NCBI RefSeq assembly: GCF_029027405.1
Contig: NZ_CP093396.1
Coordinates: 1,612,001-1,676,000 of the forward strand
Direction: 5' to 3'
Origin: Sulfurimonas sp.
Lineage (GTDB): Bacteria; Campylobacterota; Campylobacteria; Campylobacterales; Sulfurimonadaceae
Length of the DNA stretch: 64,000 bases
Made by a program: the position numbers and the translations under genes. This document shows positions 1-64,000 of the stretch, one piece after another (within the stretch, counting starts at the first letter, position 1; each line of letters starts with the position of its first letter). Below the pieces are notes generated by a model. The model saw nothing but the letters and a program-made list of their open reading frames with translations, was not told the origin of the DNA and did no database searches.

Positions 1-115
1 TCTCACCGTTAACATAAGCAGATGCTTGATTTACTTGTTTTAATCCAATGCCAATGCTAATAGTTATAAGCATTACAAACATCAAGGTAATTAATAGTGC
101 AATACCTTTTCTCAT
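1..115 (-). CDS. pseudopilin-like membrane protein, GspK/PilX type (5' part only)
   Basis: Only the first 38 codons lie in the window; the gene runs off the left edge. The product starts MRKGIALLITLMFVMLITIS, a short basic tip followed by a hydrophobic helix, as in atypical prepilins such as GspK or PilX. The ATG lies two bases after the gspF stop, so it is the next gene of the same operon. The typical pilin Glu at position +5 is not obvious, which fits a minor, GspK-like subunit. Function is inferred from context and the N-terminus alone. Confidence 0.6.
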   Translation of the reverse strand, partial: MRKGIALLITLMFVMLITISIGIGLKQVNQASAYVNGE

Positions 116-117
116 GA

Positions 118-1332
118 TTATCCTATACTCATAGAGAATATTGGTAGTAGCATCGCAGCAACTATAAAGCCTATACTTCCACCTACAAATAGCATCAAAG
201 AAGGTTCTAAAAGAGTCAGTAGCATACTTATCTTGTCTCTGTTTTCTTCAAAGTAAAGCTCTGAAATATTTGTAAGTACATTTTGTACTTGGGAAGTTTC
301 TTCACCCAAAGCTATTGACTGTATGAAAGCGTAGTCAATCTTTGTTTTTGAATCGTTTAAAGCATTTGAGAGTAGTTTTCCCTCAACCACTTTTTTTGCA
401 GATGCAGTAAAAAGCTCTTTTAAAACAAGATTATTTAATATATTTGCACTTAGGTTTATAGTCTCAACAAAAGGTACTCCTGAGCGAGTAAGCAAAGATG
501 CAATATATGAGAACCTAGCAAGTTCACTCTTTTGTGCGATTTTACCAAAAAGAGGAAGTTTCAAAATAAACTTATGAACTCCATATGCAAACATATAACT
601 CTTTTTCATCAAAAATAAGAACAGTGATATAATAGAAAAAATAACTATAAGTATAGTTGTAAAATTATTATTAAAAAAGTCACCCATTGCTATAACAACC
701 TTTGTAGAGGTTGGAAGTTCTTGATCCATACTCTCGAAAATACCTGTGATTTGAGGAACAACAAAGGCTAACATAAAGGAAATCATAAGAAGTGATATAA
801 CTATCATAAATGTTGGATAAGCAAAGGCACTTTTTATCTCTTTATTTATGGCATCTTGTTCTTTTAAAAACCTTGATAACTCCATCAACACTTCATCAAG
901 AATACCGCCATTTTCGCTAACTTTAATGGATTGTTTAAAAAATTCTGGTAAAACAATCACTTGCTGAGATTCTAAGGCACTGTAGAAATTATTTCCCTCA
1001 TCAAGATGTGTACTAACTGTACTTAAAAATAGTTTCATCTTCTTATTTTTCTCATAATGAGTTTGGATTATTTTAAGAGCAGAGACTATAGTAATGCCAG
1101 AGCGAATATACATAGAAAGTTCTCTTGAGAGTCCTGCTAACTCTTTTGGAGAAATTTTATACTTCCTTGAGAAGTTGATATTTTCATAAAAAGCAGGTTT
1201 GTCTTCATTTATAGTTTGATAGATAATTTTTTTAACTCGTAGTTTGGTTTTTGCTTCATTTAAAGAGACGGCTTCTATCTTCTCACTGACTCTTTTTCCA
1301 TCTGAGTTGATGCCTTTGTACTTAAAAATCAT
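118..1332 (-). CDS. gspF: type II secretion system inner membrane protein GspF
   Basis: A 404-residue polytopic inner-membrane platform protein of the GspF/PilC family, which couples the assembly ATPase to pseudopilin assembly. Two repeated T2SSF domains are visible (about residues 66-190 and 270-395). Membrane helices lie near 170-192 and 222-245, and there is a C-terminal helix with the family-typical EPSLMLFVGGSIGFIVAAML run. Length is normal for the family. Its ATG overlaps the stop of the upstream gspH-like gene (ATGA), indicating translational coupling. The ATPase (GspE) and secretin are not in this window. Confidence 0.93.
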   Translation of the reverse strand: MIFKYKGINSDGKRVSEKIEAVSLNEAKTKLRVKKIIYQTINEDKPAFYENINFSRKYKISPKELAGLSRELSMYIRSGITIVSALKIIQTHYEKNKKMKLFLSTVSTHLDEGNNFYSALESQQVIVLPEFFKQSIKVSENGGILDEVLMELSRFLKEQDAINKEIKSAFAYPTFMIVISLLMISFMLAFVVPQITGIFESMDQELPTSTKVVIAMGDFFNNNFTTILIVIFSIISLFLFLMKKSYMFAYGVHKFILKLPLFGKIAQKSELARFSYIASLLTRSGVPFVETINLSANILNNLVLKELFTASAKKVVEGKLLSNALNDSKTKIDYAFIQSIALGEETSQVQNVLTNISELYFEENRDKISMLLTLLEPSLMLFVGGSIGFIVAAMLLPIFSMSIG

Positions 1333-1817
1333 CTAATTACTTCTTGTATCAAATTTTCTTTAACCTCAGTTGCTTCGTGAAGTGAGTCATAAATATATAT
1401 CTGGCTAAGGTATGAAGAAAAGTCATACACTTTTGTCTTAAACTCAACAAACACTTGTTCTCCCACCCCTTGTTTATTTATGATATATGAAAAACAAATA
1501 TCATCTTTTTTTTCTAACTGGGTCATTCCATAAGAAAAATCATATCTATAAACTATCACACTTTTATCTAAAAAGCTCTCTACCTCTCTAAACTTTTTGC
1601 CATCTACAAAAACCTCACACTCAGAGCATTCATCCAAACATAAAAACTCTATATTTTTTTCATGCGGAATCTTTTGTAAATACTCCTTTAAGTTTTGTAA
1701 AGAAAGCTTTTGACTTTCATCTTTCATCTTCTTAAAATTACCCACAGAAATAGTATAAACCACTCCGATAATTACAATAACTATAAGTAACTCTATGAGT
1801 GAAAAAGCTTTTTTCAA
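1329..1817 (-). CDS. minor pseudopilin, GspH-like
   Basis: A 162-residue prepilin-like protein. It begins KKAFSLIELLIVIVIIGVVY, a textbook class III signal: basic leader, cleavage before Phe, Glu at +5, then a long hydrophobic helix. The rest is not strongly conserved. It has a Cys-rich patch near residues 60-68 (CLDECSEC), possibly a disulfide-stabilised loop. The start codon is TTG, two bases after the gspG stop; no ATG gives an intact leader. It lies between gspG and gspF, so a minor pseudopilin (GspH or GspI position) is the best reading. Confidence 0.85.
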   Translation of the reverse strand: MKKAFSLIELLIVIVIIGVVYTISVGNFKKMKDESQKLSLQNLKEYLQKIPHEKNIEFLCLDECSECEVFVDGKKFREVESFLDKSVIVYRYDFSYGMTQLEKKDDICFSYIINKQGVGEQVFVEFKTKVYDFSSYLSQIYIYDSLHEATEVKENLIQEVIR

Positions 1818-1819
1818 AT

Positions 1820-2206
1820 TTAGTTACATTCACTCATTTTAATGTCACTTGCAGAATCTTCCCCACCCTCTTTTTTATCAGCACCAAGAGAGACAAGTTC
1901 AACAGAACCACTATTGTTTAAATATATAAAAGGATTTCCCCAAGAGTCTTTTGGAAGTTTTTTGTCTTTAAAATAATCTTTTTCAGCTAAAAGTTCCAAT
2001 CCTTCTTCAGTAGATGGATAAAGACTGTTATCTACCTTATACATATCTAAGGCATTATTATAAATCCTCTGCATCTGAATACAAACCAAATTCTTTTTAG
2101 CCTTTTCGCCTTTACTTGTAAGACTTGGCATAACCATAGCTGCTAATAGCCCCAAGATGACTATCACTATCATTAACTCAATTAGAGAGAATGCTTTTCT
2201 TTGCAT
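1820..2206 (-). CDS. gspG: type II secretion system major pseudopilin GspG
   Basis: A 128-residue major pseudopilin. The N-terminus MQRKAFSLIELMIVIVILGL is a prepilin peptidase site with Glu at +5. The C-terminal part carries the GspG signature (YPSTEEGLELL, then KDSWGNPFIY, then LVSLGADKKEGGE), where the calcium-binding loop lies in known GspG structures. It is the first gene of the minus-strand pseudopilin operon. AAAGG sits seven bases before the ATG. Confidence 0.95.
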   Translation of the reverse strand: MQRKAFSLIELMIVIVILGLLAAMVMPSLTSKGEKAKKNLVCIQMQRIYNNALDMYKVDNSLYPSTEEGLELLAEKDYFKDKKLPKDSWGNPFIYLNNSGSVELVSLGADKKEGGEDSASDIKMSECN

Positions 2207-2724
2207 AAAATTACCTTTGATTGTTTTTAAACCTAATTATAGTGAAAATTTCTAAAGAAATATAAATTTTTTCTTATTTTGAATTATTAATTAATATTTT
2301 TATAGAATCACATACTTAATAGACTCTCTCGCAATTGTTCTACTGGAGTAGATGGTAGCCTTATCTACACAACTGGTGAATCATACGATACTTTTTATGG
2401 CATTGAAAATTGATAGTTTGGGTCAAGCATATTTTTATTGAAATAAGTTGCCCTCTCAAATTCAATCACATTAGTTCCTATATTTGATACTAATGGAAAC
2501 ATTGAAGCCAAACTATTTAGCTCAATTGAAGCTAGATATTCTAAGCAACTGCAAAATCTTTGTAGTAGTTTGATTTAGGATAGCTATATCTTTAATCTTA
2601 ACTGATTTTAACTTTGATTTTCTTAAGCTATCATATCCTTGATAATTAATTTTTATTTAAGTTTATCTACTTATAAGTTTATTTTCGATATGTTACATTT
2701 AAATTTTACTAGATAAGGCAATTT
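2207..2724. other. 518-bp stretch without an intact gene; gene-like relics
   Basis: No complete gene is visible. On the plus strand, about 2306-2414 reads open for roughly 35 codons without a start (containing LNRLSRNCSTGVDGSLIY) and ends in TGA. About 2444-2578 is open in a second frame (containing TLVPIFDTNGNIEAKLFSS), which faintly resembles the tail of a PAS or sensor domain. Both look like fragments of decayed or displaced genes; I cannot assign a family. The last 120 bases are very AT-rich and probably hold the hcp promoter. Confidence 0.4.
2236..2241 (-). promoter_or_regulatory. candidate -10 box for the gsp operon
   Basis: A perfect TATAAT on the minus strand, 30 bases before the gspG ATG. 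No clear -35 box is seen, which is common in Campylobacterota promoters. This is a match to a consensus only. Confidence 0.5.
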
Positions 2725-3219
2725 ATGCAAAATTCAGTTTTTATGACAATAAAAGGTACTACACAGGGCTTGATTTCAGAAGGTGCTTTTACCCCTGATT
2801 CAGTAGGGAATATTTATCAAAATGGACATGAAGATGAAATTTCAATTCAAAAATTTAATTATGGCTCTACTGTTCCTATAAATTTATCAACTGGTCAACC
2901 TATGGGTCAAAGAACACATTCTCCATTTACGATAGTTAAATTACTAGATAAAAGTTCACCTTTATTGTTTGAAGCAGCTAATAAGGGTGAAACTTTAAAT
3001 AATGTTGATTTAAAAGTTTATAGAACCTCTTATTTGGGAAAGCAAGAGCATTTTTATACAATAGCTTTAGAAGATACAACTATTATCGATATTGGTGTTT
3101 CCAATTCTGAGGATGGACCTGTAGAACATGTGAGCTTTTCTTATAGAAAAATCGAGCTTAGACATGTTATTGCAAGCACATCTAGTTCAGATGATATTAG
3201 AACAGGTGTTGGTGCTTAA
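2725..3219 (+). CDS. hcp: Hcp family type VI secretion tube protein
   Basis: A 164-residue Hcp-family protein, the hexameric ring subunit that forms the T6SS inner tube and can carry small effectors in its lumen. Family hallmarks are an MTIKG start region, a GRRTHSP-like RTHSPFTIVKLLDKSSP segment (about 63-78), and a C-terminal VEHVSFSYRKIELRH strand pair. Length and layout match enterobacterial-type Hcp. It is the first gene of a three-gene cassette with an amidase and its immunity protein and has an AAGG ribosome site. No sheath, baseplate or ClpV gene is in the window, so it is an orphan hcp here. Confidence 0.93.
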   Translation: MQNSVFMTIKGTTQGLISEGAFTPDSVGNIYQNGHEDEISIQKFNYGSTVPINLSTGQPMGQRTHSPFTIVKLLDKSSPLLFEAANKGETLNNVDLKVYRTSYLGKQEHFYTIALEDTTIIDIGVSNSEDGPVEHVSFSYRKIELRHVIASTSSSDDIRTGVGA

Positions 3220-3228
3220 AGGAAATAT

Positions 3229-3717
3229 ATGGGCAATTTACCTCTTTGGGAAGTGTTGAGCTTTCATTATCCTGCACAAGAAGCTGGTTCAGTTTTTCAA
3301 GGTATTGGTGGAAAAGTTGAATTGAATTATGATATTGGCGTATTTAATAATGCTTGTGCAACTCGAGTATCAAAAGCATTAAATGGTTCATCAGGGACAC
3401 ATCTTATTCAATACTTTAAGGATATTGGCTCAAGTGGGAAAATGGAATCGCAGGTTTCATCTGGAAAAAATAAACATTGGTATATCTTTCGTGTGCAAAT
3501 GCTAATTAAATATTTAACAAAAAGATATGCTAGACCGATAGAATTAGCTCCATCTAGTTATAAAGAAAAACTAAAAGGCAAAAAAGGCATTATTATATTT
3601 CAAGTACTTGGTTGGAATGATGCAACAGGACACGCCGATTTATGGGATGGTTCTCGTTGTCTTTGGAAAGGCTATGGTGGACTTTCTAACAAAGTTTTAT
3701 TTTGGGAGGCATCGTAA
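3229..3717 (+). CDS. tae4: type VI secretion amidase effector, Tae4 family
   Basis: A 162-residue protein that matches the Tae4 family of T6SS peptidoglycan amidases, which cut the peptide stem (D-Glu to mDAP bond) in the periplasm of target cells. The nucleophile segment NNACATRVSKALN puts the catalytic Cys at 43. The second motif, GHADLWDG, gives His135 and Asp137/Asp140. Both are typical of this NlpC/P60-like fold. There is no signal peptide, as expected for an Hcp-delivered toxin. It starts 9 bases after hcp behind AAAGGAAAT and is followed directly by a candidate immunity gene. Confidence 0.92.
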   Translation: MGNLPLWEVLSFHYPAQEAGSVFQGIGGKVELNYDIGVFNNACATRVSKALNGSSGTHLIQYFKDIGSSGKMESQVSSGKNKHWYIFRVQMLIKYLTKRYARPIELAPSSYKEKLKGKKGIIIFQVLGWNDATGHADLWDGSRCLWKGYGGLSNKVLFWEAS

Positions 3718-4080
3718 ATGCAAAAAATAAAATTATTAATTTTATTGTTAAGTATATTATCTATAACTGGATGTGTAAATAAAGAACCTTTAGCTAATAA
3801 GCAAAAAAAAGATGAATTATTACAGTTTGCTCAAGCAAACTGCATGCTATGGTATTTTAAAAAGAAAGGTTACGATACACAAGATATTAGAGCTATTTCA
3901 GGCGGAATTGTGGAACTGGGTTCTTACTCTGCAGAAAAATATCAGAATGTAGCTTTTTTAGTAAAAAAATATTCACCAAATCTTCATAGTAAAAATAATA
4001 TAGATGTAGCCTTATGGAAATGTTATAAACTAGACTCTGACAAGTTGTTTTTAGAAAAGCTAGATAATATAAAAAAGTAA
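3718..4080 (+). CDS. tai4: Tai4-type immunity lipoprotein
   Basis: A 120-residue protein with a lipoprotein signal (hydrophobic core, then SITGC with lipid Cys at 19). Its mature part resembles Tai4 immunity proteins, with an FAQANCMLWY-like first helix and paired cysteines (CMLWY and LWKCYKL). Its ATG follows the tae4 stop immediately. Known Tai4 proteins act in the periplasm, where they plug the Tae4 active site; a lipid anchor would place this one at a membrane facing the same compartment. The assignment rests on position plus modest similarity recalled from the family. Confidence 0.8.
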   Translation: MQKIKLLILLLSILSITGCVNKEPLANKQKKDELLQFAQANCMLWYFKKKGYDTQDIRAISGGIVELGSYSAEKYQNVAFLVKKYSPNLHSKNNIDVALWKCYKLDSDKLFLEKLDNIKK

Positions 4081-4278
4081 CAACACGTTTTTTATATTTT
4101 TTGTAAATTAACGGCGAAGCTGAGCTCCTTTAATGAGTATATCAGAAAATTTGCTTGAGATTTTCTAGGATACACTTTGATGTGGGACTCCTGCCATTTG
4201 TTGTATGTGGAGTGGTAACCTAAATTCATACAAAGAATTAACAATTCTAAGTTAAAATAAAATGAATAAAGGCAAACC
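4081..4278. other. non-coding left flank of the IS3 remnant
   Basis: 198 bases between tai4 and the transposase start. A small hairpin is visible (AGAAAAT at 4144-4150 with ATTTTCT at 4160-4166). The stretch with GGACTCC and GGAGTGGTAACC (about 4183-4220) can also fold. It probably holds the left end and leader of the insertion sequence, but I could not define a terminal inverted repeat because the right end of the element is missing. Confidence 0.4.
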
Positions 4279-4307
4279 ATGAGAAGAAGTAAATATAGTC
4301 AAGAATT

Positions 4308-4330
4308 GCGCGAAGCCTGCCCTTGGGGTA
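4308..4330 (+). repeat. 23-bp insertion, copy 1 of an inverted pair
   Basis: Begins GCGCGAAG and ends GGGGTA. It interrupts the orfA codons for Gln-Glu-Phe-Lys-Asp after GAATT. Removing exactly these 23 bases restores an IS3 OrfA reading frame (SQEFKDSTVQLI). An identical copy in reverse orientation sits at 4563-4585. It is more GC-rich than its surroundings. Confidence 0.85.
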
Positions 4331-4562
4331 TAAAGATTCAACCGTCCAGTTAATCATCAATAATAATGAAAGTGTTGTAAAAGTAGCCGAGGATTTAAAT
4401 CTGAATCCCAAGACCTTATATCTCTGGGTAACAACATATAAAAAAGCTCATAATATTCCAACTAGATCATTAAATATTTTATCTTCCACTGAAACCTTAG
4501 ATGAAGAGAATAAACGACTCCGCCGTGAGAACAAGTTACTCAAACAAGAGCGTGACATATTA

Positions 4563-4585
4563 TACCCCAAGGGCAGGCTTCGCGC
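4563..4585 (-). repeat. 23-bp insertion, copy 2 of an inverted pair
   Basis: The exact reverse complement of 4308-4330 (23 of 23 bases). It lies between the codons for ERDIL and KKATAYF of orfA; deleting it restores that family-typical join. Read in the element's own orientation, both copies end in TA followed by TAA, and both sit after TT, so the host sites share a TT/TAA junction. No target duplication is evident. Confidence 0.85.
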
Positions 4586-5210
4586 AAAAAGGCAACAGCG
4601 TACTTCACAATTATAGGTATGTGCCAAATTATGGATGTAGATATGTCTAGTTACTATCGTTGGGTAAGGAATGGTGCGGTAATTAATAAAGTAGATAAAC
4701 AACTAAATGAAATTATAGAAGCTATATTTATTCAAGGCAGAAGTAAATATGGAACTCGTAGAATACAAGATAAACTAAAAGAGTTATATGGTCTTATTCT
4801 ATCACGGAAGTGTATCTCAAGCATTATGAAAGACCTAAACTTAAAAGTTAAAATGAAAAGAAGATATAAAAATACTACAGATTCTAATCATAATTTACCA
4901 ATAGCACCGAATATTCTTAATAGAGATTTTTATGCATCAGGTCCTGATGAAAAATATGTTGGCGATATTACGTATATTCGCACAGGTGAAGGTTGGTTAT
5001 ATCTGGCAACTGTAATTGATTTATACTCAAGAAAAGTTGTAGGCTGGTCTATGGATGACATAATGAAGGTATCACTTGTAAACGATGCTTTAAATATGGC
5101 AATAAGTCATAGAAATCCACCTAAAGGATTATTGTGGCACACAGATAGAGGATGATATGCTACGAAAAGAAACAAATATTATAAAAAGTTAAAAATGAAG
5201 TTTTAGTTTT

Positions 5211-5246
5211 TAAAAATTATTATCCTCAGTATAAGCTGAGGATAAT
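5211..5246 (-). terminator. Rho-independent terminator of gltBD
   Basis: A perfect 11-bp stem, ATTATCCTCAG (5219-5229) with CTGAGGATAAT (5236-5246), and a 6-base loop. On the minus strand it is followed by AATTTTTA. It lies 18 bases after the gltD stop. Confidence 0.85.
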
Positions 5247-5264
5247 GAAGGGAAAAAAGTTAAT

Positions 5265-6650
5265 TTATTTAAGTAGAGATTTTGCTATACTTCTAGCAGC
5301 CTCTCGTCCATCGTAAGCAGCTGTTACAACTAAGTCTGCACCTCTATAACAATCACCACCAGCATAGATGCCAGAAGTAGTTGTTTCGTGAGTATCTTCA
5401 TTTATAATTACTCCACCCCAACTATTTGTTTCTATACCATTTTCAGCTAAGAAAGCAGGCACTTCAGGGTTAAAACCTAAAGACATAATAACTATATCAG
5501 CTTGAATTCTAGTTTCACTGCCTTTTAGCTCTTCCATCCTTTGGCGACCACTTTCATCTTTCGCTCCAAGAGTTGTTTTTATAACTTCCACTGCGATAAC
5601 ATTAGAATTTTCATCTAAAATTATCTCTTTTGGAGATACAAAAAAAGTAAAGTCAACACCTTCTTCCATAGCATTTTTATACTCTTTTTTACTACCTGGC
5701 ATATTATGTGCATCTCTACGATATAGACAGTTTACACTTTTTGCTTCTTCTCTTTTAGCAGTTCTAAGACAGTCCATAGCAGTATCACCACCACCTATAA
5801 CAACAATATTTAAGTCCTTAAAATCAAACTTTTTGTCATATTCAAGTTTAAAGTTTTTTCTTTGCATTGCTGTTAAGTATTCCATAGCATCATAAACTGT
5901 TTTTGATTTTTCTCCTACCAAAGAAGCACTTTTAGCCTTTGTAGCACCAACTCCAATAAACATAGCATCATGAGAGTTTGCTAGCTCTTCAAAAGCAATA
6001 TCTCTTCCAACTTCACAATTTAAAACTAGTTTTAAACCAGCTTCTTTAAGTAGTTTAACACGACGCTCTACTATCTTTTTATCTAGTTTAAAATTTGGAA
6101 TACCATAAGTTAAAAGTCCACCTGCTCTATCGCTTCTCTCATACATAGTTACAGCAATTCCTGAACGAAGAAGGTAAGTTGCAACAGATAGTCCTGCTGG
6201 ACCACTTCCTATAACAGCAACACTTTTATTTGTTATGATTCCTGGAAATTCTGGTTTATATCCAGCTTTAAAACCTTCTTCTGTTATGTGAGTTTCGATA
6301 GAACCTATGGTTATAGCACCATGACCATCATTTAAAGTACAATCCCCCTCGCAAAGCTTATCGTGAGGACAAACTCTTCCCATTACTTCTGGAAAAGGTG
6401 AAGGCTCATTTGAAAGCTTAAAAGCAAACTCTAAATCTTTTTGAGCAATAGATTTTAGCCATTGAGGAATATAATTATGAAGAGGACACTTATTTAAACA
6501 AAAAGGGTCTCCACATTGGATACATCTCTCACTTTGTGTCGAAGCATCATCACGATCAAATACTTCATAAATTTCACCAAAATCTTTTGTTCTTTCTACC
6601 ACTAATCTTTTAGTAGGATTAAGTCTTTCAGTTGCTAAATATTCTCTCAT
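5265..6650 (-). CDS. gltD: glutamate synthase small subunit
   Basis: A 461-residue NAD(P)H-dependent glutamate synthase beta subunit. It passes electrons from NAD(P)H through FAD and Fe-S clusters to GltB, for glutamate formation from glutamine and 2-oxoglutarate. An N-terminal Cys-rich region (CIQCGDPFCLNKCP at about 41-54, CPHDKLCEGDC at about 94-104) binds the Fe-S clusters. The FAD-binding GSGPAGLSVA follows near 147 and the NAD(P)-binding GGGDTAMDC near 287. It is downstream of gltB by 2 bases and followed by a strong terminator. Confidence 0.96.
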   Translation of the reverse strand: MREYLATERLNPTKRLVVERTKDFGEIYEVFDRDDASTQSERCIQCGDPFCLNKCPLHNYIPQWLKSIAQKDLEFAFKLSNEPSPFPEVMGRVCPHDKLCEGDCTLNDGHGAITIGSIETHITEEGFKAGYKPEFPGIITNKSVAVIGSGPAGLSVATYLLRSGIAVTMYERSDRAGGLLTYGIPNFKLDKKIVERRVKLLKEAGLKLVLNCEVGRDIAFEELANSHDAMFIGVGATKAKSASLVGEKSKTVYDAMEYLTAMQRKNFKLEYDKKFDFKDLNIVVIGGGDTAMDCLRTAKREEAKSVNCLYRRDAHNMPGSKKEYKNAMEEGVDFTFFVSPKEIILDENSNVIAVEVIKTTLGAKDESGRQRMEELKGSETRIQADIVIMSLGFNPEVPAFLAENGIETNSWGGVIINEDTHETTTSGIYAGGDCYRGADLVVTAAYDGREAARSIAKSLLK

Positions 6651-6652
6651 TA

Positions 6653-9600
6653 TTAATCTCCATTCTCTAGGTTTAAAGGCAGTTTAGTTAAATTTTTAGG
6701 TTTAACTAACCAAAAGTTTCTTACTTCTACTCTAAAGTTATCAAGTAATTCTTTTGCTTTTTTACTCTCTGTTTCAACTACATAGTCTTTCAATAATTTT
6801 TTTAGTAAATGTCTAGCATCTGCACTTTCATCAGTATCTATACGAACAGCATCTACTAATTCACGATTTACATTTTCAACAAAACTGTGATCAGCATCAT
6901 ATACGAAACTAATTCCACCTGTCATACCAGCACCAAAATTGATTCCTGTGCGACCAAGGATAACTACAATACCGCCTGTCATATATTCACAAGCATTATC
7001 TCCAGAACCTTCAACAATAGCCAATGCACCAGAGTTACGAACAGCAAATCTCTCCCCAACTGAACCAGAAATATAAAGTTTACCACCAGTAGCACCATAA
7101 AGACAAGTGTTACCACCAGCACTAAAAATTTCACCTTCATTTTTTGAAGCAATTATAATTTTACCGCCATGCATACCTTTACCAATATAATCATTTGCAA
7201 CACCTTCTAAGTATATAGAAACACCGGGGATTAAAAATGCTCCTAGTGCTTGACCTGCTATACCTTTTAGCTTAATCTTGATAGTGTCTGCTTTAAGACC
7301 TTTATCTCCATAATATTGCGCAATTTCACCAGAAACTAATGCACCAAAGCTTCTATTTACATTGTTTATTTCTCTATTTATACGGATAGGATGCTCTGGA
7401 TGTTTAATAGCTGTCATAGCTTCTCTTAAAACATCTTTTTCAAATGAGTTGTCATCAAAAGGATGATTAAATTTTTGTTTATGAGTGTTAACACCTTTTT
7501 CTTGATGTAGTATTGAAGAAAAATCAAATTTTTTCACAAACTCATCATTTTTAGGAACAAGAATATTTACTTGCCCTATCATCTCTTCCATAGTTGAATA
7601 ACCCAGCTCAGCCATGATAGAACGAACATCTTCGGCTAAAAGAGTAAAGTAGTTGATGACTTGATCAACATGTCCTTTAAAAAATTCTTCACGAAGTTTG
7701 TCATTTTGAGTTGCAATACCAACTGAACATTTATTTACATGACAAATACGAAGCATTTTACAACCAACAATTGTAAGAACACCTGTACCAAAGGCATAAG
7801 ACTCAGCACCTAGAAGTGCAGCTTTTACAACATCTAAGCCTGACTTAAGACCACCATCTGTTTGAAGTTCAACCAGTCCACGCAGATTGTTGGCCTTTAA
7901 AGCATTGTGAGCTTCACTTAAGCCAATTTCCCATGGATTACCAGCAAACTTGATAGATGTAAGTGGAGCAGCACCAGTACCACCATCACCACCAGAGATA
8001 ATAATTTTGTCAGCGTATGCTTTTGTAACACCGGCGGCAATAGTACCAACACCGATAGTTGAAACAAGTTTAACTGCTACTCTTGCACTAGGATTTACTT
8101 GTTTAATATCAAAAATAAGTTGAGATAAATCCTCAATAGAGTAAATATCATGATGTGGAGGAGGAGAAATTAAAGTGACTCCTGGAACTGTATGACGAAG
8201 TTTACCGATTAGCGGTGTTACTTTATGCCCTGGAAGTTGTCCACCCTCACCAGGTTTTGCACCCTGAGCGACTTTAATCTGAATTTCTTCAGCACTTCTA
8301 AGATATGCAGGCGTAACACCAAATCTACCAGATGCAACTTGTTTGATTTTAGAAACTCTCTCAGTCCCAAATCTTTCCTTATCTTCTCCACCCTCGCCAG
8401 AGTTTGATTGAGCGCCGATTCTATTCATTGCGATTGCAATAGTTTCATGTGCTTCTGGAGATATAGAACCAAGACTCATAGCAGCAGATGCAAATCTTTT
8501 AAAGATTTCCTCTTTTGACTCTACTTCACTAATATCAATTGCTTTTTTAGGAGATTTTAAATCAAAGAAGTCACGAATAAATTTAAGCCCTCTGTTATTT
8601 ATTAAATCAGTTAAAGCTTTAAAGTCTTCTTTTTTACCACTATTTGATACTTTATGAATTGCATGAATTACAGCAGGACCATAATCATGATGTTCTTGTT
8701 CATTATAAAATTTATAATACCCACCAATATTTAATGGGAAAATTTTCTTAAATCCATCTTCCGTAAATGCTTCTTTATGATATCTTGAAACTCTCTCATC
8801 AATATCTTCATAAGTAAGTCCACCCAACTCTGAGTTTGAGCTAAGAAAACAATCACTTACTATTTCATCATTTAAGCCTAGAACATCAAAAAGACCAGCA
8901 TTTCTATAAGAAGCTATTGTTGCTATTCCCATTTTTGACATTATTTTTAAAAGACCGCTATTAAGTGCTGCGTGAACTGATTTGATACCTTCATTGCACT
9001 CCATTTTCAGAACTCTTGAGTTTTGAATTTTATCTATAACCGTTGCAAAAAGTAGATTTGGATAAATTGCACTTACTCCATAACCAATAAGAACGGCCGC
9101 ACTATGAGAGTCAATAACCTCGCCGGTTACAGCAATCAGAGACGCTAAATGGCGAATTTTTTCTTTAATAAGAGCAAAGTTAATACGACCAACAACCATC
9201 GCCATTGGAATAATTTTATTTTTTAAACTAAATTCATAATCATCTAAGATAATAATTCTCGTTCCATTATTTTTAACGGAGTCAACAACTTTCAGAACTA
9301 AAGCATCTAGTGCTTCTTTTAAAGAACCTGTATATGCAGTTGAAAAAATAGTGTTATGGTAAAAAACTTGATAACGAGGTGACTTTTTATCTCCAAAAGA
9401 TTTAAGAACATCTAATTTTTCAAGAGTAATAATAGGAGATATTGATTTAAGCCTATGTGCATGAGATGGAATTTCATCTAACATATTATGAATTTCACCA
9501 AAACCTGTGTTTAAACTCATAACAACTTTTTCACGAATTGGGTCAATTGGTGGGTTTGTAACTTGAGCAAACTTTTGCTTAAAATAATCAGTAAAGTTTC

Positions 9601-11092
9601 TTTGTTTAGAAGAAAATGCTGCCAGTGGAGTATCATCCCCCATACTTCCAACTGCTTCTTTAAAATCAATTATCATCGGTTCTATAACTTGTTCAACAAC
9701 CTCTTGCGTAACATTGAAAAATCTTTGTCTTTTAACAAAACCATCTTCATCAAATTCACATTGTGTTTCATACTGAACTTCAACATGCTCTTGAAGATAA
9801 ATCATATGCTCATTTAACCACTTCATATACGGATTAGAGCTTTTTAAATAGTCATTTATCTCATCGTTTTTAAGTAGTTTTCCAAATTTTAAATCAAGCC
9901 CTATCATCTCACCAGATTGAAGGCGTCCTCTTTCTTTTATATCTTCTTCTGCAATATCAACAACACCATATTCACTAGCAATTAGAAGGTTATTATCTTT
10001 GGTAACTATATATTTGGATGGGCGAAGACCATTCCTATCTAAAACACAGCCGATATAACGGCCATCAGTTACAGAAAAAGCGGCTGGTCCATCCCATGCT
10101 TCAAATACAGTTGAGTGATACTCATAATATGCACGAAGTTCAGGGTCCATGTGTGGAGCATTTTGCCAAGCTGATGGAATAACACCACGAACAGCTTTAA
10201 AAAAGTCCATACCATTAACTATAAGAAACTCAAAAAAGTTATCAGCAGATGCACTATCTGATGAGTTTAACTGAATGATAGGAAGAATTCTTTCAATCTC
10301 CTCAGGAGTAAAAACTTCACTTTTTATAGATTCAGACTTTATCTCTACATTTAAACGATTTCCTTCAACTGAGTTAATTTCTCCATTATGTGCAACAGCA
10401 CGAAACGGTTGTGCCAATCTCCACTCTGGAAGTGTATTTGTTGAAAATCTTTGATGAAAAAGAGAAAAAGAAATTTTAAATTCTTCGCTTTGAAGGTCAA
10501 TATAAAATTCTTTAATATGCGTTGGCATAACAAGACCTTTATATGATAGAACTTTTGAACTCATAGATGCTATGTAAAAATCTCTATCTTTTATGAGTTT
10601 ATGCTCTGTTTCTTTACGAGAAAGATACAAAAGGGCATCAAATCTATTTGTTGCCATTATAGAGTTTGGAGTTATGAAAAGTTGTATAATATTTGGCAAA
10701 GATTCCATGGCTTGAGCACCAAGAGCATCTGTATTTATAGGAACTTCACGAGTTAGAACTACTTTTAAGTCATTATTTGCACAAATCTCTTCTAAGGTTT
10801 TTAAATGTTCTTTATCTTTTGTAAAGACAGAAGCAACAGCAAACTGTTTAGGAAGTTCTACACTATTTTGTGAAGCTACATTACGAAGAAATTCCTGAGG
10901 CATTGAAAGTAGTAAACCACTTCCATCTCCAGTTTTTCCATCTGCTGCAACTGCACCACGGTGCATCATTCTCTCTAGTGCTGTAACTGCGTCATTTAAA
11001 ACTTTATGAGAAGCTTTATTTTTGATATTTGCTACAAGCCCAAAGCCACAGTTATCCTTAAATGATCTCAATAAATCATGATGTTTTGTCAT
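6653..11092 (-). CDS. gltB: glutamate synthase large subunit
   Basis: About 1479 residues, full length for the alpha subunit. The class II glutamine amidotransferase domain starts at the catalytic Cys15 (DNCGFGLVA), after a 14-residue propeptide expected to be removed. Further along are the FMN-binding synthase barrel (GEGGEDKERFG and PGEGGQLPG regions), the [3Fe-4S] motif CKMLRICHVNKC, and the C-terminal GXGXG beta-helix. I place the start at ATG 11092 because GGAG lies five bases before it; a GTG six bases further upstream overlaps that ribosome site. With gltD it forms the main ammonium assimilation outlet. Confidence 0.96.
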   Translation of the reverse strand: MTKHHDLLRSFKDNCGFGLVANIKNKASHKVLNDAVTALERMMHRGAVAADGKTGDGSGLLLSMPQEFLRNVASQNSVELPKQFAVASVFTKDKEHLKTLEEICANNDLKVVLTREVPINTDALGAQAMESLPNIIQLFITPNSIMATNRFDALLYLSRKETEHKLIKDRDFYIASMSSKVLSYKGLVMPTHIKEFYIDLQSEEFKISFSLFHQRFSTNTLPEWRLAQPFRAVAHNGEINSVEGNRLNVEIKSESIKSEVFTPEEIERILPIIQLNSSDSASADNFFEFLIVNGMDFFKAVRGVIPSAWQNAPHMDPELRAYYEYHSTVFEAWDGPAAFSVTDGRYIGCVLDRNGLRPSKYIVTKDNNLLIASEYGVVDIAEEDIKERGRLQSGEMIGLDLKFGKLLKNDEINDYLKSSNPYMKWLNEHMIYLQEHVEVQYETQCEFDEDGFVKRQRFFNVTQEVVEQVIEPMIIDFKEAVGSMGDDTPLAAFSSKQRNFTDYFKQKFAQVTNPPIDPIREKVVMSLNTGFGEIHNMLDEIPSHAHRLKSISPIITLEKLDVLKSFGDKKSPRYQVFYHNTIFSTAYTGSLKEALDALVLKVVDSVKNNGTRIIILDDYEFSLKNKIIPMAMVVGRINFALIKEKIRHLASLIAVTGEVIDSHSAAVLIGYGVSAIYPNLLFATVIDKIQNSRVLKMECNEGIKSVHAALNSGLLKIMSKMGIATIASYRNAGLFDVLGLNDEIVSDCFLSSNSELGGLTYEDIDERVSRYHKEAFTEDGFKKIFPLNIGGYYKFYNEQEHHDYGPAVIHAIHKVSNSGKKEDFKALTDLINNRGLKFIRDFFDLKSPKKAIDISEVESKEEIFKRFASAAMSLGSISPEAHETIAIAMNRIGAQSNSGEGGEDKERFGTERVSKIKQVASGRFGVTPAYLRSAEEIQIKVAQGAKPGEGGQLPGHKVTPLIGKLRHTVPGVTLISPPPHHDIYSIEDLSQLIFDIKQVNPSARVAVKLVSTIGVGTIAAGVTKAYADKIIISGGDGGTGAAPLTSIKFAGNPWEIGLSEAHNALKANNLRGLVELQTDGGLKSGLDVVKAALLGAESYAFGTGVLTIVGCKMLRICHVNKCSVGIATQNDKLREEFFKGHVDQVINYFTLLAEDVRSIMAELGYSTMEEMIGQVNILVPKNDEFVKKFDFSSILHQEKGVNTHKQKFNHPFDDNSFEKDVLREAMTAIKHPEHPIRINREINNVNRSFGALVSGEIAQYYGDKGLKADTIKIKLKGIAGQALGAFLIPGVSIYLEGVANDYIGKGMHGGKIIIASKNEGEIFSAGGNTCLYGATGGKLYISGSVGERFAVRNSGALAIVEGSGDNACEYMTGGIVVILGRTGINFGAGMTGGISFVYDADHSFVENVNRELVDAVRIDTDESADARHLLKKLLKDYVVETESKKAKELLDNFRVEVRNFWLVKPKNLTKLPLNLENGD

Positions 11093-11182
11093 AATCACTC
11101 CAAAATTTGTAAATTTACAACTAAATAATCTAAATTTAATCTCTTTTTAAAGAAACTTAGTATATTTAGAAAAAGTGTTTGA

Positions 11183-11188
11183 ATTATA
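11183..11188 (-). promoter_or_regulatory. candidate -10 box for gltBD
   Basis: TATAAT on the minus strand, about 90 bases before the gltB start, within the divergent gltB/recO spacer. No good -35 is visible. Confidence 0.45.
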
Positions 11189-11268
11189 CCGTTTAAAGGT
11201 TTAAAAAAGCATTATTATGTAAAAATTATCAAAATATAATTACAAATCGTGTATAAAAGAAGCTAAAA

Positions 11269-11889
11269 ATGCAAGGCTACATCATAAATCTTAACAAAGT
11301 AAAAGATGAAGATTTAATAGTTACCATAATATCTAGGGGTAACTTAGATACTCTTTATAGGTTCTATGGAGCTAGGCATGGGACTATAAATATAGGATTT
11401 AAAATTGACTATGAAAAAGAAAGCTCAGCGAAATCAACAATTTCTAGACTAAAAGATGTTATTCATATTGGTTTTAAATGGATTAATGATTATAAACTTT
11501 TAAAATTATGGCAAGACTTTTTAAAACTTTTTCATAAACACTTACAAGATACAGAAGAACTCGGTGATTTTTATTTTGAACTTTTGGATAATGCTTCAAA
11601 TATTTGGGGAACTCAAAATCCAAAAAGAGTAGCAATAGAATCTTATACGAAACTTTTAGAACAAGAAGGGAGACTACATAAAGAGATGGTATGCTTTTTA
11701 TGCTCACAAGAGATACAAGAGAATGAAATATCTATAATTCGCGCTTTTTTGCCAACACATAAGCAATGCTCACACACGCTTGGTATAAATAAGCTGGCAT
11801 TGCACGAACTATTTTTTAACAAATCCTCTCTTTTTTTAAATGATAAAGAAGTTGATAGACTCTGGTATGTTTTAATGGAAGGCTTATAA
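11269..11889 (+). CDS. recO: recombination protein RecO (epsilonproteobacterial type)
   Basis: A 206-residue protein that fits the short, divergent RecO of this phylum, which loads RecA onto SSB-coated DNA with RecR. The N-terminal OB-fold-like part opens MQGYIINLNKVKDEDLIVTIIS and continues with the YRFYGARHGTINIGFKIDYE segment. A helical C-terminal domain contains CFLCSQEI and a distant Cys at 166 (KQCSHTLG), possibly a remnant zinc site. It is followed two bases later by a DNA alkylation repair gene, consistent with a repair operon. Confidence 0.85.
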   Translation: MQGYIINLNKVKDEDLIVTIISRGNLDTLYRFYGARHGTINIGFKIDYEKESSAKSTISRLKDVIHIGFKWINDYKLLKLWQDFLKLFHKHLQDTEELGDFYFELLDNASNIWGTQNPKRVAIESYTKLLEQEGRLHKEMVCFLCSQEIQENEISIIRAFLPTHKQCSHTLGINKLALHELFFNKSSLFLNDKEVDRLWYVLMEGL

Positions 11890-11891
11890 TA

Positions 11892-12968
11892 ATGGCTATA
11901 TTATTGAAATATTTATATAACGATGATTACATCTCAGCTTTACTGAACTCACTTGAGTATCCACTTCTTAAGCATGAAGAGTTTAAAAAAAGTATCTTTG
12001 ATAAAAATTGGGAAGATAGAGAACTAAAGCAAAGAATGCGACATATTAGTTTAACACTTGGTCTATTTTTACCAACAAATTATGTAGATGCTATAAAAAT
12101 TTTAAAAAAAAGTTTTTTACAACTAAATCATGCATACCGCCTTGAAAATATGATATTTCAAGACTTTGTAGAAGTTTATGGACTAGAAAATTTTAAAGTT
12201 TCAATGGATGCTATAGAGTTTTTTACCATAGATTCATCTAGTGAATTTGCCATAAGAAAGTTTATATTAAAATACCCAGATGCTACAATGGCACAGATGC
12301 TAATCTGGGCAAAATCTGACAATCTTCATGTTAGAAGATTAGCATCTGAGGGTTGTAGACCTAGACTTCCTTGGGCAATATCACTACCTATATTTAAAAA
12401 AGAGCCTAGTAAAGTCTTAGAGATTCTTGAACTGCTAAAAGATGATAAGAGCGAATATGTAAGAAAAAGTGTCGCTAACAATATTAATGACATATCAAAA
12501 GACAATAAAAATATAGTAAAAAAGTTAGCATCTCTATGGATAGGAAAAAATTCTAATAGAGACGCTATGGTAAAACATGGATGTAGGACTTTACTAAAAA
12601 GTAGTGATAAAGAGGTACTAAGTCTTTTTGGTTTTAATTCCCCAGATGCTATAATTTTGAGTGAATTTAACTTAAATAAAGAAGTTGTGATGGGTGAAAA
12701 ACTAGCATTTTCATTTAACCTAAATTCAAAAAAAGAACTAGGAAAATTAAGGATTGAATATATTATAGAATTTATAAGAAAAAATAAAAAATACAATGCA
12801 AAAGTTTTTAAAATTTCAGAGGGAGTTTTTCAACAAAAGAAAAAAAATATTCTTAGACAACACTCTTTTAAACCGATAAGTACGAGAGTTTATTACAAAG
12901 GACTGCATAAACTCTCTATCATCATAAATGGTAAAAATTTAATAAAAAAAGAATTCTTTTTAATTTAG
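11892..12968 (+). CDS. DNA alkylation repair enzyme, AlkC/AlkD-like HEAT-repeat protein
   Basis: 358 residues made mostly of helical HEAT-like repeats. The hallmark segment FAIRKFILKYPDATMAQMLIWA, then HVRRLASEGCRPRLPWA (about 120-160), matches AlkC-type DNA glycosylases that remove alkylated purines. The last 100 residues (from about 255) look like a beta-rich add-on domain (VVMGEKLAFSFNLNSK and following), as seen in some AlkC relatives. It is probably co-transcribed with recO. Its stop overlaps the stop of the convergent methyltransferase by four bases. Confidence 0.85.
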   Translation: MAILLKYLYNDDYISALLNSLEYPLLKHEEFKKSIFDKNWEDRELKQRMRHISLTLGLFLPTNYVDAIKILKKSFLQLNHAYRLENMIFQDFVEVYGLENFKVSMDAIEFFTIDSSSEFAIRKFILKYPDATMAQMLIWAKSDNLHVRRLASEGCRPRLPWAISLPIFKKEPSKVLEILELLKDDKSEYVRKSVANNINDISKDNKNIVKKLASLWIGKNSNRDAMVKHGCRTLLKSSDKEVLSLFGFNSPDAIILSEFNLNKEVVMGEKLAFSFNLNSKKELGKLRIEYIIEFIRKNKKYNAKVFKISEGVFQQKKKNILRQHSFKPISTRVYYKGLHKLSIIINGKNLIKKEFFLI

Positions 12969-13519
12969 TTTTTTTGAGCAACTATAGATGCTATTTTAAC
13001 TCTTTCCCCTCTCAGGTTTGTATCTATTTTTTCTTCATAGTAAATAACATCTAAACCTATAAAAGAGTGTAAGAGTTCATTTTTACGAAGTAGATAATCT
13101 AAGTTCATTGTTGGTAACTTAAAGTCACCATGAGCGATTATGAAAGTCTCAAACATAACTACTCCACCCTGCTTTAAACCATCTTTCATTTGAGAAAGTA
13201 AACGGCGATTTAAATAGTTTGTATTTAATATCAAATCATACTTATTTGGAGCTATATTATACTTATCTAAATCAGCTTCTATTTTAGTTATTATAGGTGA
13301 TTTTTTTATTTTACTTAAAGCATAATCTGAAATATCCACTGCATCTATATCAAAACCTTTACTTGCAAGAAAGTGTGTGTTTCTACCCATTCCACAAGCA
13401 ATGTCAAGTGCTTGACCAATATTCACATTATCTACATACTTCTCAAGAATTTTACTAACATTATCAGGTATCGGGTGTTCTTGATATCTTTCGTTCCATC
13501 TTTGTTTATCTTCTAACAT
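12965..13519 (-). CDS. class I SAM-dependent methyltransferase, TehB-like
   Basis: A 184-residue Rossmann-fold methyltransferase. Motif I is ALDIACGMGRNTHFLASKG (about 38-56), followed by the acidic VDIS at the end of strand 2 and YDLILNTNYLNRRLL as motif IV. Length and start (RWNERYQE) resemble TehB/thiopurine-type enzymes. The substrate cannot be read from sequence. It is the last gene of the long minus-strand run. Confidence 0.85.
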   Translation of the reverse strand: MLEDKQRWNERYQEHPIPDNVSKILEKYVDNVNIGQALDIACGMGRNTHFLASKGFDIDAVDISDYALSKIKKSPIITKIEADLDKYNIAPNKYDLILNTNYLNRRLLSQMKDGLKQGGVVMFETFIIAHGDFKLPTMNLDYLLRKNELLHSFIGLDVIYYEEKIDTNLRGERVKIASIVAQKN

Positions 13520-13535
13520 AATTTTTCCTAGTATT

Positions 13536-15806
13536 TTAATCTTTTAAGTATTCTAACAAATGCTCTTTTGTGAGTGGCTTAGAGTAATAATAACCTTGAA
13601 ATATATCACAATTAGCTTCTTTTAAGTCTTGTACTTGCTTATCACTCTCAACACCCTCTGCTAAAGTTTTCATATTGAAATTTTTACCTATATTTATGAT
13701 ACTTTGAACTAGAGCTTTTTCATTATCATCATATAGTATTTTATCTATAAAACTTTTATCTATCTTTAACTCATCTATTGGTAACTCTCTTAAAATACTC
13801 AAAGAAGAGTATCCTGTTCCAAAGTCATCTAATGATATTTTAATATCATGCTCTTTAATATCATAAAGAATATTCAAAATATCATCCAGCTTTTCCATTG
13901 ATACACTTTCTGTAATTTCTAATGTTATTGACGATTTATCAATCTTTGCTATTTCTATTTGTTTTAAAAAACTTACCAAGAAATTTGCTTCCATCAATTG
14001 TACCACTGATATATTTATAGATAAGCTAAAATCTAAGTTTAACTCTTTTTTAACACTAGCAATTTCAGCTAAAGAAGTTTCTATAATATATGCACCAAGT
14101 TCTCTTATAATGCCAGTATCTTCAGCTATTGGTATAAATTTATCCGGTCCAACAAATCCAAGTTTTTCATTTTTCCATCTAACAAGAGCCTCTACTCCAT
14201 ATAATTTTCCATCTGCTTTTATTTGTGGTTGATAAACCATCCAAAGTTCATCTTTTTCCACAGCACTACGCAACTCTTGCTCAATATCTGTTTTTACAAT
14301 ATTATTATGCCTCATAGTTTCTGAAAAAAAACAATATGAATTTTTTCGTTTTTTTGCTTCATACATAGCTGTATCTGCTATGCTAAGTAGTTCTTCAATA
14401 TCTTCTGCATCTGCTGGATATTTAGCAATACCAACACTCACACCAATTCTAAACTCTTTTGTATCTATATGATAAACCTGTGAAATAAGACCTATAAGAC
14501 TTTGTATCCTTTCCTCATTATTATTAGCATCTACACACTCTTTTAGAATTATAAACTCATCTCCACCTTGCCTAATAAGCATATCACCTTCATTAAAAAA
14601 CATTCCTAATCTATGTGCAACCTCGATTAATATTTTATCTCCAACAGTATGTCCAAATTTATCATTTATATTTTTAAAATTATCCAAATCTAAATATAGA
14701 ACGAAATATTCTTTGTTATATTCTATTTTCCATTCTTCTATATGAGCATACATAAAAGTTCTATTAGGAAGTTTTGTTAAACTATCATGTTGAGCTTGAA
14801 ACACAAGTTCATCTTGTTTTTTTCTATCAGACATAGCTATTCTTTTAAATAAAAAATAAAAAACTATAAAACTAGCAACGAAAAGAGTGAAGTATATAAA
14901 TAAAGTATTGAAAAATTCACTAATTATTAAAGAATCACTATCTTCTACTAAAATCCATAATTTGTACTCTTTGTTGTATGTAATACCAGCAATTATGTTT
15001 TTATTAAATGGTGATTTTAACTTTAGACTAATAGTTCGCTCACTATTCATTAAATCATCTAAAGACAAATCATATTTTTTTTTAAATTCTTTTTTTAAAA
15101 TTTCTACAAAAATTTCAGGAACATTTGTATTGTAGATAGAGTTACTATGTTCTTTTGGTATTTTACTCATATATTGTCTGTACAGTTTATGTTCAGAGTT
15201 ATAATCTTTTATAATTAAGATAGTTTTATCTTGGGATACTCCTAGTTCATTGATAATAGTTTTATTTCTTAAACCTATTGTCATAACAGCTATAATTTTT
15301 CCATCTTTATTTAAGATAGCTTTTCTTATTGGAATAATCCATTCATTTATATTTTTAAAATAATAGGTTCTACCAACTATCATTTTTTTAGTTTTTAATG
15401 CTTTTTTTAAACCATTTACTGTTTTTTTGTTTTCTAAAAAATTAAAATTTTCTGGCGCTTTTATATTTGAGCTTGTTGCCATAAAATTCCCTTCTATGTC
15501 TGCAAGACTTAAAGCAACATAATATTGGTTTTGCTCAAGTAATTCATCGAAGAGTTTTATTATTCTCTGTTTATCTTTATAATTATCATTATCTAAAAGT
15601 TGATTTCCAATAATAGTGAGTATCATATCATCTTGCAATAACTTAGAATGTATTGCATTTGATATTATTTTTGAGTAGTTTTCAAGCTCTGAATAATGTC
15701 TATTCTTTATATCAGAATAGCTAAAAGTCAAAAGAGTTAATATTAAAATAAAAGAGCCAAAAAACATTAAATAAAATGTTGTCCATATATCATTTATAGT
15801 TTTCAT
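13536..15806 (-). CDS. membrane-anchored GGDEF-EAL protein with periplasmic sensor
   Basis: 756 residues. A first membrane helix spans about 10-30, a roughly 270-residue Cache-like periplasmic region follows to about 300, and a second helix lies at 303-322. A GGDEF domain (RQGGDEF, GGDEF at 414-418) and an EAL domain (EAL at 539-541, DDFGTGYSSL, KIDKSF) complete it. Both catalytic motifs are intact, so both cyclic di-GMP synthesis and hydrolysis are possible. The usual inhibitory RxxD site before GGDEF reads NEGD and lacks the Arg. It follows nspC closely on the same strand, which may tie cyclic di-GMP signalling to polyamine synthesis. Confidence 0.94.
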   Translation of the reverse strand: MKTINDIWTTFYLMFFGSFILILTLLTFSYSDIKNRHYSELENYSKIISNAIHSKLLQDDMILTIIGNQLLDNDNYKDKQRIIKLFDELLEQNQYYVALSLADIEGNFMATSSNIKAPENFNFLENKKTVNGLKKALKTKKMIVGRTYYFKNINEWIIPIRKAILNKDGKIIAVMTIGLRNKTIINELGVSQDKTILIIKDYNSEHKLYRQYMSKIPKEHSNSIYNTNVPEIFVEILKKEFKKKYDLSLDDLMNSERTISLKLKSPFNKNIIAGITYNKEYKLWILVEDSDSLIISEFFNTLFIYFTLFVASFIVFYFLFKRIAMSDRKKQDELVFQAQHDSLTKLPNRTFMYAHIEEWKIEYNKEYFVLYLDLDNFKNINDKFGHTVGDKILIEVAHRLGMFFNEGDMLIRQGGDEFIILKECVDANNNEERIQSLIGLISQVYHIDTKEFRIGVSVGIAKYPADAEDIEELLSIADTAMYEAKKRKNSYCFFSETMRHNNIVKTDIEQELRSAVEKDELWMVYQPQIKADGKLYGVEALVRWKNEKLGFVGPDKFIPIAEDTGIIRELGAYIIETSLAEIASVKKELNLDFSLSINISVVQLMEANFLVSFLKQIEIAKIDKSSITLEITESVSMEKLDDILNILYDIKEHDIKISLDDFGTGYSSLSILRELPIDELKIDKSFIDKILYDDNEKALVQSIINIGKNFNMKTLAEGVESDKQVQDLKEANCDIFQGYYYSKPLTKEHLLEYLKD

Positions 15807-15829
15807 TTAATTATTATAGCGAAATAGTC

Positions 15830-17002
15830 TCATGAGAGCCTATTTTTATACTCTTTATATCCAAAGTTCTTTATAATTTTCAACTTATTTTCTTTATTTA
15901 TTATTGCTAGAGATGGTAGTTTAATACCATTAAAGGTTGTACTTTTTACAAAAGTATAATGAATCTGGTCGAGGAAGATAACCTTATCTCCAATTTTTAA
16001 AGCTTCATCAAATGAATAATTACCCATAATATCACCTGCTAAACAAGTATTGCCAGTAAGTCTATAAGTATATTTTTTATCATTCGCTACAGATGCACCA
16101 TCAACTTCTGCTCGATATGGCATAGCAAGAGTATCTGGCATATGAGCTTCTGCTGATGTATCTAAAATTGCTATCTTCATTTGATTGTCTACAATATCAA
16201 GAACACTACTAACTAAAACACCTGTTTGCCAACCAACTGCCTCACCTGGTTCTAAATATACTTCTACATCATATTTAATTTTAAATTTTTTTATAAGTTT
16301 TATTAGTTTATCTACATCATAACCTTCTTTAGTTATATGATGACCACCACCAAAATTAATATATTTTAAATTTTTAAAATACTTCGCGAAATTTTCTTCA
16401 AAAACTATTAAAACTTCTTCTAATTTGTCTGCACCCTGCTCACATAAAGCATGAAAATTTAGTCCATCTATATGCTCTAAAACTGCCTCATCAAAATTTT
16501 TAATAGTCGTACCTAAGCGGCTATAAATTCCACATGGATTATATATCTCTTCTGGGGAGACTGAATGTTCAGGATTGATACGCAAAGATATACTTATATT
16601 TGGATTTATATTTTTAACTCTTTGAGCATATTTTAAAAGTTGATTTGGTGAATTAAATACTATATGATTTGAGATTTTTGCTATTTCATCTATCTCTTCA
16701 TCTTTAAAAGCGAGAGAATAAGTGTGAACTTCTTTTTTAAATTCTTCATGAGCTAGTCTAGCCTCATACAAACCACTAGCTGTACAACCATGAAGATACT
16801 TTGATACTAAAGGAAATGTACTCCACATAGCAAAACCCTTAAGTGCCAAAATAATCTTAGCTCCACTTTTTTTTTGAACATAATCTAAGAGTTTCAAATT
16901 ATTTTCTAAAAGTTCCTCGTAACAAATATAACAAGGAGTTTTTATACTATTTAAGATATGATTTTCTAAGTTCAAGAGTAACTTCTTTAAAATAGTTCGC
17001 AT
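15830..17002 (-). CDS. nspC: carboxynorspermidine/carboxyspermidine decarboxylase
   Basis: A PLP-dependent fold III decarboxylase that converts carboxy(nor)spermidine to (nor)spermidine, the last step of the alternative polyamine route. The PLP lysine is in KIILALKGFAMWS (Lys at about 55). Other landmarks are the INFGGGHHIT loop, the EPGEAVGW phosphate-binding loop and the TCLAGDIMG active-site Cys region. The ATG gives 390 residues and overlaps the upstream HDOD gene by 56 bases. A TTG nine codons later would give a more usual N-terminus, so the start is uncertain. The partner dehydrogenase lies two genes upstream. Confidence 0.93.
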   Translation of the reverse strand: MRTILKKLLLNLENHILNSIKTPCYICYEELLENNLKLLDYVQKKSGAKIILALKGFAMWSTFPLVSKYLHGCTASGLYEARLAHEEFKKEVHTYSLAFKDEEIDEIAKISNHIVFNSPNQLLKYAQRVKNINPNISISLRINPEHSVSPEEIYNPCGIYSRLGTTIKNFDEAVLEHIDGLNFHALCEQGADKLEEVLIVFEENFAKYFKNLKYINFGGGHHITKEGYDVDKLIKLIKKFKIKYDVEVYLEPGEAVGWQTGVLVSSVLDIVDNQMKIAILDTSAEAHMPDTLAMPYRAEVDGASVANDKKYTYRLTGNTCLAGDIMGNYSFDEALKIGDKVIFLDQIHYTFVKSTTFNGIKLPSLAIINKENKLKIIKNFGYKEYKNRLS

Positions 17003-17783
17003 CTAACCCAAGAGCTTGAACAAGCTTCATACTCTCTTTTATGGAATTATCTGTAAGTATCTCTTTTAAATTTATACACTTTCTAACAACTTTTATTTTT
17101 TCAATATATGCAATAATCTTTGCATCTATTTCTTTTAATTCATCTTGTGTAGCATCTATAAGGTTTAATATTTCTACATATTTTGATTCTAAATTCCAGT
17201 GAGAAAAAAGCATCGCAGTAAGCTCATAAGAAGTTCTTGTAATTAGACTTTTTTCATACTCTTGTATATCTTCACACTCGTTAAAACCCTTCCTAAATTC
17301 ACCACTATAATCACTTCTTACAATCTCTTGTGCAAGAATTAACTTTCCAGATTCCATCATTAGAGCTAAGGGAGTTAAAAACTGTGCATCTTTTAAGTTT
17401 ATTTTTGAGCACCACTTAAACATTAATCTACCTTGAAGCTGACAAACATCATTAAACTGAGCATTTGTAAATCCATAGATGCTAGGATCAGCTTTTAGTT
17501 TTTGACTAATTGCATAGTGAACTACAAGCATATAAATTTGTTGAACTCCCAGAAGTGAAACAGCCTGAGAAATAGAACTTATTTGTTTACTCATTCCATA
17601 ATAAGGGGAGTTAATCATCTTTAAAATATTTATAGATAGCATTGCATCTGACTCTATAACTCTTACTAATTTAGATATATTTATGTGTTCAATACCACCC
17701 GCATATAGAGACTGTACTATATGAGCAGCATTTGATAGTGGAGGCAATGAGTCTATATGATTTATAATTTTCTCAAAAGTCAT
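16947..17783 (-). CDS. HDOD domain protein
   Basis: A 278-residue stand-alone HDOD domain (SLPPLSNAAHIVQSLYAG at the start, then MLSINILKMINSPYYGMSKQISSISQAVSLLGVQQI). These are HD-superfamily relatives without a complete metal site that act in signalling output. It is sandwiched between carboxynorspermidine dehydrogenase (1-base gap) and nspC (overlap), so it is co-expressed with polyamine synthesis. Its role there is unknown. A regulatory link to the GGDEF-EAL receptor downstream is conceivable, but this is inference. Confidence 0.9.
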   Translation of the reverse strand: MTFEKIINHIDSLPPLSNAAHIVQSLYAGGIEHINISKLVRVIESDAMLSINILKMINSPYYGMSKQISSISQAVSLLGVQQIYMLVVHYAISQKLKADPSIYGFTNAQFNDVCQLQGRLMFKWCSKINLKDAQFLTPLALMMESGKLILAQEIVRSDYSGEFRKGFNECEDIQEYEKSLITRTSYELTAMLFSHWNLESKYVEILNLIDATQDELKEIDAKIIAYIEKIKVVRKCINLKEILTDNSIKESMKLVQALGLDANYFKEVTLELRKSYLK

Positions 17784-17784
17784 C

Positions 17785-18969
17785 TTAAACTCCTAACTCT
17801 TTTATTTGCCAAGGTAAGCCCTGCTTATTTAACTCATCCATAAATAAATCTGGGTTAAACTCTTCCATATTGTAAACTCCATTTGCGCTCCATTTTCCCT
17901 CAAGCATAAGTTTTGCACCTATCATAGCAGGAACTCCTGTTGTATATGAAACTCCTTGTGAGTTTACCTCTTTAAAACATTTTTCATGGTCACTCACCTG
18001 ATAAATATAAATTTTTCTTTTTTTGCCATCTTTTAAACCTTCGGCTACTATACCGATATTTGTTTTACCTTTTGTTCTCTCGCCTAGTGTTGAAGGGTCA
18101 GGAAGAAGCGTTGCTAAAAACTCCATAGGAACTATTTTCATACCCTTATGCTCAACCTCTTTTATACCTAACAAACCAACATTTTGCAAACATTTCATAT
18201 GAGTTAAATAACTCTCACCAAAGGTCATAAAAAATCTTATACGCTTAAGTCCTTTTATATTCTTAACTAAACTCTCCATCTCTTCATGGTAAAGTAAGTA
18301 AGAATCTTTTTCTCCAACTTCTGGATAATCCCAAACTATTTTAATTTCCATTGGTTTAGTTTCTATCCATTTTCCATTTTCCCAGTATCTTCCATTTGAA
18401 GAAACTTCACGAAGGTTTATCTCTGGATTAAAATTTGTTGCAAAAGCATAACCATGGTCACCATCATTACAATCAAGTATATCAATAGTGTGAATCTCAT
18501 CAAAATAATGTTTCTTAGCATAAGCACAAAACACATTTGTCACACCAGGATCAAAACCACTTCCAAGAAGTCCCATAATTCCTGCTTCTTTAAACTCTTT
18601 ATCTTTTGCCCACTGAAGTTTATACTCAAATTTTGCCTCATCTGGATGCTCGTAGTTTGCAGTATCAAGATAAGGTGTAGAAGTAGCTATACAAGCATCC
18701 ATAATTGTTAAATCTTGATAAGGAAGTGCTACATTTATAAGTATATTCGGTTTATATTTGTTTATTAATTTTACTAATTCATCAGTATTATCAGCATCTA
18801 TAGACGCCACTTCAATATTTGCATCTGGGAGTTCATTTTTTATATTTTGACATCTTTTTATAGTTCTACTGGCTAAAATTATGCGTCCAAAAGTATCCGC
18901 ATTTTGTACACACTTATGCACAACTACTCGACTGACTCCACCTGCACCAATGATTAAAGTTGTTTTCAA
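17785..18969 (-). CDS. carboxynorspermidine dehydrogenase (saccharopine dehydrogenase family)
   Basis: 394 residues. The NAD(P)-binding N-terminus TLIIGAGGVSRVVVHKCVQN is followed by ILASRT and the C-terminal LOR/SDH-like domain. The protein matches the branch that condenses aspartate semialdehyde with a diamine to give carboxy(nor)spermidine, the substrate of NspC encoded close by. The start is TTG, overlapping the patatin stop as TTGA, so translation is probably coupled. No nearer ATG preserves the glycine-rich nucleotide loop. Confidence 0.9.
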   Translation of the reverse strand: MKTTLIIGAGGVSRVVVHKCVQNADTFGRIILASRTIKRCQNIKNELPDANIEVASIDADNTDELVKLINKYKPNILINVALPYQDLTIMDACIATSTPYLDTANYEHPDEAKFEYKLQWAKDKEFKEAGIMGLLGSGFDPGVTNVFCAYAKKHYFDEIHTIDILDCNDGDHGYAFATNFNPEINLREVSSNGRYWENGKWIETKPMEIKIVWDYPEVGEKDSYLLYHEEMESLVKNIKGLKRIRFFMTFGESYLTHMKCLQNVGLLGIKEVEHKGMKIVPMEFLATLLPDPSTLGERTKGKTNIGIVAEGLKDGKKRKIYIYQVSDHEKCFKEVNSQGVSYTTGVPAMIGAKLMLEGKWSANGVYNMEEFNPDLFMDELNKQGLPWQIKELGV

Positions 18970-21164
18970 AATTTTTCTCCTAAATATAAATAAAATGATT
19001 GCTCTCCATCTTGAGCAAAACCAAAGGCCAAATAAACTGGACCTAAAAAAGTATCTGCTGCACCATAAAAAGTACCAGATTTTTTGAAACTACTTAGTGT
19101 TTCTTTATCTCCATCATTCCAAGCATCTCCTATTTCTAAACTAAAACCAGCATAAAGTGGTGCGTTTAAAGAACCAAAAAATCCACCATCTTTTATGCGG
19201 TATCTATATTTTAAAACCCCTAAAGCCATATGATTTCCAATAAGAGAGTATGGTCGGTATCCCGACATATTAAACAAACCTCCTAAAACGAACTTATCAT
19301 TTAACATCAATTTATCGCTATCATTATTATTTTTATAGACTGTACCTACTTGTAAGTATGCTGTAAAATTGTTATTATAAAAAGTAAGAGGTTTTTCTAT
19401 GTCAAAGTAAATTTTTTCATGTTCATAATCACTTCCAAGCCCTTTCATCTCTTTTGTCCACTTTAAAGTTGACTTTACTCCAGTGTTTGGAAAGTTTAAA
19501 TTGTCTAAGTTATCAACTAAAACAGAGGCATAAATAGGTCTAGCAGCATACTCATTGCTTGCACCATCTATAAGAGAAATATCTAAAAAATCCTTATACG
19601 CTGCAATACCAAGTTCAAATTCATAATTAGTTGTAAAATGAGCGCCAACAGCGAAAGAAGCGCCATATCTTTTACTCTCAAGTTCAATAGCAGAGTCATT
19701 CTTAAAAGGAAGTAAATCAATAATATTTTCATATAAAAATGCTGATTTCACATAATATCTTTGCATAGTATCAAGAGGCTGAAAAAACTCCGTATAAGCT
19801 CTTTGTCTTCTACCAATTTCAAAATCATTTTTCCACTCGGCACCTAACTTATTTATGCCAAAGTTTATAAATCCCACTTTAAGTGAATATGAGGAATGCC
19901 CTGTAAAATCATCTTCTATACCAAAAGCAAAATTCATCTCTCCATGGTTATTCCAACTAGGAGTTGTGATTATTATTAAAATATTTTTACCATCAACTTC
20001 TTTTAAAGCATACTCAACACTATCAAAAATTGTCATATTATAAATATGCATTAAGTTCTTTCTTAAAAGATTTTCATCAAGTCTATCGCCAACTTTAATT
20101 TTTATTCTTTTTAGTATAGACTCATCGCTAAGGTAGGTTGGATTAACTATTTCTATGGCATCTATGATTGGTGCTTCAAACTTTTTTAAAACTCTTTGTT
20201 GTTGCTTATACTTTTCATAATCTTGATCACTGATACTTAGATGCTTTAATTTTTTTTCATATATTTTGCTAGTTGCCTCTGCCCCTTTGCTAATTATTTG
20301 AGCATATTTATCAGCATCTAAGCCTCCAAAACCATTTAAATCAGGAGTTATTAAAATATCTGTATCGTTTAATTTTAAGATAGACTCATCAGCATTTTTT
20401 CTCATTAAGATATTTACCATTTGACCTAAAACAACAAAATATGAATTTACATCTATCGTATCTTCAAATTTTTCACTAACATCAACAGCTATAATAATAT
20501 CTGCACCCATATCTTTAGCTAATTGTATCGGTAAATTATCACTAACTCCACCATCTACCCAGTCAATTCCATCTATGTTTATAGGCTGTAATCCACCAGG
20601 GATGGAACTAGATGCATATATAACTTTTGCTAAAGAACCTGACTTTAAAACAACAGCTTCCCCATTTAGTATATTTGTTGCAACTGCTCTAAAAGGTATA
20701 GGTAAGTTATCAAAATCTTTAATATTTTGAGAATTTTGAGTTTCTTGCATAAACTTCATAAGCAATGGTTGTCTTTTAAGGACACCTGTTGGAAGAACGA
20801 TTTTGTTGTCTTTATTTACTCCTATCCCTAATCGACCTTGGTAAATATACTCAACTTCTTTAACTCGCATAGGAGTATCTTTTCTATCAAAATCAGTTCG
20901 TATATGCTTTTTCCAGTCAGTTGTTACTAACATCTCTTTTATGTCATCTGCTGAGACTCCAGATGCATATAAACCTCCAACAAAAGAACCCATACTTGTT
21001 CCAATTATCATGTCTATTGGTATCTTTTTTTCTTCTAAAACTTTAAGAACACCCACATGCGCGCCACCTCTAGCCCCACCACCGCTCAATACTAATGCTA
21101 TTTTGACTCGTTTTGATGCAAAAGAAAAACTAAATGCTAAAAGTAAAATCAGTAATATTTTCAT
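18966..21164 (-). CDS. patatin-like phospholipase with Omp85-type C-terminal barrel
   Basis: 732 residues with a Sec signal (MKILLILLLAFSFSFASKRV). The patatin catalytic domain has oxyanion loop SGGGARGGAHVG, nucleophile motif GTSMGSFVGG, and the Asp of the Ser-Asp dyad in DGGVSDNLP. A single POTRA-like region (about 325-395) and a membrane beta-barrel of the surface antigen/Omp85 type follow. This layout is that of PlpD-like type Vd autotransporters, which place a lipase at the cell surface. Neighbours DgkA and the LplT-PlsC fusion point to a role in phospholipid turnover. Confidence 0.92.
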   Translation of the reverse strand: MKILLILLLAFSFSFASKRVKIALVLSGGGARGGAHVGVLKVLEEKKIPIDMIIGTSMGSFVGGLYASGVSADDIKEMLVTTDWKKHIRTDFDRKDTPMRVKEVEYIYQGRLGIGVNKDNKIVLPTGVLKRQPLLMKFMQETQNSQNIKDFDNLPIPFRAVATNILNGEAVVLKSGSLAKVIYASSSIPGGLQPINIDGIDWVDGGVSDNLPIQLAKDMGADIIIAVDVSEKFEDTIDVNSYFVVLGQMVNILMRKNADESILKLNDTDILITPDLNGFGGLDADKYAQIISKGAEATSKIYEKKLKHLSISDQDYEKYKQQQRVLKKFEAPIIDAIEIVNPTYLSDESILKRIKIKVGDRLDENLLRKNLMHIYNMTIFDSVEYALKEVDGKNILIIITTPSWNNHGEMNFAFGIEDDFTGHSSYSLKVGFINFGINKLGAEWKNDFEIGRRQRAYTEFFQPLDTMQRYYVKSAFLYENIIDLLPFKNDSAIELESKRYGASFAVGAHFTTNYEFELGIAAYKDFLDISLIDGASNEYAARPIYASVLVDNLDNLNFPNTGVKSTLKWTKEMKGLGSDYEHEKIYFDIEKPLTFYNNNFTAYLQVGTVYKNNNDSDKLMLNDKFVLGGLFNMSGYRPYSLIGNHMALGVLKYRYRIKDGGFFGSLNAPLYAGFSLEIGDAWNDGDKETLSSFKKSGTFYGAADTFLGPVYLAFGFAQDGEQSFYLYLGEKF

Positions 21165-21171
21165 TATAACC

Positions 21172-21543
21172 CTAGACTAGCTCAAAGGCAACTGCTAAAA
21201 CACTCAGCCAAATAAGGGAAGTTACTATAAGACTTAAAAGAACCATAGTTGCACCTACATCTTTTGCTTGTTTTGCAAGTATGTGGTAATCCGTAGTAAC
21301 CAAATCAACAACTCTCTCTATCGCAGAGTTTGCCACTTCTGCTAAAACAGGAATAAAAAGAGATAAAAAAAGTATGCTTGAATGTGAAAAACTAATAGGA
21401 AGATTCCAAGCCACTATGCCCATAACAAAAAGCATAAGAAGTTGCCATTTAAAAGATGTTTCATTTTTTACAATATCTATAAAACCCTCCAGAGCATATC
21501 CACCATTACGAAATAGTGAGTGTTTCGGTTTATTTAGTTTCAT
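21172..21543 (-). CDS. dgkA: diacylglycerol kinase
   Basis: A 123-residue three-helix membrane kinase that phosphorylates diacylglycerol to phosphatidate for reuse in phospholipid synthesis. The family motif EVANSAIERVVDLV is present (about 64-77), as is the amphipathic N-terminus NGGYALEGFIDIVKNETSFKW. Its ATG lies inside the last codons of the LplT-PlsC gene (14-base overlap), and the patatin gene follows 7 bases after it. Confidence 0.96.
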   Translation of the reverse strand: MKLNKPKHSLFRNGGYALEGFIDIVKNETSFKWQLLMLFVMGIVAWNLPISFSHSSILFLSLFIPVLAEVANSAIERVVDLVTTDYHILAKQAKDVGATMVLLSLIVTSLIWLSVLAVAFELV

Positions 21544-23371
21544 ATCTATCCTTTAGTTCTTGAATTATACTCTTTAAGTCATCGGCTTTTGTATCGTTTG
21601 GTATAGGTGGAGCAAAATAAACAGTTATTTCTCGTCTTTTAAAAAAACTTTTTTTATTTTTATTTTTATATTTTGAAAAGGAGCTTCCAAATACCCCATC
21701 TATAAAGTAAGGGACTATAACTCCTTTGTAATCACTTGAAATAAGCTCGTAGCCTCTATAAAATTTTCCTAATTTTCCATCTATACTAATTTCACCTTCT
21801 GGAAATATTCCTACTACTTTTGCATCTAAAAGTCGTTTATATGCTTCCTTAAAAGCATCTTTAGAAGCCTTAGGGGATACTGGGATAGCTTCACCTTTTT
21901 TAAAAAATGCATGAAAAAATTTCCAGTGGTATATATCTTTATCCATTAAAAAATTAATACGCCGACTAAGAGGAAGCTGAACAATAACCCAATCTAGCCA
22001 ACTCACATGATTTCCTAAGAGAAGTACAGCACCTTTAGATGGTATATTTTGTAAACCAACATAAGTATATGAATGTCTAAAACTAGAAATCAACTCCATA
22101 AAAGCCCAAAAAGTCATAACAATATATCTTTTTAAAAGTAAAAAACTAAGCATAAGTCCAACAATTGCCATTGCATAAATGAGGATTCCACCACTAATGG
22201 AATGATAAGCAAAAATAGTTGTTAAAACTAAAAATGAAAACATAAAAATATTTTGTATAAAATTATTTCCAGCTAAGATAGTTCCAAGATGTACTCGAGG
22301 AGATAAAAACTGAATTTGTGCATTTAAAGGTACCATCAAAAAACCACTAAAAATCCCAAAAAGCATAAAAATTATTCCTAACTGAGTTAAAGAAGTTGAA
22401 GTTGGGATGAAAAAAACGACTAAGGTTAAACCAACAGCACCAAGAGCAGATAAGCCTGTATTTATAAAGTACTTTGAAAATTTTGCCGCCATTATAGAGC
22501 CTATAACTATACCTATTCCAGCTAGTGCCATCACACCTTGAACAAAAATAGTATTTGTAACTCCTAGTTTACTCTTTGCATATTCTCCAAAGACTGCTAG
22601 AACAACTTGAGATATAGACCAAAAAAGACTAAGAGCAAGTATAGCTTCAAAAATTTCTTTTTTTCTTTTTATAATTTTCATATTTTTATGCAGATAAGCA
22701 CCTGTTAAATAACGCTTAACATTAAAACTTTTTTTACTACTTTCTATCATTTTATTTGGAAGTTTAGATGCTAAGAACCACTCAACAATAGAACCTATAA
22801 CTAAAAGCCAACCAAGTGGAGCAACTATTTTTAATATATCTTCTTTTGTTTGGAAGCTATCACCAAGCATTCCCTCAAACAAAACTGTATAGAAAATAAT
22901 TCCACCTAAAATAGCAACAGTTGTAACTGCTTGAATCGCTCCATTTCCTGCACTAATAAACTTTATGCCAACTAACTCCTTTATATAGCCATATTTTGCT
23001 GGCCCATAAATAGCACTTTGAAAAGCAATCATAAAAGTCATACCAAAAGCAGTATAAAAATGTCCATGATAGTAAGAATATGTTATCCCTAAAGTAATAA
23101 AAATGGCAAAAATAGAAGAATACTCCATAATTTTATTTTTAGGAAATCTATCTGCTAAGAAACCAGAAGGAGAGAAAATCAAGATAAAAGGTAAAAGAAT
23201 CAGAGCATTTACAATGGCAGTTAAAACTATAAGTGTATCGCCATCATATATTTTAAATATAGTATTTTGTATGATTATCTTATGACCTAAGTCTGTAAAA
23301 GCATTTAAAAATATAACTATTAAATAGTTAATTAGCCCTACGATACCAAAAAGAGTATCTTTTTTTTGCAT
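21530..23371 (-). CDS. LplT-like MFS transporter fused to a PlsC acyltransferase
   Basis: 613 residues. The first 400 form a 12-helix MFS transporter resembling the lysophospholipid flippase LplT. From about 420 on there is a PlsC-type acyltransferase: NHVSWLD (the HX4D motif), later EGEI in FPEGEISIDGKLG, and GVIVPYFIDG. Unlike E. coli Aas there is no acyl-ACP synthetase domain. The likely job is to flip lysophospholipid inward and re-acylate it. The neighbouring phospholipase and DgkA support a repair or remodelling pathway. Its ATG follows the upstream stop directly (TAGATG). Confidence 0.9.
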   Translation of the reverse strand: MQKKDTLFGIVGLINYLIVIFLNAFTDLGHKIIIQNTIFKIYDGDTLIVLTAIVNALILLPFILIFSPSGFLADRFPKNKIMEYSSIFAIFITLGITYSYYHGHFYTAFGMTFMIAFQSAIYGPAKYGYIKELVGIKFISAGNGAIQAVTTVAILGGIIFYTVLFEGMLGDSFQTKEDILKIVAPLGWLLVIGSIVEWFLASKLPNKMIESSKKSFNVKRYLTGAYLHKNMKIIKRKKEIFEAILALSLFWSISQVVLAVFGEYAKSKLGVTNTIFVQGVMALAGIGIVIGSIMAAKFSKYFINTGLSALGAVGLTLVVFFIPTSTSLTQLGIIFMLFGIFSGFLMVPLNAQIQFLSPRVHLGTILAGNNFIQNIFMFSFLVLTTIFAYHSISGGILIYAMAIVGLMLSFLLLKRYIVMTFWAFMELISSFRHSYTYVGLQNIPSKGAVLLLGNHVSWLDWVIVQLPLSRRINFLMDKDIYHWKFFHAFFKKGEAIPVSPKASKDAFKEAYKRLLDAKVVGIFPEGEISIDGKLGKFYRGYELISSDYKGVIVPYFIDGVFGSSFSKYKNKNKKSFFKRREITVYFAPPIPNDTKADDLKSIIQELKDRYETK

Positions 23372-24127
23372 CTATTCTTCGTCCTTGTTTATTAATAGCG
23401 TACTCCAGCCTTCATAATAACCATTATCTATTTTTACTTTTTCAAATAGTGTATTAACTACTTTTTGCACTTCTTTCTCTGTAACATTATGATTTTTTAC
23501 AAGAGCTACACCATGCTCAAAATCTTCAGTACTAATTTCATCTTTAAAACTAAAACCTTCTAAATCTAAAGTATTTACAAATCTATTTTTCCCAGTTGGA
23601 GTTTCAAAAGAAACATAATGCTCAACATCTCTTGGTATAGTCAAATCTTCGCCTTCTTCAGCAAGCAAAAAAATAATTTTTGCACTTTGGATATGACATA
23701 GTTCAAGTTCTGTAGGCTCTAGCTGTAACTCATAAAAGTCCCACTTTGTATCTCTTACGATATTGCTTTCATATATATATTCCGATGGTACTAAAATATT
23801 TTTTACAATTACATCTATCCTTTTTGAATCATAAGAATAAAAATAAAACTCACTCCAACCATCAACAAGCCTACTTCCTACATAAACAGCTCTTTGATTA
23901 TGTTCTAGTGCAATAATTAAAGCTTCTTTAGTCTCTAAAAACTCTTCATAAGACTCTTCATTTGCTTCCATAGTATCACTTTTTATAAACACACTAAGTA
24001 ACCAAGGGTTCATTTCTTTTGACTCTAAAGCTTCCAAGTTTACTTCTATATTTATCTCATCTATTTTTTCTAGGCAATCTTTGCTATAGCTTGCTTCACT
24101 CTGTAATCTAGTAAATATCTCTCTCAT
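23372..24127 (-). CDS. DUF695 plus RraB-like domain protein
   Basis: 251 residues, no signal or membrane helix, very acidic. The first about 135 residues resemble DUF695 (WLLSVFIKSD, then ALEHNQRAVYVGSRLVDGWSEFYFYS). The rest resembles RraB, a regulator of RNase E in enterobacteria (VEHYVSFETPTGKNRFVNTLDLEGF, then YYEGWSTLLI). RNase E itself is generally absent from this phylum, so the RraB-like part may have another target. It is the first gene of the lipid operon and divergent from the FMN-binding gene. Confidence 0.75.
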   Translation of the reverse strand: MREIFTRLQSEASYSKDCLEKIDEINIEVNLEALESKEMNPWLLSVFIKSDTMEANEESYEEFLETKEALIIALEHNQRAVYVGSRLVDGWSEFYFYSYDSKRIDVIVKNILVPSEYIYESNIVRDTKWDFYELQLEPTELELCHIQSAKIIFLLAEEGEDLTIPRDVEHYVSFETPTGKNRFVNTLDLEGFSFKDEISTEDFEHGVALVKNHNVTEKEVQKVVNTLFEKVKIDNGYYEGWSTLLINKDEE

Positions 24128-24248
24128 TAATTCTCTTATTTTTTATTTATTATATCAAATTTATGATTAAGCCTTAAATCTTGATAATGAAGATTGACAA
24201 AACATATATAATAATATACAATCTTCTAAATTTAACAAAAGAATTTTG

Positions 24249-24773
24249 ATGAAAAAAACACTATTAACTCTACTTATAATTTTAGTACTTCCATTAAGTG
24301 CTAAAATTCTCATATCACCCATAGATGCAATGAAGCAAAGCTTTGGAGCTAGTGCAAAAATAGTTAAAAAAAACATAGTTCTTAAAAATAAAGAAGTAAA
24401 AATCATTCAAAAGACATCAAAAGTAAAACTAAAAACTAAAATTTTCAGAACTTATAAAGCCAGTAAAAATGGGAAAAATTTAGGTTATGGTATTCTAATA
24501 AATAAAAAAGTTCGTTCTAAAAATGGTGTAATTCTTTATATAATTTCAAAAAATAATATTTTAAAAAGTATAGAAATAATTGCCTTTAATGAACCACATG
24601 AATATATACCTTCTAAGAAGTGGATTTCTCAATTTAAAGATATTAAAACAGATGAACAACTTCGTGTAGGAAGACAAATTCCAACTATTACAGGGGCCAC
24701 AATGAGTGCCAGAAGCATCACCGATGGCTCAAGAGTTGCTTTTGCTATATACCATGAGTTGTTGAAAAAGTGA
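24249..24773 (+). CDS. exported FMN-binding domain protein
   Basis: 174 residues from ATG 24249 (a TTG just upstream is also possible). There is a signal peptide (KKTLLTLLIILVLPLSAK). The FMN-binding domain carries the flavinylation motif TITGATMSARS, with the FMN-accepting Thr at 151. ApbE links FMN to this Thr through a phosphodiester bond in NqrC, RnfG and related exported proteins. An apbE gene lies 900 bases downstream on the other strand. The following two genes encode membrane proteins translated with coupling (GTGA overlap), so a periplasmic flavin electron carrier docking on them is likely. Confidence 0.88.
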   Translation: MKKTLLTLLIILVLPLSAKILISPIDAMKQSFGASAKIVKKNIVLKNKEVKIIQKTSKVKLKTKIFRTYKASKNGKNLGYGILINKKVRSKNGVILYIISKNNILKSIEIIAFNEPHEYIPSKKWISQFKDIKTDEQLRVGRQIPTITGATMSARSITDGSRVAFAIYHELLKK

Positions 24774-25243
24774 AATTTACCCTTATAAAAAGTATCCAAA
24801 AAGATAAGGCTATGAGCCTTATCTTAAAAGGATTTTTAAGTTTTATACTACTCTTTCTAATTTCTGATATTTTAGTTAAATACTTTAGTTTTGGAATAAC
24901 CCCAGATGCTATATATATAACACTATTTGGAAATGAAGAAGAGTTCATAGACCCCATAACAAAAAGTTATTTTCTAGAGTTTTGGCATACTGAAATATTT
25001 TTTATCATGATGAATTTACTAACTCTAAGTGCTATATTTATTCGTCTTTCAAACAAAAGTAAAATAGCTATGACAAATATTCTTATGATAAGTGCAATTA
25101 TCTCACTTATTTCACTTCCTATGTCCTTTTTCATTTCATCAGACTTTGTATATATATATCTTTTAACATTTTTCATCTGGCATCTAAGTGCTATATATAT
25201 GATACTTTATTCATTTTGGAAGTTAAATGACAAAAGCATATAA
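24770..25243 (+). CDS. four-helix membrane protein, flavin cluster (paralogue A)
   Basis: 157 residues, GTG start overlapping the FMN-binding gene stop. Four predicted helices (about 16-38, 73-92, 98-121, 125-149) are seen, with a periplasm-or-loop segment holding GNEEEF (54-59). His73 at the head of helix 2 and His138 in helix 4 could be heme or quinone-site ligands. It aligns with the next gene over the GNE motif, helix 2 and helix 3, so the two are tandem paralogues. I know no named family for it. Confidence 0.75.
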   Translation: MKFTLIKSIQKDKAMSLILKGFLSFILLFLISDILVKYFSFGITPDAIYITLFGNEEEFIDPITKSYFLEFWHTEIFFIMMNLLTLSAIFIRLSNKSKIAMTNILMISAIISLISLPMSFFISSDFVYIYLLTFFIWHLSAIYMILYSFWKLNDKSI

Positions 25244-25676
25244 ACTTTCTATACTTTATTATTTAGCTTTTTCTATACTCCTTATTTTGAGTGCTTATAT
25301 GCTTTTTGAGCATAAAATTGGTTTTAGTTATCAGGGCGTTGTTGAGTACTATACAGGTAATGAAGACAAATTTATAATAGCAAAAAGTTTTAGTGGAATT
25401 TTAAAAATAGTCTTACCGCATATCTTTGTCTTTGGACTTTTATCTATGGTTTTGCTTCATTTTTTAGTTTTTACAAAACTTAGATATAAAAAAAGCACTC
25501 TTGTACTTATTTATCTAACCTTTTTCACTGCATTTACAGAGATTTTTTCTCCATTTTTAATCATTAGCGGTTTAGAGTTTTTTGCCTACTTGAAGCTTTT
25601 ATCTTTTTTTGTCTTTAGTGCTTTAATTTTATATATATCATGGTTACTTCTTAAGAGCATAATCAGAGATATTTGA
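25227..25676 (+). CDS. four-helix membrane protein, flavin cluster (paralogue B)
   Basis: 149 residues with four predicted helices (about 7-27, 57-82, 91-113, 120-146) and the same GNE segment (GNEDKF, 44-49). Helix 2 holds His65 and His78. It overlaps paralogue A by 17 bases, so it belongs to the same operon. Its 3' end overlaps that of the convergent apbE by 33 bases. Function is unknown; context suggests the membrane partner of a flavinylated periplasmic protein. Confidence 0.75.
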   Translation: MTKAYKLSILYYLAFSILLILSAYMLFEHKIGFSYQGVVEYYTGNEDKFIIAKSFSGILKIVLPHIFVFGLLSMVLLHFLVFTKLRYKKSTLVLIYLTFFTAFTEIFSPFLIISGLEFFAYLKLLSFFVFSALILYISWLLLKSIIRDI

Positions 25677-26563
25677 GCTAACTTTTAACTTCCCATCACT
25701 TTGTAAAATAACATAAGCCAATTCTAGGGAGTCTAAAAACTCATAAGCCTTTTTCATTGGCATTACACTTGAAGCAGTAGTATAAGCATCTAAAGCACTA
25801 CTACTTAGCTCCGAAATCAAAGTGATTGACACAAATATCGTTTGTGATTTTTTTGTCTTAGGATTGATTAAATGATTGTTAGCTTTTGATTTTACAAATC
25901 TTACATAATTTCCACTGGTACTTATACCTAAATCTTTTTTTGTAGTTATAAATGAAGCCAAAGCACCATCACCAAATGGATTTCGAATATCAAAAGTACA
26001 AACATCTAAACACCGAATATCTCCACTCGCAGAGATTGTGGCTTCTACACTATTTGCTCTAAAATAAGCTGCTGCTTTGTCAACTCCAAAGCCTTTGCCC
26101 ATTCCTCCAAGGTCTACTTTTATGCTTTTGCCCAACTTTGCTTCATCTTTTGTGAAATAAACTTCATCAAAATCAATTCTTGCCTCTTTAAGCTCATCCC
26201 TAGATGCAACTCTATCATCTTCACCAAAATGGTATAAATCCTTAGTAATCGAGCCAATACTAATGTTAAAGTAAGAATCTGTATCTTTATAAAACTTTTT
26301 ACTTTGCACAAAAGCTTCATAAGTATAGTTATTTATCTTCGATTTTTTATCTCGGTTTAATCTATATATGGGGGAGTTTTTATTATAAGAGGAGAGCGAA
26401 AAATCTATATCTTTAAATATTTTAAATCCATGTTCAATGAAATCTTTATCTTTTTGTTGGACAGAAATTGTAATAAAAGTTGACATTATAACTTGAGTTC
26501 GAGAGAAAGTTTGAGCCTTTAAAACAAGACTCAAAAGTAGAAAAAAAGTTAATTTATATATTT
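25644..26563 (-). CDS. apbE: FAD:protein FMN transferase
   Basis: An ApbE-family enzyme that transfers FMN from FAD to Ser/Thr in exported flavoproteins. Landmarks are SSYNKNSPIYRLN, YFNISIGSITKDLYHFG, the core VDLGGMGKGFGVDKAAAYF, SASGDIR and the HLINPKTKKS metal-loop region. Start choice is unusual. The first in-frame TTG (26534) gives a truncated signal, whereas an ATA codon at 26561-26563 yields an ideal leader (YKLTFFLLLSLVLKAQ). The ATA also has AGAG seven bases before it and overlaps the ribBA end; an in-frame stop lies directly upstream. A conservative annotation would use 26534. Confidence 0.88.
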
Positions 26564-27582
26564 ATAATCTCTTTAACTTCTAATCCAAAACCACCAAGCC
26601 CTACAAAAGAAGTTTGCTTTATAGATGTTATAAGATTCATTTTTGATACACCTAAAGTTTGTAAAATCTGAGCTCCTGTTCCTATCTCTTTTATAGCTGC
26701 ATTATCTTGGTGATTTGTCTTATTTATAAAAACTAATACACCACTATTTTGCTTTAAATACTCTATGGAATTTATAAGGTTGTTGTATTTTTTTTGATTT
26801 AAAAGAAGTTCTATATCTGGAATAACATTGTGAACCCTAACATTTGCAACTTCACCAGCACTATAAAATACAATTGCAGTATGTTTTATGCCGTCATGAT
26901 CTTCAAAAGTATGCTCATTAACTTTTACACCAAAAAAATCTATCTCTTTGACCTCTATTTCATTTACAAGTCTTTCATTCGCTAAACGATACTCAACGAT
27001 ATCAGATATAAAAACAGTTTTTAGGCCATGCTCTTTTGCAAAAATATCTAAATCATCTCGTCTTGCCATGCTTCCATCTTCTTTAATGATTTCACAAATA
27101 ACACCTGCCTCGCTAAGACCTGCTAAACGACATATATCAACGGAACCTTCTGTATGACCTGTTCTAACTAGCGTTCCACCATCTTTTGCTATTAAAGGAA
27201 AAATATGCCCTGGTTTAACAAGTTCTGTTTCATGAGAGATAGGATTTGCTAAGATTTTTATAGTATCATCTCTCTCCCCTGCTGATATACCAGTAAGAGC
27301 ATCTTTAGCATCTACTGAAACCGTAAATGCTGTTTCATAAGAAGATGTGTTTGAGTTGACCATAGGATTTAAATCTAATCTTGTTGCAATCTGCTTACTA
27401 AGTGCCACACAAATTAAACCACGAGCGTGAGTTGCCATAAAGTTTACATTCTCTGGAGTAGAAAATGCGGCGGCATAAACTAAATCACCCTCATTTTCTC
27501 TATCTTCATCATCACACATAATAATCATGCGACCCTTTTTAATCTCTTGGATAGCTTCTAATACTCTTTGTGTAGGTGTCAT
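26554..27582 (-). CDS. ribBA: 3,4-dihydroxy-2-butanone 4-phosphate synthase with degenerate GTP cyclohydrolase II domain
   Basis: 342 residues. The RibB half is complete: MCDDEDRENEGDLVYAA at the substrate site, ATHARGLICVAL, and HIFPLIAKDGGTLVRTGHTEGSVDICRLAG. The second half has the RibA fold in outline but lacks the zinc-binding cysteines and the RxHSEC region; the segment reads VANVRVHNVIPDIELLL. So only RibB activity is expected, as described for other members of this phylum, and a separate RibA should exist elsewhere. It is followed by apbE on the same strand. Confidence 0.93.
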   Translation of the reverse strand: MTPTQRVLEAIQEIKKGRMIIMCDDEDRENEGDLVYAAAFSTPENVNFMATHARGLICVALSKQIATRLDLNPMVNSNTSSYETAFTVSVDAKDALTGISAGERDDTIKILANPISHETELVKPGHIFPLIAKDGGTLVRTGHTEGSVDICRLAGLSEAGVICEIIKEDGSMARRDDLDIFAKEHGLKTVFISDIVEYRLANERLVNEIEVKEIDFFGVKVNEHTFEDHDGIKHTAIVFYSAGEVANVRVHNVIPDIELLLNQKKYNNLINSIEYLKQNSGVLVFINKTNHQDNAAIKEIGTGAQILQTLGVSKMNLITSIKQTSFVGLGGFGLEVKEIINI

Positions 27583-27667
27583 ATATTCTCTTTATATTTT
27601 TTTAGTATGAAATTATACATAAAAGTTATTTAAATATAAATTTAACTAAAATTCTTTGCTTAAACAC

Positions 27668-27696
27668 TTGACATTAAAAAACTTTTTGTCTATAAT
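27668..27696 (+). promoter_or_regulatory. consensus sigma-70 promoter for the tRNA pair
   Basis: TTGACA at 27668-27673 and TATAAT at 27691-27696, exactly 17 bases apart. This is a perfect consensus, 36 bases before the initiator tRNA. Full -35 boxes are rare in this phylum, and a stable RNA gene is where one would be expected. Confidence 0.85.
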
Positions 27697-27732
27697 TTCG
27701 GCTCACAAACACATTACAGAGTTTGTTTATAC

Positions 27733-27809
<77 letters not shown>

Positions 27810-27829
27810 ATTTTCTAAACTATAAATGA

Positions 27830-27904
27830 TGGGGATTCGCCAAGTGGTAAGGCACTAGCTTTTGGTGCTAGCATTCATAGGTTCGAATCCTATATCCCCA
27901 TCCA
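27830..27904 (+). tRNA. tRNA-Gln (TTG)
   Basis: A 75-base cloverleaf. The acceptor stem TGGGGAT pairs with ATCCCCA, the anticodon stem CTAGC/GCTAG encloses loop TTTTGGT with anticodon TTG, the T-arm is GGTTCGAATCC, and CCA is encoded. It lies 20 bases after tRNA-fMet, so the two are probably co-transcribed. Confidence 0.95.
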
Positions 27905-27937
27905 CCTTTTTAAATATTTCCAAATAAAGATTTTATC

Positions 27938-28042
27938 ATGAATGACACTTCTGACTTAACAACTTTGACATTCCGTATTGCAATTTTCATCATAATTGCT
28001 GGTATATTCTACTTCACATTAAAAAGTAAGAAAAAGAAATAA
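27938..28042 (+). CDS. 34-residue single-helix membrane protein
   Basis: A short gene directly after the tRNAs: MNDTSDLTTLTFRIAIFIII followed by the rest of one hydrophobic helix and a lysine-rich tail (KSKKKK). An AAAGA ribosome site lies about eight bases before the ATG. The layout (acidic/polar start, one helix, positive end) is that of small membrane proteins. I cannot name a family, and coding status is moderately supported. Confidence 0.5.
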   Translation: MNDTSDLTTLTFRIAIFIIIAGIFYFTLKSKKKK

Positions 28043-28055
28043 TAATAACACCTCT

Positions 28056-29360
28056 TTATTTTGCCTTATAATATATACCTTTTTTTGGATTACTAATAAC
28101 TCCTTTATGACTTATAAATTGTATAGGAATAGATTTTATACTATTTGCATTAACTACTTTATAGACTTGAAAATGCAAATGTGGTCCACTTGAGTAGCCA
28201 GTATTACCAGAGTATCCAACTATATCACCTCTGTTTATATTATCGCCAACTCTAACATAAGCACCACCTTTTCTTAAGTGATAGTAGGTTGCAAAAGTTC
28301 CATCTTTATGCTCTATTGTTACAAAATTTCCATGTTTTGCAAATTCTTTACTATATCCAACTTTATTTGAATCATCTTTTGTATCAACAACTACACCAGC
28401 TCTTGAAGCATATATTTTTGTACCAATATCCATAACAAAATCTATCGCATAAGAATTTATACCTTTATGAGTTGACTTGCCGTGAAATCCTTGTGAAACT
28501 ACATGTGATGAACCTCTTGCATAGGGAAGTCTATATATGTAACTATCATCATGAACTGCATCCATAGAGCCCATTATCCAACTATAGGAAAAGTTATATG
28601 AGTAAGAACCCTTTTGCTTGTACAATTTTATATATTGTTTTGTTGAGTTTGCTGTTATAGAAAAAGTTTGTCTAACATTTCCATGGCTCAAATTTTTATA
28701 CTTGCCTTTTATGTTTATAGTTATACTAAAAGGATTTTTATTACCAGCAAAAATTATTATATATTTATCATATTTTTTTACAAATATATAAACATTTTTA
28801 GTAGATATTTTCTTACTGCTTGAATTATAATTTGATTTGACAATTTTTGTATGAAATTCACTTTGAGTCATTGCTATTAGCTTTTTATGTCTTATCTTCT
28901 TATCTAAGACTTTACTTCTTTTTTTAGCTTTCACGCTATTATAGAATTCTATAGACTTCCTTTGTAAAGCCCTGCCTTTTAGAAGTCCATCAAACTCATA
29001 AGATATCAGTCTAAAAAACTTGTCATACTTTTTCTCTTTTATAGATACATCAATATTTTTATGTAGTTGATGCAAAAACTTATCATACTTCTTTTGTAGT
29101 TTTCTTAACTTAAAAAGATATTCTTTCTTTTTAAAATCATCATTTGAAGCATCTATTAAAAGACCTGTATGCATAGTTGTATTTGCAAATTTAATATAGT
29201 CGTCTGATACTACCTTTAAACTATCAATGTCTGATATTTTTGATATAGGTTTTATTGATTTAAAAAGAGGAGTTCCCATCTTTGCAAAAGTAATTGGATA
29301 TTTGGAAGCATCTACATATGTAAATAATAGAAAAAACGAAAATAAATATCTAAGTAGCAT
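28056..29360 (-). CDS. M23 family metallopeptidase (LytM domain)
   Basis: 434 residues with a signal peptide (MLLRYLFSFFLLFTYVDA). The N-terminal half is helical and lysine-rich (about 30-170), followed by a beta region, then the M23 peptidase. Zinc ligands are seen in STHKGINSYAIDF (His and Asp) and in GPHLHFQ (HxH), with HGNFVTIEHKDGTFATYYHL between them. Such periplasmic enzymes cut peptidoglycan cross-links or act as LytM adaptors. Its ATG overlaps the end of the HIT gene. Confidence 0.92.
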   Translation of the reverse strand: MLLRYLFSFFLLFTYVDASKYPITFAKMGTPLFKSIKPISKISDIDSLKVVSDDYIKFANTTMHTGLLIDASNDDFKKKEYLFKLRKLQKKYDKFLHQLHKNIDVSIKEKKYDKFFRLISYEFDGLLKGRALQRKSIEFYNSVKAKKRSKVLDKKIRHKKLIAMTQSEFHTKIVKSNYNSSSKKISTKNVYIFVKKYDKYIIIFAGNKNPFSITINIKGKYKNLSHGNVRQTFSITANSTKQYIKLYKQKGSYSYNFSYSWIMGSMDAVHDDSYIYRLPYARGSSHVVSQGFHGKSTHKGINSYAIDFVMDIGTKIYASRAGVVVDTKDDSNKVGYSKEFAKHGNFVTIEHKDGTFATYYHLRKGGAYVRVGDNINRGDIVGYSGNTGYSSGPHLHFQVYKVVNANSIKSIPIQFISHKGVISNPKKGIYYKAK

Positions 29361-29850
29361 CTATATATTTAGGTATTAAACTTTTTATTCTTTCATATAT
29401 TATCTGGAAATCAGTAGAGTAAACCCTTGTATGAGCGATAGAAGTTATAAAGTTAGTATCTCTTTCCCATCTAGGCACTAGATGCATGTGTATATGCTCT
29501 GCTATCCCTGCTCCACCAGCCTTTCCTAAGTTCATACCAATATTTACACCTTGAGCATTTAAAGCCTCTTTTAAAAGTTTTACACCCTTTTGGGCTAAAG
29601 CACTCATATGTATCCAAGCTTCGCTATCTAAATCTTCAAGTTTGTCTGTATGAAAATGAGGGATAATCATAAAATGCCCAGGAGTATATGGATACTTATT
29701 CATCACTAAAAAACAATATTTATCTCTATAAAGAACATGCATCTCTTCATCATTACTTTCATTTGTGCTTATATGACAAAAAGTACACCCTTGTATATTT
29801 TTATTTGTAACATATTCATCTCTCCAAGGTGCATAAAGTATGTCTTGCAT
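29350..29850 (-). CDS. HIT family nucleotide-binding protein
   Basis: 166 residues. The HIT triad is AEHIHMHLVPRW (HxHxH). An N-terminal CTFCHIS with a later His can bind zinc, as in Ap4A-phosphorylase-like HIT proteins. The middle motif PYTPGHFMIIPHFH is typical. It hydrolyses or phosphorolyses dinucleoside polyphosphates or related nucleotides; the exact substrate is not readable. It shares its strand with the TRAP permease genes and overlaps the M23 gene. Confidence 0.92.
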   Translation of the reverse strand: MQDILYAPWRDEYVTNKNIQGCTFCHISTNESNDEEMHVLYRDKYCFLVMNKYPYTPGHFMIIPHFHTDKLEDLDSEAWIHMSALAQKGVKLLKEALNAQGVNIGMNLGKAGGAGIAEHIHMHLVPRWERDTNFITSIAHTRVYSTDFQIIYERIKSLIPKYIDAT

Positions 29851-29947
29851 AAGAATCCTTTTATAAAAATTTCTGACTCGTAAAGGCTATCTTTAGTGCC
29901 TTAGCGGTTAGCGTAGTAAAATGGGATTTGCTCATTTTGCGTACAAC

Positions 29948-31264
29948 TTACAAAAACGCAAAAACTAAATCTGGAAACAGTATAACCAAACCTAAGCCTA
30001 AAAGTTGTAAAAGTATAAAAGGGATGATGCCTTTATATATTTCTATGGTTTTTATACTATCTCCTGCTGCTCCTTTTAGGAAAAACAGAGATAAACCAAA
30101 AGGTGGTGTTAAAAAAGAGGCTTGAAGATTTAGAGCTATTAAAACCGCAAACCAGATGGGGTCGATGCCAAAACTTTCCATGATAGGAACTAAGATAGGG
30201 ACTATGATAAATGAAATCTCTATAAAGTCTATAAAAAAACCAAGTATAAAGATACCAAGCATCGCAAAACCAATAAAAACCCAAACATCTCCTATGTCTT
30301 CACTAAAAAACTTTAGTATCAAGTCCGAACCACCAAGTTCGTTAAAAACAAGTGAAAATGCGGTCGCACCGATAAGAATCATAAAAATCATACCTGTAAG
30401 TTTTAAACTCTCCATAGAAGCATACTTTAGCATCTGTGTATTTAGTGATTTATTTAACTGACTTAATATTATAGCTCCAACAACACCAAAAGCAGCAGAC
30501 TCAGTAGGTGATGCGATGCCAGCGAAAATACTTCCTAAAACAAAAAACATAAGAAGTAAAGGAGGGACAATAGAAATGATGATTTCTTTTAATGAAAAGT
30601 TTTTTATACCTTCTTTTTCTTGTTGTTTATGAGAATGCAGGGGTGCATCTAGTGGTCTAAAATATGCACGAGTAAGGATATAAGATATATAAAGACCTAC
30701 TAAAAGAAGTCCTGGTAAAACAGCACCCATAAAAAGTTCGCCTACACTTACACTCATAACATCACCTAATATTATCAAGATAATAGAAGGAGGAATAATC
30801 TGACCAAGAGTTCCACTAGCTGCGATAGTTCCAGATGCTAAGCCTTTGTCATATCCAGCTTTTAACATAAGAGGGAGTGCTATAACACTCATCATCACAA
30901 CAGATGCTGATACTATCCCAGTAGATGCAGCTAGCATCGCACCAACTAAAACAACACTAACAGCTAAACCACCACGAACATCACGAAACAAAGCACTCAT
31001 AGACACCAACAATCTCTCTGCCATTTTTGACTTTTCTAAAATCAGACCCATTGTTATAAAAAGAGGAACTGCCATAAGAGTTGTGTTACTCATAATGCCA
31101 TAGATGCGAAATGGTAATACTGCAAAAACATCTAAGCCTAACTCTGGCACTAAAAATGCAAAAGCAATAGCCACACTTCCAAAGACAAAAGCGACAGGAA
31201 TTCCAACCATCAAAAGTATTAAAACCACCACAAACATAGACAAAGCTATCATAGTGACTTCCAT
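29948..31264 (-). CDS. dctM: TRAP transporter large permease DctM
   Basis: A 438-residue, 11-12-helix permease of the DctM/ion-transporter superfamily, which moves organic acids by sodium symport. Family motifs are GIPVAFVFGSVAIAF, AVPLFITMGLILEKS, STGIVSASVVMMSVIALPLML and GTLGQIIPPSIILIILG. It overlaps dctQ by 16 bases. No solute-binding DctP gene lies beside the pair in this window, so the substrate cannot be guessed. Confidence 0.95.
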   Translation of the reverse strand: MEVTMIALSMFVVVLILLMVGIPVAFVFGSVAIAFAFLVPELGLDVFAVLPFRIYGIMSNTTLMAVPLFITMGLILEKSKMAERLLVSMSALFRDVRGGLAVSVVLVGAMLAASTGIVSASVVMMSVIALPLMLKAGYDKGLASGTIAASGTLGQIIPPSIILIILGDVMSVSVGELFMGAVLPGLLLVGLYISYILTRAYFRPLDAPLHSHKQQEKEGIKNFSLKEIIISIVPPLLLMFFVLGSIFAGIASPTESAAFGVVGAIILSQLNKSLNTQMLKYASMESLKLTGMIFMILIGATAFSLVFNELGGSDLILKFFSEDIGDVWVFIGFAMLGIFILGFFIDFIEISFIIVPILVPIMESFGIDPIWFAVLIALNLQASFLTPPFGLSLFFLKGAAGDSIKTIEIYKGIIPFILLQLLGLGLVILFPDLVFAFL

Positions 31265-31731
31265 TTTAAAAAATTATCTTTGGCATCTTTAAATGAAACA
31301 AGAGCTAAAAAAACAAAAGAGAGCGGTAAAAGTGCTTTTACTAAGTATCTATATTTCAATCCACCTGGATTTGATGACATCTCATTTTGAACAAAACTTA
31401 AGTGTACAAAATCAAGGCTTATATAAATGAGGAGAAAAGAAAAAGGTAGTATAAAAAAAAGTGAAGAAATTATGTTTATCAAAGATTTTGTTTTTTCACT
31501 ATATGATGCATAAAATATATCTACTCTTACATGGGCATTTTCTTTTAAAGTATAAGCAATAGAAAAAAGAATAATAATATCAAATAGATGCCATTCTAGT
31601 TCCTGTAAAGCAATAGAACCCGTTGAAAACAGATACCTTGAAGTTGCGTCATACACAACAAGAAGAACTAATATACCAAGAGTTAAAGCTGTAAAATATC
31701 CTAAATACTTTATACTTTTATCTATCATCAT
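31249..31731 (-). CDS. dctQ: TRAP transporter small permease DctQ
   Basis: 160 residues with four predicted helices. Typical DctQ features are YDATSRYLFSTGSIALQELEWHLFDIIILFSIAYTLKENAHVRVDIFY, including the conserved ELxW and the HVRVD motif after helix 2. It forms the stator-like small subunit with DctM. The promoter faces the small Fic-inhibitor-like gene across a 118-base spacer. Confidence 0.94.
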   Translation of the reverse strand: MMIDKSIKYLGYFTALTLGILVLLVVYDATSRYLFSTGSIALQELEWHLFDIIILFSIAYTLKENAHVRVDIFYASYSEKTKSLINIISSLFFILPFSFLLIYISLDFVHLSFVQNEMSSNPGGLKYRYLVKALLPLSFVFLALVSFKDAKDNFLKWKSL

Positions 31732-31768
31732 TACATATCCATAATTTTACTTGAGTTGTGCTTTGAAG

Positions 31769-31821
31769 ATATCTATTATATATCTTTTGAATATCTTTTA
31801 TATATCTTATTATGCTATAAT
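31769..31821 (+). promoter_or_regulatory. phased ATATCT array and extended -10 box
   Basis: Four exact ATATCT hexamers start at 31769, 31780, 31791 and 31802, that is every 11 bases. They lead into TATGCTATAAT with the -10 TATAAT at 31816-31821 and an upstream TG. This precedes the 51-residue gene at 31850. Periodic AT signals upstream of -10 boxes are known for Campylobacter promoters, so this may be core promoter rather than an operator. Confidence 0.55.
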
Positions 31822-31849
31822 TAGTGCACTTAAAGTAAAGGTTAACATC

Positions 31850-32005
31850 ATGAAAAAAACTATTGCTAATTCTAATAAGTACTTTTCTAGTGCTAAAAAT
31901 AAAGAAAAAATGATTGTTAATTCTGTTTACACTTCTGCCAAAGTTGAAGGTTCTAAAATCACAAAGAAAGAACTCAAAGAACATTATAAACTTATTCACT
32001 CGTAA
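31850..32005 (+). CDS. small Fic-inhibitor-like antitoxin (SxxxEG motif)
   Basis: 51 residues from ATG 31850. The core NSVYTSAKVEGSKITKKEL (residues 24-42) carries the Fic inhibitory motif [S/T]xxxE[G/N] as Ser29-Ala-Lys-Val-Glu33-Gly34. It strongly resembles the inhibitory helix that sits at the N-terminus of class II Fic proteins. The Glu of this motif blocks ATP gamma-phosphate binding in known Fic proteins. The gene is convergent with the Fic gene, and the two overlap by 14 bases at their 3' ends. The Fic protein itself shows no such motif, supporting a toxin-antitoxin pair. Confidence 0.72.
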   Translation: MKKTIANSNKYFSSAKNKEKMIVNSVYTSAKVEGSKITKKELKEHYKLIHS

Positions 32006-32798
32006 TTTCCTCTTCTATTTTCATTTTCAACAAATCTTTCATAGGCTCGTAATCACAATCATATCCAGAGTGAACTCTTTGTATATAGTTATCCTCTTTT
32101 TTCAGCTTCAATCCTATCATAGGCAAACCATTTTTTGCTAAAATCATATCGCATAAAACTCTACTTATTCGCCCATTACCCTCTCGAAATGGATGTATGA
32201 ATAAGAAATCACTTATTAGTTTAGATAAATCATGAGCAATGTTATCTATGTCTTCATATCTCTTCTTACTAACTTCTTTTATAAATTCATTTAACTCAGG
32301 AATAGCATTTAAAAAATCAACTCTCCAAACCCAAGCTTCTTCAGCATTTCCCTTACTCATATTAACACTTCTAAGTTCACCAGCAAATGGATAGATAGAA
32401 CTAAAAACTTCTTTATGCCATTTTTTAACAGTGTTAAATCCAAAAGACCTAGATATATCAAAGTTATCTACCAAATAACTATAAAGCTCCAATAACTTCA
32501 GATCTTCTTGTTTTTGTATATAGTCATTGTCCGTAGATTTCAAATAATTTATACAAACACCTGCATCTGTAATTATTTTTTGAGTATTATTTGAATCCCA
32601 TTCATTCCATGGATTTAATATGATATCATCAATACTTACAGCTTTTATTTCATCTATATTTTTATCTAAAATACTTTCAGGAGGTTTTTTAGCTTTAAAG
32701 TATTTGTTATCAGTTTCATACCAATAGCTATATTTTTGGTTTTTCTTACATTTAAAAGCATATAAAAGATATTTAGTTCGCGTTTGAGCTTCGTTCAT
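31992..32798 (-). CDS. Fic domain protein, predicted AMP transferase toxin
   Basis: 268 residues. The active site HPFREGNGR (202-210) matches the canonical HxFx(D/E)GNGRxxR motif of AMPylating Fic enzymes, with the catalytic His202 and the anion-binding GNGR. The flap region is YPFAGELRSVNMSKGNAEEAWVWR (about 136-159). No [S/T]xxxE[G/N] inhibitory helix is found inside the protein. The convergent small gene supplies one, so this is best read as a toxin controlled in trans. It lies between murF and the TRAP genes and looks like an inserted module. Confidence 0.9.
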   Translation of the reverse strand: MNEAQTRTKYLLYAFKCKKNQKYSYWYETDNKYFKAKKPPESILDKNIDEIKAVSIDDIILNPWNEWDSNNTQKIITDAGVCINYLKSTDNDYIQKQEDLKLLELYSYLVDNFDISRSFGFNTVKKWHKEVFSSIYPFAGELRSVNMSKGNAEEAWVWRVDFLNAIPELNEFIKEVSKKRYEDIDNIAHDLSKLISDFLFIHPFREGNGRISRVLCDMILAKNGLPMIGLKLKKEDNYIQRVHSGYDCDYEPMKDLLKMKIEEEITSE

Positions 32799-32806
32799 TT
32801 AAGTAC

Positions 32807-34252
32807 CTATATAAAATTCGGTGCGTCATTTGCAAATAAAATGATATCTCCAGACGCAGTTTGAGAGGCTAGAACATCTGTAATCTTTGACTTATCAGGT
32901 AAGATAATTTTATTTTTTACTTTTATGTTTTTATCAAAAAGTGCCGCATTTAAAGCACCTGTAATTATAACTATATCAAAGGTTTCATTTATAGCGTCGC
33001 ACAGTTTTAGGTTTAACTCATCACTACTCTCAACTAAACCAGGGGTCACTATGACTTTTCTTCCTTCATGTAAAGAACAAAGTCTAACGCCCTCAAGCAT
33101 TCCATCTATATTACCGTTATAACCATCATCGAGTATGATTTTCCCACCTGCAACTATCTTTTGAAGTCTATGTTCAACTGGAGTTAGTTTTGCAACTGCT
33201 TTTGTAATCTCTTCGCTACTCATATCAAAACTTTTTGCGACATGAACTGCTACTGCAATATTCATAGTTTGAAAAGAGCCTAAAATATTTGTACTTAGAT
33301 GCATAACTTCACCTGAAATATTTAAATCAAATTTAGTTGACTCTAAAGTAGCATCTATGTTTGAAATATTATCTCCAAAAAAAGTTACTTTTTCATGTGG
33401 TTCATCTGTCACAGAGTTATGAATAAAAGCACGCTCTAATCTTGGTGACTGCATGATTTCTAGTTTTGCAGCTATGATATTTTTTAAAGATTTAAAATAC
33501 TCAATATGTGCCTCTCCAACTTTCCCAACAACAACTGTTTGAGGTTCTAAGAAAGTTGTTATGTCATATATATCTCCGCTTTGCCTAGCCCCTGCTTCAC
33601 AAATATATATCTGGGCATCACTAGGTAAAGACTCATTAACATCACGCATAATTCCGCCCAATGTATTTACACTTCTTGGAGTTGCATAAACATTGTACTT
33701 TTTACTTAGTATTTCATAGACAAAATTTTTGATACTTGTTTTACCGTAGCTTCCAGTTATACATACTATTTGTAAATTTTGGATACTTTGAAGTTTCTTC
33801 TTTGCCTCTTTTTTAAATGCTTCAAAAAGAAATTTCTCTATCATCACACTGCCAATATACGCAAGAGCTAAAGGCATAAAAACACCGTAAGTTTCACAAA
33901 TACCTTTTAAAGTACAAAGTACATCTTGAAACAATACTAAAGAGATAAGAAGAATTAAAAAACGCTTAACACGCCAAGTAAGAACAAGCTTTTTATCTAA
34001 CTTTTTATGCCAAACAAAAATGGCTGGTAAAACAGCAAAAAAGAAAAAGATAGGGAAAAATTTGCCTGTTGTATGATAAGCGATAAAGGGAATAAAAAAG
34101 TATAAAACATGCCATTGAGGTTTATGATGTTTTAAAATTACACGAGATAGTTTATAGTCATACCATTGAAGATTGGTAATTAGGTACCAACCAAGGAGAG
34201 TGACAAAAAGTACATTTGTTACAAAGGCTGTGAATATTTCAAAGTCAAACAT
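32807..34252 (-). CDS. murF: UDP-N-acetylmuramoyl-tripeptide--D-alanyl-D-alanine ligase
   Basis: 481 residues. As in other Campylobacterota, about 150 residues of membrane helices precede the ligase. The ATP loop is CITGSYGKTSIKNF, followed by RSVNTLGGI, GARQSGDIYDI, HNSVTDE and DDGYNGNIDGM. It adds D-Ala-D-Ala to the UDP-MurNAc-tripeptide on the cytoplasmic side. It overlaps the upstream alpha/beta hydrolase by 8 bases and follows ddl by one gene, so substrate synthesis and ligation are co-encoded. Confidence 0.94.
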   Translation of the reverse strand: MFDFEIFTAFVTNVLFVTLLGWYLITNLQWYDYKLSRVILKHHKPQWHVLYFFIPFIAYHTTGKFFPIFFFFAVLPAIFVWHKKLDKKLVLTWRVKRFLILLISLVLFQDVLCTLKGICETYGVFMPLALAYIGSVMIEKFLFEAFKKEAKKKLQSIQNLQIVCITGSYGKTSIKNFVYEILSKKYNVYATPRSVNTLGGIMRDVNESLPSDAQIYICEAGARQSGDIYDITTFLEPQTVVVGKVGEAHIEYFKSLKNIIAAKLEIMQSPRLERAFIHNSVTDEPHEKVTFFGDNISNIDATLESTKFDLNISGEVMHLSTNILGSFQTMNIAVAVHVAKSFDMSSEEITKAVAKLTPVEHRLQKIVAGGKIILDDGYNGNIDGMLEGVRLCSLHEGRKVIVTPGLVESSDELNLKLCDAINETFDIVIITGALNAALFDKNIKVKNKIILPDKSKITDVLASQTASGDIILFANDAPNFI

Positions 34253-34967
34253 TATAAGTTTCCTCTATCTCTTTTGAGATTTCTTTTGATTTGGACATAA
34301 AAAAATAATGATCGCCATCGTAAACTTTTAAAGTAGAGTTATTTATAAGTTTCTCTATCTTTATTGCTGAACTTAGAGGAGTTGCGGTGTCATCTTTACC
34401 CCACAAAAGAAGTGCCTTTCCTTTGTGTGATGCAAATTTTTCACTAAAATCTTCATCAACAACATTTTTAAATGTTTGATACATATGTTCACTCAAACTT
34501 TTTGCATCTTCTGCAACAAGTAAAGAGCGAAATTTTGCAAGACCAAACACTTTAAACATTTTAAACAGAGCTATTTTTGCTTTAATTTTAAATGGCTTAG
34601 GTATGAAAATCCCTGCACTACCTACTAAAACTAAGACTTTAGGTTTTAGTAAAGTAGCTACCTTACCACCAAAAGAGTGTCCAAGTATTATATCTTTTGA
34701 AGCATTTATTTGAGTCATAAAAAGTTCAATGATTTTTGCATAATCTTTTGTATATAAAGCAACATCACAACTGCTTGAACCAAAACCTGGTAAATCAATA
34801 TAGATATGACGAAAATTATTCATAAATGGAGAAAACGATTTTTTCATAAGGCTTTTATTTGAACCCCAACCATGCAAAACAATCAAATCAACGCTAGCTT
34901 GAGGATTTATTATCTCATAGCTAATGTCAAATGTTTGTTGATTATATTGAATGGATTTTATTGCCAT
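34245..34967 (-). CDS. alpha/beta hydrolase
   Basis: 240 residues with the hydrolase fold. The oxyanion region is VLHGWGSNKS, the nucleophile elbow GHSFGGKVA, the acid Asp lies in LLWGKDDTATP and the His in YDGDHYFFM. It is encoded between ddl and murF with overlaps on both sides, an arrangement conserved in this lineage as I recall. The substrate is unknown. Confidence 0.9.
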   Translation of the reverse strand: MAIKSIQYNQQTFDISYEIINPQASVDLIVLHGWGSNKSLMKKSFSPFMNNFRHIYIDLPGFGSSSCDVALYTKDYAKIIELFMTQINASKDIILGHSFGGKVATLLKPKVLVLVGSAGIFIPKPFKIKAKIALFKMFKVFGLAKFRSLLVAEDAKSLSEHMYQTFKNVVDEDFSEKFASHKGKALLLWGKDDTATPLSSAIKIEKLINNSTLKVYDGDHYFFMSKSKEISKEIEETYNV

Positions 34968-36004
34968 TATTTACCTTTTGCTTGGCTAATTGAATGGATA
35001 TAATCATAAGTTACTTTTGTTCTTTTATTACTTGGTAGATTTGAGCTAAGAAGTTCTAAAGATAAATTAAAATCTTCAAAAAGATAATTTGCCATAGATC
35101 CTGGGATAGGATTTATTTCATTTAGTAAAACTTCTCCATCTACAACAAAAAAGTCACATCTAATCAGTGCACCCTCAAACATATTTTTATATATTTTAGT
35201 AAAGGTATTTTTTAGTTTTGCTTCTAAGGCTTCATCTATATCTGCTTTTAAAACTTGTTCTGAGCGTGAAAAATCTAAATATTTTTTTTCAAAATCTAAA
35301 AATTCATTTTTCTGAGGTTCTTCAACTATTGAAAAATGCATTTCGCCTTTTGCCATAAAACCAGCTAGATTATACTCTTTAACACCTTCTATAAATGGTT
35401 CAACTAAAACACTTTTATCATACTCAAAAGCAACATCAAGAGCATAATCAAGTTCACTCTCTTCTTTAACTATACTCACACCAATAGAGCTTCCAAGACG
35501 AGAAGGTTTTATAATAACAGGGTAAGAGCTATTTATACGATGATGTTCATCAGATGCTATCGTTTCATAATCAACACATTTAATATTTTTTGCCGCACAA
35601 AGCCACTTTGTATATCTCTTATCATAAGAAAATACACTAGCATCTACTCTTGGTCCAATATATTTTATAGAGAAGAAATCAAGCAAAGCTGCGATAGTTC
35701 CATCTTCTCCGTCTGCACCATGTATAAGATTTAAAACAGTGTCACTATATTGTGAGGAACTAAACATAGTTTTTTGATAAAATCCGCCATGTGATATACT
35801 CAATTCTGGCATATTTCTATGCTCACCTTTAGAAAAAGTCACTGCTTTCATCTTAGAGTCTTCTATCAAGTAAAACTTATGGTCTTGGTCACAAAATATA
35901 TAATTTATATCAATTCCTAATAGCTTTTCTTTTAAAGTTATCGCACTTACTATACTAATTTCATGCTCAAAACTAGCACCACCAAACAATATTATTAATC
36001 TCAA
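34967..36004 (-). CDS. ddl: D-alanine--D-alanine ligase
   Basis: 345 residues, ATP-grasp ligase forming D-Ala-D-Ala for peptidoglycan. Motifs are LFGGASFEHEISIVSA at the N-terminus, HGADGEDGTIAALLD, KPSRLGSSIGVS, and the C-terminal VLLNEINPIPGSM with metal ligands. The start codon is TTG, backed by AAGGGA about seven bases upstream; no ATG keeps the N-terminal strand. Confidence 0.95.
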   Translation of the reverse strand: MRLIILFGGASFEHEISIVSAITLKEKLLGIDINYIFCDQDHKFYLIEDSKMKAVTFSKGEHRNMPELSISHGGFYQKTMFSSSQYSDTVLNLIHGADGEDGTIAALLDFFSIKYIGPRVDASVFSYDKRYTKWLCAAKNIKCVDYETIASDEHHRINSSYPVIIKPSRLGSSIGVSIVKEESELDYALDVAFEYDKSVLVEPFIEGVKEYNLAGFMAKGEMHFSIVEEPQKNEFLDFEKKYLDFSRSEQVLKADIDEALEAKLKNTFTKIYKNMFEGALIRCDFFVVDGEVLLNEINPIPGSMANYLFEDFNLSLELLSSNLPSNKRTKVTYDYIHSISQAKGK

Positions 36005-36014
36005 ATATAATCCC

Positions 36015-36356
36015 TTATTTTATAAATATTTTTTCGTATTTTTCTTCATCAAAGCCAACTACTACTTGACTTTCATACTCTACGATTGGTCTTTTAAAAA
36101 GCATATTTTCCCTGCAAAGCCACTCTCTTTTTCCACTTGCATCTAGGTTCAACTCTTTTAACTTTAAGATTCTGTACTTAGTTCCACGACTATTAAAAAG
36201 TAAGTTCATATCCACCTGTTCTAACCACTCATCAACCTTTTTGCAATCAACAGAAGTTTTTTTAAAGTCAATAAACTCTAAATCTATCTCATTTTCTTTA
36301 AAAAATTTTCTAGCTTTTCTAACACTATCACAAGTTGGTATTCCATATAGTTTCAT
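36015..36356 (-). CDS. ArsC/Spx family protein
   Basis: 113 residues of thioredoxin-like fold. KLYGIPTCDSVRKARKFF has a single Cys9, as in YffB/Spx-like proteins rather than a CxxC redox pair. DFKKTS and NMLFKRPIVE (a KRPI-type loop) are typical. It may be a glutathione-type reductase or a regulator; sequence does not decide. It lies between ddl and ruvA in the same minus-strand run. Confidence 0.88.
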   Translation of the reverse strand: MKLYGIPTCDSVRKARKFFKENEIDLEFIDFKKTSVDCKKVDEWLEQVDMNLLFNSRGTKYRILKLKELNLDASGKREWLCRENMLFKRPIVEYESQVVVGFDEEKYEKIFIK

Positions 36357-36376
36357 ATTATATTTACCTTTTAAAT

Positions 36377-36943
36377 TTAAACACTCTGAAGAAGTTTCAA
36401 AGCTTCTTTTACAAGAGAAGCTGTATCGTCACTATTACAACTACTTAATGCTTTTGTAATTTTATCTTTTTTAAAGCCCAATGATTCTAGTGCTTCAGTT
36501 GCTTGTGAAAAAGCTATACTTTTTGGTGCATCTGTTGAACTTACTAACTCAACATCAAAACCATTTAATTCTACTAAAATTCGTCCTGCACTCTTAGGTC
36601 CGATGCCAGGGACTTTTTTCACACCATTCATATCTTTATTGTTTATCACTGTCGCAAATTGAGATGGCGTGTAAGTTGAGCAAATAGCCATAGCTACTTT
36701 TGGTCCAACTCCATTTATTTTTATAAGTCGTGCAAACATCTTTTTTTCACTCATTTCTAAAAAACCAAAAAGTAGTTGTGCATCTTCGCGGATTATTTGA
36801 GTTGTAAAAAGCTTTACCTCATCACTACCGATAGATGCAAAACTTTGAAGAGATATAAAAACCTCATACACTATACCCTGAACATCAACATGCACAAAAC
36901 TTGGCTCTTTATATACTATATGGCCTTTTATTCCTACTATCAT
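36377..36943 (-). CDS. ruvA: Holliday junction branch migration protein RuvA
   Basis: 188 residues. Domain I is an OB fold (MIVGIKGHIVYKEPSFVHVDVQGIVYEVF). Two helix-hairpin-helix motifs follow (INGVGPKVAMAICS and VPGIGPKSAGRILVEL), then a short C-terminal three-helix domain that contacts RuvB (ATEALESLGFKKDKITKALS). It binds the junction as a tetramer and recruits RuvB. Confidence 0.96.
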   Translation of the reverse strand: MIVGIKGHIVYKEPSFVHVDVQGIVYEVFISLQSFASIGSDEVKLFTTQIIREDAQLLFGFLEMSEKKMFARLIKINGVGPKVAMAICSTYTPSQFATVINNKDMNGVKKVPGIGPKSAGRILVELNGFDVELVSSTDAPKSIAFSQATEALESLGFKKDKITKALSSCNSDDTASLVKEALKLLQSV

Positions 36944-36960
36944 CTATAAAATACTTTCAC

Positions 36961-38865
36961 TTATTCTTTCACTGCCTCTATTTTAAACCCGCCATCTACA
37001 AGCTCTACAACTGCGAAAATCATATCTATTGAGCCTTCTACAGGTTTATGACTCAACTCAATAGGTGGATCAACCAACTTAAATATTATCTCGTTATAAC
37101 CTACCCACTTATCTCTATTTATTATTCTTGCATCAAAAATATTATCTTGAAAAGAAGCTGTTTGTGTTGTTAATAATTTTAGTTTATCAAGTTTTATATC
37201 ATATTCTTGTTTTATTTTTTTTAAATGCTCTTGCATTTTTATAAACTGCTTATATTGTTTAATGAATGAAGAAGGCATTTTAACACCACTTTTTTTATAA
37301 TGCAATAGTCGTTTTTTAACATCATTATGCGTAGCTAAATTTCCTTTTATAATTTTTGTATATTTTTTTATCTCTAAGTTTATATTATTTACATCCTTTT
37401 GTAATTTTTCAATTTTTTCATGATTTTCACCTAGGTCAACTTGTGTAGATTTTTTAAGTACAGGGTCAATGGTAAAAGTATTTTCACTTCCTTGTAACTT
37501 CTTAATCTCTATAAACCTTGAAGCAGTAGCTTCGACATGGGAAGTACATAACTCTATAACTATTTCTTTAGCTCTTATATTTCCACCAACAGCTTTAGAA
37601 ATTTCTACTATATCTCCATCAACTTCTCCATGTTCAAGCCTTGAAATATTAATATTTCTTCCATACGCTACACCCCTGTGGACATTTATCTGTAATTTAT
37701 CTGCTTTAATAACAGAATCTTTGTGAGTTTGCCCTGATACTGTTGCTTTTAATGCCACTACTTTAGCGTAAGCACCAATATTACCGTCTATGTCTATTTC
37801 AGATACTTCAACTTCCATTCCAGAACCAATAGCATCTTTTTGAGCATCTGGTTCTTTTACATTTAAATTTATACCTGAATCTACTCCAGCAGTTATATTA
37901 CCAGTTGTTTTAAAACTTATTTCTCCTATATCAACTTCTGACTTTATTGTATAGTTTGTTCCCTCTAAGACAATATAACCATTTTCACAAGCACAATATT
38001 CTATGCAATCTTCACTATCAATGATTTTAATCGTATCATCTGTACTAAATGTAGGAATATTAGCCTCAATCGGTTCTTTAGGCTCCATAAATTCACCACG
38101 ACAGTTTCTACCAGCTTTTCCTTCCTTAGGTTTTATATACTCTATAAGAAGTTCATCTTTATAAACATTTTGTATAAAATCTCTACTTGAATAATCGACC
38201 TTAGAGCTTTCAGTAATCTCTTCTTTTTTATCATAATGCAAAATAATTTCATCATCGGTAGTTAAAGTTGGCTCATAAGCCTTCGCTATAAGATATGTCT
38301 GATTTTTGTCATAAATAACTTCTTCTTCAACTCTAACATGTGCTACAATTTTTGATATAACATCATCTAGCATTTCATCAAAAATATTTATGAGTATATT
38401 TGCACGAACTTTACTTTTATTTATAAGAATGGCAAGTTCTTTTTCAAACCTTGGATTATAACTAACACTAGAACCAGCTTTAATACTCAGATAAACTTTA
38501 CATTTTGTAGCATTTGCACCAATAGCTAAACTAAAATCAACATAATTATCATTTTGTACTTTTGAAAATATTTCTATCTCATACATCTGTTTAATTTGAA
38601 AATCTTTATTTAAAAAAGAACCTTTATCTTCTAATTCAGTAAGGTCTTCACTAGATATTTCGTCCCAATCTACCTCTGCCGATTCATTACTCATGCGAGT
38701 ATATGTTTGAACTTCCAATATATTAAAATCAATTTTATTGACATTAACTTTGTAAAATTTAGCTACATCGATTAACTCCTTGGCAACATTTTGCGTGCGC
38801 ACAATAGTTGGACGAATTTTTTTTGATGATTTTTTACTCTCTTTACCTGAACCAAATAATGCCAT
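36961..38865 (-). CDS. FapA family protein (DUF342)
   Basis: 634 residues of the FapA/DUF342 family. The C-terminal half has the beta-helix-like repeats (ITAGVDSGINLNVKEPDAQKDAIGSGMEVEVSEIDIDGNIGAYAKVVAL) followed by a coiled coil (about 480-575). The N-terminus is a basic AlkA-like region rich in Lys. Vibrio FapA affects flagellar pole assembly; a similar role here would be inference. It is upstream of ruvA by 17 bases. Confidence 0.85.
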   Translation of the reverse strand: MALFGSGKESKKSSKKIRPTIVRTQNVAKELIDVAKFYKVNVNKIDFNILEVQTYTRMSNESAEVDWDEISSEDLTELEDKGSFLNKDFQIKQMYEIEIFSKVQNDNYVDFSLAIGANATKCKVYLSIKAGSSVSYNPRFEKELAILINKSKVRANILINIFDEMLDDVISKIVAHVRVEEEVIYDKNQTYLIAKAYEPTLTTDDEIILHYDKKEEITESSKVDYSSRDFIQNVYKDELLIEYIKPKEGKAGRNCRGEFMEPKEPIEANIPTFSTDDTIKIIDSEDCIEYCACENGYIVLEGTNYTIKSEVDIGEISFKTTGNITAGVDSGINLNVKEPDAQKDAIGSGMEVEVSEIDIDGNIGAYAKVVALKATVSGQTHKDSVIKADKLQINVHRGVAYGRNINISRLEHGEVDGDIVEISKAVGGNIRAKEIVIELCTSHVEATASRFIEIKKLQGSENTFTIDPVLKKSTQVDLGENHEKIEKLQKDVNNINLEIKKYTKIIKGNLATHNDVKKRLLHYKKSGVKMPSSFIKQYKQFIKMQEHLKKIKQEYDIKLDKLKLLTTQTASFQDNIFDARIINRDKWVGYNEIIFKLVDPPIELSHKPVEGSIDMIFAVVELVDGGFKIEAVKE

Positions 38866-38964
38866 ATATTCCTACAATATTTAAATTTTAAAAACTAAAC
38901 CCTCTATTTTAATCAAATCTTTGTTAAACTTTCGTAAAACGAATAAAGAAGCCGAAAGAAGCCC

Positions 38965-40377
38965 ATGTTTAAAGCTATATTTACCAACAGTTTTGGAATT
39001 TTATTTTCAAGAATTTTAGGATTTTTCAGAGATTTACTAACAGCATCTATCCTTGGTGCAAATATATATAGTGATATTTTCTTCATTGCTTTTAAACTAC
39101 CAAATCTTTTTCGTAGAATCTTTGCAGAAGGTGCTTTTACACAAGTTTTTATGCCAGCTTTTGCAAGGTCAAAACATAAAGGTGTTTTTTCAGCTAATGT
39201 TTTTTTGATATTTATATCTATTGTTCTTTTAATAACTTTAATTGTAAATTTATTTCCATCCCTTTGGGCACAAGCCATAGCAGTAGGTTTTGATGAAAAA
39301 AGTATAGAGATTGCTGCACCTTTCGTAGCTATAAATTTTTGGTATTTACCACTTATATTTACTATTACTTTTTTAAGTGCTATACTTCAGTATAAACACC
39401 ATTTTGCAACCTCTGCATTTTCTACTGCACTACTCAATCTTTCACTTATTTTAGCTTTATATTTTTCACAAGATAAATCACAAATTGAGATAGTTTACTA
39501 TCTTAGTTGGGGTGTAGTTATTGGTGGTATTTTACAACTTTTAGTTCATCTTATTGCCATACAAAGACTAGGACTGCTAAAGCTAATAGTAGGAGGATTT
39601 AAATATTTACATAAAAAATCAAAATTTATCAAGAGTGATACTACAAAATTTAGAAACCAATTTTTTCCTGCAATGTGGGGAAATTCAACTGCACAAGTCA
39701 GTGCCTTTTTAGACACTTTTTTAGCTTCTTTTTTACTAACTGGTTCTATCTCTTACCTTTACTATGCAAACAGAATTTTTCAGCTTCCTTTAGCACTTTT
39801 TGCTATTGCAACTTCTATCGCTCTGTTTCCAAGAATAGCAAGGTACATAAAGAACAAAGATGAAAAAAAAGCTTTAGAATTTTTACAACATGCTTTTTGG
39901 TTTTTAGCATTTTTACTCACGGCTAGTGCCATTGGTGGACTTGTACTTTCTCGTGAGATAACTTCTCTTCTTTTCCAACGAGGTGCTTTTAGTGCAGATG
40001 ATACTCAAAATACAACTCTAGTTCTACAAATGTACATGATAGGATTACTTCCTTTTGGACTTCAAAAATTATTTGTCCTATGGCTATATGCAAAAGAGAT
40101 GCAAATGAAAGCCGCAAAAATAGCAACCTACTCTCTACTCACTTACATAATTTTTGCCCTATCACTAATATCACCTATGGGAGTAAGCGGTCTAGCCCTA
40201 GCATCTACGGTTGGTGGTTTTGTGAGTTTCACTCTAACGATCAGAGTCTTTGGAGTTAAAAACTTCTTTAATATTATTCATTCTAAAAATACTATTTATC
40301 TTTTTGTAAGTGCCATTTTATTTACTATTTTACTTTTGATTTTTAAGTTAATATTCTTTACTTTAAGAACAGTTTAA
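38965..40377 (+). CDS. murJ: lipid II flippase MurJ
   Basis: A 470-residue MOP-superfamily membrane protein of the MviN/MurJ family, which flips lipid II across the inner membrane. The N-terminus (FKAIFTNSFGILFSRILGFFRDLLTASILGA) and the FKLPNLFRRIFAEGAFTQVFMPAF motif with its essential Arg residues are diagnostic. The gene faces the opposite way from the ddl-murF group. Confidence 0.96.
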   Translation: MFKAIFTNSFGILFSRILGFFRDLLTASILGANIYSDIFFIAFKLPNLFRRIFAEGAFTQVFMPAFARSKHKGVFSANVFLIFISIVLLITLIVNLFPSLWAQAIAVGFDEKSIEIAAPFVAINFWYLPLIFTITFLSAILQYKHHFATSAFSTALLNLSLILALYFSQDKSQIEIVYYLSWGVVIGGILQLLVHLIAIQRLGLLKLIVGGFKYLHKKSKFIKSDTTKFRNQFFPAMWGNSTAQVSAFLDTFLASFLLTGSISYLYYANRIFQLPLALFAIATSIALFPRIARYIKNKDEKKALEFLQHAFWFLAFLLTASAIGGLVLSREITSLLFQRGAFSADDTQNTTLVLQMYMIGLLPFGLQKLFVLWLYAKEMQMKAAKIATYSLLTYIIFALSLISPMGVSGLALASTVGGFVSFTLTIRVFGVKNFFNIIHSKNTIYLFVSAILFTILLLIFKLIFFTLRTV

Positions 40378-40540
40378 AAAAAAATTATAACTTTTTACAA
40401 TGCTTTAATATTAATTTATGCTTAGCTTTGCAATAATTGAGATAACTTAAATATTAATTTATAATTATTTAAATAATTAGAATATCAATATTTATAAATA
40501 CATTATTTGTGAAATATCACTAAATAATGAAAGGAGACTC
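40378..40540. other. AT-rich leader of the symporter operon
   Basis: 163 bases of very AT-rich sequence between murJ and the small accessory gene. No clear promoter hexamers, terminator or operator stood out beyond runs of A and T. A strong AAAGGAG ribosome site ends it. Confidence 0.3.
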
Positions 40541-40711
40541 ATGGAATATTTTGATTTTGGTATCAATTTAGCTTTTTTACTCATAATTGTTAGTACTTTG
40601 GCAAGTGTTATCTACGGAGTAATAAATTGGAATAAAGATGGATATGTAAAACCACCTGCTCATGTTAAAGAGTGGAACAAAACTGAAAAAAATATAGAGG
40701 ATGAACTATAA
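40541..40711 (+). CDS. symporter small accessory protein
   Basis: 56 residues: one hydrophobic helix (about 8-28) followed by a polar tail with YVKPPAHVKEWNK. The stop overlaps the symporter ATG (TAATG), so expression is coupled. Similar one-helix proteins are annotated beside sodium:solute symporters in several bacteria as small accessory subunits. The ribosome site AAAGGAG is strong. Identification rests on position, size and topology. Confidence 0.75.
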   Translation: MEYFDFGINLAFLLIIVSTLASVIYGVINWNKDGYVKPPAHVKEWNKTEKNIEDEL

Positions 40712-42351
40712 TGGGTGCTTTTGAAAATATAATTATCATTCTATACTTAGCTGTTTTGGGCTACTTAGGCTTTAAAGGTTACAAAAACACTAAAAACTCA
40801 ACTGATTATCTTATAGCTGGACGGGATACGCATCCTTTTATTATGGCGCTTAGTTATGGTGCTACTTTTATATCAACAGCAGCTATTGTTGGTTTTGGTG
40901 GAGTTGCAGCTTGGCTTGGCAACTCACTACTTTGGCTTACTGTTTTTAATATCTTTGTAGGTATTTTTATAGCTTTTGTATTTTTAGGAAACCCTACTAG
41001 AAAAATGGGTTATCGTTTAAATGCACACACTTTTCCAGAGTTACTTGCAAAAAGATTTGACTCTAAATTTATCCAAATCTTTGGAGCCGTAATCATTTTA
41101 CTTTTTATGCCTCTTTACGCAACAGCGGTTCTTATTGGTGGAACACAATTTATAGCACTTTATTTTGGAGCAGATTATCATCTGTCTCTTTTAGTATTTT
41201 CTGTCATCATAACAGCTTATGTAATTGCAGGTGGTCTAAAAGGAGTTATGCTCACAGATGCTCTTCAAGGTAGCATAATGTTTGTAGCAATGGTAATTTT
41301 AATGGTCGTTACTTTTGACTCACTTGGTGGAGTAACTGCTGCATTTACAAAACTAGAGCATGTTTGGCAAGCAACAGTTATAGACCCTCTAGCACAAATT
41401 AGCATAAAAACTTTAAAACCTGGTTCACCTGATTTTATGATGAAATTATCCCTTCTTTGGGGATTTGAAGGTTGGAACTCTATGCCTGTATTTATGAGTA
41501 AGGGTTGGTTGTTTGTTATCACAACTATTACTATGGGTGTTGGTATTGGTGTTCTTGCTCAGCCTCAACTTATTGTAAGATTTATGACTGTTAAGAGTAA
41601 ACAAGAGCTAAATCGTGCAGTTCTTATTGGTTCAGTCTTTATAGTTGCTATGACTGGAATTATCTTTGTCGTTGGAGCATTATCAAATGCTTGGTATTAT
41701 GAGTTTAACGAAGGTAAAAATGCACTTCAAAGTGCTGGTTCTATTGGTAAGGTTATACCTCACTTTATAAACACTGCGATGCCAAAATGGTTCGCTTTTA
41801 TCTTTTTGTTTGCTCTTGTATCTGCAGCTATGAGTACACTTTCTTCTCAGTTTCACACAATGGGAACAGCAGTCGGTCGTGACCTTTTTGAACAACTAAG
41901 CTCTAAAAATCACAACTCCATTACTGTTACAAGATTGGGCGTTGTTATGATGATTATCTTCTCTGTAAGTCTTGCTTATGCCTTTGACAATCAACCAGCG
42001 ATTATTGCCCGTTCTACGGCTATATTTTTTGCTCTTTGTGCTAGTGTATTTTTACCTAGTTTTGTTGGTGGATTATTTTGGAGAGGAATGACAAAAGCAG
42101 GAGCTATTAGCTCTATGTTAGTTGGTTTATCAGTTTCAAGTTTTTGGCTTCTGTTTGTTCACTTTAAAGAAGCAAAATCTCTAGGAGTTAGTAAAGCTAT
42201 TTTTGGTAAAGATTCACTCTTAAGCGGAGATATTATCTTTGTAGATGCTTTAATGATTGCCTTACCTCTATCTATATTAACCGCAATTATAGTGTCATTA
42301 ATGACTAAAAAATTAAATAAAGCACATCTAGAGAAGTGCTTTAACGACTAA
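40711..42351 (+). CDS. sodium:solute symporter family protein
   Basis: 546 residues with about 13 helices and the SSS signature. YLIAGRDTHPFIMALSYGATFISTAAIVGF near the N-terminus holds the sodium-site helix 1, and GGLKGVMLTDALQGSIM lies in the middle. The late SAAMSTLSSQFHTMGTAVGRDLF helix 8 supplies sodium ligands. Substrate could be a monocarboxylate, proline or pantothenate-like compound. The downstream porin and aryl-acid enzymes favour an organic acid, by inference only. Confidence 0.92.
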   Translation: MGAFENIIIILYLAVLGYLGFKGYKNTKNSTDYLIAGRDTHPFIMALSYGATFISTAAIVGFGGVAAWLGNSLLWLTVFNIFVGIFIAFVFLGNPTRKMGYRLNAHTFPELLAKRFDSKFIQIFGAVIILLFMPLYATAVLIGGTQFIALYFGADYHLSLLVFSVIITAYVIAGGLKGVMLTDALQGSIMFVAMVILMVVTFDSLGGVTAAFTKLEHVWQATVIDPLAQISIKTLKPGSPDFMMKLSLLWGFEGWNSMPVFMSKGWLFVITTITMGVGIGVLAQPQLIVRFMTVKSKQELNRAVLIGSVFIVAMTGIIFVVGALSNAWYYEFNEGKNALQSAGSIGKVIPHFINTAMPKWFAFIFLFALVSAAMSTLSSQFHTMGTAVGRDLFEQLSSKNHNSITVTRLGVVMMIIFSVSLAYAFDNQPAIIARSTAIFFALCASVFLPSFVGGLFWRGMTKAGAISSMLVGLSVSSFWLLFVHFKEAKSLGVSKAIFGKDSLLSGDIIFVDALMIALPLSILTAIIVSLMTKKLNKAHLEKCFND

Positions 42352-42365
42352 AAAAAGGAAAATAG

Positions 42366-43763
42366 ATGAAAAAAATAAGTTTAGTATTAGCAACTCTATT
42401 AACTGCTAGTGTAAGTGTATCGGCAGATACTATAAAAGAAGCCTTTGAAAATGGAAAGGCAAGTGGTCAGTTAAAAGCTTTTTATATAAATCGTTCATAT
42501 GACTGGGGAAGCGGCTTTGGTAAAAATCCATCTCAATATACTAGAGACGGTCTCTCAGTTGGTGGACATCTAGGCTATAAAACTGGAAAATATTATGGTT
42601 TTGACGCAGGGGCTACTTTTTATACTACAAACAAAGTAGACAAGAAGTCTGAAAATTCCTATGAAAATGATCCTACTCTTTTTGGTCAAGATGGTGGAGG
42701 TTATAGCGTATTAGGTGAGGCTTATCTTGGTTACACGGCAGGAAAAACTTCTGTACAGTTTGGGCAGTTAAGTATCAACACTCCTTTTGCCGCTCCAAAT
42801 AACTTTAGAATGTTACCAAATACTTTTGAAGGTCTAGTTATCAAAAACAATGATATAAAAAGTCTTGGTTTTGAGTTAGGTCATATAAACAAAATCCAAA
42901 CAAATGGATTTGCTAATTCTGTTCCTGTTGCAAACGGTGTACTTAATCCAAATAGTTCACTTACAAGATTAAGTCTTATTTATGGTTTTGGTTCAGGGTA
43001 CAAAGTAGGAGAATTTGCAAAAATTAGTGATGTTTACTTAGGAACTACTAGCACAAAAAGCACTATGGGTATGACTTATGCAAACATAAACTACACAGGT
43101 GTAAAAGGCTTAACTATCTCTATTTGGGATCAATATATTCATGATATTATGAATATAGTAATGGCAAAAGTTACTTATAAAACTAAACTTGGAAGTGTAA
43201 AAACTTTAGCATCTGCTTTTTACACAAAACAAAATAGCGCTGGAGACAATCTTTTAGGAAAATCTTTTGCAGTTGGTGGTGTTTCAAAAGATGTAGATTC
43301 CTCGCAATATGGAGCGATACTAAAAGCTGGACTTTCAAATGGACTTGGACTTGATTTGCGTTATGTAAATACTCCTGCTAATGAGGGCACGGTTTTAGAT
43401 GGTGCAATCATTAATGCTCTAGGTGGAGCAAATCCTTTTATCATCTCTCAGGGTGCATTACATGCCAACTTAGGAGATACGGCTTCTTATATGGTAGGAG
43501 TTGATTATCAGCTAAAACAACTAACAGGTTTAGACTTATTAGCAATGGTAAAATATTTTCAATATAACATCGGGAAATATAATGGTTATCAAAGTGGATA
43601 TTCTTGGAAAACACAAGAAGTAGATTTAGACTTTATATATAAAGTAACTAAAAACTTCAAACTAAGAGCAAGAGCAAACTTTCCAAAAGACTGGCTAAAT
43701 TTGGGTAACTCAAAAAATATGAGCTTTAGTGAATATCGTTTAATTGCATACTATAGCTTCTAA
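42366..43763 (+). CDS. OprD-type outer membrane porin
   Basis: 465 residues with a signal peptide (MKKISLVLATLLTASVSVSA). The mature start DTIKEAFENGKASGQLKAFYINRSYD is the usual opening of Campylobacter/Sulfurimonas OprD-family porins. Alternating aromatic beta-strands run to a C-terminal Phe (RLIAYYSF), the barrel assembly signal. It lies 14 bases after the symporter, so the pair probably moves one solute across both membranes. Confidence 0.92.
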   Translation: MKKISLVLATLLTASVSVSADTIKEAFENGKASGQLKAFYINRSYDWGSGFGKNPSQYTRDGLSVGGHLGYKTGKYYGFDAGATFYTTNKVDKKSENSYENDPTLFGQDGGGYSVLGEAYLGYTAGKTSVQFGQLSINTPFAAPNNFRMLPNTFEGLVIKNNDIKSLGFELGHINKIQTNGFANSVPVANGVLNPNSSLTRLSLIYGFGSGYKVGEFAKISDVYLGTTSTKSTMGMTYANINYTGVKGLTISIWDQYIHDIMNIVMAKVTYKTKLGSVKTLASAFYTKQNSAGDNLLGKSFAVGGVSKDVDSSQYGAILKAGLSNGLGLDLRYVNTPANEGTVLDGAIINALGGANPFIISQGALHANLGDTASYMVGVDYQLKQLTGLDLLAMVKYFQYNIGKYNGYQSGYSWKTQEVDLDFIYKVTKNFKLRARANFPKDWLNLGNSKNMSFSEYRLIAYYSF

Positions 43764-43883
43764 TATTAATATTTTACAATAATTATATAAATTTACTTTG
43801 CTTTAAGCATATTTTATACAATTATTGTGTAAATTAACACAAATATATCTTTTATAGATAAATAATTATAAATGGGAAGATTT

Positions 43884-45710
43884 ATGAAACAAACATTAAT
43901 GGGAAATGATGCAATTGCATGGGGAATTGTCCATGCAAATATTGATATGGTTAGTGGCTATCCAGGAACTCCATCTAGTGAGATTCTAACTGAAGTACAA
44001 AAAATAAAACGCAAACTAAACTTAGATATTTATGCTGAGTGGGGAACAAATGAAAAAGTTGGTTTTGAAGTAGCTTATGCTGGAGCAATAGCTGGAAAAA
44101 GAACCTGTGCCACAATGAAGCAAGTTGGACTAAATGTAGCTAGTGATCCACTTATGAGTGCTTCATACATAGGAAACCTTGGTGGCTTTTTACTTATAGC
44201 TGCTGATGACCCTGGTTTTCACTCTTCACAAACAGAACAAGATTCTCGTGTATTTGCAAAATTTGCGCGTATTCCTGTTTTAGATCCAGCAACTCCTCAA
44301 GATGCTTATGACCTTACTAAGTATGGTGTAGAGTTATCAGAAAAATTTCAAATTCCAGTTATGCTTCGTCCTGTTATGCGTGTATGTCATGCTCGTGAAA
44401 TTATCGAAATGGATGAAGAAACAAATTTTCAACCAAATAAGGGTGAATTTAAAAGAGATGTTCCTCGTTGGGGTGCAGTACCTAGAAAAGACAGACTTCC
44501 TCAAGGTATAGAGCAGTTAAATCGCATCGAAGTTATCAAAGAGTATAACTGGGATCATCTTTTAAAACCTGAGTTTGACAAATGTGAAGATAAAAAACTT
44601 CTTATCTTAACTGGTGGAACTGGTTATGGTTTTGCACTAGAAACATTAAGTGACCTTGGTTTAGAAGCTGATGTTGTAAAAGTTCTTATGCCGTACCCTC
44701 TTCCTGCTGATGAGATGAGAGATAGATTTAAGTCTTACGATAAAGTTTTAGTTGTTGAAGAGCCATACCCATGTATAGAAGAGCAAATTGCATCTCCTAA
44801 TGTATATGGTAAAAATACAAACTCGATGCACCAAATAGATGAAATGACTAAAGAAGGAATTTTAAAAGCATTCCAAAATATTGGTTTTTATGATGGTGAA
44901 AATATCTATGCTACTCCACCTTCACTAAATTTTGATATAGAACCAAGACCACCAGCACTATGTCCAGGCTGTCCACATCGTGATGTTTACTATGCAATAA
45001 CAAAAGTTTTTAAAAAGAAAAAGACTATCTATCCATCTGATATTGGCTGTTATACCTTAGCTCTAGCTCAAGGTGCTATTGATAGTATTCTTTGTATGGG
45101 AGCAAGTATATCTATGGCAAGTGGTTTTTCTATTAGTGACCCAGATAAAACTGTTGTTGCAACCATCGGAGATGGAACATTCTTTCACTCAGGAATACCT
45201 CCACTTATAAATGCTGTATATCAAAACCATAAATTTGTTCTTGTCATACTCGATAACTCAACCATCGCAATGACAGGTCGTCAAACTACACCAGCAAGAG
45301 CTAACAAAGAAATCGACATTAAAAAGATTGTTGAAGGTATGGGAATAGATTGTCTTGAACATCAGTACTCTTATGAGATGAATGATAATATTGAGTTTTT
45401 TAGAAAAGTTAAAGATATTCATAAAGACGCTACTGGGCCTACTGTTGTAATAGTAAGAGAGTTTTGTGTATTAGATAGAGAAAGAGTTGATGATTTTATA
45501 CCAAATATTTTTGCTAAAGTAGATGCTGATCTTTGTGTAGCATGTGACCAATGTACAACTGTGTATAAATGCCCTCCTATGAAATACAATGATGATGGTG
45601 TTATAGAGATAGACCCTTTCCTTTGTGCAGGTTGTGGCGGTTGTTTAGACATCGTTTGTCCAACAGATGCATTTGTTCAAGATTTTGACTATTTAAAAAG
45701 AGGTAACTAA
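43884..45710 (+). CDS. iorA: indolepyruvate ferredoxin oxidoreductase alpha subunit
   Basis: About 608 residues; start at ATG 43884, since GGAAGA lies just before it, although an ATG 12 bases upstream is in frame. The pyrimidine-binding domain comes first (LMGNDAIAWG, YPGTPSSEI). The TPP domain (CPGCPHRDVYYA, then GDGTFFHSGIPPLINAVYQ, LDNSTIAMTGRQ) follows, and two Fe-S cluster motifs (CVACDQC...C and CAGCGGC...C) end it. It oxidises aryl pyruvates to aryl-acetyl-CoA with ferredoxin. The beta subunit is next. Confidence 0.95.
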   Translation: MKQTLMGNDAIAWGIVHANIDMVSGYPGTPSSEILTEVQKIKRKLNLDIYAEWGTNEKVGFEVAYAGAIAGKRTCATMKQVGLNVASDPLMSASYIGNLGGFLLIAADDPGFHSSQTEQDSRVFAKFARIPVLDPATPQDAYDLTKYGVELSEKFQIPVMLRPVMRVCHAREIIEMDEETNFQPNKGEFKRDVPRWGAVPRKDRLPQGIEQLNRIEVIKEYNWDHLLKPEFDKCEDKKLLILTGGTGYGFALETLSDLGLEADVVKVLMPYPLPADEMRDRFKSYDKVLVVEEPYPCIEEQIASPNVYGKNTNSMHQIDEMTKEGILKAFQNIGFYDGENIYATPPSLNFDIEPRPPALCPGCPHRDVYYAITKVFKKKKTIYPSDIGCYTLALAQGAIDSILCMGASISMASGFSISDPDKTVVATIGDGTFFHSGIPPLINAVYQNHKFVLVILDNSTIAMTGRQTTPARANKEIDIKKIVEGMGIDCLEHQYSYEMNDNIEFFRKVKDIHKDATGPTVVIVREFCVLDRERVDDFIPNIFAKVDADLCVACDQCTTVYKCPPMKYNDDGVIEIDPFLCAGCGGCLDIVCPTDAFVQDFDYLKRGN

Positions 45711-45711
45711 G

Positions 45712-46251
45712 ATGAAGTATCAAGTTGTAATAGCTGGTTTTGGTGGTCAAGGGGTTGTATTTTTAGTAAAAGTTTTAGCTATCTGTGCTAGTAATCGTGA
45801 TATAGCATTTTTAGGAACTGAAAATCATGGTATGAGTCAAAGAGGTGGCGCTGTTTCTTGTGATATTAAAATAGGGGATTTTACTAACCCTGTTATTGAT
45901 AAAAATCAAGCTGATTTAATGATAGCACTAGAGAAAAATGAAGGTCTTAGAAATGTTGCATTTTTAAAACTAGCTGGTACAATGGTTACAAATGCAAGAA
46001 AAAAAGATGAGTACCCTGCTCTACCATTTGCAGGATTCGCAAAGGTAGATGCATTTGTAAAAGCTGAAAACGGGGAATTTCCTATTCAAGGCTTAAATGT
46101 ATATATGCTTGGTATTGCACTGATGACAGATAAAACTTTCCCTTTTAGCATACAAGAAGTAAAGGATGCCATTGCTCAAATGAACGCTAAAGTTGCAGAG
46201 CAAAATATAAAAATACTAAACCAAGCAATGGAAGATGCAAAGGAGCTTTAA
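45712..46251 (+). CDS. iorB: indolepyruvate oxidoreductase beta subunit
   Basis: 179 residues, gamma-type catalytic domain of 2-oxoacid oxidoreductases. It has VVIAGFGGQGVVFLVKVLA at the N-terminus, the ENHGMSQRGGAVSCDIKIG motif and a short C-terminal helix. It pairs with IorA encoded one base upstream and overlaps the CoA ligase gene start by one base (TAATG). Confidence 0.95.
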   Translation: MKYQVVIAGFGGQGVVFLVKVLAICASNRDIAFLGTENHGMSQRGGAVSCDIKIGDFTNPVIDKNQADLMIALEKNEGLRNVAFLKLAGTMVTNARKKDEYPALPFAGFAKVDAFVKAENGEFPIQGLNVYMLGIALMTDKTFPFSIQEVKDAIAQMNAKVAEQNIKILNQAMEDAKEL

Positions 46252-47546
46252 TGTTATGGAATGAAATTGAAGGTGCTCCAAGAGAAAAAATTGAAGAAGT
46301 TCAGCTTTTTAGACTTCAAGAAACTTTAAAAAGAGTTTATGAACTAACCTCTTTTTATAAAGAAAAATTTGATGAACTTGAACTTACCCATAATGACATT
46401 ACGAGCCTAAAAGATATAGAAAAATTACCATTTACAAAAAAACAAGATTTACGAAATCACTACCCGTTTGGACTTTTCACAGTTCCAATGAGTGAAGTAG
46501 TAAGAATCCATAGTTCAAGTGGAACAACAGGAAAACCGACTGTTGTAGGCTATACAAAGCATGATATGGATGTTTGGGATGAAGTAATGGCAAGAGTATA
46601 TACAATGGCTGGAGCGACTGCTGAGGATGTAGTGCATAATGCTTATGGGTATGGACTCTTTACTGGTGGACTAGGTTTTCATAATGGTGCTGAAACTATT
46701 GGTGCTACAACTATACCTGCAAGTAGTGGTTTTACAGATAGACAAATTTTACTAATGAAAGATTTTAATGCGACTATATTAGCCGCGACTCCATCTTTTG
46801 CACTTCATATGTATGAAGCGGCTAAAAAAACAGGAAATGATTATCTTAAAGACTTTAAACTTAAGTCTGGAGTCTTTGGTGCAGAACCAACAAGTGATGG
46901 ACTTAAAGAAGAAGTGAGTCGCGTTTGGGGAATTGACTATCACGAAGTTTATGGACTAAGTGAGATAATTGGGCCAGGGGTTAGTTCAAACTGTAAACAT
47001 TCTAAACTTTTACATATAAATGAAGACCATTTTTATCCTGAGATTGTAGATCATAAAACAGGCGAAGTTTTAGCAGAAGGAGAGAGAGGTGAATTAGTTA
47101 TAACTTCTCTTACAAAACAAGCTCTTCCTATCATTAGATATCGTACTGGGGACATTACTTCTCTTCATCGCTCCCCGTGTGAATGTGGAAGGACTTTAAT
47201 TCGTATGGAGTCTATCGTTGGGCGAGTTGATGATATGATAATTGTAAATGGAGTAAATGTTTACCCTTCTCAAGTTGAACATGTCATAGCAAATGCAGAA
47301 GGTGTAACTCTTAACTATCAAATCATTGCCGATAAAAAAGGTCATCTTGATAAGATAGATATTTTAGTAGAAGTTAGTGAAGATGTTATGAGTGACTCAA
47401 TCCCTGAAATGGAAAAAATAAAAAAAGATATTCAACAATCACTTACAAACAACTTATACATAAATGCAAATGTAAAACTAGTAGAGCCTCGCACAATAGA
47501 GCGAAGTATGGGTAAAGCAGTTAGAGTTATAGATAAAAGGGTATAA
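46251..47546 (+). CDS. paaK: phenylacetate--CoA ligase family protein
   Basis: A 431-residue adenylate-forming enzyme. The AMP loop is SSSGTTGKPTVVGYT (about 82-96), with YGLSEIIGPGVSSNC, RTGDIT and the C-terminal VNGVNVYPSQVE hinge. A CECGRTLIR zinc-like site is typical of the PaaK family. It activates aryl acetates with ATP, or runs in reverse to make ATP from aryl-acetyl-CoA produced by IorAB. The tight operon favours the second option in peptide or amino acid breakdown. Confidence 0.92.
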   Translation: MLWNEIEGAPREKIEEVQLFRLQETLKRVYELTSFYKEKFDELELTHNDITSLKDIEKLPFTKKQDLRNHYPFGLFTVPMSEVVRIHSSSGTTGKPTVVGYTKHDMDVWDEVMARVYTMAGATAEDVVHNAYGYGLFTGGLGFHNGAETIGATTIPASSGFTDRQILLMKDFNATILAATPSFALHMYEAAKKTGNDYLKDFKLKSGVFGAEPTSDGLKEEVSRVWGIDYHEVYGLSEIIGPGVSSNCKHSKLLHINEDHFYPEIVDHKTGEVLAEGERGELVITSLTKQALPIIRYRTGDITSLHRSPCECGRTLIRMESIVGRVDDMIIVNGVNVYPSQVEHVIANAEGVTLNYQIIADKKGHLDKIDILVEVSEDVMSDSIPEMEKIKKDIQQSLTNNLYINANVKLVEPRTIERSMGKAVRVIDKRV

Positions 47547-47547
47547 A

Positions 47548-47970
47548 ATGTCAAAAATAATAAAACAATTATCTATATTTGTAGAAAACAAAAAAGGTGA
47601 ATTAAGCGATATAACTACGCTTTTAGCTACAAATAATATATCAATTCATTCTATTAACCTTTCAGATGCCAGTGATTTTGGTATACTTAGGCTAATCGTA
47701 GATGACAACGAAAAAGCAAAAGCAGTTTTAGAAAAGGATGGGTTTTCTTCTCGTTTCACTGATGTTTTTGCAGTTGAAATAAGTGACCATGTTGGTAGTT
47801 TTAACAGTGTTATAAAAGCACTTGCAAAAGAAAACATAAATATTGAGTATACGTATACTTTGTCAAATGCCAAAATAGGTGCATTTATTTTTAAAGTTAT
47901 AGACAAGGAACTAAACAAAGCTATAACGATACTTGAAAATAATGGTGTCAATCTAATTAACGAGGTATAA
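47548..47970 (+). CDS. tandem ACT domain protein
   Basis: 140 residues made of two ACT domains (about 3-66 and 70-138), each starting with a beta strand and a GxL/SDIT-like or HVGSFNSVIKAL loop. Such proteins bind amino acids and often accompany IorAB and PaaK genes, where they may sense aromatic or branched amino acids. It starts one base after paaK and shares one base with the thioesterase. Confidence 0.9.
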   Translation: MSKIIKQLSIFVENKKGELSDITTLLATNNISIHSINLSDASDFGILRLIVDDNEKAKAVLEKDGFSSRFTDVFAVEISDHVGSFNSVIKALAKENINIEYTYTLSNAKIGAFIFKVIDKELNKAITILENNGVNLINEV

Positions 47971-48368
47971 TGAATACTAAAGACATTGATAAAGAAGAGA
48001 TAGATTTTTTAAAATATATTGGTGGTGAAGTCCTTGACTTAGGCGAAGGATATGCTCAACTTGGATTTGACATAAAACAACATCATAAACAACATTTTGG
48101 AGTAGTCCACGGTGGAGCTATTGCAACTTTAGCTGATCACTGTGGCTGGTATGCTGCTGTTTCTGCTTTAGAAAAAGAACAAACTGCTGTAACGATTGAG
48201 CTAAAAATTAACTATTTAAAACCAGCAGATGGACAAATTTTAACTGCTGAAGCAAGAGTTGTTAACAAAAGTAAAAGAACTGTTTTTACAACTATTGAAC
48301 TATTTGCCAAAGACACACTTGTAGCTTATTGTACTGCCACTTATCATATTTTGATAAAGAAAGACTAG
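47970..48368 (+). CDS. PaaI-type hotdog thioesterase
   Basis: 132 residues, hotdog fold. The PaaI motif HFGVVHGGAIATLADHCGWYAA (about 44-65) holds the conserved HGG and the Asp that positions water. It hydrolyses phenylacetyl-CoA-like thioesters, releasing stalled CoA. Last of the aryl acid enzymes in the operon. Confidence 0.92.
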   Translation: MNTKDIDKEEIDFLKYIGGEVLDLGEGYAQLGFDIKQHHKQHFGVVHGGAIATLADHCGWYAAVSALEKEQTAVTIELKINYLKPADGQILTAEARVVNKSKRTVFTTIELFAKDTLVAYCTATYHILIKKD

Positions 48369-48824
48369 ATGCTAAATAACAGAGAAATAAGCCAAAAATT
48401 TGAAGTACAAGTAAATACTCTTTATAATTGGCAAAAAAGTAAACCAAATCTTTACTCATATCTAAAGCATGCCGACTACAACAAAGAGAGAAACCAAGAG
48501 ATAAACTTACTTCTAGATTATTATGCTAAAACAATGTCTAAAGATTTTAGTGTTGAAGAAATTCACTACATAATAAACTCAGATATAAACCCTCATACAA
48601 TAGAAGATATAGATAATTTTCATAAAATATTTATAACATTAGAGTCAAAAAATCTCTCTATAAAGAGTGACTTTTTATTAAATATATATGATAAGTTTCA
48701 TACTATGAATATTATAGAAAAATATATTTTTTATAAAAAAGTTTACCGCATTAGAGAAAAAGAAAATTCTTACTCAAAAGATAAAATAGAACTATATTTT
48801 AAAAAATTTCTAGCATATAATTAG
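48369..48824 (+). CDS. hypothetical protein with N-terminal helix-turn-helix
   Basis: 151 residues. The first 30 (EISQKFEVQVNTLYNWQKSK) look like a transposase- or MerR-style HTH. The remainder is helical, rich in Lys, Tyr and Asn, with no known domain. The ATG follows the thioesterase stop directly (TAGATG). It could be a DNA-binding regulator of the operon, but nothing beyond the HTH supports this. Confidence 0.65.
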   Translation: MLNNREISQKFEVQVNTLYNWQKSKPNLYSYLKHADYNKERNQEINLLLDYYAKTMSKDFSVEEIHYIINSDINPHTIEDIDNFHKIFITLESKNLSIKSDFLLNIYDKFHTMNIIEKYIFYKKVYRIREKENSYSKDKIELYFKKFLAYN

Positions 48825-48872
48825 CACTTTTTTGATATAATCGCGAATAAATAATAATAAGGGGCTAACAAG

Positions 48873-49766
48873 ATGAATATAGTAACAGGTTCTTCAACGG
48901 CACTAATTACTCCGTTTAAAAATGGAAAACTAGATGAGCAGTCTTATGCTGCTTTAATTACAAGACAAATAAACAATGGCATGGATGCAGTATGTCCTGT
49001 TGGTACGACAGGTGAGAGTGCAACTCTTACAAGTGATGAAGACATAAGATGCATGGAAATTGCGGTTGAAATTTGTAAAGGTACAAATACTAAAGTATTA
49101 GCAGGTGCTGGTAGTAATTCAACAGCAGAAGCGGTAACTATGGCAAAACGCGCTCAAAAATGTGGCGTAGATGCTATATTTTCTGTAAGTCCATACTATG
49201 TAAAACCATCTCAAGAAGGTCTTTATCAACACTATAAAACCATAGCAAATTCAGTTTCTGACTTACCTTTTATGCTTTATAATGTACCAGGAAGAACTAG
49301 TATAGATATATCAGCAGATACAACTATTCGTCTTTTTAATGATGTAAAAAACATTTATGGTGTTAAAGAAGCAACAGGCTCACTAGAGCGTACAGTTGAG
49401 CTTCTTTCTCGTTGTCCTGAGCTTAAAGTATTTTCTGGAGATGATGCTATTGACTTTCCTATTTTAGCAAATGGTGGAGCTGGAATCACTTCGGTAACAT
49501 CAAATCTTATGCCTGATTTAAAAAGTGAGTTAGTAAGACTTGCACTGGCTGGAGATTTTGCAGGAGCAAAAGCGATTAATGATAAGCTATACCCTCTTAA
49601 CTCTATAATGTTTTGTGAGTCAAATCCTGTTCCTATAAAAGCAGCTATGTACATAGCAGGTCTAATAGATACACTAGAATACAGACTTCCTCTTGTACCT
49701 CCAAGTGTTGAAAATATGAAAAGAATAGAAGAAGTTATGAAAAATTATGACATCAAAGGACTATAA
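48873..49766 (+). CDS. dapA: 4-hydroxy-tetrahydrodipicolinate synthase
   Basis: 297 residues, class I aldolase barrel. It has VGTTGESATL, the active-site Tyr in LYNVPGRTSIDI and the Schiff-base Lys in GVKEATGSL (about 161-169). It condenses pyruvate with aspartate semialdehyde on the lysine/diaminopimelate route. Its upstream spacer has TAATAATAAGGGG before the ATG. The following SDR gene two bases later repeats the Campylobacter gene order. Confidence 0.96.
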   Translation: MNIVTGSSTALITPFKNGKLDEQSYAALITRQINNGMDAVCPVGTTGESATLTSDEDIRCMEIAVEICKGTNTKVLAGAGSNSTAEAVTMAKRAQKCGVDAIFSVSPYYVKPSQEGLYQHYKTIANSVSDLPFMLYNVPGRTSIDISADTTIRLFNDVKNIYGVKEATGSLERTVELLSRCPELKVFSGDDAIDFPILANGGAGITSVTSNLMPDLKSELVRLALAGDFAGAKAINDKLYPLNSIMFCESNPVPIKAAMYIAGLIDTLEYRLPLVPPSVENMKRIEEVMKNYDIKGL

Positions 49767-49768
49767 AA

Positions 49769-50554
49769 ATGGCTGAAAAAACAATGACAGGAAAAGTTTT
49801 ATTTATTAGTGGTGGGACTCGTGGTATCGGTAAAGCTATGGTTTACGCCTTTGCAGCAAAAGGCTGTGATGTTGCTTTTACTTACGCATCAAACGCAGAT
49901 ATAGCAAATGAAATAATTGAAGATATTGAAAACAAATACGGTGTAAAATCAAAAGCATATAAGTTAGATATTTTAGAACCTTTAACTTACAAAGATGTTT
50001 ACAAAGAATTTGATGAAGATTTTGATAGATTAGACTTTTTCATTTCAAATGCTATTATTTCTGGTCGTTCTGTTGTTGGTGGATTTGCTCCTTTTATGCG
50101 TCTTAAACCAAAAGGTTTAACAAATATATATACAGCAACTGTTAGTGCCTTTGTTGTTGGTGCGCAAGAAGCTGTAAAAAGAATGGAAAAAACTGGTGGC
50201 GGTTCTATAATCTCTATGAGTTCAACTGGTAATCTTGTTTATACTCCAAACTATTCAGGTCACGGAACAAACAAAGCAGCTATAGAAACAATGATAAAAT
50301 ATGCTGCTACTGAACTTGGTGAAAAAGGAATTCGTGTAAATGCTGTTAGTGGTGGTCCAATCGATACAGATGCACTAAAAGCATTTCCAAACTATGAAGA
50401 AGTAAAAGCAGAAGTTGTAAAACGCTCTCCACTTAGTCGCATGGGTAACCCAACAGACTTAACAGGTGCTTGTCTTTTTCTATGTAACAACGAAGCTTCT
50501 TCTTGGTTGACAGGACAAATCATCGTTGTAGATGGTGGAACTTCTTTTAAATAA
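49769..50554 (+). CDS. SDR family enoyl-ACP reductase-type protein (FabL-like)
   Basis: 261 residues. The nucleotide loop is SGGTRGIGKA, followed by NVSG-like SNAIISGRS. The active site reads NYSGHGTNKAAIE, a Tyr-x6-Lys spacing. Classical SDRs have Tyr-x3-Lys; Tyr-x6-Lys is the mark of enoyl-ACP reductases such as FabI and FabL. The C-terminal SSWLTGQIIVVDGG is typical. So fatty acid elongation is the likely role, although it is usually annotated only as a short-chain dehydrogenase. It is followed by a terminator. Confidence 0.82.
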   Translation: MAEKTMTGKVLFISGGTRGIGKAMVYAFAAKGCDVAFTYASNADIANEIIEDIENKYGVKSKAYKLDILEPLTYKDVYKEFDEDFDRLDFFISNAIISGRSVVGGFAPFMRLKPKGLTNIYTATVSAFVVGAQEAVKRMEKTGGGSIISMSSTGNLVYTPNYSGHGTNKAAIETMIKYAATELGEKGIRVNAVSGGPIDTDALKAFPNYEEVKAEVVKRSPLSRMGNPTDLTGACLFLCNNEASSWLTGQIIVVDGGTSFK

Positions 50555-50564
50555 ACTATAAATT

Positions 50565-50596
50565 ATTTTCACCTTACTTAAGGTGGAAATTTTTCT
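50565..50596. terminator. bidirectional terminator between the SDR gene and a cytochrome gene
   Basis: CACCTTA (50570-50576) pairs with TAAGGTG across a two-base loop, extended by T/A pairs on both sides. TTTTTCTTT follows on the plus strand and an A/T-rich run on the other, so it serves the convergent genes. Confidence 0.75.
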
Positions 50597-50603
50597 TTAC
50601 AAA

Positions 50604-50888
50604 TTACTTTCCGATTTTATCAGCAATTGCATTTATATCAGCTTCTGATAAACCTTTTGAATGTTCAACCATCATTGCTTTCATAGCTCCTCCGTATGTA
50701 CCGTCTTGATAACCTTTCATAGATGCAACGATATCTGCTTTAGTCATATCTTTAATTACCTTACTTTTACCACCAAGAGCTGCTCTCTCCCCAGATTTAC
50801 CATGACAAACTACACAGCCTTTATATGCATCTGCCATAAGTACTGAACTTAAAGATAATGCCATTAGAAATAAACTTAATTTTTTCAT
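50604..50888 (-). CDS. small periplasmic cytochrome c
   Basis: 94 residues with signal peptide (MKKLSLFLMALSLSSVLMA). One heme site CVVCHGKSG lies about 8 residues into the mature part, and candidate axial Met residues are in GGAMKAMMVEH. This is the cytochrome c-553 type layout. It probably carries electrons between membrane complexes and a terminal oxidase or reductase. AGGGG lies upstream of the ATG. Confidence 0.94.
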   Translation of the reverse strand: MKKLSLFLMALSLSSVLMADAYKGCVVCHGKSGERAALGGKSKVIKDMTKADIVASMKGYQDGTYGGAMKAMMVEHSKGLSEADINAIADKIGK

Positions 50889-50954
50889 TTTTTCCCCTAG
50901 TATTAATTTATATATCTATTATACAAAAACAAAACTTTATTAATTAAATTTTTG

Positions 50955-50960
50955 TATAAT
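50955..50960 (+). promoter_or_regulatory. candidate -10 box for the thiamine-binding protein gene
   Basis: TATAAT preceded by TTTTTG, 19 bases before ATG 50980. A short inverted repeat (CTCT and AGAG) lies between the box and the start codon and would fall in a very short leader. Confidence 0.5.
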
Positions 50961-50979
50961 CTCTAAAAAAGAGATAACT

Positions 50980-51303
50980 ATGAGCGTATTACTAGAATTT
51001 TCGATGTTTCCGACTTCAGATGAATGTAGAGATGGTTCTTCTGTCTCTGCTCAAGTTAGCAAAATAATAGATGCTATAGATAAGTCAGGTGTATCTTACC
51101 AACTAACACCTATGGGAACTATTGTTGAGACTGACACAATGAAAGAAGCATTATCTATCATAGAACTTGCTTATGAGCAACTAAGTGACTGCGAAAGAGT
51201 ATACTCTTCACTAAAGTTTGATATTCGCAAAAATACAAAAAACAGACTAAAAACCAAAATAGCATCTGTTGAGAATATTTTGAATCGAAAAATAAACCAT
51301 TGA
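50980..51303 (+). CDS. MTH1187 family thiamine-binding protein
   Basis: 107 residues, ferredoxin-like fold of the former DUF77. It opens VLLEFSMFPTSD, then SVSAQVSKIIDAIDKSGVSYQLTPMGTIVE, the signature for binding thiamine or its pyrimidine. It may buffer or deliver thiamine in the cytoplasm. No transporter gene lies alongside. Confidence 0.88.
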   Translation: MSVLLEFSMFPTSDECRDGSSVSAQVSKIIDAIDKSGVSYQLTPMGTIVETDTMKEALSIIELAYEQLSDCERVYSSLKFDIRKNTKNRLKTKIASVENILNRKINH

Positions 51304-51352
51304 TAAGCAAAAAAAAGCTAAAATCATATCATAATAAACTTAAGGACTTTTT

Positions 51353-51907
51353 TTGTTAAACCTTCCAAATGCTTTAGCATCACTTCGTATTCTTTTAGCA
51401 CCGTTAATGTTTTGGGTTATTTTAAATCCAGAGATCTTCACAGATAATGGTTTTCATATTTCATGGAACTACTACTTTGCAACTCTTTTATTTGTTCTTG
51501 CATCTGCAACTGACTTTTTTGACGGTTTTATAGCACGAGAATGGAATCAAATGACAATGATGGGTGCAATACTTGACCCACTTGCAGACAAGATGTTAAC
51601 TCTTGCCGCATTCTTAGGTCTAATGATGACAGGTGCAGCTTCTGCTTGGGCTATTTACATCATCATTGTTAGAGAATTATTTATAACAGGAATACGAACA
51701 GTAGCAGTTAGTGAAGGTTTAGAAGTAAAAGCTTCATGGGCTGGAAAAGTTAAAACTGTTGCACAAATGATAGCCATAGGATTTTTACTTATGCACTGGC
51801 CATTTGCAAATGAGCTACTTTGGTTTGCTGTATTTTTAACTCTTTACTCTGGGTTTGAATATCTTTGGGGATTTAAAAAAGCTATCATTAAGGATGAAAA
51901 CAAATGA
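51353..51907 (+). CDS. pgsA: CDP-diacylglycerol--glycerol-3-phosphate 3-phosphatidyltransferase
   Basis: 184 residues. The start is TTG with AAGGA seven bases before it (MLNLPNALASLRILLAP). The CDP-alcohol phosphatidyltransferase motif DGx2ARx8Gx3Dx3D is seen as DGFIAREWNQMTMMGAILDPLADK (about 58-81). It makes phosphatidylglycerol phosphate at the inner membrane. Its stop overlaps the rseP ATG (ATGA). Confidence 0.95.
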   Translation: MLNLPNALASLRILLAPLMFWVILNPEIFTDNGFHISWNYYFATLLFVLASATDFFDGFIAREWNQMTMMGAILDPLADKMLTLAAFLGLMMTGAASAWAIYIIIVRELFITGIRTVAVSEGLEVKASWAGKVKTVAQMIAIGFLLMHWPFANELLWFAVFLTLYSGFEYLWGFKKAIIKDENK

Positions 51908-52956
51908 GTATATTAGTATCTATTTTAGTCCTTTCAGGACTTATATTTTTTCACGAACTTGGTCATTATGCAGCGGCAAAGTTTATGGGTGTTACTGTTG
52001 AAGTTTTTAGTATAGGTTTTGGAAAAAGACTATTTACATTTAGAAAGTGGGATACAGAGTGGAGCATCTCAGCTGTTCCACTTGGTGGATATGTTCGCAT
52101 GAAAGGTCAAGATGACTCCGACCCAACTAAAAAAAGCCTAGATGCTGATAGCTACAATGTTAAAACTCCTATGCAAAAAATATTTATACTTTTAGCTGGT
52201 CCTGTTGCTAACTTTGTTTTAGCCTTTTTCTTATACTTTGGTATTGCTCTTGGTGGTCCAAATATTTTATCTCCTGTAATTGGCGAAGTAGTTAAAGATT
52301 TCCCTGCTTTTAAAGCTGGTTTACAAGAAAATGACATCATAAAGTCCATAGATGGAGTAAACATTATTACATGGGAAGAGATGGCAAAAATCATCAGTGA
52401 TTCGGATGGAAGTTTAAATATAGAGATACAAAGAGATGGTTATTTAGAGTTTAAAACACTCACTCCTAGCATACAAGAAACCACAAATATGTTTAATGAA
52501 GTTATACAAAAAAAGATGATTGGCATCGCTAGTGCAGGAGTATTTCATAAGCTTGAGCTATCTCCATCTGACACACTATCTTACGCAACAGAAAAAACTA
52601 TTTGGGCATCTACTATGATATTTACAGGACTTAAAAAACTCATAGTTGGAGAAGTTCCAGCAAAAGAGTTAGGCGGTGTCATAAGCATAGTAAAACTTAC
52701 TTCAGATGCCACAGCACAAGGCTGGATGAGCGTTCTGTTTTTCGCAGCTCTTATCTCTGTAAACTTAGGTGTTTTAAACCTACTACCTATCCCCGCACTA
52801 GATGGCGGGCATATCATGTTTAATCTTTATGAGTTTATATTTAGACGAGAAGCTAGTGAATCAGTCATCATAAAACTAACAATAGCAGGTTGGGTAATAC
52901 TCTTTTCACTAATGGGCTTAGGTCTTTTTAACGATATTAATAGATTGATGGGTTAA
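51904..52956 (+). CDS. rseP: site-2 protease RseP
   Basis: 350 residues, intramembrane zinc protease. HELGH lies in the first helix (FFHELGHYAAAKFMG), a single PDZ domain in the middle (about 110-190) and the second metal motif NLLPIPALDGGH near 300. It cleaves membrane-bound substrates such as anti-sigma factors or signal-peptide remnants. Coupling with pgsA is common in this phylum. Confidence 0.95.
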   Translation: MSILVSILVLSGLIFFHELGHYAAAKFMGVTVEVFSIGFGKRLFTFRKWDTEWSISAVPLGGYVRMKGQDDSDPTKKSLDADSYNVKTPMQKIFILLAGPVANFVLAFFLYFGIALGGPNILSPVIGEVVKDFPAFKAGLQENDIIKSIDGVNIITWEEMAKIISDSDGSLNIEIQRDGYLEFKTLTPSIQETTNMFNEVIQKKMIGIASAGVFHKLELSPSDTLSYATEKTIWASTMIFTGLKKLIVGEVPAKELGGVISIVKLTSDATAQGWMSVLFFAALISVNLGVLNLLPIPALDGGHIMFNLYEFIFRREASESVIIKLTIAGWVILFSLMGLGLFNDINRLMG

Positions 52957-52980
52957 TATATTTATAACTAACTCAATTAA

Positions 52981-53013
52981 CTTACAAACCCTTTACCTAT
53001 AAGGTTTTGTAAG
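52981..53013 (+). terminator. hairpin after rseP
   Basis: CTTACAAA-C-CC pairs with GG-T-TTTGTAAG, one mismatch, 11-base loop. Downstream is a T-rich but interrupted stretch (CTTTATCATTTTT). A weak Rho-independent terminator is the likely meaning. Confidence 0.6.
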
Positions 53014-53039
53014 CTTTATCATTTTTCAACTAACTTCCT

Positions 53040-53097
53040 TTCGTTAATATTCCATTAAACTTAAATTAATACTTCGTTAAATCTAGTATCTTATACT
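53040..53097 (+). promoter_or_regulatory. four TTAA repeats at 11-bp spacing and -10 box
   Basis: TTAA starts at 53044, 53055, 53066 and 53077, exactly one helical turn apart, with TTCGTTAA at both outer copies. A -10-like TATACT follows at 53092-53097. OmpR-type regulators bind direct repeats with this spacing, and the operon encodes one, so autoregulation is plausible. Confidence 0.55.
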
Positions 53098-53124
53098 TTT
53101 ATTATCAAACAAAAGGAGTTCATT

Positions 53125-53589
53125 ATGAACAAAACAATAATTATAAGTTTAGGTACTTCAGTACTTTTAGTGTCATCTCTTTTAGCAATATCTGCACAAT
53201 CAAATATGAAACAAGGAAATGGTTTTACTTGTAAACAACATAAGATGATGAAGCAAGGTATGAATCATAAGAGAGGACATGGTTTAGTCAAGATGTTTAT
53301 GAAACTTGATTTGAGTGATAAACAAAGAACACAAATAAGAAGTATCATAAAAGATAACATGAAAAGTATGCCAAACCCTAAAACAGCATTTAGTAATACT
53401 GGTTTTAATAAAGAGCAGTTTGTAAAACTTGCAAATCAAAAACGAGACAATAAGGTTGAGCGTAAAGCAGAACTTATAGAAAAAGTGTACAATGTTCTAA
53501 ATAGTTCTCAGAAAAAAGATTTTAAAACGATGTTAGATATGCGAGACATTATGAAAAAAAATTATATAATGCAAAAATCTAACAACTAA
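53125..53589 (+). CDS. Spy/CpxP-like periplasmic protein, His/Met-rich
   Basis: 154 residues with signal peptide. The mature N-terminus is rich in His, Met and Lys (CKQHKMMKQGMNHKRGHG, about 36-53), suggesting metal binding. LDLSDKQRTQIRSI (about 66-79) and LNSSQKKDFKTML (about 131-143) are LTxxQ-like motifs of the Spy/CpxP/ZraP chaperone family. It is the first gene of an operon with a response regulator and a sensor kinase, typical for an envelope stress or metal sensing module in which such a protein modulates the kinase. Confidence 0.82.
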   Translation: MNKTIIISLGTSVLLVSSLLAISAQSNMKQGNGFTCKQHKMMKQGMNHKRGHGLVKMFMKLDLSDKQRTQIRSIIKDNMKSMPNPKTAFSNTGFNKEQFVKLANQKRDNKVERKAELIEKVYNVLNSSQKKDFKTMLDMRDIMKKNYIMQKSNN

Positions 53590-53618
53590 TTATAGATAAA
53601 ATAATTAAAAGGAAAGTA

Positions 53619-54293
53619 GTGATAAATATTTTAATGATTGAAGATGACACAGAATTTGCTCAAATACTAATTCAATATCTTAGTCAATTTAATATTTCTA
53701 TCACAAACTATGAAGATCCTTTTTTAGCTCTTAGTGCTATTTCCTTAAAAACATACGACTTAGTTATTTTGGACTTAACACTACCTGGCATGGATGGTTT
53801 AGAGGTCTGTAAAGAGTTGGTTGAAAAACATGATATTCCTATCATCATATCAAGTGCAAGAAGTGATATTACCGATAAGGTTATTGCTTTAGAACTTGGT
53901 GCTGATGACTACCTACCAAAACCATACGACCCTAGAGAGTTAGAAGTACGCATAAAAACTATACTTAGACGCTTCAACAAAAGTTTAGAATCTACAAATA
54001 AACTAAATACAGAAATTTTTCATTTAAACAAAGAGAAAAAGGAGATTACTAAAAATACAATTCCTTTAGAGTTAACCTTTGCCGAATATCAAATTTTTTC
54101 TCTTCTTTGTGAAAATAAAGCCTCTATAATCTCAAGATATGATATTTTAGAGAGCATGGAAGCTGACTCTGATGGAACGGGAGGAAGTATAGCAGTTCTC
54201 ATAAATAGAATTAGATCCAAAATAGAAGAAAATCCAAAAAAACCTCACTATCTTCTCACGGTCAGAGGAATGGGTTACAAGTTAGTAGAATGA
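53619..54293 (+). CDS. OmpR family response regulator
   Basis: 224 residues, GTG start behind AAAGGAAAG. The receiver has the acidic pair EDD at 7-9, the phospho-acceptor in LVILDLTLPGMDG (Asp at about 51) and Lys in PKPYDPREL. The C-terminal winged helix ends with the usual VRGMGYKL. It overlaps the kinase gene (ATGA). It likely binds the TTAA array before the operon. Confidence 0.94.
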   Translation: MINILMIEDDTEFAQILIQYLSQFNISITNYEDPFLALSAISLKTYDLVILDLTLPGMDGLEVCKELVEKHDIPIIISSARSDITDKVIALELGADDYLPKPYDPRELEVRIKTILRRFNKSLESTNKLNTEIFHLNKEKKEITKNTIPLELTFAEYQIFSLLCENKASIISRYDILESMEADSDGTGGSIAVLINRIRSKIEENPKKPHYLLTVRGMGYKLVE

Positions 54294-55504
54294 ATAAAAG
54301 TTCAATATTTTTCTCAATTACCATTACTTTTATCGCCCTTTTTATCTTTATTGTTATCAGCTTTGGTATTTTATATAAAGGAAGTCAAAAAAGAGAAGAA
54401 CATTTTAATAAAAAAAGAGCTTTTGATATCGCACATAACATAAAAAATGAGATGCGAAGAGAAGGAATTATTACAAAAGATTTAAAAAAATATCTTAAAC
54501 TTAGAGATTTTAAAATTGTAAAAAATAAATATAAAATCTTAGAAAATAATAACAAGCAGATAAAATGGAAGAAAAAGAGAAAAAATAATCAATTAAGCAG
54601 TTTTGAACTTAATTCTAAGAACTACCTTTATATGAAAAATCATAGAACTGATATTTTACTTTTAGATAATTATAAACCTGATAACTTCAAAACAATTATA
54701 ATTTTTTTATTTATATCTATACTTTTTGCTTTTAGCCTTTTATATTATACCACTATACGAAAACTAAAACCATTAAAAAGATTAAAAGAAAATGTAAAAA
54801 ACATAGGTGATGAAGATTTTGACATACGATGTTCAACTACAAAAAAAGATGAGATTTCACAACTAGCAAATGAATTTTATAAATCAGCAAAAAAATTAAA
54901 AGCTCTTAAAGAATCTAGAAATGTATTTATCCGTAATATTATGCATGAACTTAAAACACCCATTGCTAAAGGACAGTTTTTAACACAGCTTCCAAGCACA
55001 GATGAAAATCAAAATAGTATGCAAAAAGTTTTTTATAGACTAGAATCCTTGATAAATGAGTTTGCTTCAATAGAAGAACTTATATCTACAAAAGAAAAAA
55101 TAGAAAAAAAAGAATATCTTTTATCTGACATTATTGACAATGCGAGTGACTTACTTATGAACGATGAAGAAAATATAAATCAAGAATTTCAAGAGACAAC
55201 TCTAAAGGTTGATTTTAAACTCTTTAGCATCGCGGTTAAAAATCTGATGGATAATGGTATAAAATATTCTAGCAACAAGCAAGTAACTATAAAAACAGAA
55301 AACTCTTCCATAGTTTTTGAAAATATAGGAGAGCAACTAACTTATCCTTTAGATGAGTATTTTAAAGCATTTTTCAAAGCAGATAACACCAGTTCAAACC
55401 AAAGCTTTGGACTAGGTCTATATATAGTAAAACATATCTTAGATGCCAATGAACTCACTCTTAAGTATGAATATGTAAATGGTGTAAATAGATTTATTAT
55501 TTAA
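54290..55504 (+). CDS. sensor histidine kinase
   Basis: 404 residues. Two membrane helices (about 7-28 and 137-158) frame a short, very basic periplasmic region (KWKKKRKNN). A HAMP domain, the phospho-acceptor box NIMHELKTPIAKG (His at about 221) and an ATPase with NLMDNGIKYSS and FGLGLYIVKHIL follow. It resembles the ArsS/CpxA-type kinases of the phylum. It is the cognate partner of the regulator upstream. Confidence 0.93.
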   Translation: MNKSSIFFSITITFIALFIFIVISFGILYKGSQKREEHFNKKRAFDIAHNIKNEMRREGIITKDLKKYLKLRDFKIVKNKYKILENNNKQIKWKKKRKNNQLSSFELNSKNYLYMKNHRTDILLLDNYKPDNFKTIIIFLFISILFAFSLLYYTTIRKLKPLKRLKENVKNIGDEDFDIRCSTTKKDEISQLANEFYKSAKKLKALKESRNVFIRNIMHELKTPIAKGQFLTQLPSTDENQNSMQKVFYRLESLINEFASIEELISTKEKIEKKEYLLSDIIDNASDLLMNDEENINQEFQETTLKVDFKLFSIAVKNLMDNGIKYSSNKQVTIKTENSSIVFENIGEQLTYPLDEYFKAFFKADNTSSNQSFGLGLYIVKHILDANELTLKYEYVNGVNRFII

Positions 55505-55564
55505 TTTTATTATTATTCTGATAAAATCATGCCCATAAATTAAAATCCATATAAAGACCTTAGA

Positions 55565-56239
55565 ATGAATAATGAAGAATACAAAATATATATAGATAAA
55601 GTTATAAGACGCGTTGAGGCGGCTAGACTTAAAGTTAGTGATTATCATATCGTTAAAATAGTAGCTATTAGCAAATACTCTAAATCCAAAGATATCCAAA
55701 AACTATATCAAATCGGGCAAAGAGCTTTTGGAGAAAATAAAGTTCAAGATTTAAAATTAAAGATTAAAGATTTAGATGAGTTACCATTAGAATGGCATTT
55801 TGTTGGCAATCTGCAAAAAAATAAAATTAATAATTTAATAGATATGGAACCTACTCTTTTTCATGCTCTTGACTCTTTAGAACTTGCAAATGAACTTCAA
55901 AAAAAACTTCTTGCAAAAGACAAAACTCTAGATGCCCTACTTCAAATTAATTCTGCAAAAGAAGAGTCTAAATACGGGGTTATGCCAGAAGATGCAAAAA
56001 ATATTTATGAGAAAATTTTTGAAAGTTGTCCAAACATAAACTTAAAAGGTGTAATGAGTATAGGTGCTCATAGTGATGATAAAGAAGTTATTAAAAAAAG
56101 TTTTGATACAACTTACGAGATTTACAAGTCATTAAATGGAGCAACAGTCTGTTCTATGGGTATGAGTGGAGACTTTGAGTTAGCGATAGAATGTGGGTCT
56201 AACTTAGTTAGACTTGGCACAGTTATGTTTGATAAATAA
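55565..56239 (+). CDS. YggS/PLPBP family PLP-binding protein
   Basis: 224 residues, alanine racemase-like barrel. The PLP lysine is Lys37 in VAISKYSKS, followed by FGENKVQDL, WHFVGNLQKNK, LDSLELA and the C-terminal SMGMSGDFELAIECGSNLVRLGT. The family controls vitamin B6 and amino acid homeostasis rather than catalysing a known reaction. Confidence 0.95.
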   Translation: MNNEEYKIYIDKVIRRVEAARLKVSDYHIVKIVAISKYSKSKDIQKLYQIGQRAFGENKVQDLKLKIKDLDELPLEWHFVGNLQKNKINNLIDMEPTLFHALDSLELANELQKKLLAKDKTLDALLQINSAKEESKYGVMPEDAKNIYEKIFESCPNINLKGVMSIGAHSDDKEVIKKSFDTTYEIYKSLNGATVCSMGMSGDFELAIECGSNLVRLGTVMFDK

Positions 56240-56269
56240 TATTTCCAGCTTTAAACAGTAAGTACGAGC

Positions 56270-56293
56270 ACTCTAAAGTTGGCACTTTAGAGT
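56270..56293. terminator. hairpin between yggS and a cytochrome gene
   Basis: Perfect 10-bp stem ACTCTAAAGT/ACTTTAGAGT with a four-base loop, placed between convergent genes. T-tracts on either side are weak. Confidence 0.65.
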
Positions 56294-56317
56294 TAATTTA
56301 TGTCATAAGTAAGAAGC

Positions 56318-56701
56318 TTACCAGCCTCTTATAATCTTATGACAAGCGATACAGTTTGTTAAAACTTTTCCATACTGTTTTGTAGCATCTGTATAGTTTT
56401 CAGATTTTAAAGCTTTTTTAAATGCTTTTAAATCAGCGGTTAAATGCTTATTTATATTATTAGTAACTTGTATTTTAGAATTATTTTTAATAAAAGTAGA
56501 TACATCAACTTTTGTAAAAATAGAATTTGCACTTTCTATTGTTTTAATTCCCTCAGCAATTGCTTTCTTATCACTGTATAAAAATCCATTTTGCACTTGA
56601 TTCATACCTTGTGTCATTAAACTCATCGTTGCGTTAACAGTAGTTTCACTTGCAAAAGCGAATACAGAACTTACAGCCAGTGCTAAAATAATTTTTTTCA
56701 T
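56318..56701 (-). CDS. periplasmic cytochrome c, C-terminal heme type
   Basis: 127 residues with signal peptide (MKKIILALAVSSVFAFA). It is all-helical, and the single heme site CIACHKIIRGW sits at the very C-terminus. This is the layout of class II (cytochrome c-prime-like) four-helix proteins. The role could be electron transfer or NO/ligand binding; sequence does not decide. Confidence 0.88.
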   Translation of the reverse strand: MKKIILALAVSSVFAFASETTVNATMSLMTQGMNQVQNGFLYSDKKAIAEGIKTIESANSIFTKVDVSTFIKNNSKIQVTNNINKHLTADLKAFKKALKSENYTDATKQYGKVLTNCIACHKIIRGW

Positions 56702-56779
56702 TCATTTCTTCCTTTTATGTTATCTTATATATTACACTTTTTTTTATTAAAAATCTATAAATTAATTTTTTTTGTTTTG

Positions 56780-57442
56780 TTATATTTTAGATATTGATTT
56801 ATTTACCCTATATCTTAGTGACTTTTTTACAAAATCATTCGCCATTTTTTGCTGATACTCGACCATTTTATGAAAGGGGTTTAAAAAAGCACATAAATCC
56901 TCTTGTTTTGTACTTTCTATATTCCATTTTGTTAGCAGTTCTAAAACACTCAAAGTAGACTCAATAGTTGAAAGGCAGTAGTCTGCAGGCTGTTCCTTTA
57001 TTTTAAACTGCGATAGTTTTGTACTATCAAAACTTATATGTTTTAATAGTTTTAAATTTTTAGAATCTCGAAACATTTTTACAGAACAAGACCAAGTGGA
57101 ATCAATAATAAAAATTGCTATATTATTTTTAGCTTTAATACTTTCATGTGATATGTTTATGGTTTCTTTTGAAGGATAAAGGATATAACTATCATAATCC
57201 TTAATAATTTCATTTACGCGTCTATGATTAGTAAAATCAACTCCAATAAATAATTCTGAATTTTTTAAAGATAGATGTGTAAAATGTCCTGTACCATTTT
57301 TAACTTTTTTGAACTCTTTGGGATGCATAAGAATAACAAACTTTGTTTTTGTCTTGAAACTTTTTATATACCTACACATACAAGAGCTTTGTGGTCTATA
57401 ACACTTGTAACATTTCGCTCTTGTGCCAGAAGATGTTTTCAA
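56780..57442 (-). CDS. DTW domain protein, tRNA-uridine aminocarboxypropyltransferase-like
   Basis: 220 residues. An N-terminal zinc-type site CYKCYRPQSSCMC, LMHPKE, and the DTW-like motif IIDSTWSCSVKMF (about 112-124) are present. The family (TapT/TuaA) adds the acp group to uridine in tRNA variable or D loops using SAM. The start is TTG overlapping the lipoprotein stop as TTGA. Confidence 0.88.
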   Translation of the reverse strand: MKTSSGTRAKCYKCYRPQSSCMCRYIKSFKTKTKFVILMHPKEFKKVKNGTGHFTHLSLKNSELFIGVDFTNHRRVNEIIKDYDSYILYPSKETINISHESIKAKNNIAIFIIDSTWSCSVKMFRDSKNLKLLKHISFDSTKLSQFKIKEQPADYCLSTIESTLSVLELLTKWNIESTKQEDLCAFLNPFHKMVEYQQKMANDFVKKSLRYRVNKSISKI

Positions 57443-58047
57443 CGCCCAATAACACCACGAAGAGGAGTAATCAAAGGAGTGAAAAAAACTAGAGTATCAT
57501 TCCAATTACTAGGTGATTTTGATTCTTTAGTAAAAACCATACCTTCATCTTCTAGTTTTAAAATCTTATCTTCTTCTTTAACTTTGATTTTGTTTGCTAT
57601 ATCCATAAATTCTTCATTTGAAAAACCATAAGTAAATGTATAGTTTTGTGTATCACTCGCTTGAATCATAACATTTAGATACCTTTTGTCTTGAAGCCTT
57701 AACTGTACAAGTCTCAGGTTATTTATTCTATACACTTCTTCATATTTAACTCTATCATCAAAAACATACATGACAGTATATAAACCACCATACTTAAACT
57801 CAAAATTTTGCTCAGTTTGTGCTTTTTCATAAAAAAGAATTCTACCTTGTTCATTTTGAAGTTTGTATATAGTTACAAAAAGGTCTTTAAAGTTTAAAAA
57901 TCTACTCTCTTTAATCTTGTTTGTTAAAGTAATTTTTTCAGAATTATACTTCAAAACAAGTTCTTCATTTTTATTTAATTTCAAAGAACTAGTTACACAT
58001 CCACTAAACATAAGCATAGCAAGTAAAATCATTATCATATTTTTCAT
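57439..58047 (-). CDS. hypothetical lipoprotein
   Basis: 202 residues with a lipoprotein signal (MILLAMLMFSGC, Cys at 17). The mature part is beta-rich and polar with no recognised domain. It ends near FFTPLITPLRGVIGR. It is coupled to the DTW gene downstream. Envelope location is the only safe inference. Confidence 0.8.
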   Translation of the reverse strand: MKNMIMILLAMLMFSGCVTSSLKLNKNEELVLKYNSEKITLTNKIKESRFLNFKDLFVTIYKLQNEQGRILFYEKAQTEQNFEFKYGGLYTVMYVFDDRVKYEEVYRINNLRLVQLRLQDKRYLNVMIQASDTQNYTFTYGFSNEEFMDIANKIKVKEEDKILKLEDEGMVFTKESKSPSNWNDTLVFFTPLITPLRGVIGR

Positions 58048-58083
58048 ACTTTAATTATACTAAAATCGAGATATAATACACCT

Positions 58084-59322
58084 ATGAAAAAAAATGAGTA
58101 TGACCTTATAGTTATCGGTGCTGGAGCGGCAGGAATGATAGCATCTATAAGAGCGGCTAGAGATAAAAAAAGTGTTCTATTACTAGAAAAGTTACCTCAA
58201 ATTGGTGCAAAATTAAAAGCTACTGGCGGAGGTAGATGCAACCTTACAAATACTCTAGCAAATGAAGATTTTATGAGTCGTTTTGGTAGAGATGGACGCT
58301 TTATGCAAGATGCCTTAAAAGATTTTAACCACAATGATTTGATAGAATTTTTTAAAGAGATTGGTGTTGATACTCATGCTCCTGATGGATTTAGAGTTTT
58401 TCCAACTTCGCATAGTTCTGTTACAATTATTTCAGCTTTAAAAGAAGAGATGCAAAAACTAAATATTGAAGTTTTAACTTCACAAAGAGTTGAAAAAATT
58501 CTTCATAATAAAAAGAATATCCAAGGTGTAAAGACTTCAACTCATACTTTTTTAGCACCAAATGTCATCATATCTACTGGTGGTTTAGGATATCCAACTT
58601 TAGGGGCAGAGGGAGATGGCTATTCTTTAGCATCTACACTTAATCATACTACGACTGAACTTCATCCAGCTATGATGCCTTTAAAAACTAAAGAAGATTG
58701 GGTTAAAAACTGTCGTGCAGATACCATTGCAAAAGTTGAACTTCGAGTCGATATGAAAAAACATAAAAAACTACGAGCAAAAGGTGATTTGATTTTTACA
58801 AAAACTGGCATACGAGGTCCTGTTGTTTTAGACTTTGCAAGAGAGATTACACCTCTTCTTAGCAAGTATAAAGAAGTTCCTATACTGTTAAATCTAACAA
58901 AAGGTAAGAATGAAGAACAGATAAATCAACATTTAAAAGAAGAGGTCTTAAAACGAGTAGATGCAACAGTTGTCCAACTTATCTCTACCCTACTTCCACA
59001 CGCTCTTGCACAAGAGTTATGTTTATTATGTGATATAGATGCAAATTCTACTCTAAAAGTAGTTGTTGGAAAATCAAAAGCAAAACTTATAAATTATTTG
59101 GCTTGGATGCCGTTGACAATTACAGGGCATGATGGTTTTAAGATGGCGATGATTACAAGAGGTGGTATAAATCTAAAAGAGATAAATCCTAAAACAATGC
59201 AAAGTAAACTTATAAATGGACTATATTTTTGTGGAGAGGTTATGAATTTAGATGGACCATGCGGAGGCTATAACCTCCAATGGTCATTTTCTAGCGGTTA
59301 CCTTACAGGTAAACTACTTTGA
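58084..59322 (+). CDS. HI0933/YhiN family NAD(P)/FAD-dependent oxidoreductase
   Basis: 412 residues. It has the FAD loop LIVIGAGAAGMIASIRAA, GGGRCNLTNT, the internal HI0933 domain, and the C-terminal GLYFCGEVMNLDGPCGGYNLQWSFSSGYLTG, all typical of the family. The cellular role of the family is not settled. Its 3' end overlaps that of the convergent lysine-rich gene by 9 bases. Confidence 0.93.
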   Translation: MKKNEYDLIVIGAGAAGMIASIRAARDKKSVLLLEKLPQIGAKLKATGGGRCNLTNTLANEDFMSRFGRDGRFMQDALKDFNHNDLIEFFKEIGVDTHAPDGFRVFPTSHSSVTIISALKEEMQKLNIEVLTSQRVEKILHNKKNIQGVKTSTHTFLAPNVIISTGGLGYPTLGAEGDGYSLASTLNHTTTELHPAMMPLKTKEDWVKNCRADTIAKVELRVDMKKHKKLRAKGDLIFTKTGIRGPVVLDFAREITPLLSKYKEVPILLNLTKGKNEEQINQHLKEEVLKRVDATVVQLISTLLPHALAQELCLLCDIDANSTLKVVVGKSKAKLINYLAWMPLTITGHDGFKMAMITRGGINLKEINPKTMQSKLINGLYFCGEVMNLDGPCGGYNLQWSFSSGYLTGKLL

Positions 59323-59526
59323 AGATTTTTTAGCTACTTTTCTTGTCGCTTTTTTCTTTTTAGAAACTTTCTTTGCTTTTTGCTTTTTAGCTAACTTTTT
59401 TTCAATTTTCTTTTTCTCTGCTTTTTTAGCTGCTTTTTTCTTTTTAGCTTTCTTAGCCTCTTTCTTTTTTAGTAACTTTTTTTCTACTTTTTTTGTAGAA
59501 ACTTTTTTTTCTTTATCTTTTGCCAT
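59314..59526 (-). CDS. lysine-rich basic protein, histone H1-like
   Basis: 70 residues of which 37 are Lys, the rest mainly Ala, Glu, Val and Ser, in irregular KKxxKK blocks. A good ribosome site (AAAAGGAT, about 7 bases before the ATG) supports real translation. Such tails bind nucleic acid or ribosomes in other proteins; here there is no other domain. It could be a chromatin-like or RNA-associated protein. A phenylalanine-rich frame opposite it is judged a shadow. Confidence 0.65.
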   Translation of the reverse strand: MAKDKEKKVSTKKVEKKLLKKKEAKKAKKKKAAKKAEKKKIEKKLAKKQKAKKVSKKKKATRKVAKKSSK

Positions 59527-59575
59527 TTAGATATCCTTTTGTATTTGAGTTAATACTATTATATAACTTTTAAAC

Positions 59576-60127
59576 TTAATAAAAATACCTAATAGATGCA
59601 AAACCATAAACTTTTGTATTTTTGATTTTTTCTATTTGTTTTTGTTCAACTATTCCACCAAGAGCGAAGATATTTATATCGCATTCATTTACTAATTTTT
59701 TTAAATCTTCTACACCCTTTGGCTTTCCTTTATTTGGAGAAGTAAATATCGGACTATATGTAACAGCATCTGCTCCTAATTGTTTTGCCTTGAAAACTTC
59801 CGCATGAGTATGCGTACTAATAATGACTTCTAAACCTAACTCTTTCGCATATTTTATTTTATCAAACTGCGAAGAAGTAAGATGAACGCCTGTAGCATTT
59901 AACTCTTTAGCTAACTCAACATTTTGATGTATAAAACTTTTTATGTTTTCAAACTGCGAACAAACTTCTATAAAATGAGATGCTTGCTTATCATAATTTG
60001 GATTTGACTTATCACGATATAAAGCATATGTAGGTAGATGTTCTTTAAATTGTTCATGTAAAATATTACGAAATATTGCTGGAGTATCTGTATAAAACTC
60101 TCTAGAAGTTATAAGATATTTATGCAT
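59576..60127 (-). CDS. ThiE/TenI family thiamine phosphate synthase-like protein
   Basis: 183 residues, a short TIM barrel. It has ATGVHLTSSQ, IISTHTHAEVFKAKQLGADAVTYSPIFTSPNKG and the phosphate loop IFALGGIVEQ. The N-terminal pyrimidine-binding part is shorter than in true ThiE. So it may be a TenI-like thiazole tautomerase or a reduced ThiE. The upstream unknown gene ends one base before its ATG. Confidence 0.8.
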   Translation of the reverse strand: MHKYLITSREFYTDTPAIFRNILHEQFKEHLPTYALYRDKSNPNYDKQASHFIEVCSQFENIKSFIHQNVELAKELNATGVHLTSSQFDKIKYAKELGLEVIISTHTHAEVFKAKQLGADAVTYSPIFTSPNKGKPKGVEDLKKLVNECDINIFALGGIVEQKQIEKIKNTKVYGFASIRYFY

Positions 60128-60128
60128 A

Positions 60129-60575
60129 TTATCTCAAAAGAGGATTTGGGGAACGCAATTTAGGAGCCTCAAAAACTACTTTTCTTGACTCTACTTTAGC
60201 TTCATGCCTTTCCTCTACACCTTTAACATGGTATTTTAAGCGTTTAAGCAAGTAAAGTTCATCATCACTATATTTGCCCATAGCTTCATCTAAGTATGCA
60301 AGTAAAAAGTCTAATTTCTCTCTCTCATTTTTCAGCTCAATACTATTTATTTGCAAAAGTACACCATCATATTCATCATCACATTCAGATATAAAATCAT
60401 ACGATAAGTCAATAGTTTTCATAGTATCAAGAGATGCTATAAAAGAAAAATGATTATAAAGTAGACAACCTACAAAATACTCAATATCTGAACTTTCAAA
60501 CTCAGAGTATTGCTTTTCTTCATCACTAAAATGTTCATGCCAAATTTTTAAAGTTTTATCTATTTTTTTATTCAT
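60129..60575 (-). CDS. hypothetical acidic protein
   Basis: 148 residues from ATG 60575 (an in-frame GTG lies 15 bases upstream). It is helical and acidic in the middle (SEFESSDIEYF, ISECDDEYDG), with a basic C-terminus. No family recognised. TATAAT lies only 6 bases before the ATG, so the mRNA may have no leader. It is coupled to the ThiE-like gene downstream. Confidence 0.65.
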   Translation of the reverse strand: MNKKIDKTLKIWHEHFSDEEKQYSEFESSDIEYFVGCLLYNHFSFIASLDTMKTIDLSYDFISECDDEYDGVLLQINSIELKNEREKLDFLLAYLDEAMGKYSDDELYLLKRLKYHVKGVEERHEAKVESRKVVFEAPKLRSPNPLLR

Positions 60576-60581
60576 GCATAT

Positions 60582-60587
60582 ATTATA
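60582..60587 (-). promoter_or_regulatory. -10 box touching a start codon
   Basis: TATAAT on the minus strand, separated by six bases from ATG 60575. The expected transcription start would be at or next to the A of ATG, implying a leaderless message. Confidence 0.45.
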
Positions 60588-60603
60588 CACTTTTATCTAC
60601 TAA

Positions 60604-60619
60604 TGACACATAAGTGACA
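60604..60619. promoter_or_regulatory. candidate operator between divergent genes
   Basis: TGACACATAAGTGACA reads as an imperfect dyad (TGACAC with GTGACA) or as two TGACA repeats 11 bases apart. It lies about 64 bases before the likely nrdD start of transcription. No known factor is assigned. Confidence 0.3.
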
Positions 60620-60661
60620 AAATTTATTATCACTCTTTAACTCATCTTTTTATAAACTTCT

Positions 60662-60667
60662 TATAAT
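60662..60667 (+). promoter_or_regulatory. candidate -10 box for the nrdD operon
   Basis: TATAAT 20 bases before ATG 60687, followed by a GAGGAAT ribosome site. Confidence 0.5.
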
Positions 60668-60686
60668 AATTTCATGAGGAATATCA

Positions 60687-62795
60687 ATGGTTGAAAATAT
60701 ATTAAAAAGAGATGGAACACATAAAGAATTTTTGTCTTTTAAAATTGAAGATGCGATTAAAAAAGCTTTTAAGAGTGAACGAACAACCTATGATAGTGCT
60801 ATATTTTTTAATGTATTAGAAAGATTAAAATCCAAGCGTATTGTAGCGGTTGAAGACATTCAAGATGCTATTGAAAAAGAACTATATAAAGGTCGTTACT
60901 TTGATGTTATGCGTTCTTTTATACTTTACAGACATATGCATAAAATGCAAAGAGATAACCTTCTTGATGAAGATACAACCTACATAAACTCAACTCAAAC
61001 CATTGAAGAGTATATAAATGGAACTGACTGGAGAATCAAAGCAAACTCAAACACAGGTTACTCAAATGCTGGACTTGTAAATAACACAGCAGGAAAAGTT
61101 ATAGCAAACTATTGGTTAGATAAAATTTACTCAAAAGAAGAAGGACATGCTCATAGAGATGGTGACTACCATATTCATGATTTAGATTGTTTAACAGGAT
61201 ATTGTGCTGGATGGAGTTTAAGAGTTCTTTTAGATGAAGGCTTTAACGGGGTTAGAGGTAGAGTTGAAAGTGACTCACCTAGACATTTTCGTGAGGCATT
61301 AGGACAGATGGCAAACTTTTTGGGCATACTACAAAGCGAATGGGCAGGTGCTCAAGCATTTTCATCATTTGACACTTATTTAGCTCCTTATGTTTTTAAA
61401 GATAAACTTCCATTTTTAGAAGTTAAAAAAGCTATTCGTAGTTTTGTGTATAACTTAAATGTTCCTGCTAGATGGGGGCAATCTCCTTTCACAAACATAA
61501 CTATCGACTGGAGTGTTCCTGATGATTTAAAAGACCAAATCCCGACATCAAAGACTCTGCATCTATTTAAAAATCTACTTGATAGTGAGCTTGAGAATGA
61601 AGCAAAACAAAGAGGTTGTGACTCTTTAGGAGATATGACATACAAATACTTTCAAAAAGAGATGAACCTAATAAACAAAGCTTACTATGAAGTTATGACA
61701 GAGGGGGACAAAACAGGTCAGCCTTTTACTTTTCCTATTCCTACGGTAAATATAACAGAGGATTTTGACTGGTATGGAGAAAACACAGACTTACTTTTTG
61801 AGAATACAGCAAAAATTGGTTCTTCTTACTTTCAAAACTTCATCGGGTCTCAATACAAAAAAGATGAAAATGGAAAATTAGTAGAGAATGAAGAAGCATA
61901 TAAACCCGGGCATGTTAGAAGTATGTGTTGTCGTTTACAACTTGACTTAAGAGAGTTACTAAAGCGTGGTGGTGGGCTTTTTGGAAGTGCTGAGATGACG
62001 GGAAGTATAGGCGTAGTTACTCTAAATATGGCAAGACTTGGTTTTTTATATAAAGGTGATAAAGAATCTCTTATGATTAGAATAGACCAACTTATGAATC
62101 ATGCTAAAAATACTTTAGAAAAAAAACGAGTTTTTATTCAAGAGATGTATGATAGAGGTTTATTTCCTTATACTCAAAGATATTTACCTGGATTTAACAA
62201 CCATTTCTCAACTATTGGAGTAAATGGAATGAATGAAATGATAAGAAACTTTACCTCAGATGCTTACGATATTTCTTCACAAAAAGGTATAGAGTTTGCA
62301 ACAGATGTTTTAAACCATATGAGAGAGAGAATGGTTGAGTTTCAAGAAGCATCTGGAAATCTTTACAACCTTGAAGCAACACCAGCCGAAGGAACAACTT
62401 ATAGGTTTGCAAAAGAAGATAAGAAAAGATATGGTGACAGCATCCTTCAAGCAGGAATGGATGACAATATTTACTATACAAACTCATCGCAAATTCCTGT
62501 TGATTTAACTTCTGATCCATTTGAAGCACTAGACCTTCAGGATAATTTACAAACAAAATATACAGGAGGAACAGTCTTGCATCTATACATGCAAGAAAAG
62601 GTAAGCTCAACTGAGGCATGTAGAAAGTTAGTTAAAAATGTTATATCTAACTTTAGGCTTCCATATATAACGATAACACCTCTGTTTTCTGTATGTCCAA
62701 AACATGGTTATATTTCAGGAGAACATGAATATTGTCCAAAATGTGATGATGAAATCATAAATAAATTTAACAAAGAGGAAGAAAAAGTATCATGA
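60687..62795 (+). CDS. nrdD: anaerobic ribonucleoside-triphosphate reductase, catalytic body without the glycyl-radical tail
   Basis: 702 residues. An N-terminal ATP-cone lies at about 5-92. The ten-strand barrel follows, with HIHDLDCLTGYCAGW and SMCCRLQLDL holding candidate catalytic cysteines. Near the C-terminus is a zinc motif (Cys670-Pro-Lys-His, Cys683-Pro-Lys-Cys686). The protein ends 16 residues later and lacks the RVxGY glycyl-radical loop that every class III reductase needs. That loop is encoded by the next gene, which starts at ATGA over this stop. So this is a split enzyme rather than a simple truncation. Confidence 0.93.
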   Translation: MVENILKRDGTHKEFLSFKIEDAIKKAFKSERTTYDSAIFFNVLERLKSKRIVAVEDIQDAIEKELYKGRYFDVMRSFILYRHMHKMQRDNLLDEDTTYINSTQTIEEYINGTDWRIKANSNTGYSNAGLVNNTAGKVIANYWLDKIYSKEEGHAHRDGDYHIHDLDCLTGYCAGWSLRVLLDEGFNGVRGRVESDSPRHFREALGQMANFLGILQSEWAGAQAFSSFDTYLAPYVFKDKLPFLEVKKAIRSFVYNLNVPARWGQSPFTNITIDWSVPDDLKDQIPTSKTLHLFKNLLDSELENEAKQRGCDSLGDMTYKYFQKEMNLINKAYYEVMTEGDKTGQPFTFPIPTVNITEDFDWYGENTDLLFENTAKIGSSYFQNFIGSQYKKDENGKLVENEEAYKPGHVRSMCCRLQLDLRELLKRGGGLFGSAEMTGSIGVVTLNMARLGFLYKGDKESLMIRIDQLMNHAKNTLEKKRVFIQEMYDRGLFPYTQRYLPGFNNHFSTIGVNGMNEMIRNFTSDAYDISSQKGIEFATDVLNHMRERMVEFQEASGNLYNLEATPAEGTTYRFAKEDKKRYGDSILQAGMDDNIYYTNSSQIPVDLTSDPFEALDLQDNLQTKYTGGTVLHLYMQEKVSSTEACRKLVKNVISNFRLPYITITPLFSVCPKHGYISGEHEYCPKCDDEIINKFNKEEEKVS

Positions 62796-62944
62796 GTAAA
62801 AATGAAATATTAGTAAATTTAAAAGAGAAAAGACAAAAGTGCATAGTTTATACAAGAGTAATGGGTTATCATAGACCTGTAGAGAGTTTTAACATAGGAA
62901 AAACAGGTGAACATAGGCAAAGAAAACAATTTACTGAGTGCTAA
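62792..62944 (+). CDS. separate glycyl-radical subunit of NrdD
   Basis: 50 residues: VYTRVMGYHRPVESFNIGK (19-37), then a basic tail ending FTEC. RVMGY matches the class III glycyl-radical loop, with the radical Gly at 25. HRPVESFNIGK matches the RPVxxWNxGK continuation of archaeal- and Thermotoga-type NrdD. The gene overlaps nrdD by four bases (ATGA) and nrdG by 38 bases. A GAGGAAG motif lies about 10 bases before its ATG. Translation as its own subunit, activated by NrdG and docked into NrdD, is the simplest reading. A parallel is GrcA, which supplies a replacement glycyl-radical tail for pyruvate formate-lyase. Confidence 0.85.
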   Translation: MSKNEILVNLKEKRQKCIVYTRVMGYHRPVESFNIGKTGEHRQRKQFTEC

Positions 62945-63608
62945 AGTCATATACGACTTAACAAAGTTCACGCATCTAGACTATGAAAACCATCTATCTT
63001 GTATAGTTTGGTTTAGTTCTTGTAATATGAGATGTGATTATTGCTACAACAAAGAAATAGTTTTTAGTAAAAATGGAGATTATTCTTACAACGATGTGTT
63101 AGAGTTTCTTAGTACTAGAATAAATCTATTAGATGCTGTTGTTTTATCTGGTGGGGAAGCAACTTCACACTCGTTAGTAGAATTTTGTAAAGAGATAAAA
63201 AAACTCGGATTTAAAATTAAACTAGATACTAATGGAACTAATTTTTTAGAAATAAAAAAACTTATAGAACTAGAGCTTTTAGATTATATAGCACTTGACT
63301 ATAAAGCACCAAAAAATAAATTTACCAAAATCACTCATTCAAATAAATATGATGAATTTTCAAAAACACTAGACTTAATTATAGATGCTTCAATAAGTTT
63401 TGAAACTAGAACAACTCTGCATAATGACTTGTTAAATGAAAATGACATAAATAAAATTATAGATGATTTAGTACAAAGAAAGTATCTGGGAAAATATTAT
63501 ATTCAAAGATTTTTAGAGACTGATATAAATATAGGGAATCTTAGCGAAGCATCTATGGAATTTGATAAATCACTTCTATCAGATAAGATAAAAGTGATTT
63601 GGAGATAA
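62907..63608 (+). CDS. nrdG: anaerobic ribonucleoside-triphosphate reductase activating protein
   Basis: 233 residues, radical SAM enzyme. The cluster motif is CNMRCDYC (CX3CX2C), followed by VVLSGGEATSH and KLDTNGTN. It generates the glycyl radical in the NrdD tail. The GTG start at 62907 has AGGA seven bases upstream but lies inside the glycyl subunit gene, so the two are coupled. N-terminal residues before VIYDLTKF are extra compared with usual NrdG. Confidence 0.93.
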   Translation: MNIGKENNLLSAKVIYDLTKFTHLDYENHLSCIVWFSSCNMRCDYCYNKEIVFSKNGDYSYNDVLEFLSTRINLLDAVVLSGGEATSHSLVEFCKEIKKLGFKIKLDTNGTNFLEIKKLIELELLDYIALDYKAPKNKFTKITHSNKYDEFSKTLDLIIDASISFETRTTLHNDLLNENDINKIIDDLVQRKYLGKYYIQRFLETDINIGNLSEASMEFDKSLLSDKIKVIWR

Positions 63609-63610
63609 TG

Positions 63611-64000
63611 CTAAAGTGACTCTAACTCTTCAAAAAGTTCTTTTGCCATTATCTCATAGTTACGCTTATGCTTAAGAAGTTTAGCTTGACCAGAGTGTCC
63701 CATATCAGCAATTTCTCCTTCACTCATAGCAATACTTTTCTCTATTGTAGCGGTGATTGAATCTACTTCAAAAGAACAAAACAGAGCATCTTCATCAGAT
63801 AATATTGTACGGTTTTTAGGGTTATCTGTTAATATAGTAGGAATAGCGCAAGTATAATAATCCATAACTTTTGCAGGTATAACGGTATTATAAACCGAAA
63901 TATCTGGAAGTAAAGCAATACCAATGTCACAATCATCAACTTGAACTAAAAGTTCATCTAAATTACCTGCTTCTCTAACAGTAACCTTTCCAACTAAACT
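63611..64000 (-). CDS. glycosyltransferase, GT4-like (3' part only)
   Basis: 130 codons are visible and the gene continues past the right edge. The frame reads CDIGIALLPDISVYNTVIPAKVMDYY over the end of the Rossmann domain, where GT4/GT-B glycosyltransferases bind the sugar nucleotide. It then continues AIPTILTDN and a C-terminal helix. It is convergent with nrdG, with two bases between stops. The target polymer is not known from this fragment. Confidence 0.8.
   Translation of the reverse strand, partial: SLVGKVTVREAGNLDELLVQVDDCDIGIALLPDISVYNTVIPAKVMDYYTCAIPTILTDNPKNRTILSDEDALFCSFEVDSITATIEKSIAMSEGEIADMGHSGQAKLLKHKRNYEIMAKELFEELESL

Follow-up and report, generated by a model that had tools for sequence, protein, structure and literature searches.

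Surveys of flavinylation report many ApbE systems without a characterised membrane electron partner (PMC8238504, PMC11334425). The closest working analogue of the module analysed here is the PepSY-like/DUF2271 system, in which an extracytosolic carrier flavinylated by ApbE is likewise combined with a small membrane protein; such clusters are reported to be Fur-repressed in Shewanella and Caulobacter, and iron reduction has been proposed for them (PMC8238504). The module also resembles the DUF4405/FezC proteins, small membrane proteins with conserved histidines which are found near apbE or in iron organelles (PMC11334425). FezC has been modelled as a homodimer (PMC11334425), whereas our module has two different subunits, for which haem is only predicted. 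Like the Rnf and Nqr complexes, the module has an RnfG-like carrier, whose TGAT site is of the type found in RnfG and NqrC.

The window, by which we mean the whole analysed stretch of 64,000 nucleotides, comes from a Sulfurimonas sp. genome consisting of one contig of 2.83 Mb. It contains the following features:

24128 to 24248, no strand: intergenic stretch, at the position of the porin gene and the Fur box in relatives
24249 to 24773, plus strand: carrier, start codon ATG at 24249; FMN_bind protein with an RnfG-like C-terminal domain and a predicted FMN-threonine, T151, in TGATMS
24770 to 25243, plus strand: mem1, start codon GTG; four-helix inner-membrane protein with H73 and H138
25227 to 25676, plus strand: mem2; four-helix inner-membrane protein, paralogous to mem1, with H65 and H78 in helix 2
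25644 to 26534, minus strand: apbE, FAD:protein FMN transferase (PF02424, E 1e-45)
26554 to 27582, minus strand: ribBA, riboflavin biosynthesis (PRK09314, E 2.5e-155; Pfam, E 1.6e-80)

The initial annotation had described an exported carrier with a TGATMS site whose gene overlaps two tandem four-helix membrane genes, faced by ApbE and then RibBA. The coordinates, the overlaps and the helices predicted by AlphaFold bear out this layout: the stop codon of the carrier and the start codon of mem1 overlap by 4 bp (GTGA), mem1 and mem2 by 17 bp, and apbE is convergent with mem2 and overlaps it by 33 bp, with ribBA following on the minus strand. The view that this is not an Rnf or Nqr complex also holds, as no other Rnf or Nqr subunit is present in the operon, where the neighbouring ORFs are rraB-like, mem1, mem2, apbE and ribBA; in addition the membrane partners are unrelated to those of Rnf and Nqr. 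The rraB-like gene (23372-24127, minus strand) codes for a DUF695 and RraB (regulator of ribonuclease activity B) protein and lies at the edge of the module in many loci of the Sulfurimonas type. Further away, a 613-aa protein (21530-23371, minus strand) has, judged by eye, the appearance of a transporter-acyltransferase fusion and lies beside a diacylglycerol-kinase-like gene.

The carrier begins with what by eye is a Sec-type signal peptide. The window protein matches Pfam FMN_bind with an E value of 0.0015, which is under the curated cut-off, and falls far under the cut-off of the NCBIfam RnfG models. Its family is clearer, as FMN_bind (PF04205) is matched at E<=0.01 in 36 of 36 aligned members and a profile of the carrier relatives matches the RnfG chain 9eri_G in the PDB (E 4e-9). 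These profile matches make the carrier a divergent member of FMN_bind with a relationship to RnfG. The residues G149, A150 and T151 are kept in all 35 carrier sequences compared, and the motif together with the family makes it very likely that ApbE attaches FMN to Thr151. A PF04205 search of the window genome gave no match although the carrier is present there; thus surveys that depend on Pfam alone may miss this carrier.

Searches with mem1 and mem2 against Pfam and NCBIfam returned no known family, just as the two proteins had gone unrecognised before. In Pfam, the window mem1 has no family and none is common to the 76 mem1 sequences, the window mem2 has only a chance-level match to DUF2973 (E 0.37), and no family covers mem2 across its 73 members. 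NCBIfam likewise has no family for the two window proteins or for the 76 mem1 and 73 mem2 members. A Pfam match to cytochrome b561 in 1 of the 73 mem2 members (E 6e-4) was not used. No DUF4405 or MsrQ-type Pfam match occurs among the 76 and 73 members, and PepSY TM (PF03929/PF16357) and DUF2271 are not matched at E<=0.1 by any of them or by the window carrier. Since no PepSY domain was found, the module stands outside the PepSY-like family, from which it differs in having an FMN_bind carrier, two four-helix paralogues without PepSY as the membrane part, and a porin as outer-membrane partner in place of the TonB receptor reported there (PMC8238504). A sequence search of the PDB yielded nothing for mem2 and chance-level matches only for mem1, and a plasmid search with mem2 gave no match. 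Certain proteins of beta- and gammaproteobacteria may resemble mem2, which is a lead only.

The relationship of mem1 and mem2 as paralogues, which had been noted before, is supported by profile alignment with hhalign (E 5.5e-9 for 15 against 14 sequences and E 3.1e-14 for 76 against 73). AlphaFold predicts for each of them four long helices and a short one lying between the first two of these, with a mean pLDDT of 94.7 for mem2 and 90.7 for mem1. Charge counts place the loop between helices 2 and 3 inside in both proteins and the loop between helices 1 and 2 outside, clearly in mem1 and less clearly in mem2. With Foldseek no PDB match better than E 1.7 (mem2) and 5.7 (mem1) was found. The best VIA matches, a designed protein for mem2 (Z 8.0, 130 aligned, 3.6 A) and the TLNRD1 helix bundle for mem1 (Z 10.2, 114 aligned, 2.8 A), have Z values of a size described as usual among helical bundles and were rejected, none being distinct. 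Haem A synthase and cytochrome b also came up for mem2, but too weakly to be used (Z 5.0, 127 aligned, 3.6 A, and Z 4.3, 128 aligned, 5.0 A, respectively).

H65 and H78 of mem2, thirteen residues apart, are kept in 73 of 73 members and are the sole invariant columns of this protein. In mem1, H73 is invariant (76/76) and H138 is present in 71 of 76 members; in the profile alignment H73 comes to lie two residues from H65. From these conserved histidines we infer a haem-b pair, and we consider the chance that mem1 and mem2 do bind haem b to be a little better than even. One haem would be situated near the outer side with H73 and H65 as its probable ligands, and H78, alone or together with H138, would hold a second one. 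The case for the second haem is weakened because H138 is lost in five mem1 members, among them both members from other phyla.

The order of these genes is not confined to one genome, as the initial annotation had left possible. Among 40 relatives and the window genome (n=41), mem1 is found in 17, mem2 in 15 and the carrier in 15. Among 298 genomes of the phylum the carrier and mem1 are each present in 23, and these are the identical genomes. Co-occurrence with ApbE, which had been proposed as a check, is seen here too: ApbE is present in 31 of the 298 genomes, namely all 23 with the module and 8 of the 275 others (Fisher 6e-28). A carrier scan of named genomes turned up 125 relatives, and the analysis used the 80 best loci among them. 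They come from Sulfurimonas, Sulfuricurvum, Sulfurovum and Hydrogenimonas, and outside the Campylobacterota there are single divergent members in one Aquificota MAG (Hydrogenothermaceae, L210) and one Nitrospinae MAG (L212). Considering those of the best 80 loci which have room for the respective gene, mem1 is the gene after the carrier in 75 of 77, mem2 is next in order in 72 of 74, and apbE is convergent in 56 of 71 and found anywhere in the locus in 60 of 71; these per-locus counts are not independent since the loci are related and the samples overlap, two of the 80 coming from one MAG (L176, L179) and others being shared with the other genome samples used. As the gene order is kept across many genomes, the arrangement is not due to chance, and we regard the conservation of the module as practically certain.

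Two loci lack mem1 (L179, L203) and have lone carriers beside an imelysin cluster. In these loci (carrier at 7001-7528 in L179 and at 6971-7519 in L203) the cluster alongside is of the imelysin/DHOR/porin/cytochrome peroxidase kind, and in L203 the carrier seems to be the final gene of this cluster's operon. An MntP gene is found in 9 of the best 80 loci; this manganese-efflux-type gene lies between mem2 and apbE in L140, L146, L152-L155, L164 and L167.

The constant company of the carrier would also fit a function of mem1 and mem2 other than redox chemistry, namely the export of FAD or flavin to the periplasm for the supply of ApbE. ApbE requires FAD outside the membrane, and mem1 and mem2 are nearly always found beside a protein that requires FMN. 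In some gene clusters flavin transporters are found near ApbE (PMC11334425). On the other hand, eight genomes of the phylum have ApbE but no mem1, and the invariant residues are intramembrane histidines, as in flavinylation-associated cytochromes. A pair of exporters would moreover leave the carrier without a local membrane electron partner. We consider flavin export improbable and electron transfer through the mem1-mem2 pair, which we predict, to be likely with good confidence.

Within the window genome apbE is single-copy. Its frame is open upstream of the TTG at 26534 to about 26561 with no ATG, GTG or TTG start, and on the minus strand of 26534-26561 it reads signal-like and opens after a stop codon with ATA. 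In a relative (L050), apbE starts with TTG at the position of this ATA. Thus the window ApbE has a visible signal-like core with no canonical start before it. RibBA had been counted as a member of the module, and it does adjoin in the window. Nevertheless, ribBA lies near the module in only 33 of the best 80 loci, all of them Sulfurimonas-like, and in none of L177-L210, contigs possibly ending early in both counts. RibBA is weak evidence because it is nearby only in Sulfurimonas-like loci and is an ordinary riboflavin gene; it is a neighbour in these loci and stands outside the conserved module.

In most relatives the first gene of the operon codes for a porin, which the window does not have. 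In 55 of 71 loci with room (from the best 80) a porin gene lies on the same strand just upstream of the carrier, and several loci have it in the interval that separates the carrier from the divergent rraB-like gene; of the other 16, eleven have a lower-scoring porin in the locus and five have none. The proteins match Porin_O_P or Gram-negative porin models. A search of eight genomes with the porin profile was positive in five (G005, G216, G009, G206, G229) and gave none in the window genome (G000), G024 and G017, the latter being 68% complete.

The porin promoters were compared with the Fur operator consensus of E. coli, and at least 14 of 19 matches were called a Fur box. By this consensus a Fur box precedes the porin in 46 of 51 loci, whereas the other genes of these loci have one in 15 of 478 promoters, the loci being phylogenetically related and so not independent events; the 51 are those with the porin just upstream on the same strand, a score >450 and >250 bases before the porin. 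Three loci outside the 51 (L136, L204, L212) have no Fur box at the porin promoter, and L182, excluded because its contig ends there, has one. In the carrier-first operons of L171, L179 and L202, near an imelysin cluster, the box lies before the carrier. Instead of Fur itself, one of its paralogues in the FUR family could occupy this site. A Fur-family gene adjoins mem2 in L212 (Nitrospinae).

In the window the best site, at 24177, has 12 of 19 matches and a PWM score of 6.4 (9.5-21 for the 46 sites), which is at chance level, and a Fur box was rejected here; G024, which also lacks the porin, has none either (best PWM 5.9). The window copy is thus atypical, being without porin, Fur box and canonical start for the ApbE signal peptide, and may be a reduced or decaying variant. 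What we say on regulation rests on the relatives and on operators recognised by sequence.

Further iron-related genes are found near the module. Imelysin, DHOR or FA-hydroxylase genes adjoin it in 8-9 of the best 80 loci, belonging to clusters of imelysin, DHOR, second imelysin, FA hydroxylase, porin and CCP/MauG genes. They are akin to the Fur-regulated iron operons of the imelysin/EfeB type, such as PA4370-4373 of P. aeruginosa, reported to be Fur-regulated (PMC3143127), and have a related porin, whereas they form a separate gene cluster without mem1 and mem2. The core module contains no iron transporter; the window genome encodes FeoB and five FUR-family proteins.

A porin close to a flavin carrier also calls to mind a dissimilatory conduit for extracellular electron transfer, in which porin, multihaem cytochrome and flavin serve respiration on minerals. 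In fact some loci combine the porin with a five-CxxCH cytochrome that weakly matches MtrC/OmcA-type models. But this cytochrome is nearby in only 9 of the best 80 loci, the porin is a weak match of the Porin_O_P type with MtrB/PioB under the cut-off in one of three scanned, and a Fur box would be expected for assimilation and not for iron respiration. We regard such a conduit as highly improbable.

Somewhat less improbable, though still unlikely, is that the module is Fur-controlled and carries out another reductase reaction or a respiratory bypass at low iron, where flavin replaces iron-rich carriers and the porin admits another acceptor. Fur control shows only that the module is expressed at low iron, the same cytochrome in nine loci would suit a bypass, and elsewhere cytochrome and flavin modules are reported to be interchangeable (PMC8238504). 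Yet the adjoining imelysin/di-haem operon is of a type implicated in iron uptake, the conserved histidines suggest that the membrane pair itself needs haem, which would save little iron, and the loci have no dedicated terminal reductase in common.

With a flavin carrier outside the inner membrane, membrane partners and, in most relatives, a porin under an iron switch, the module is probably a route of iron reduction for uptake. An iron role as such we consider likely, and for the more specific reading as a Fur-controlled, assimilatory ferric-reducing flavinylation module we estimate a probability of about 0.6. This iron link goes beyond the initial annotation, which had suggested a self-contained flavin-based electron path. 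The flavin path through unrecognised membrane proteins is well supported, but its being self-contained is not supported, as most relatives have a porin under a Fur-type operator, some loci add a cytochrome, and a quinol or another donor would always be needed.

We suggest that ApbE, as its family and the motif indicate, would place FMN on Thr151 of the exported carrier. The mem1-mem2 heterodimer in the inner membrane, with one or two b-type haems held by its conserved histidines, would draw electrons from a donor in the membrane, (mena)quinol or another one, and pass them to the FMN carrier, and the carrier would reduce periplasmic Fe(III) directly or via the cytochrome of some loci. The Fe(II) produced could be taken up by FeoB. 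In most relatives the porin of the same operon would admit the ferric substrate or chelate across the outer membrane, and Fur, to judge from the putative operator, would repress the operon at ample iron. The window copy would then be a variant that lacks the porin and shows no Fur box.

More tentatively, and at slightly less than even odds, we propose that mem1 and mem2 are the two subunits of an undescribed haem-b quinol:FMN-carrier oxidoreductase which together with the porin makes up a Fur-controlled route of ferric reduction serving iron uptake, distributed among the Campylobacterota (Sulfurimonas, Sulfuricurvum, Sulfurovum, Hydrogenimonas) and also occurring in Aquificota and Nitrospinae. 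We found no description of the module in the open-licence literature searched, and the word 'porin' does not appear in the main text of the flavinylation surveys (PMC8238504, PMC11334425). If the proposal is true, the module would add one more class of flavinylation apparatus to DUF4405 and the ten of the 2021 list. It offers a testable candidate for the membrane electron partner of ApbE systems, a pair with four marked histidines, and the promoters of the relatives suggest its function. For bacteria that oxidise sulfur and hydrogen and are abundant at vents and in sediments, it would constitute a route of iron acquisition.
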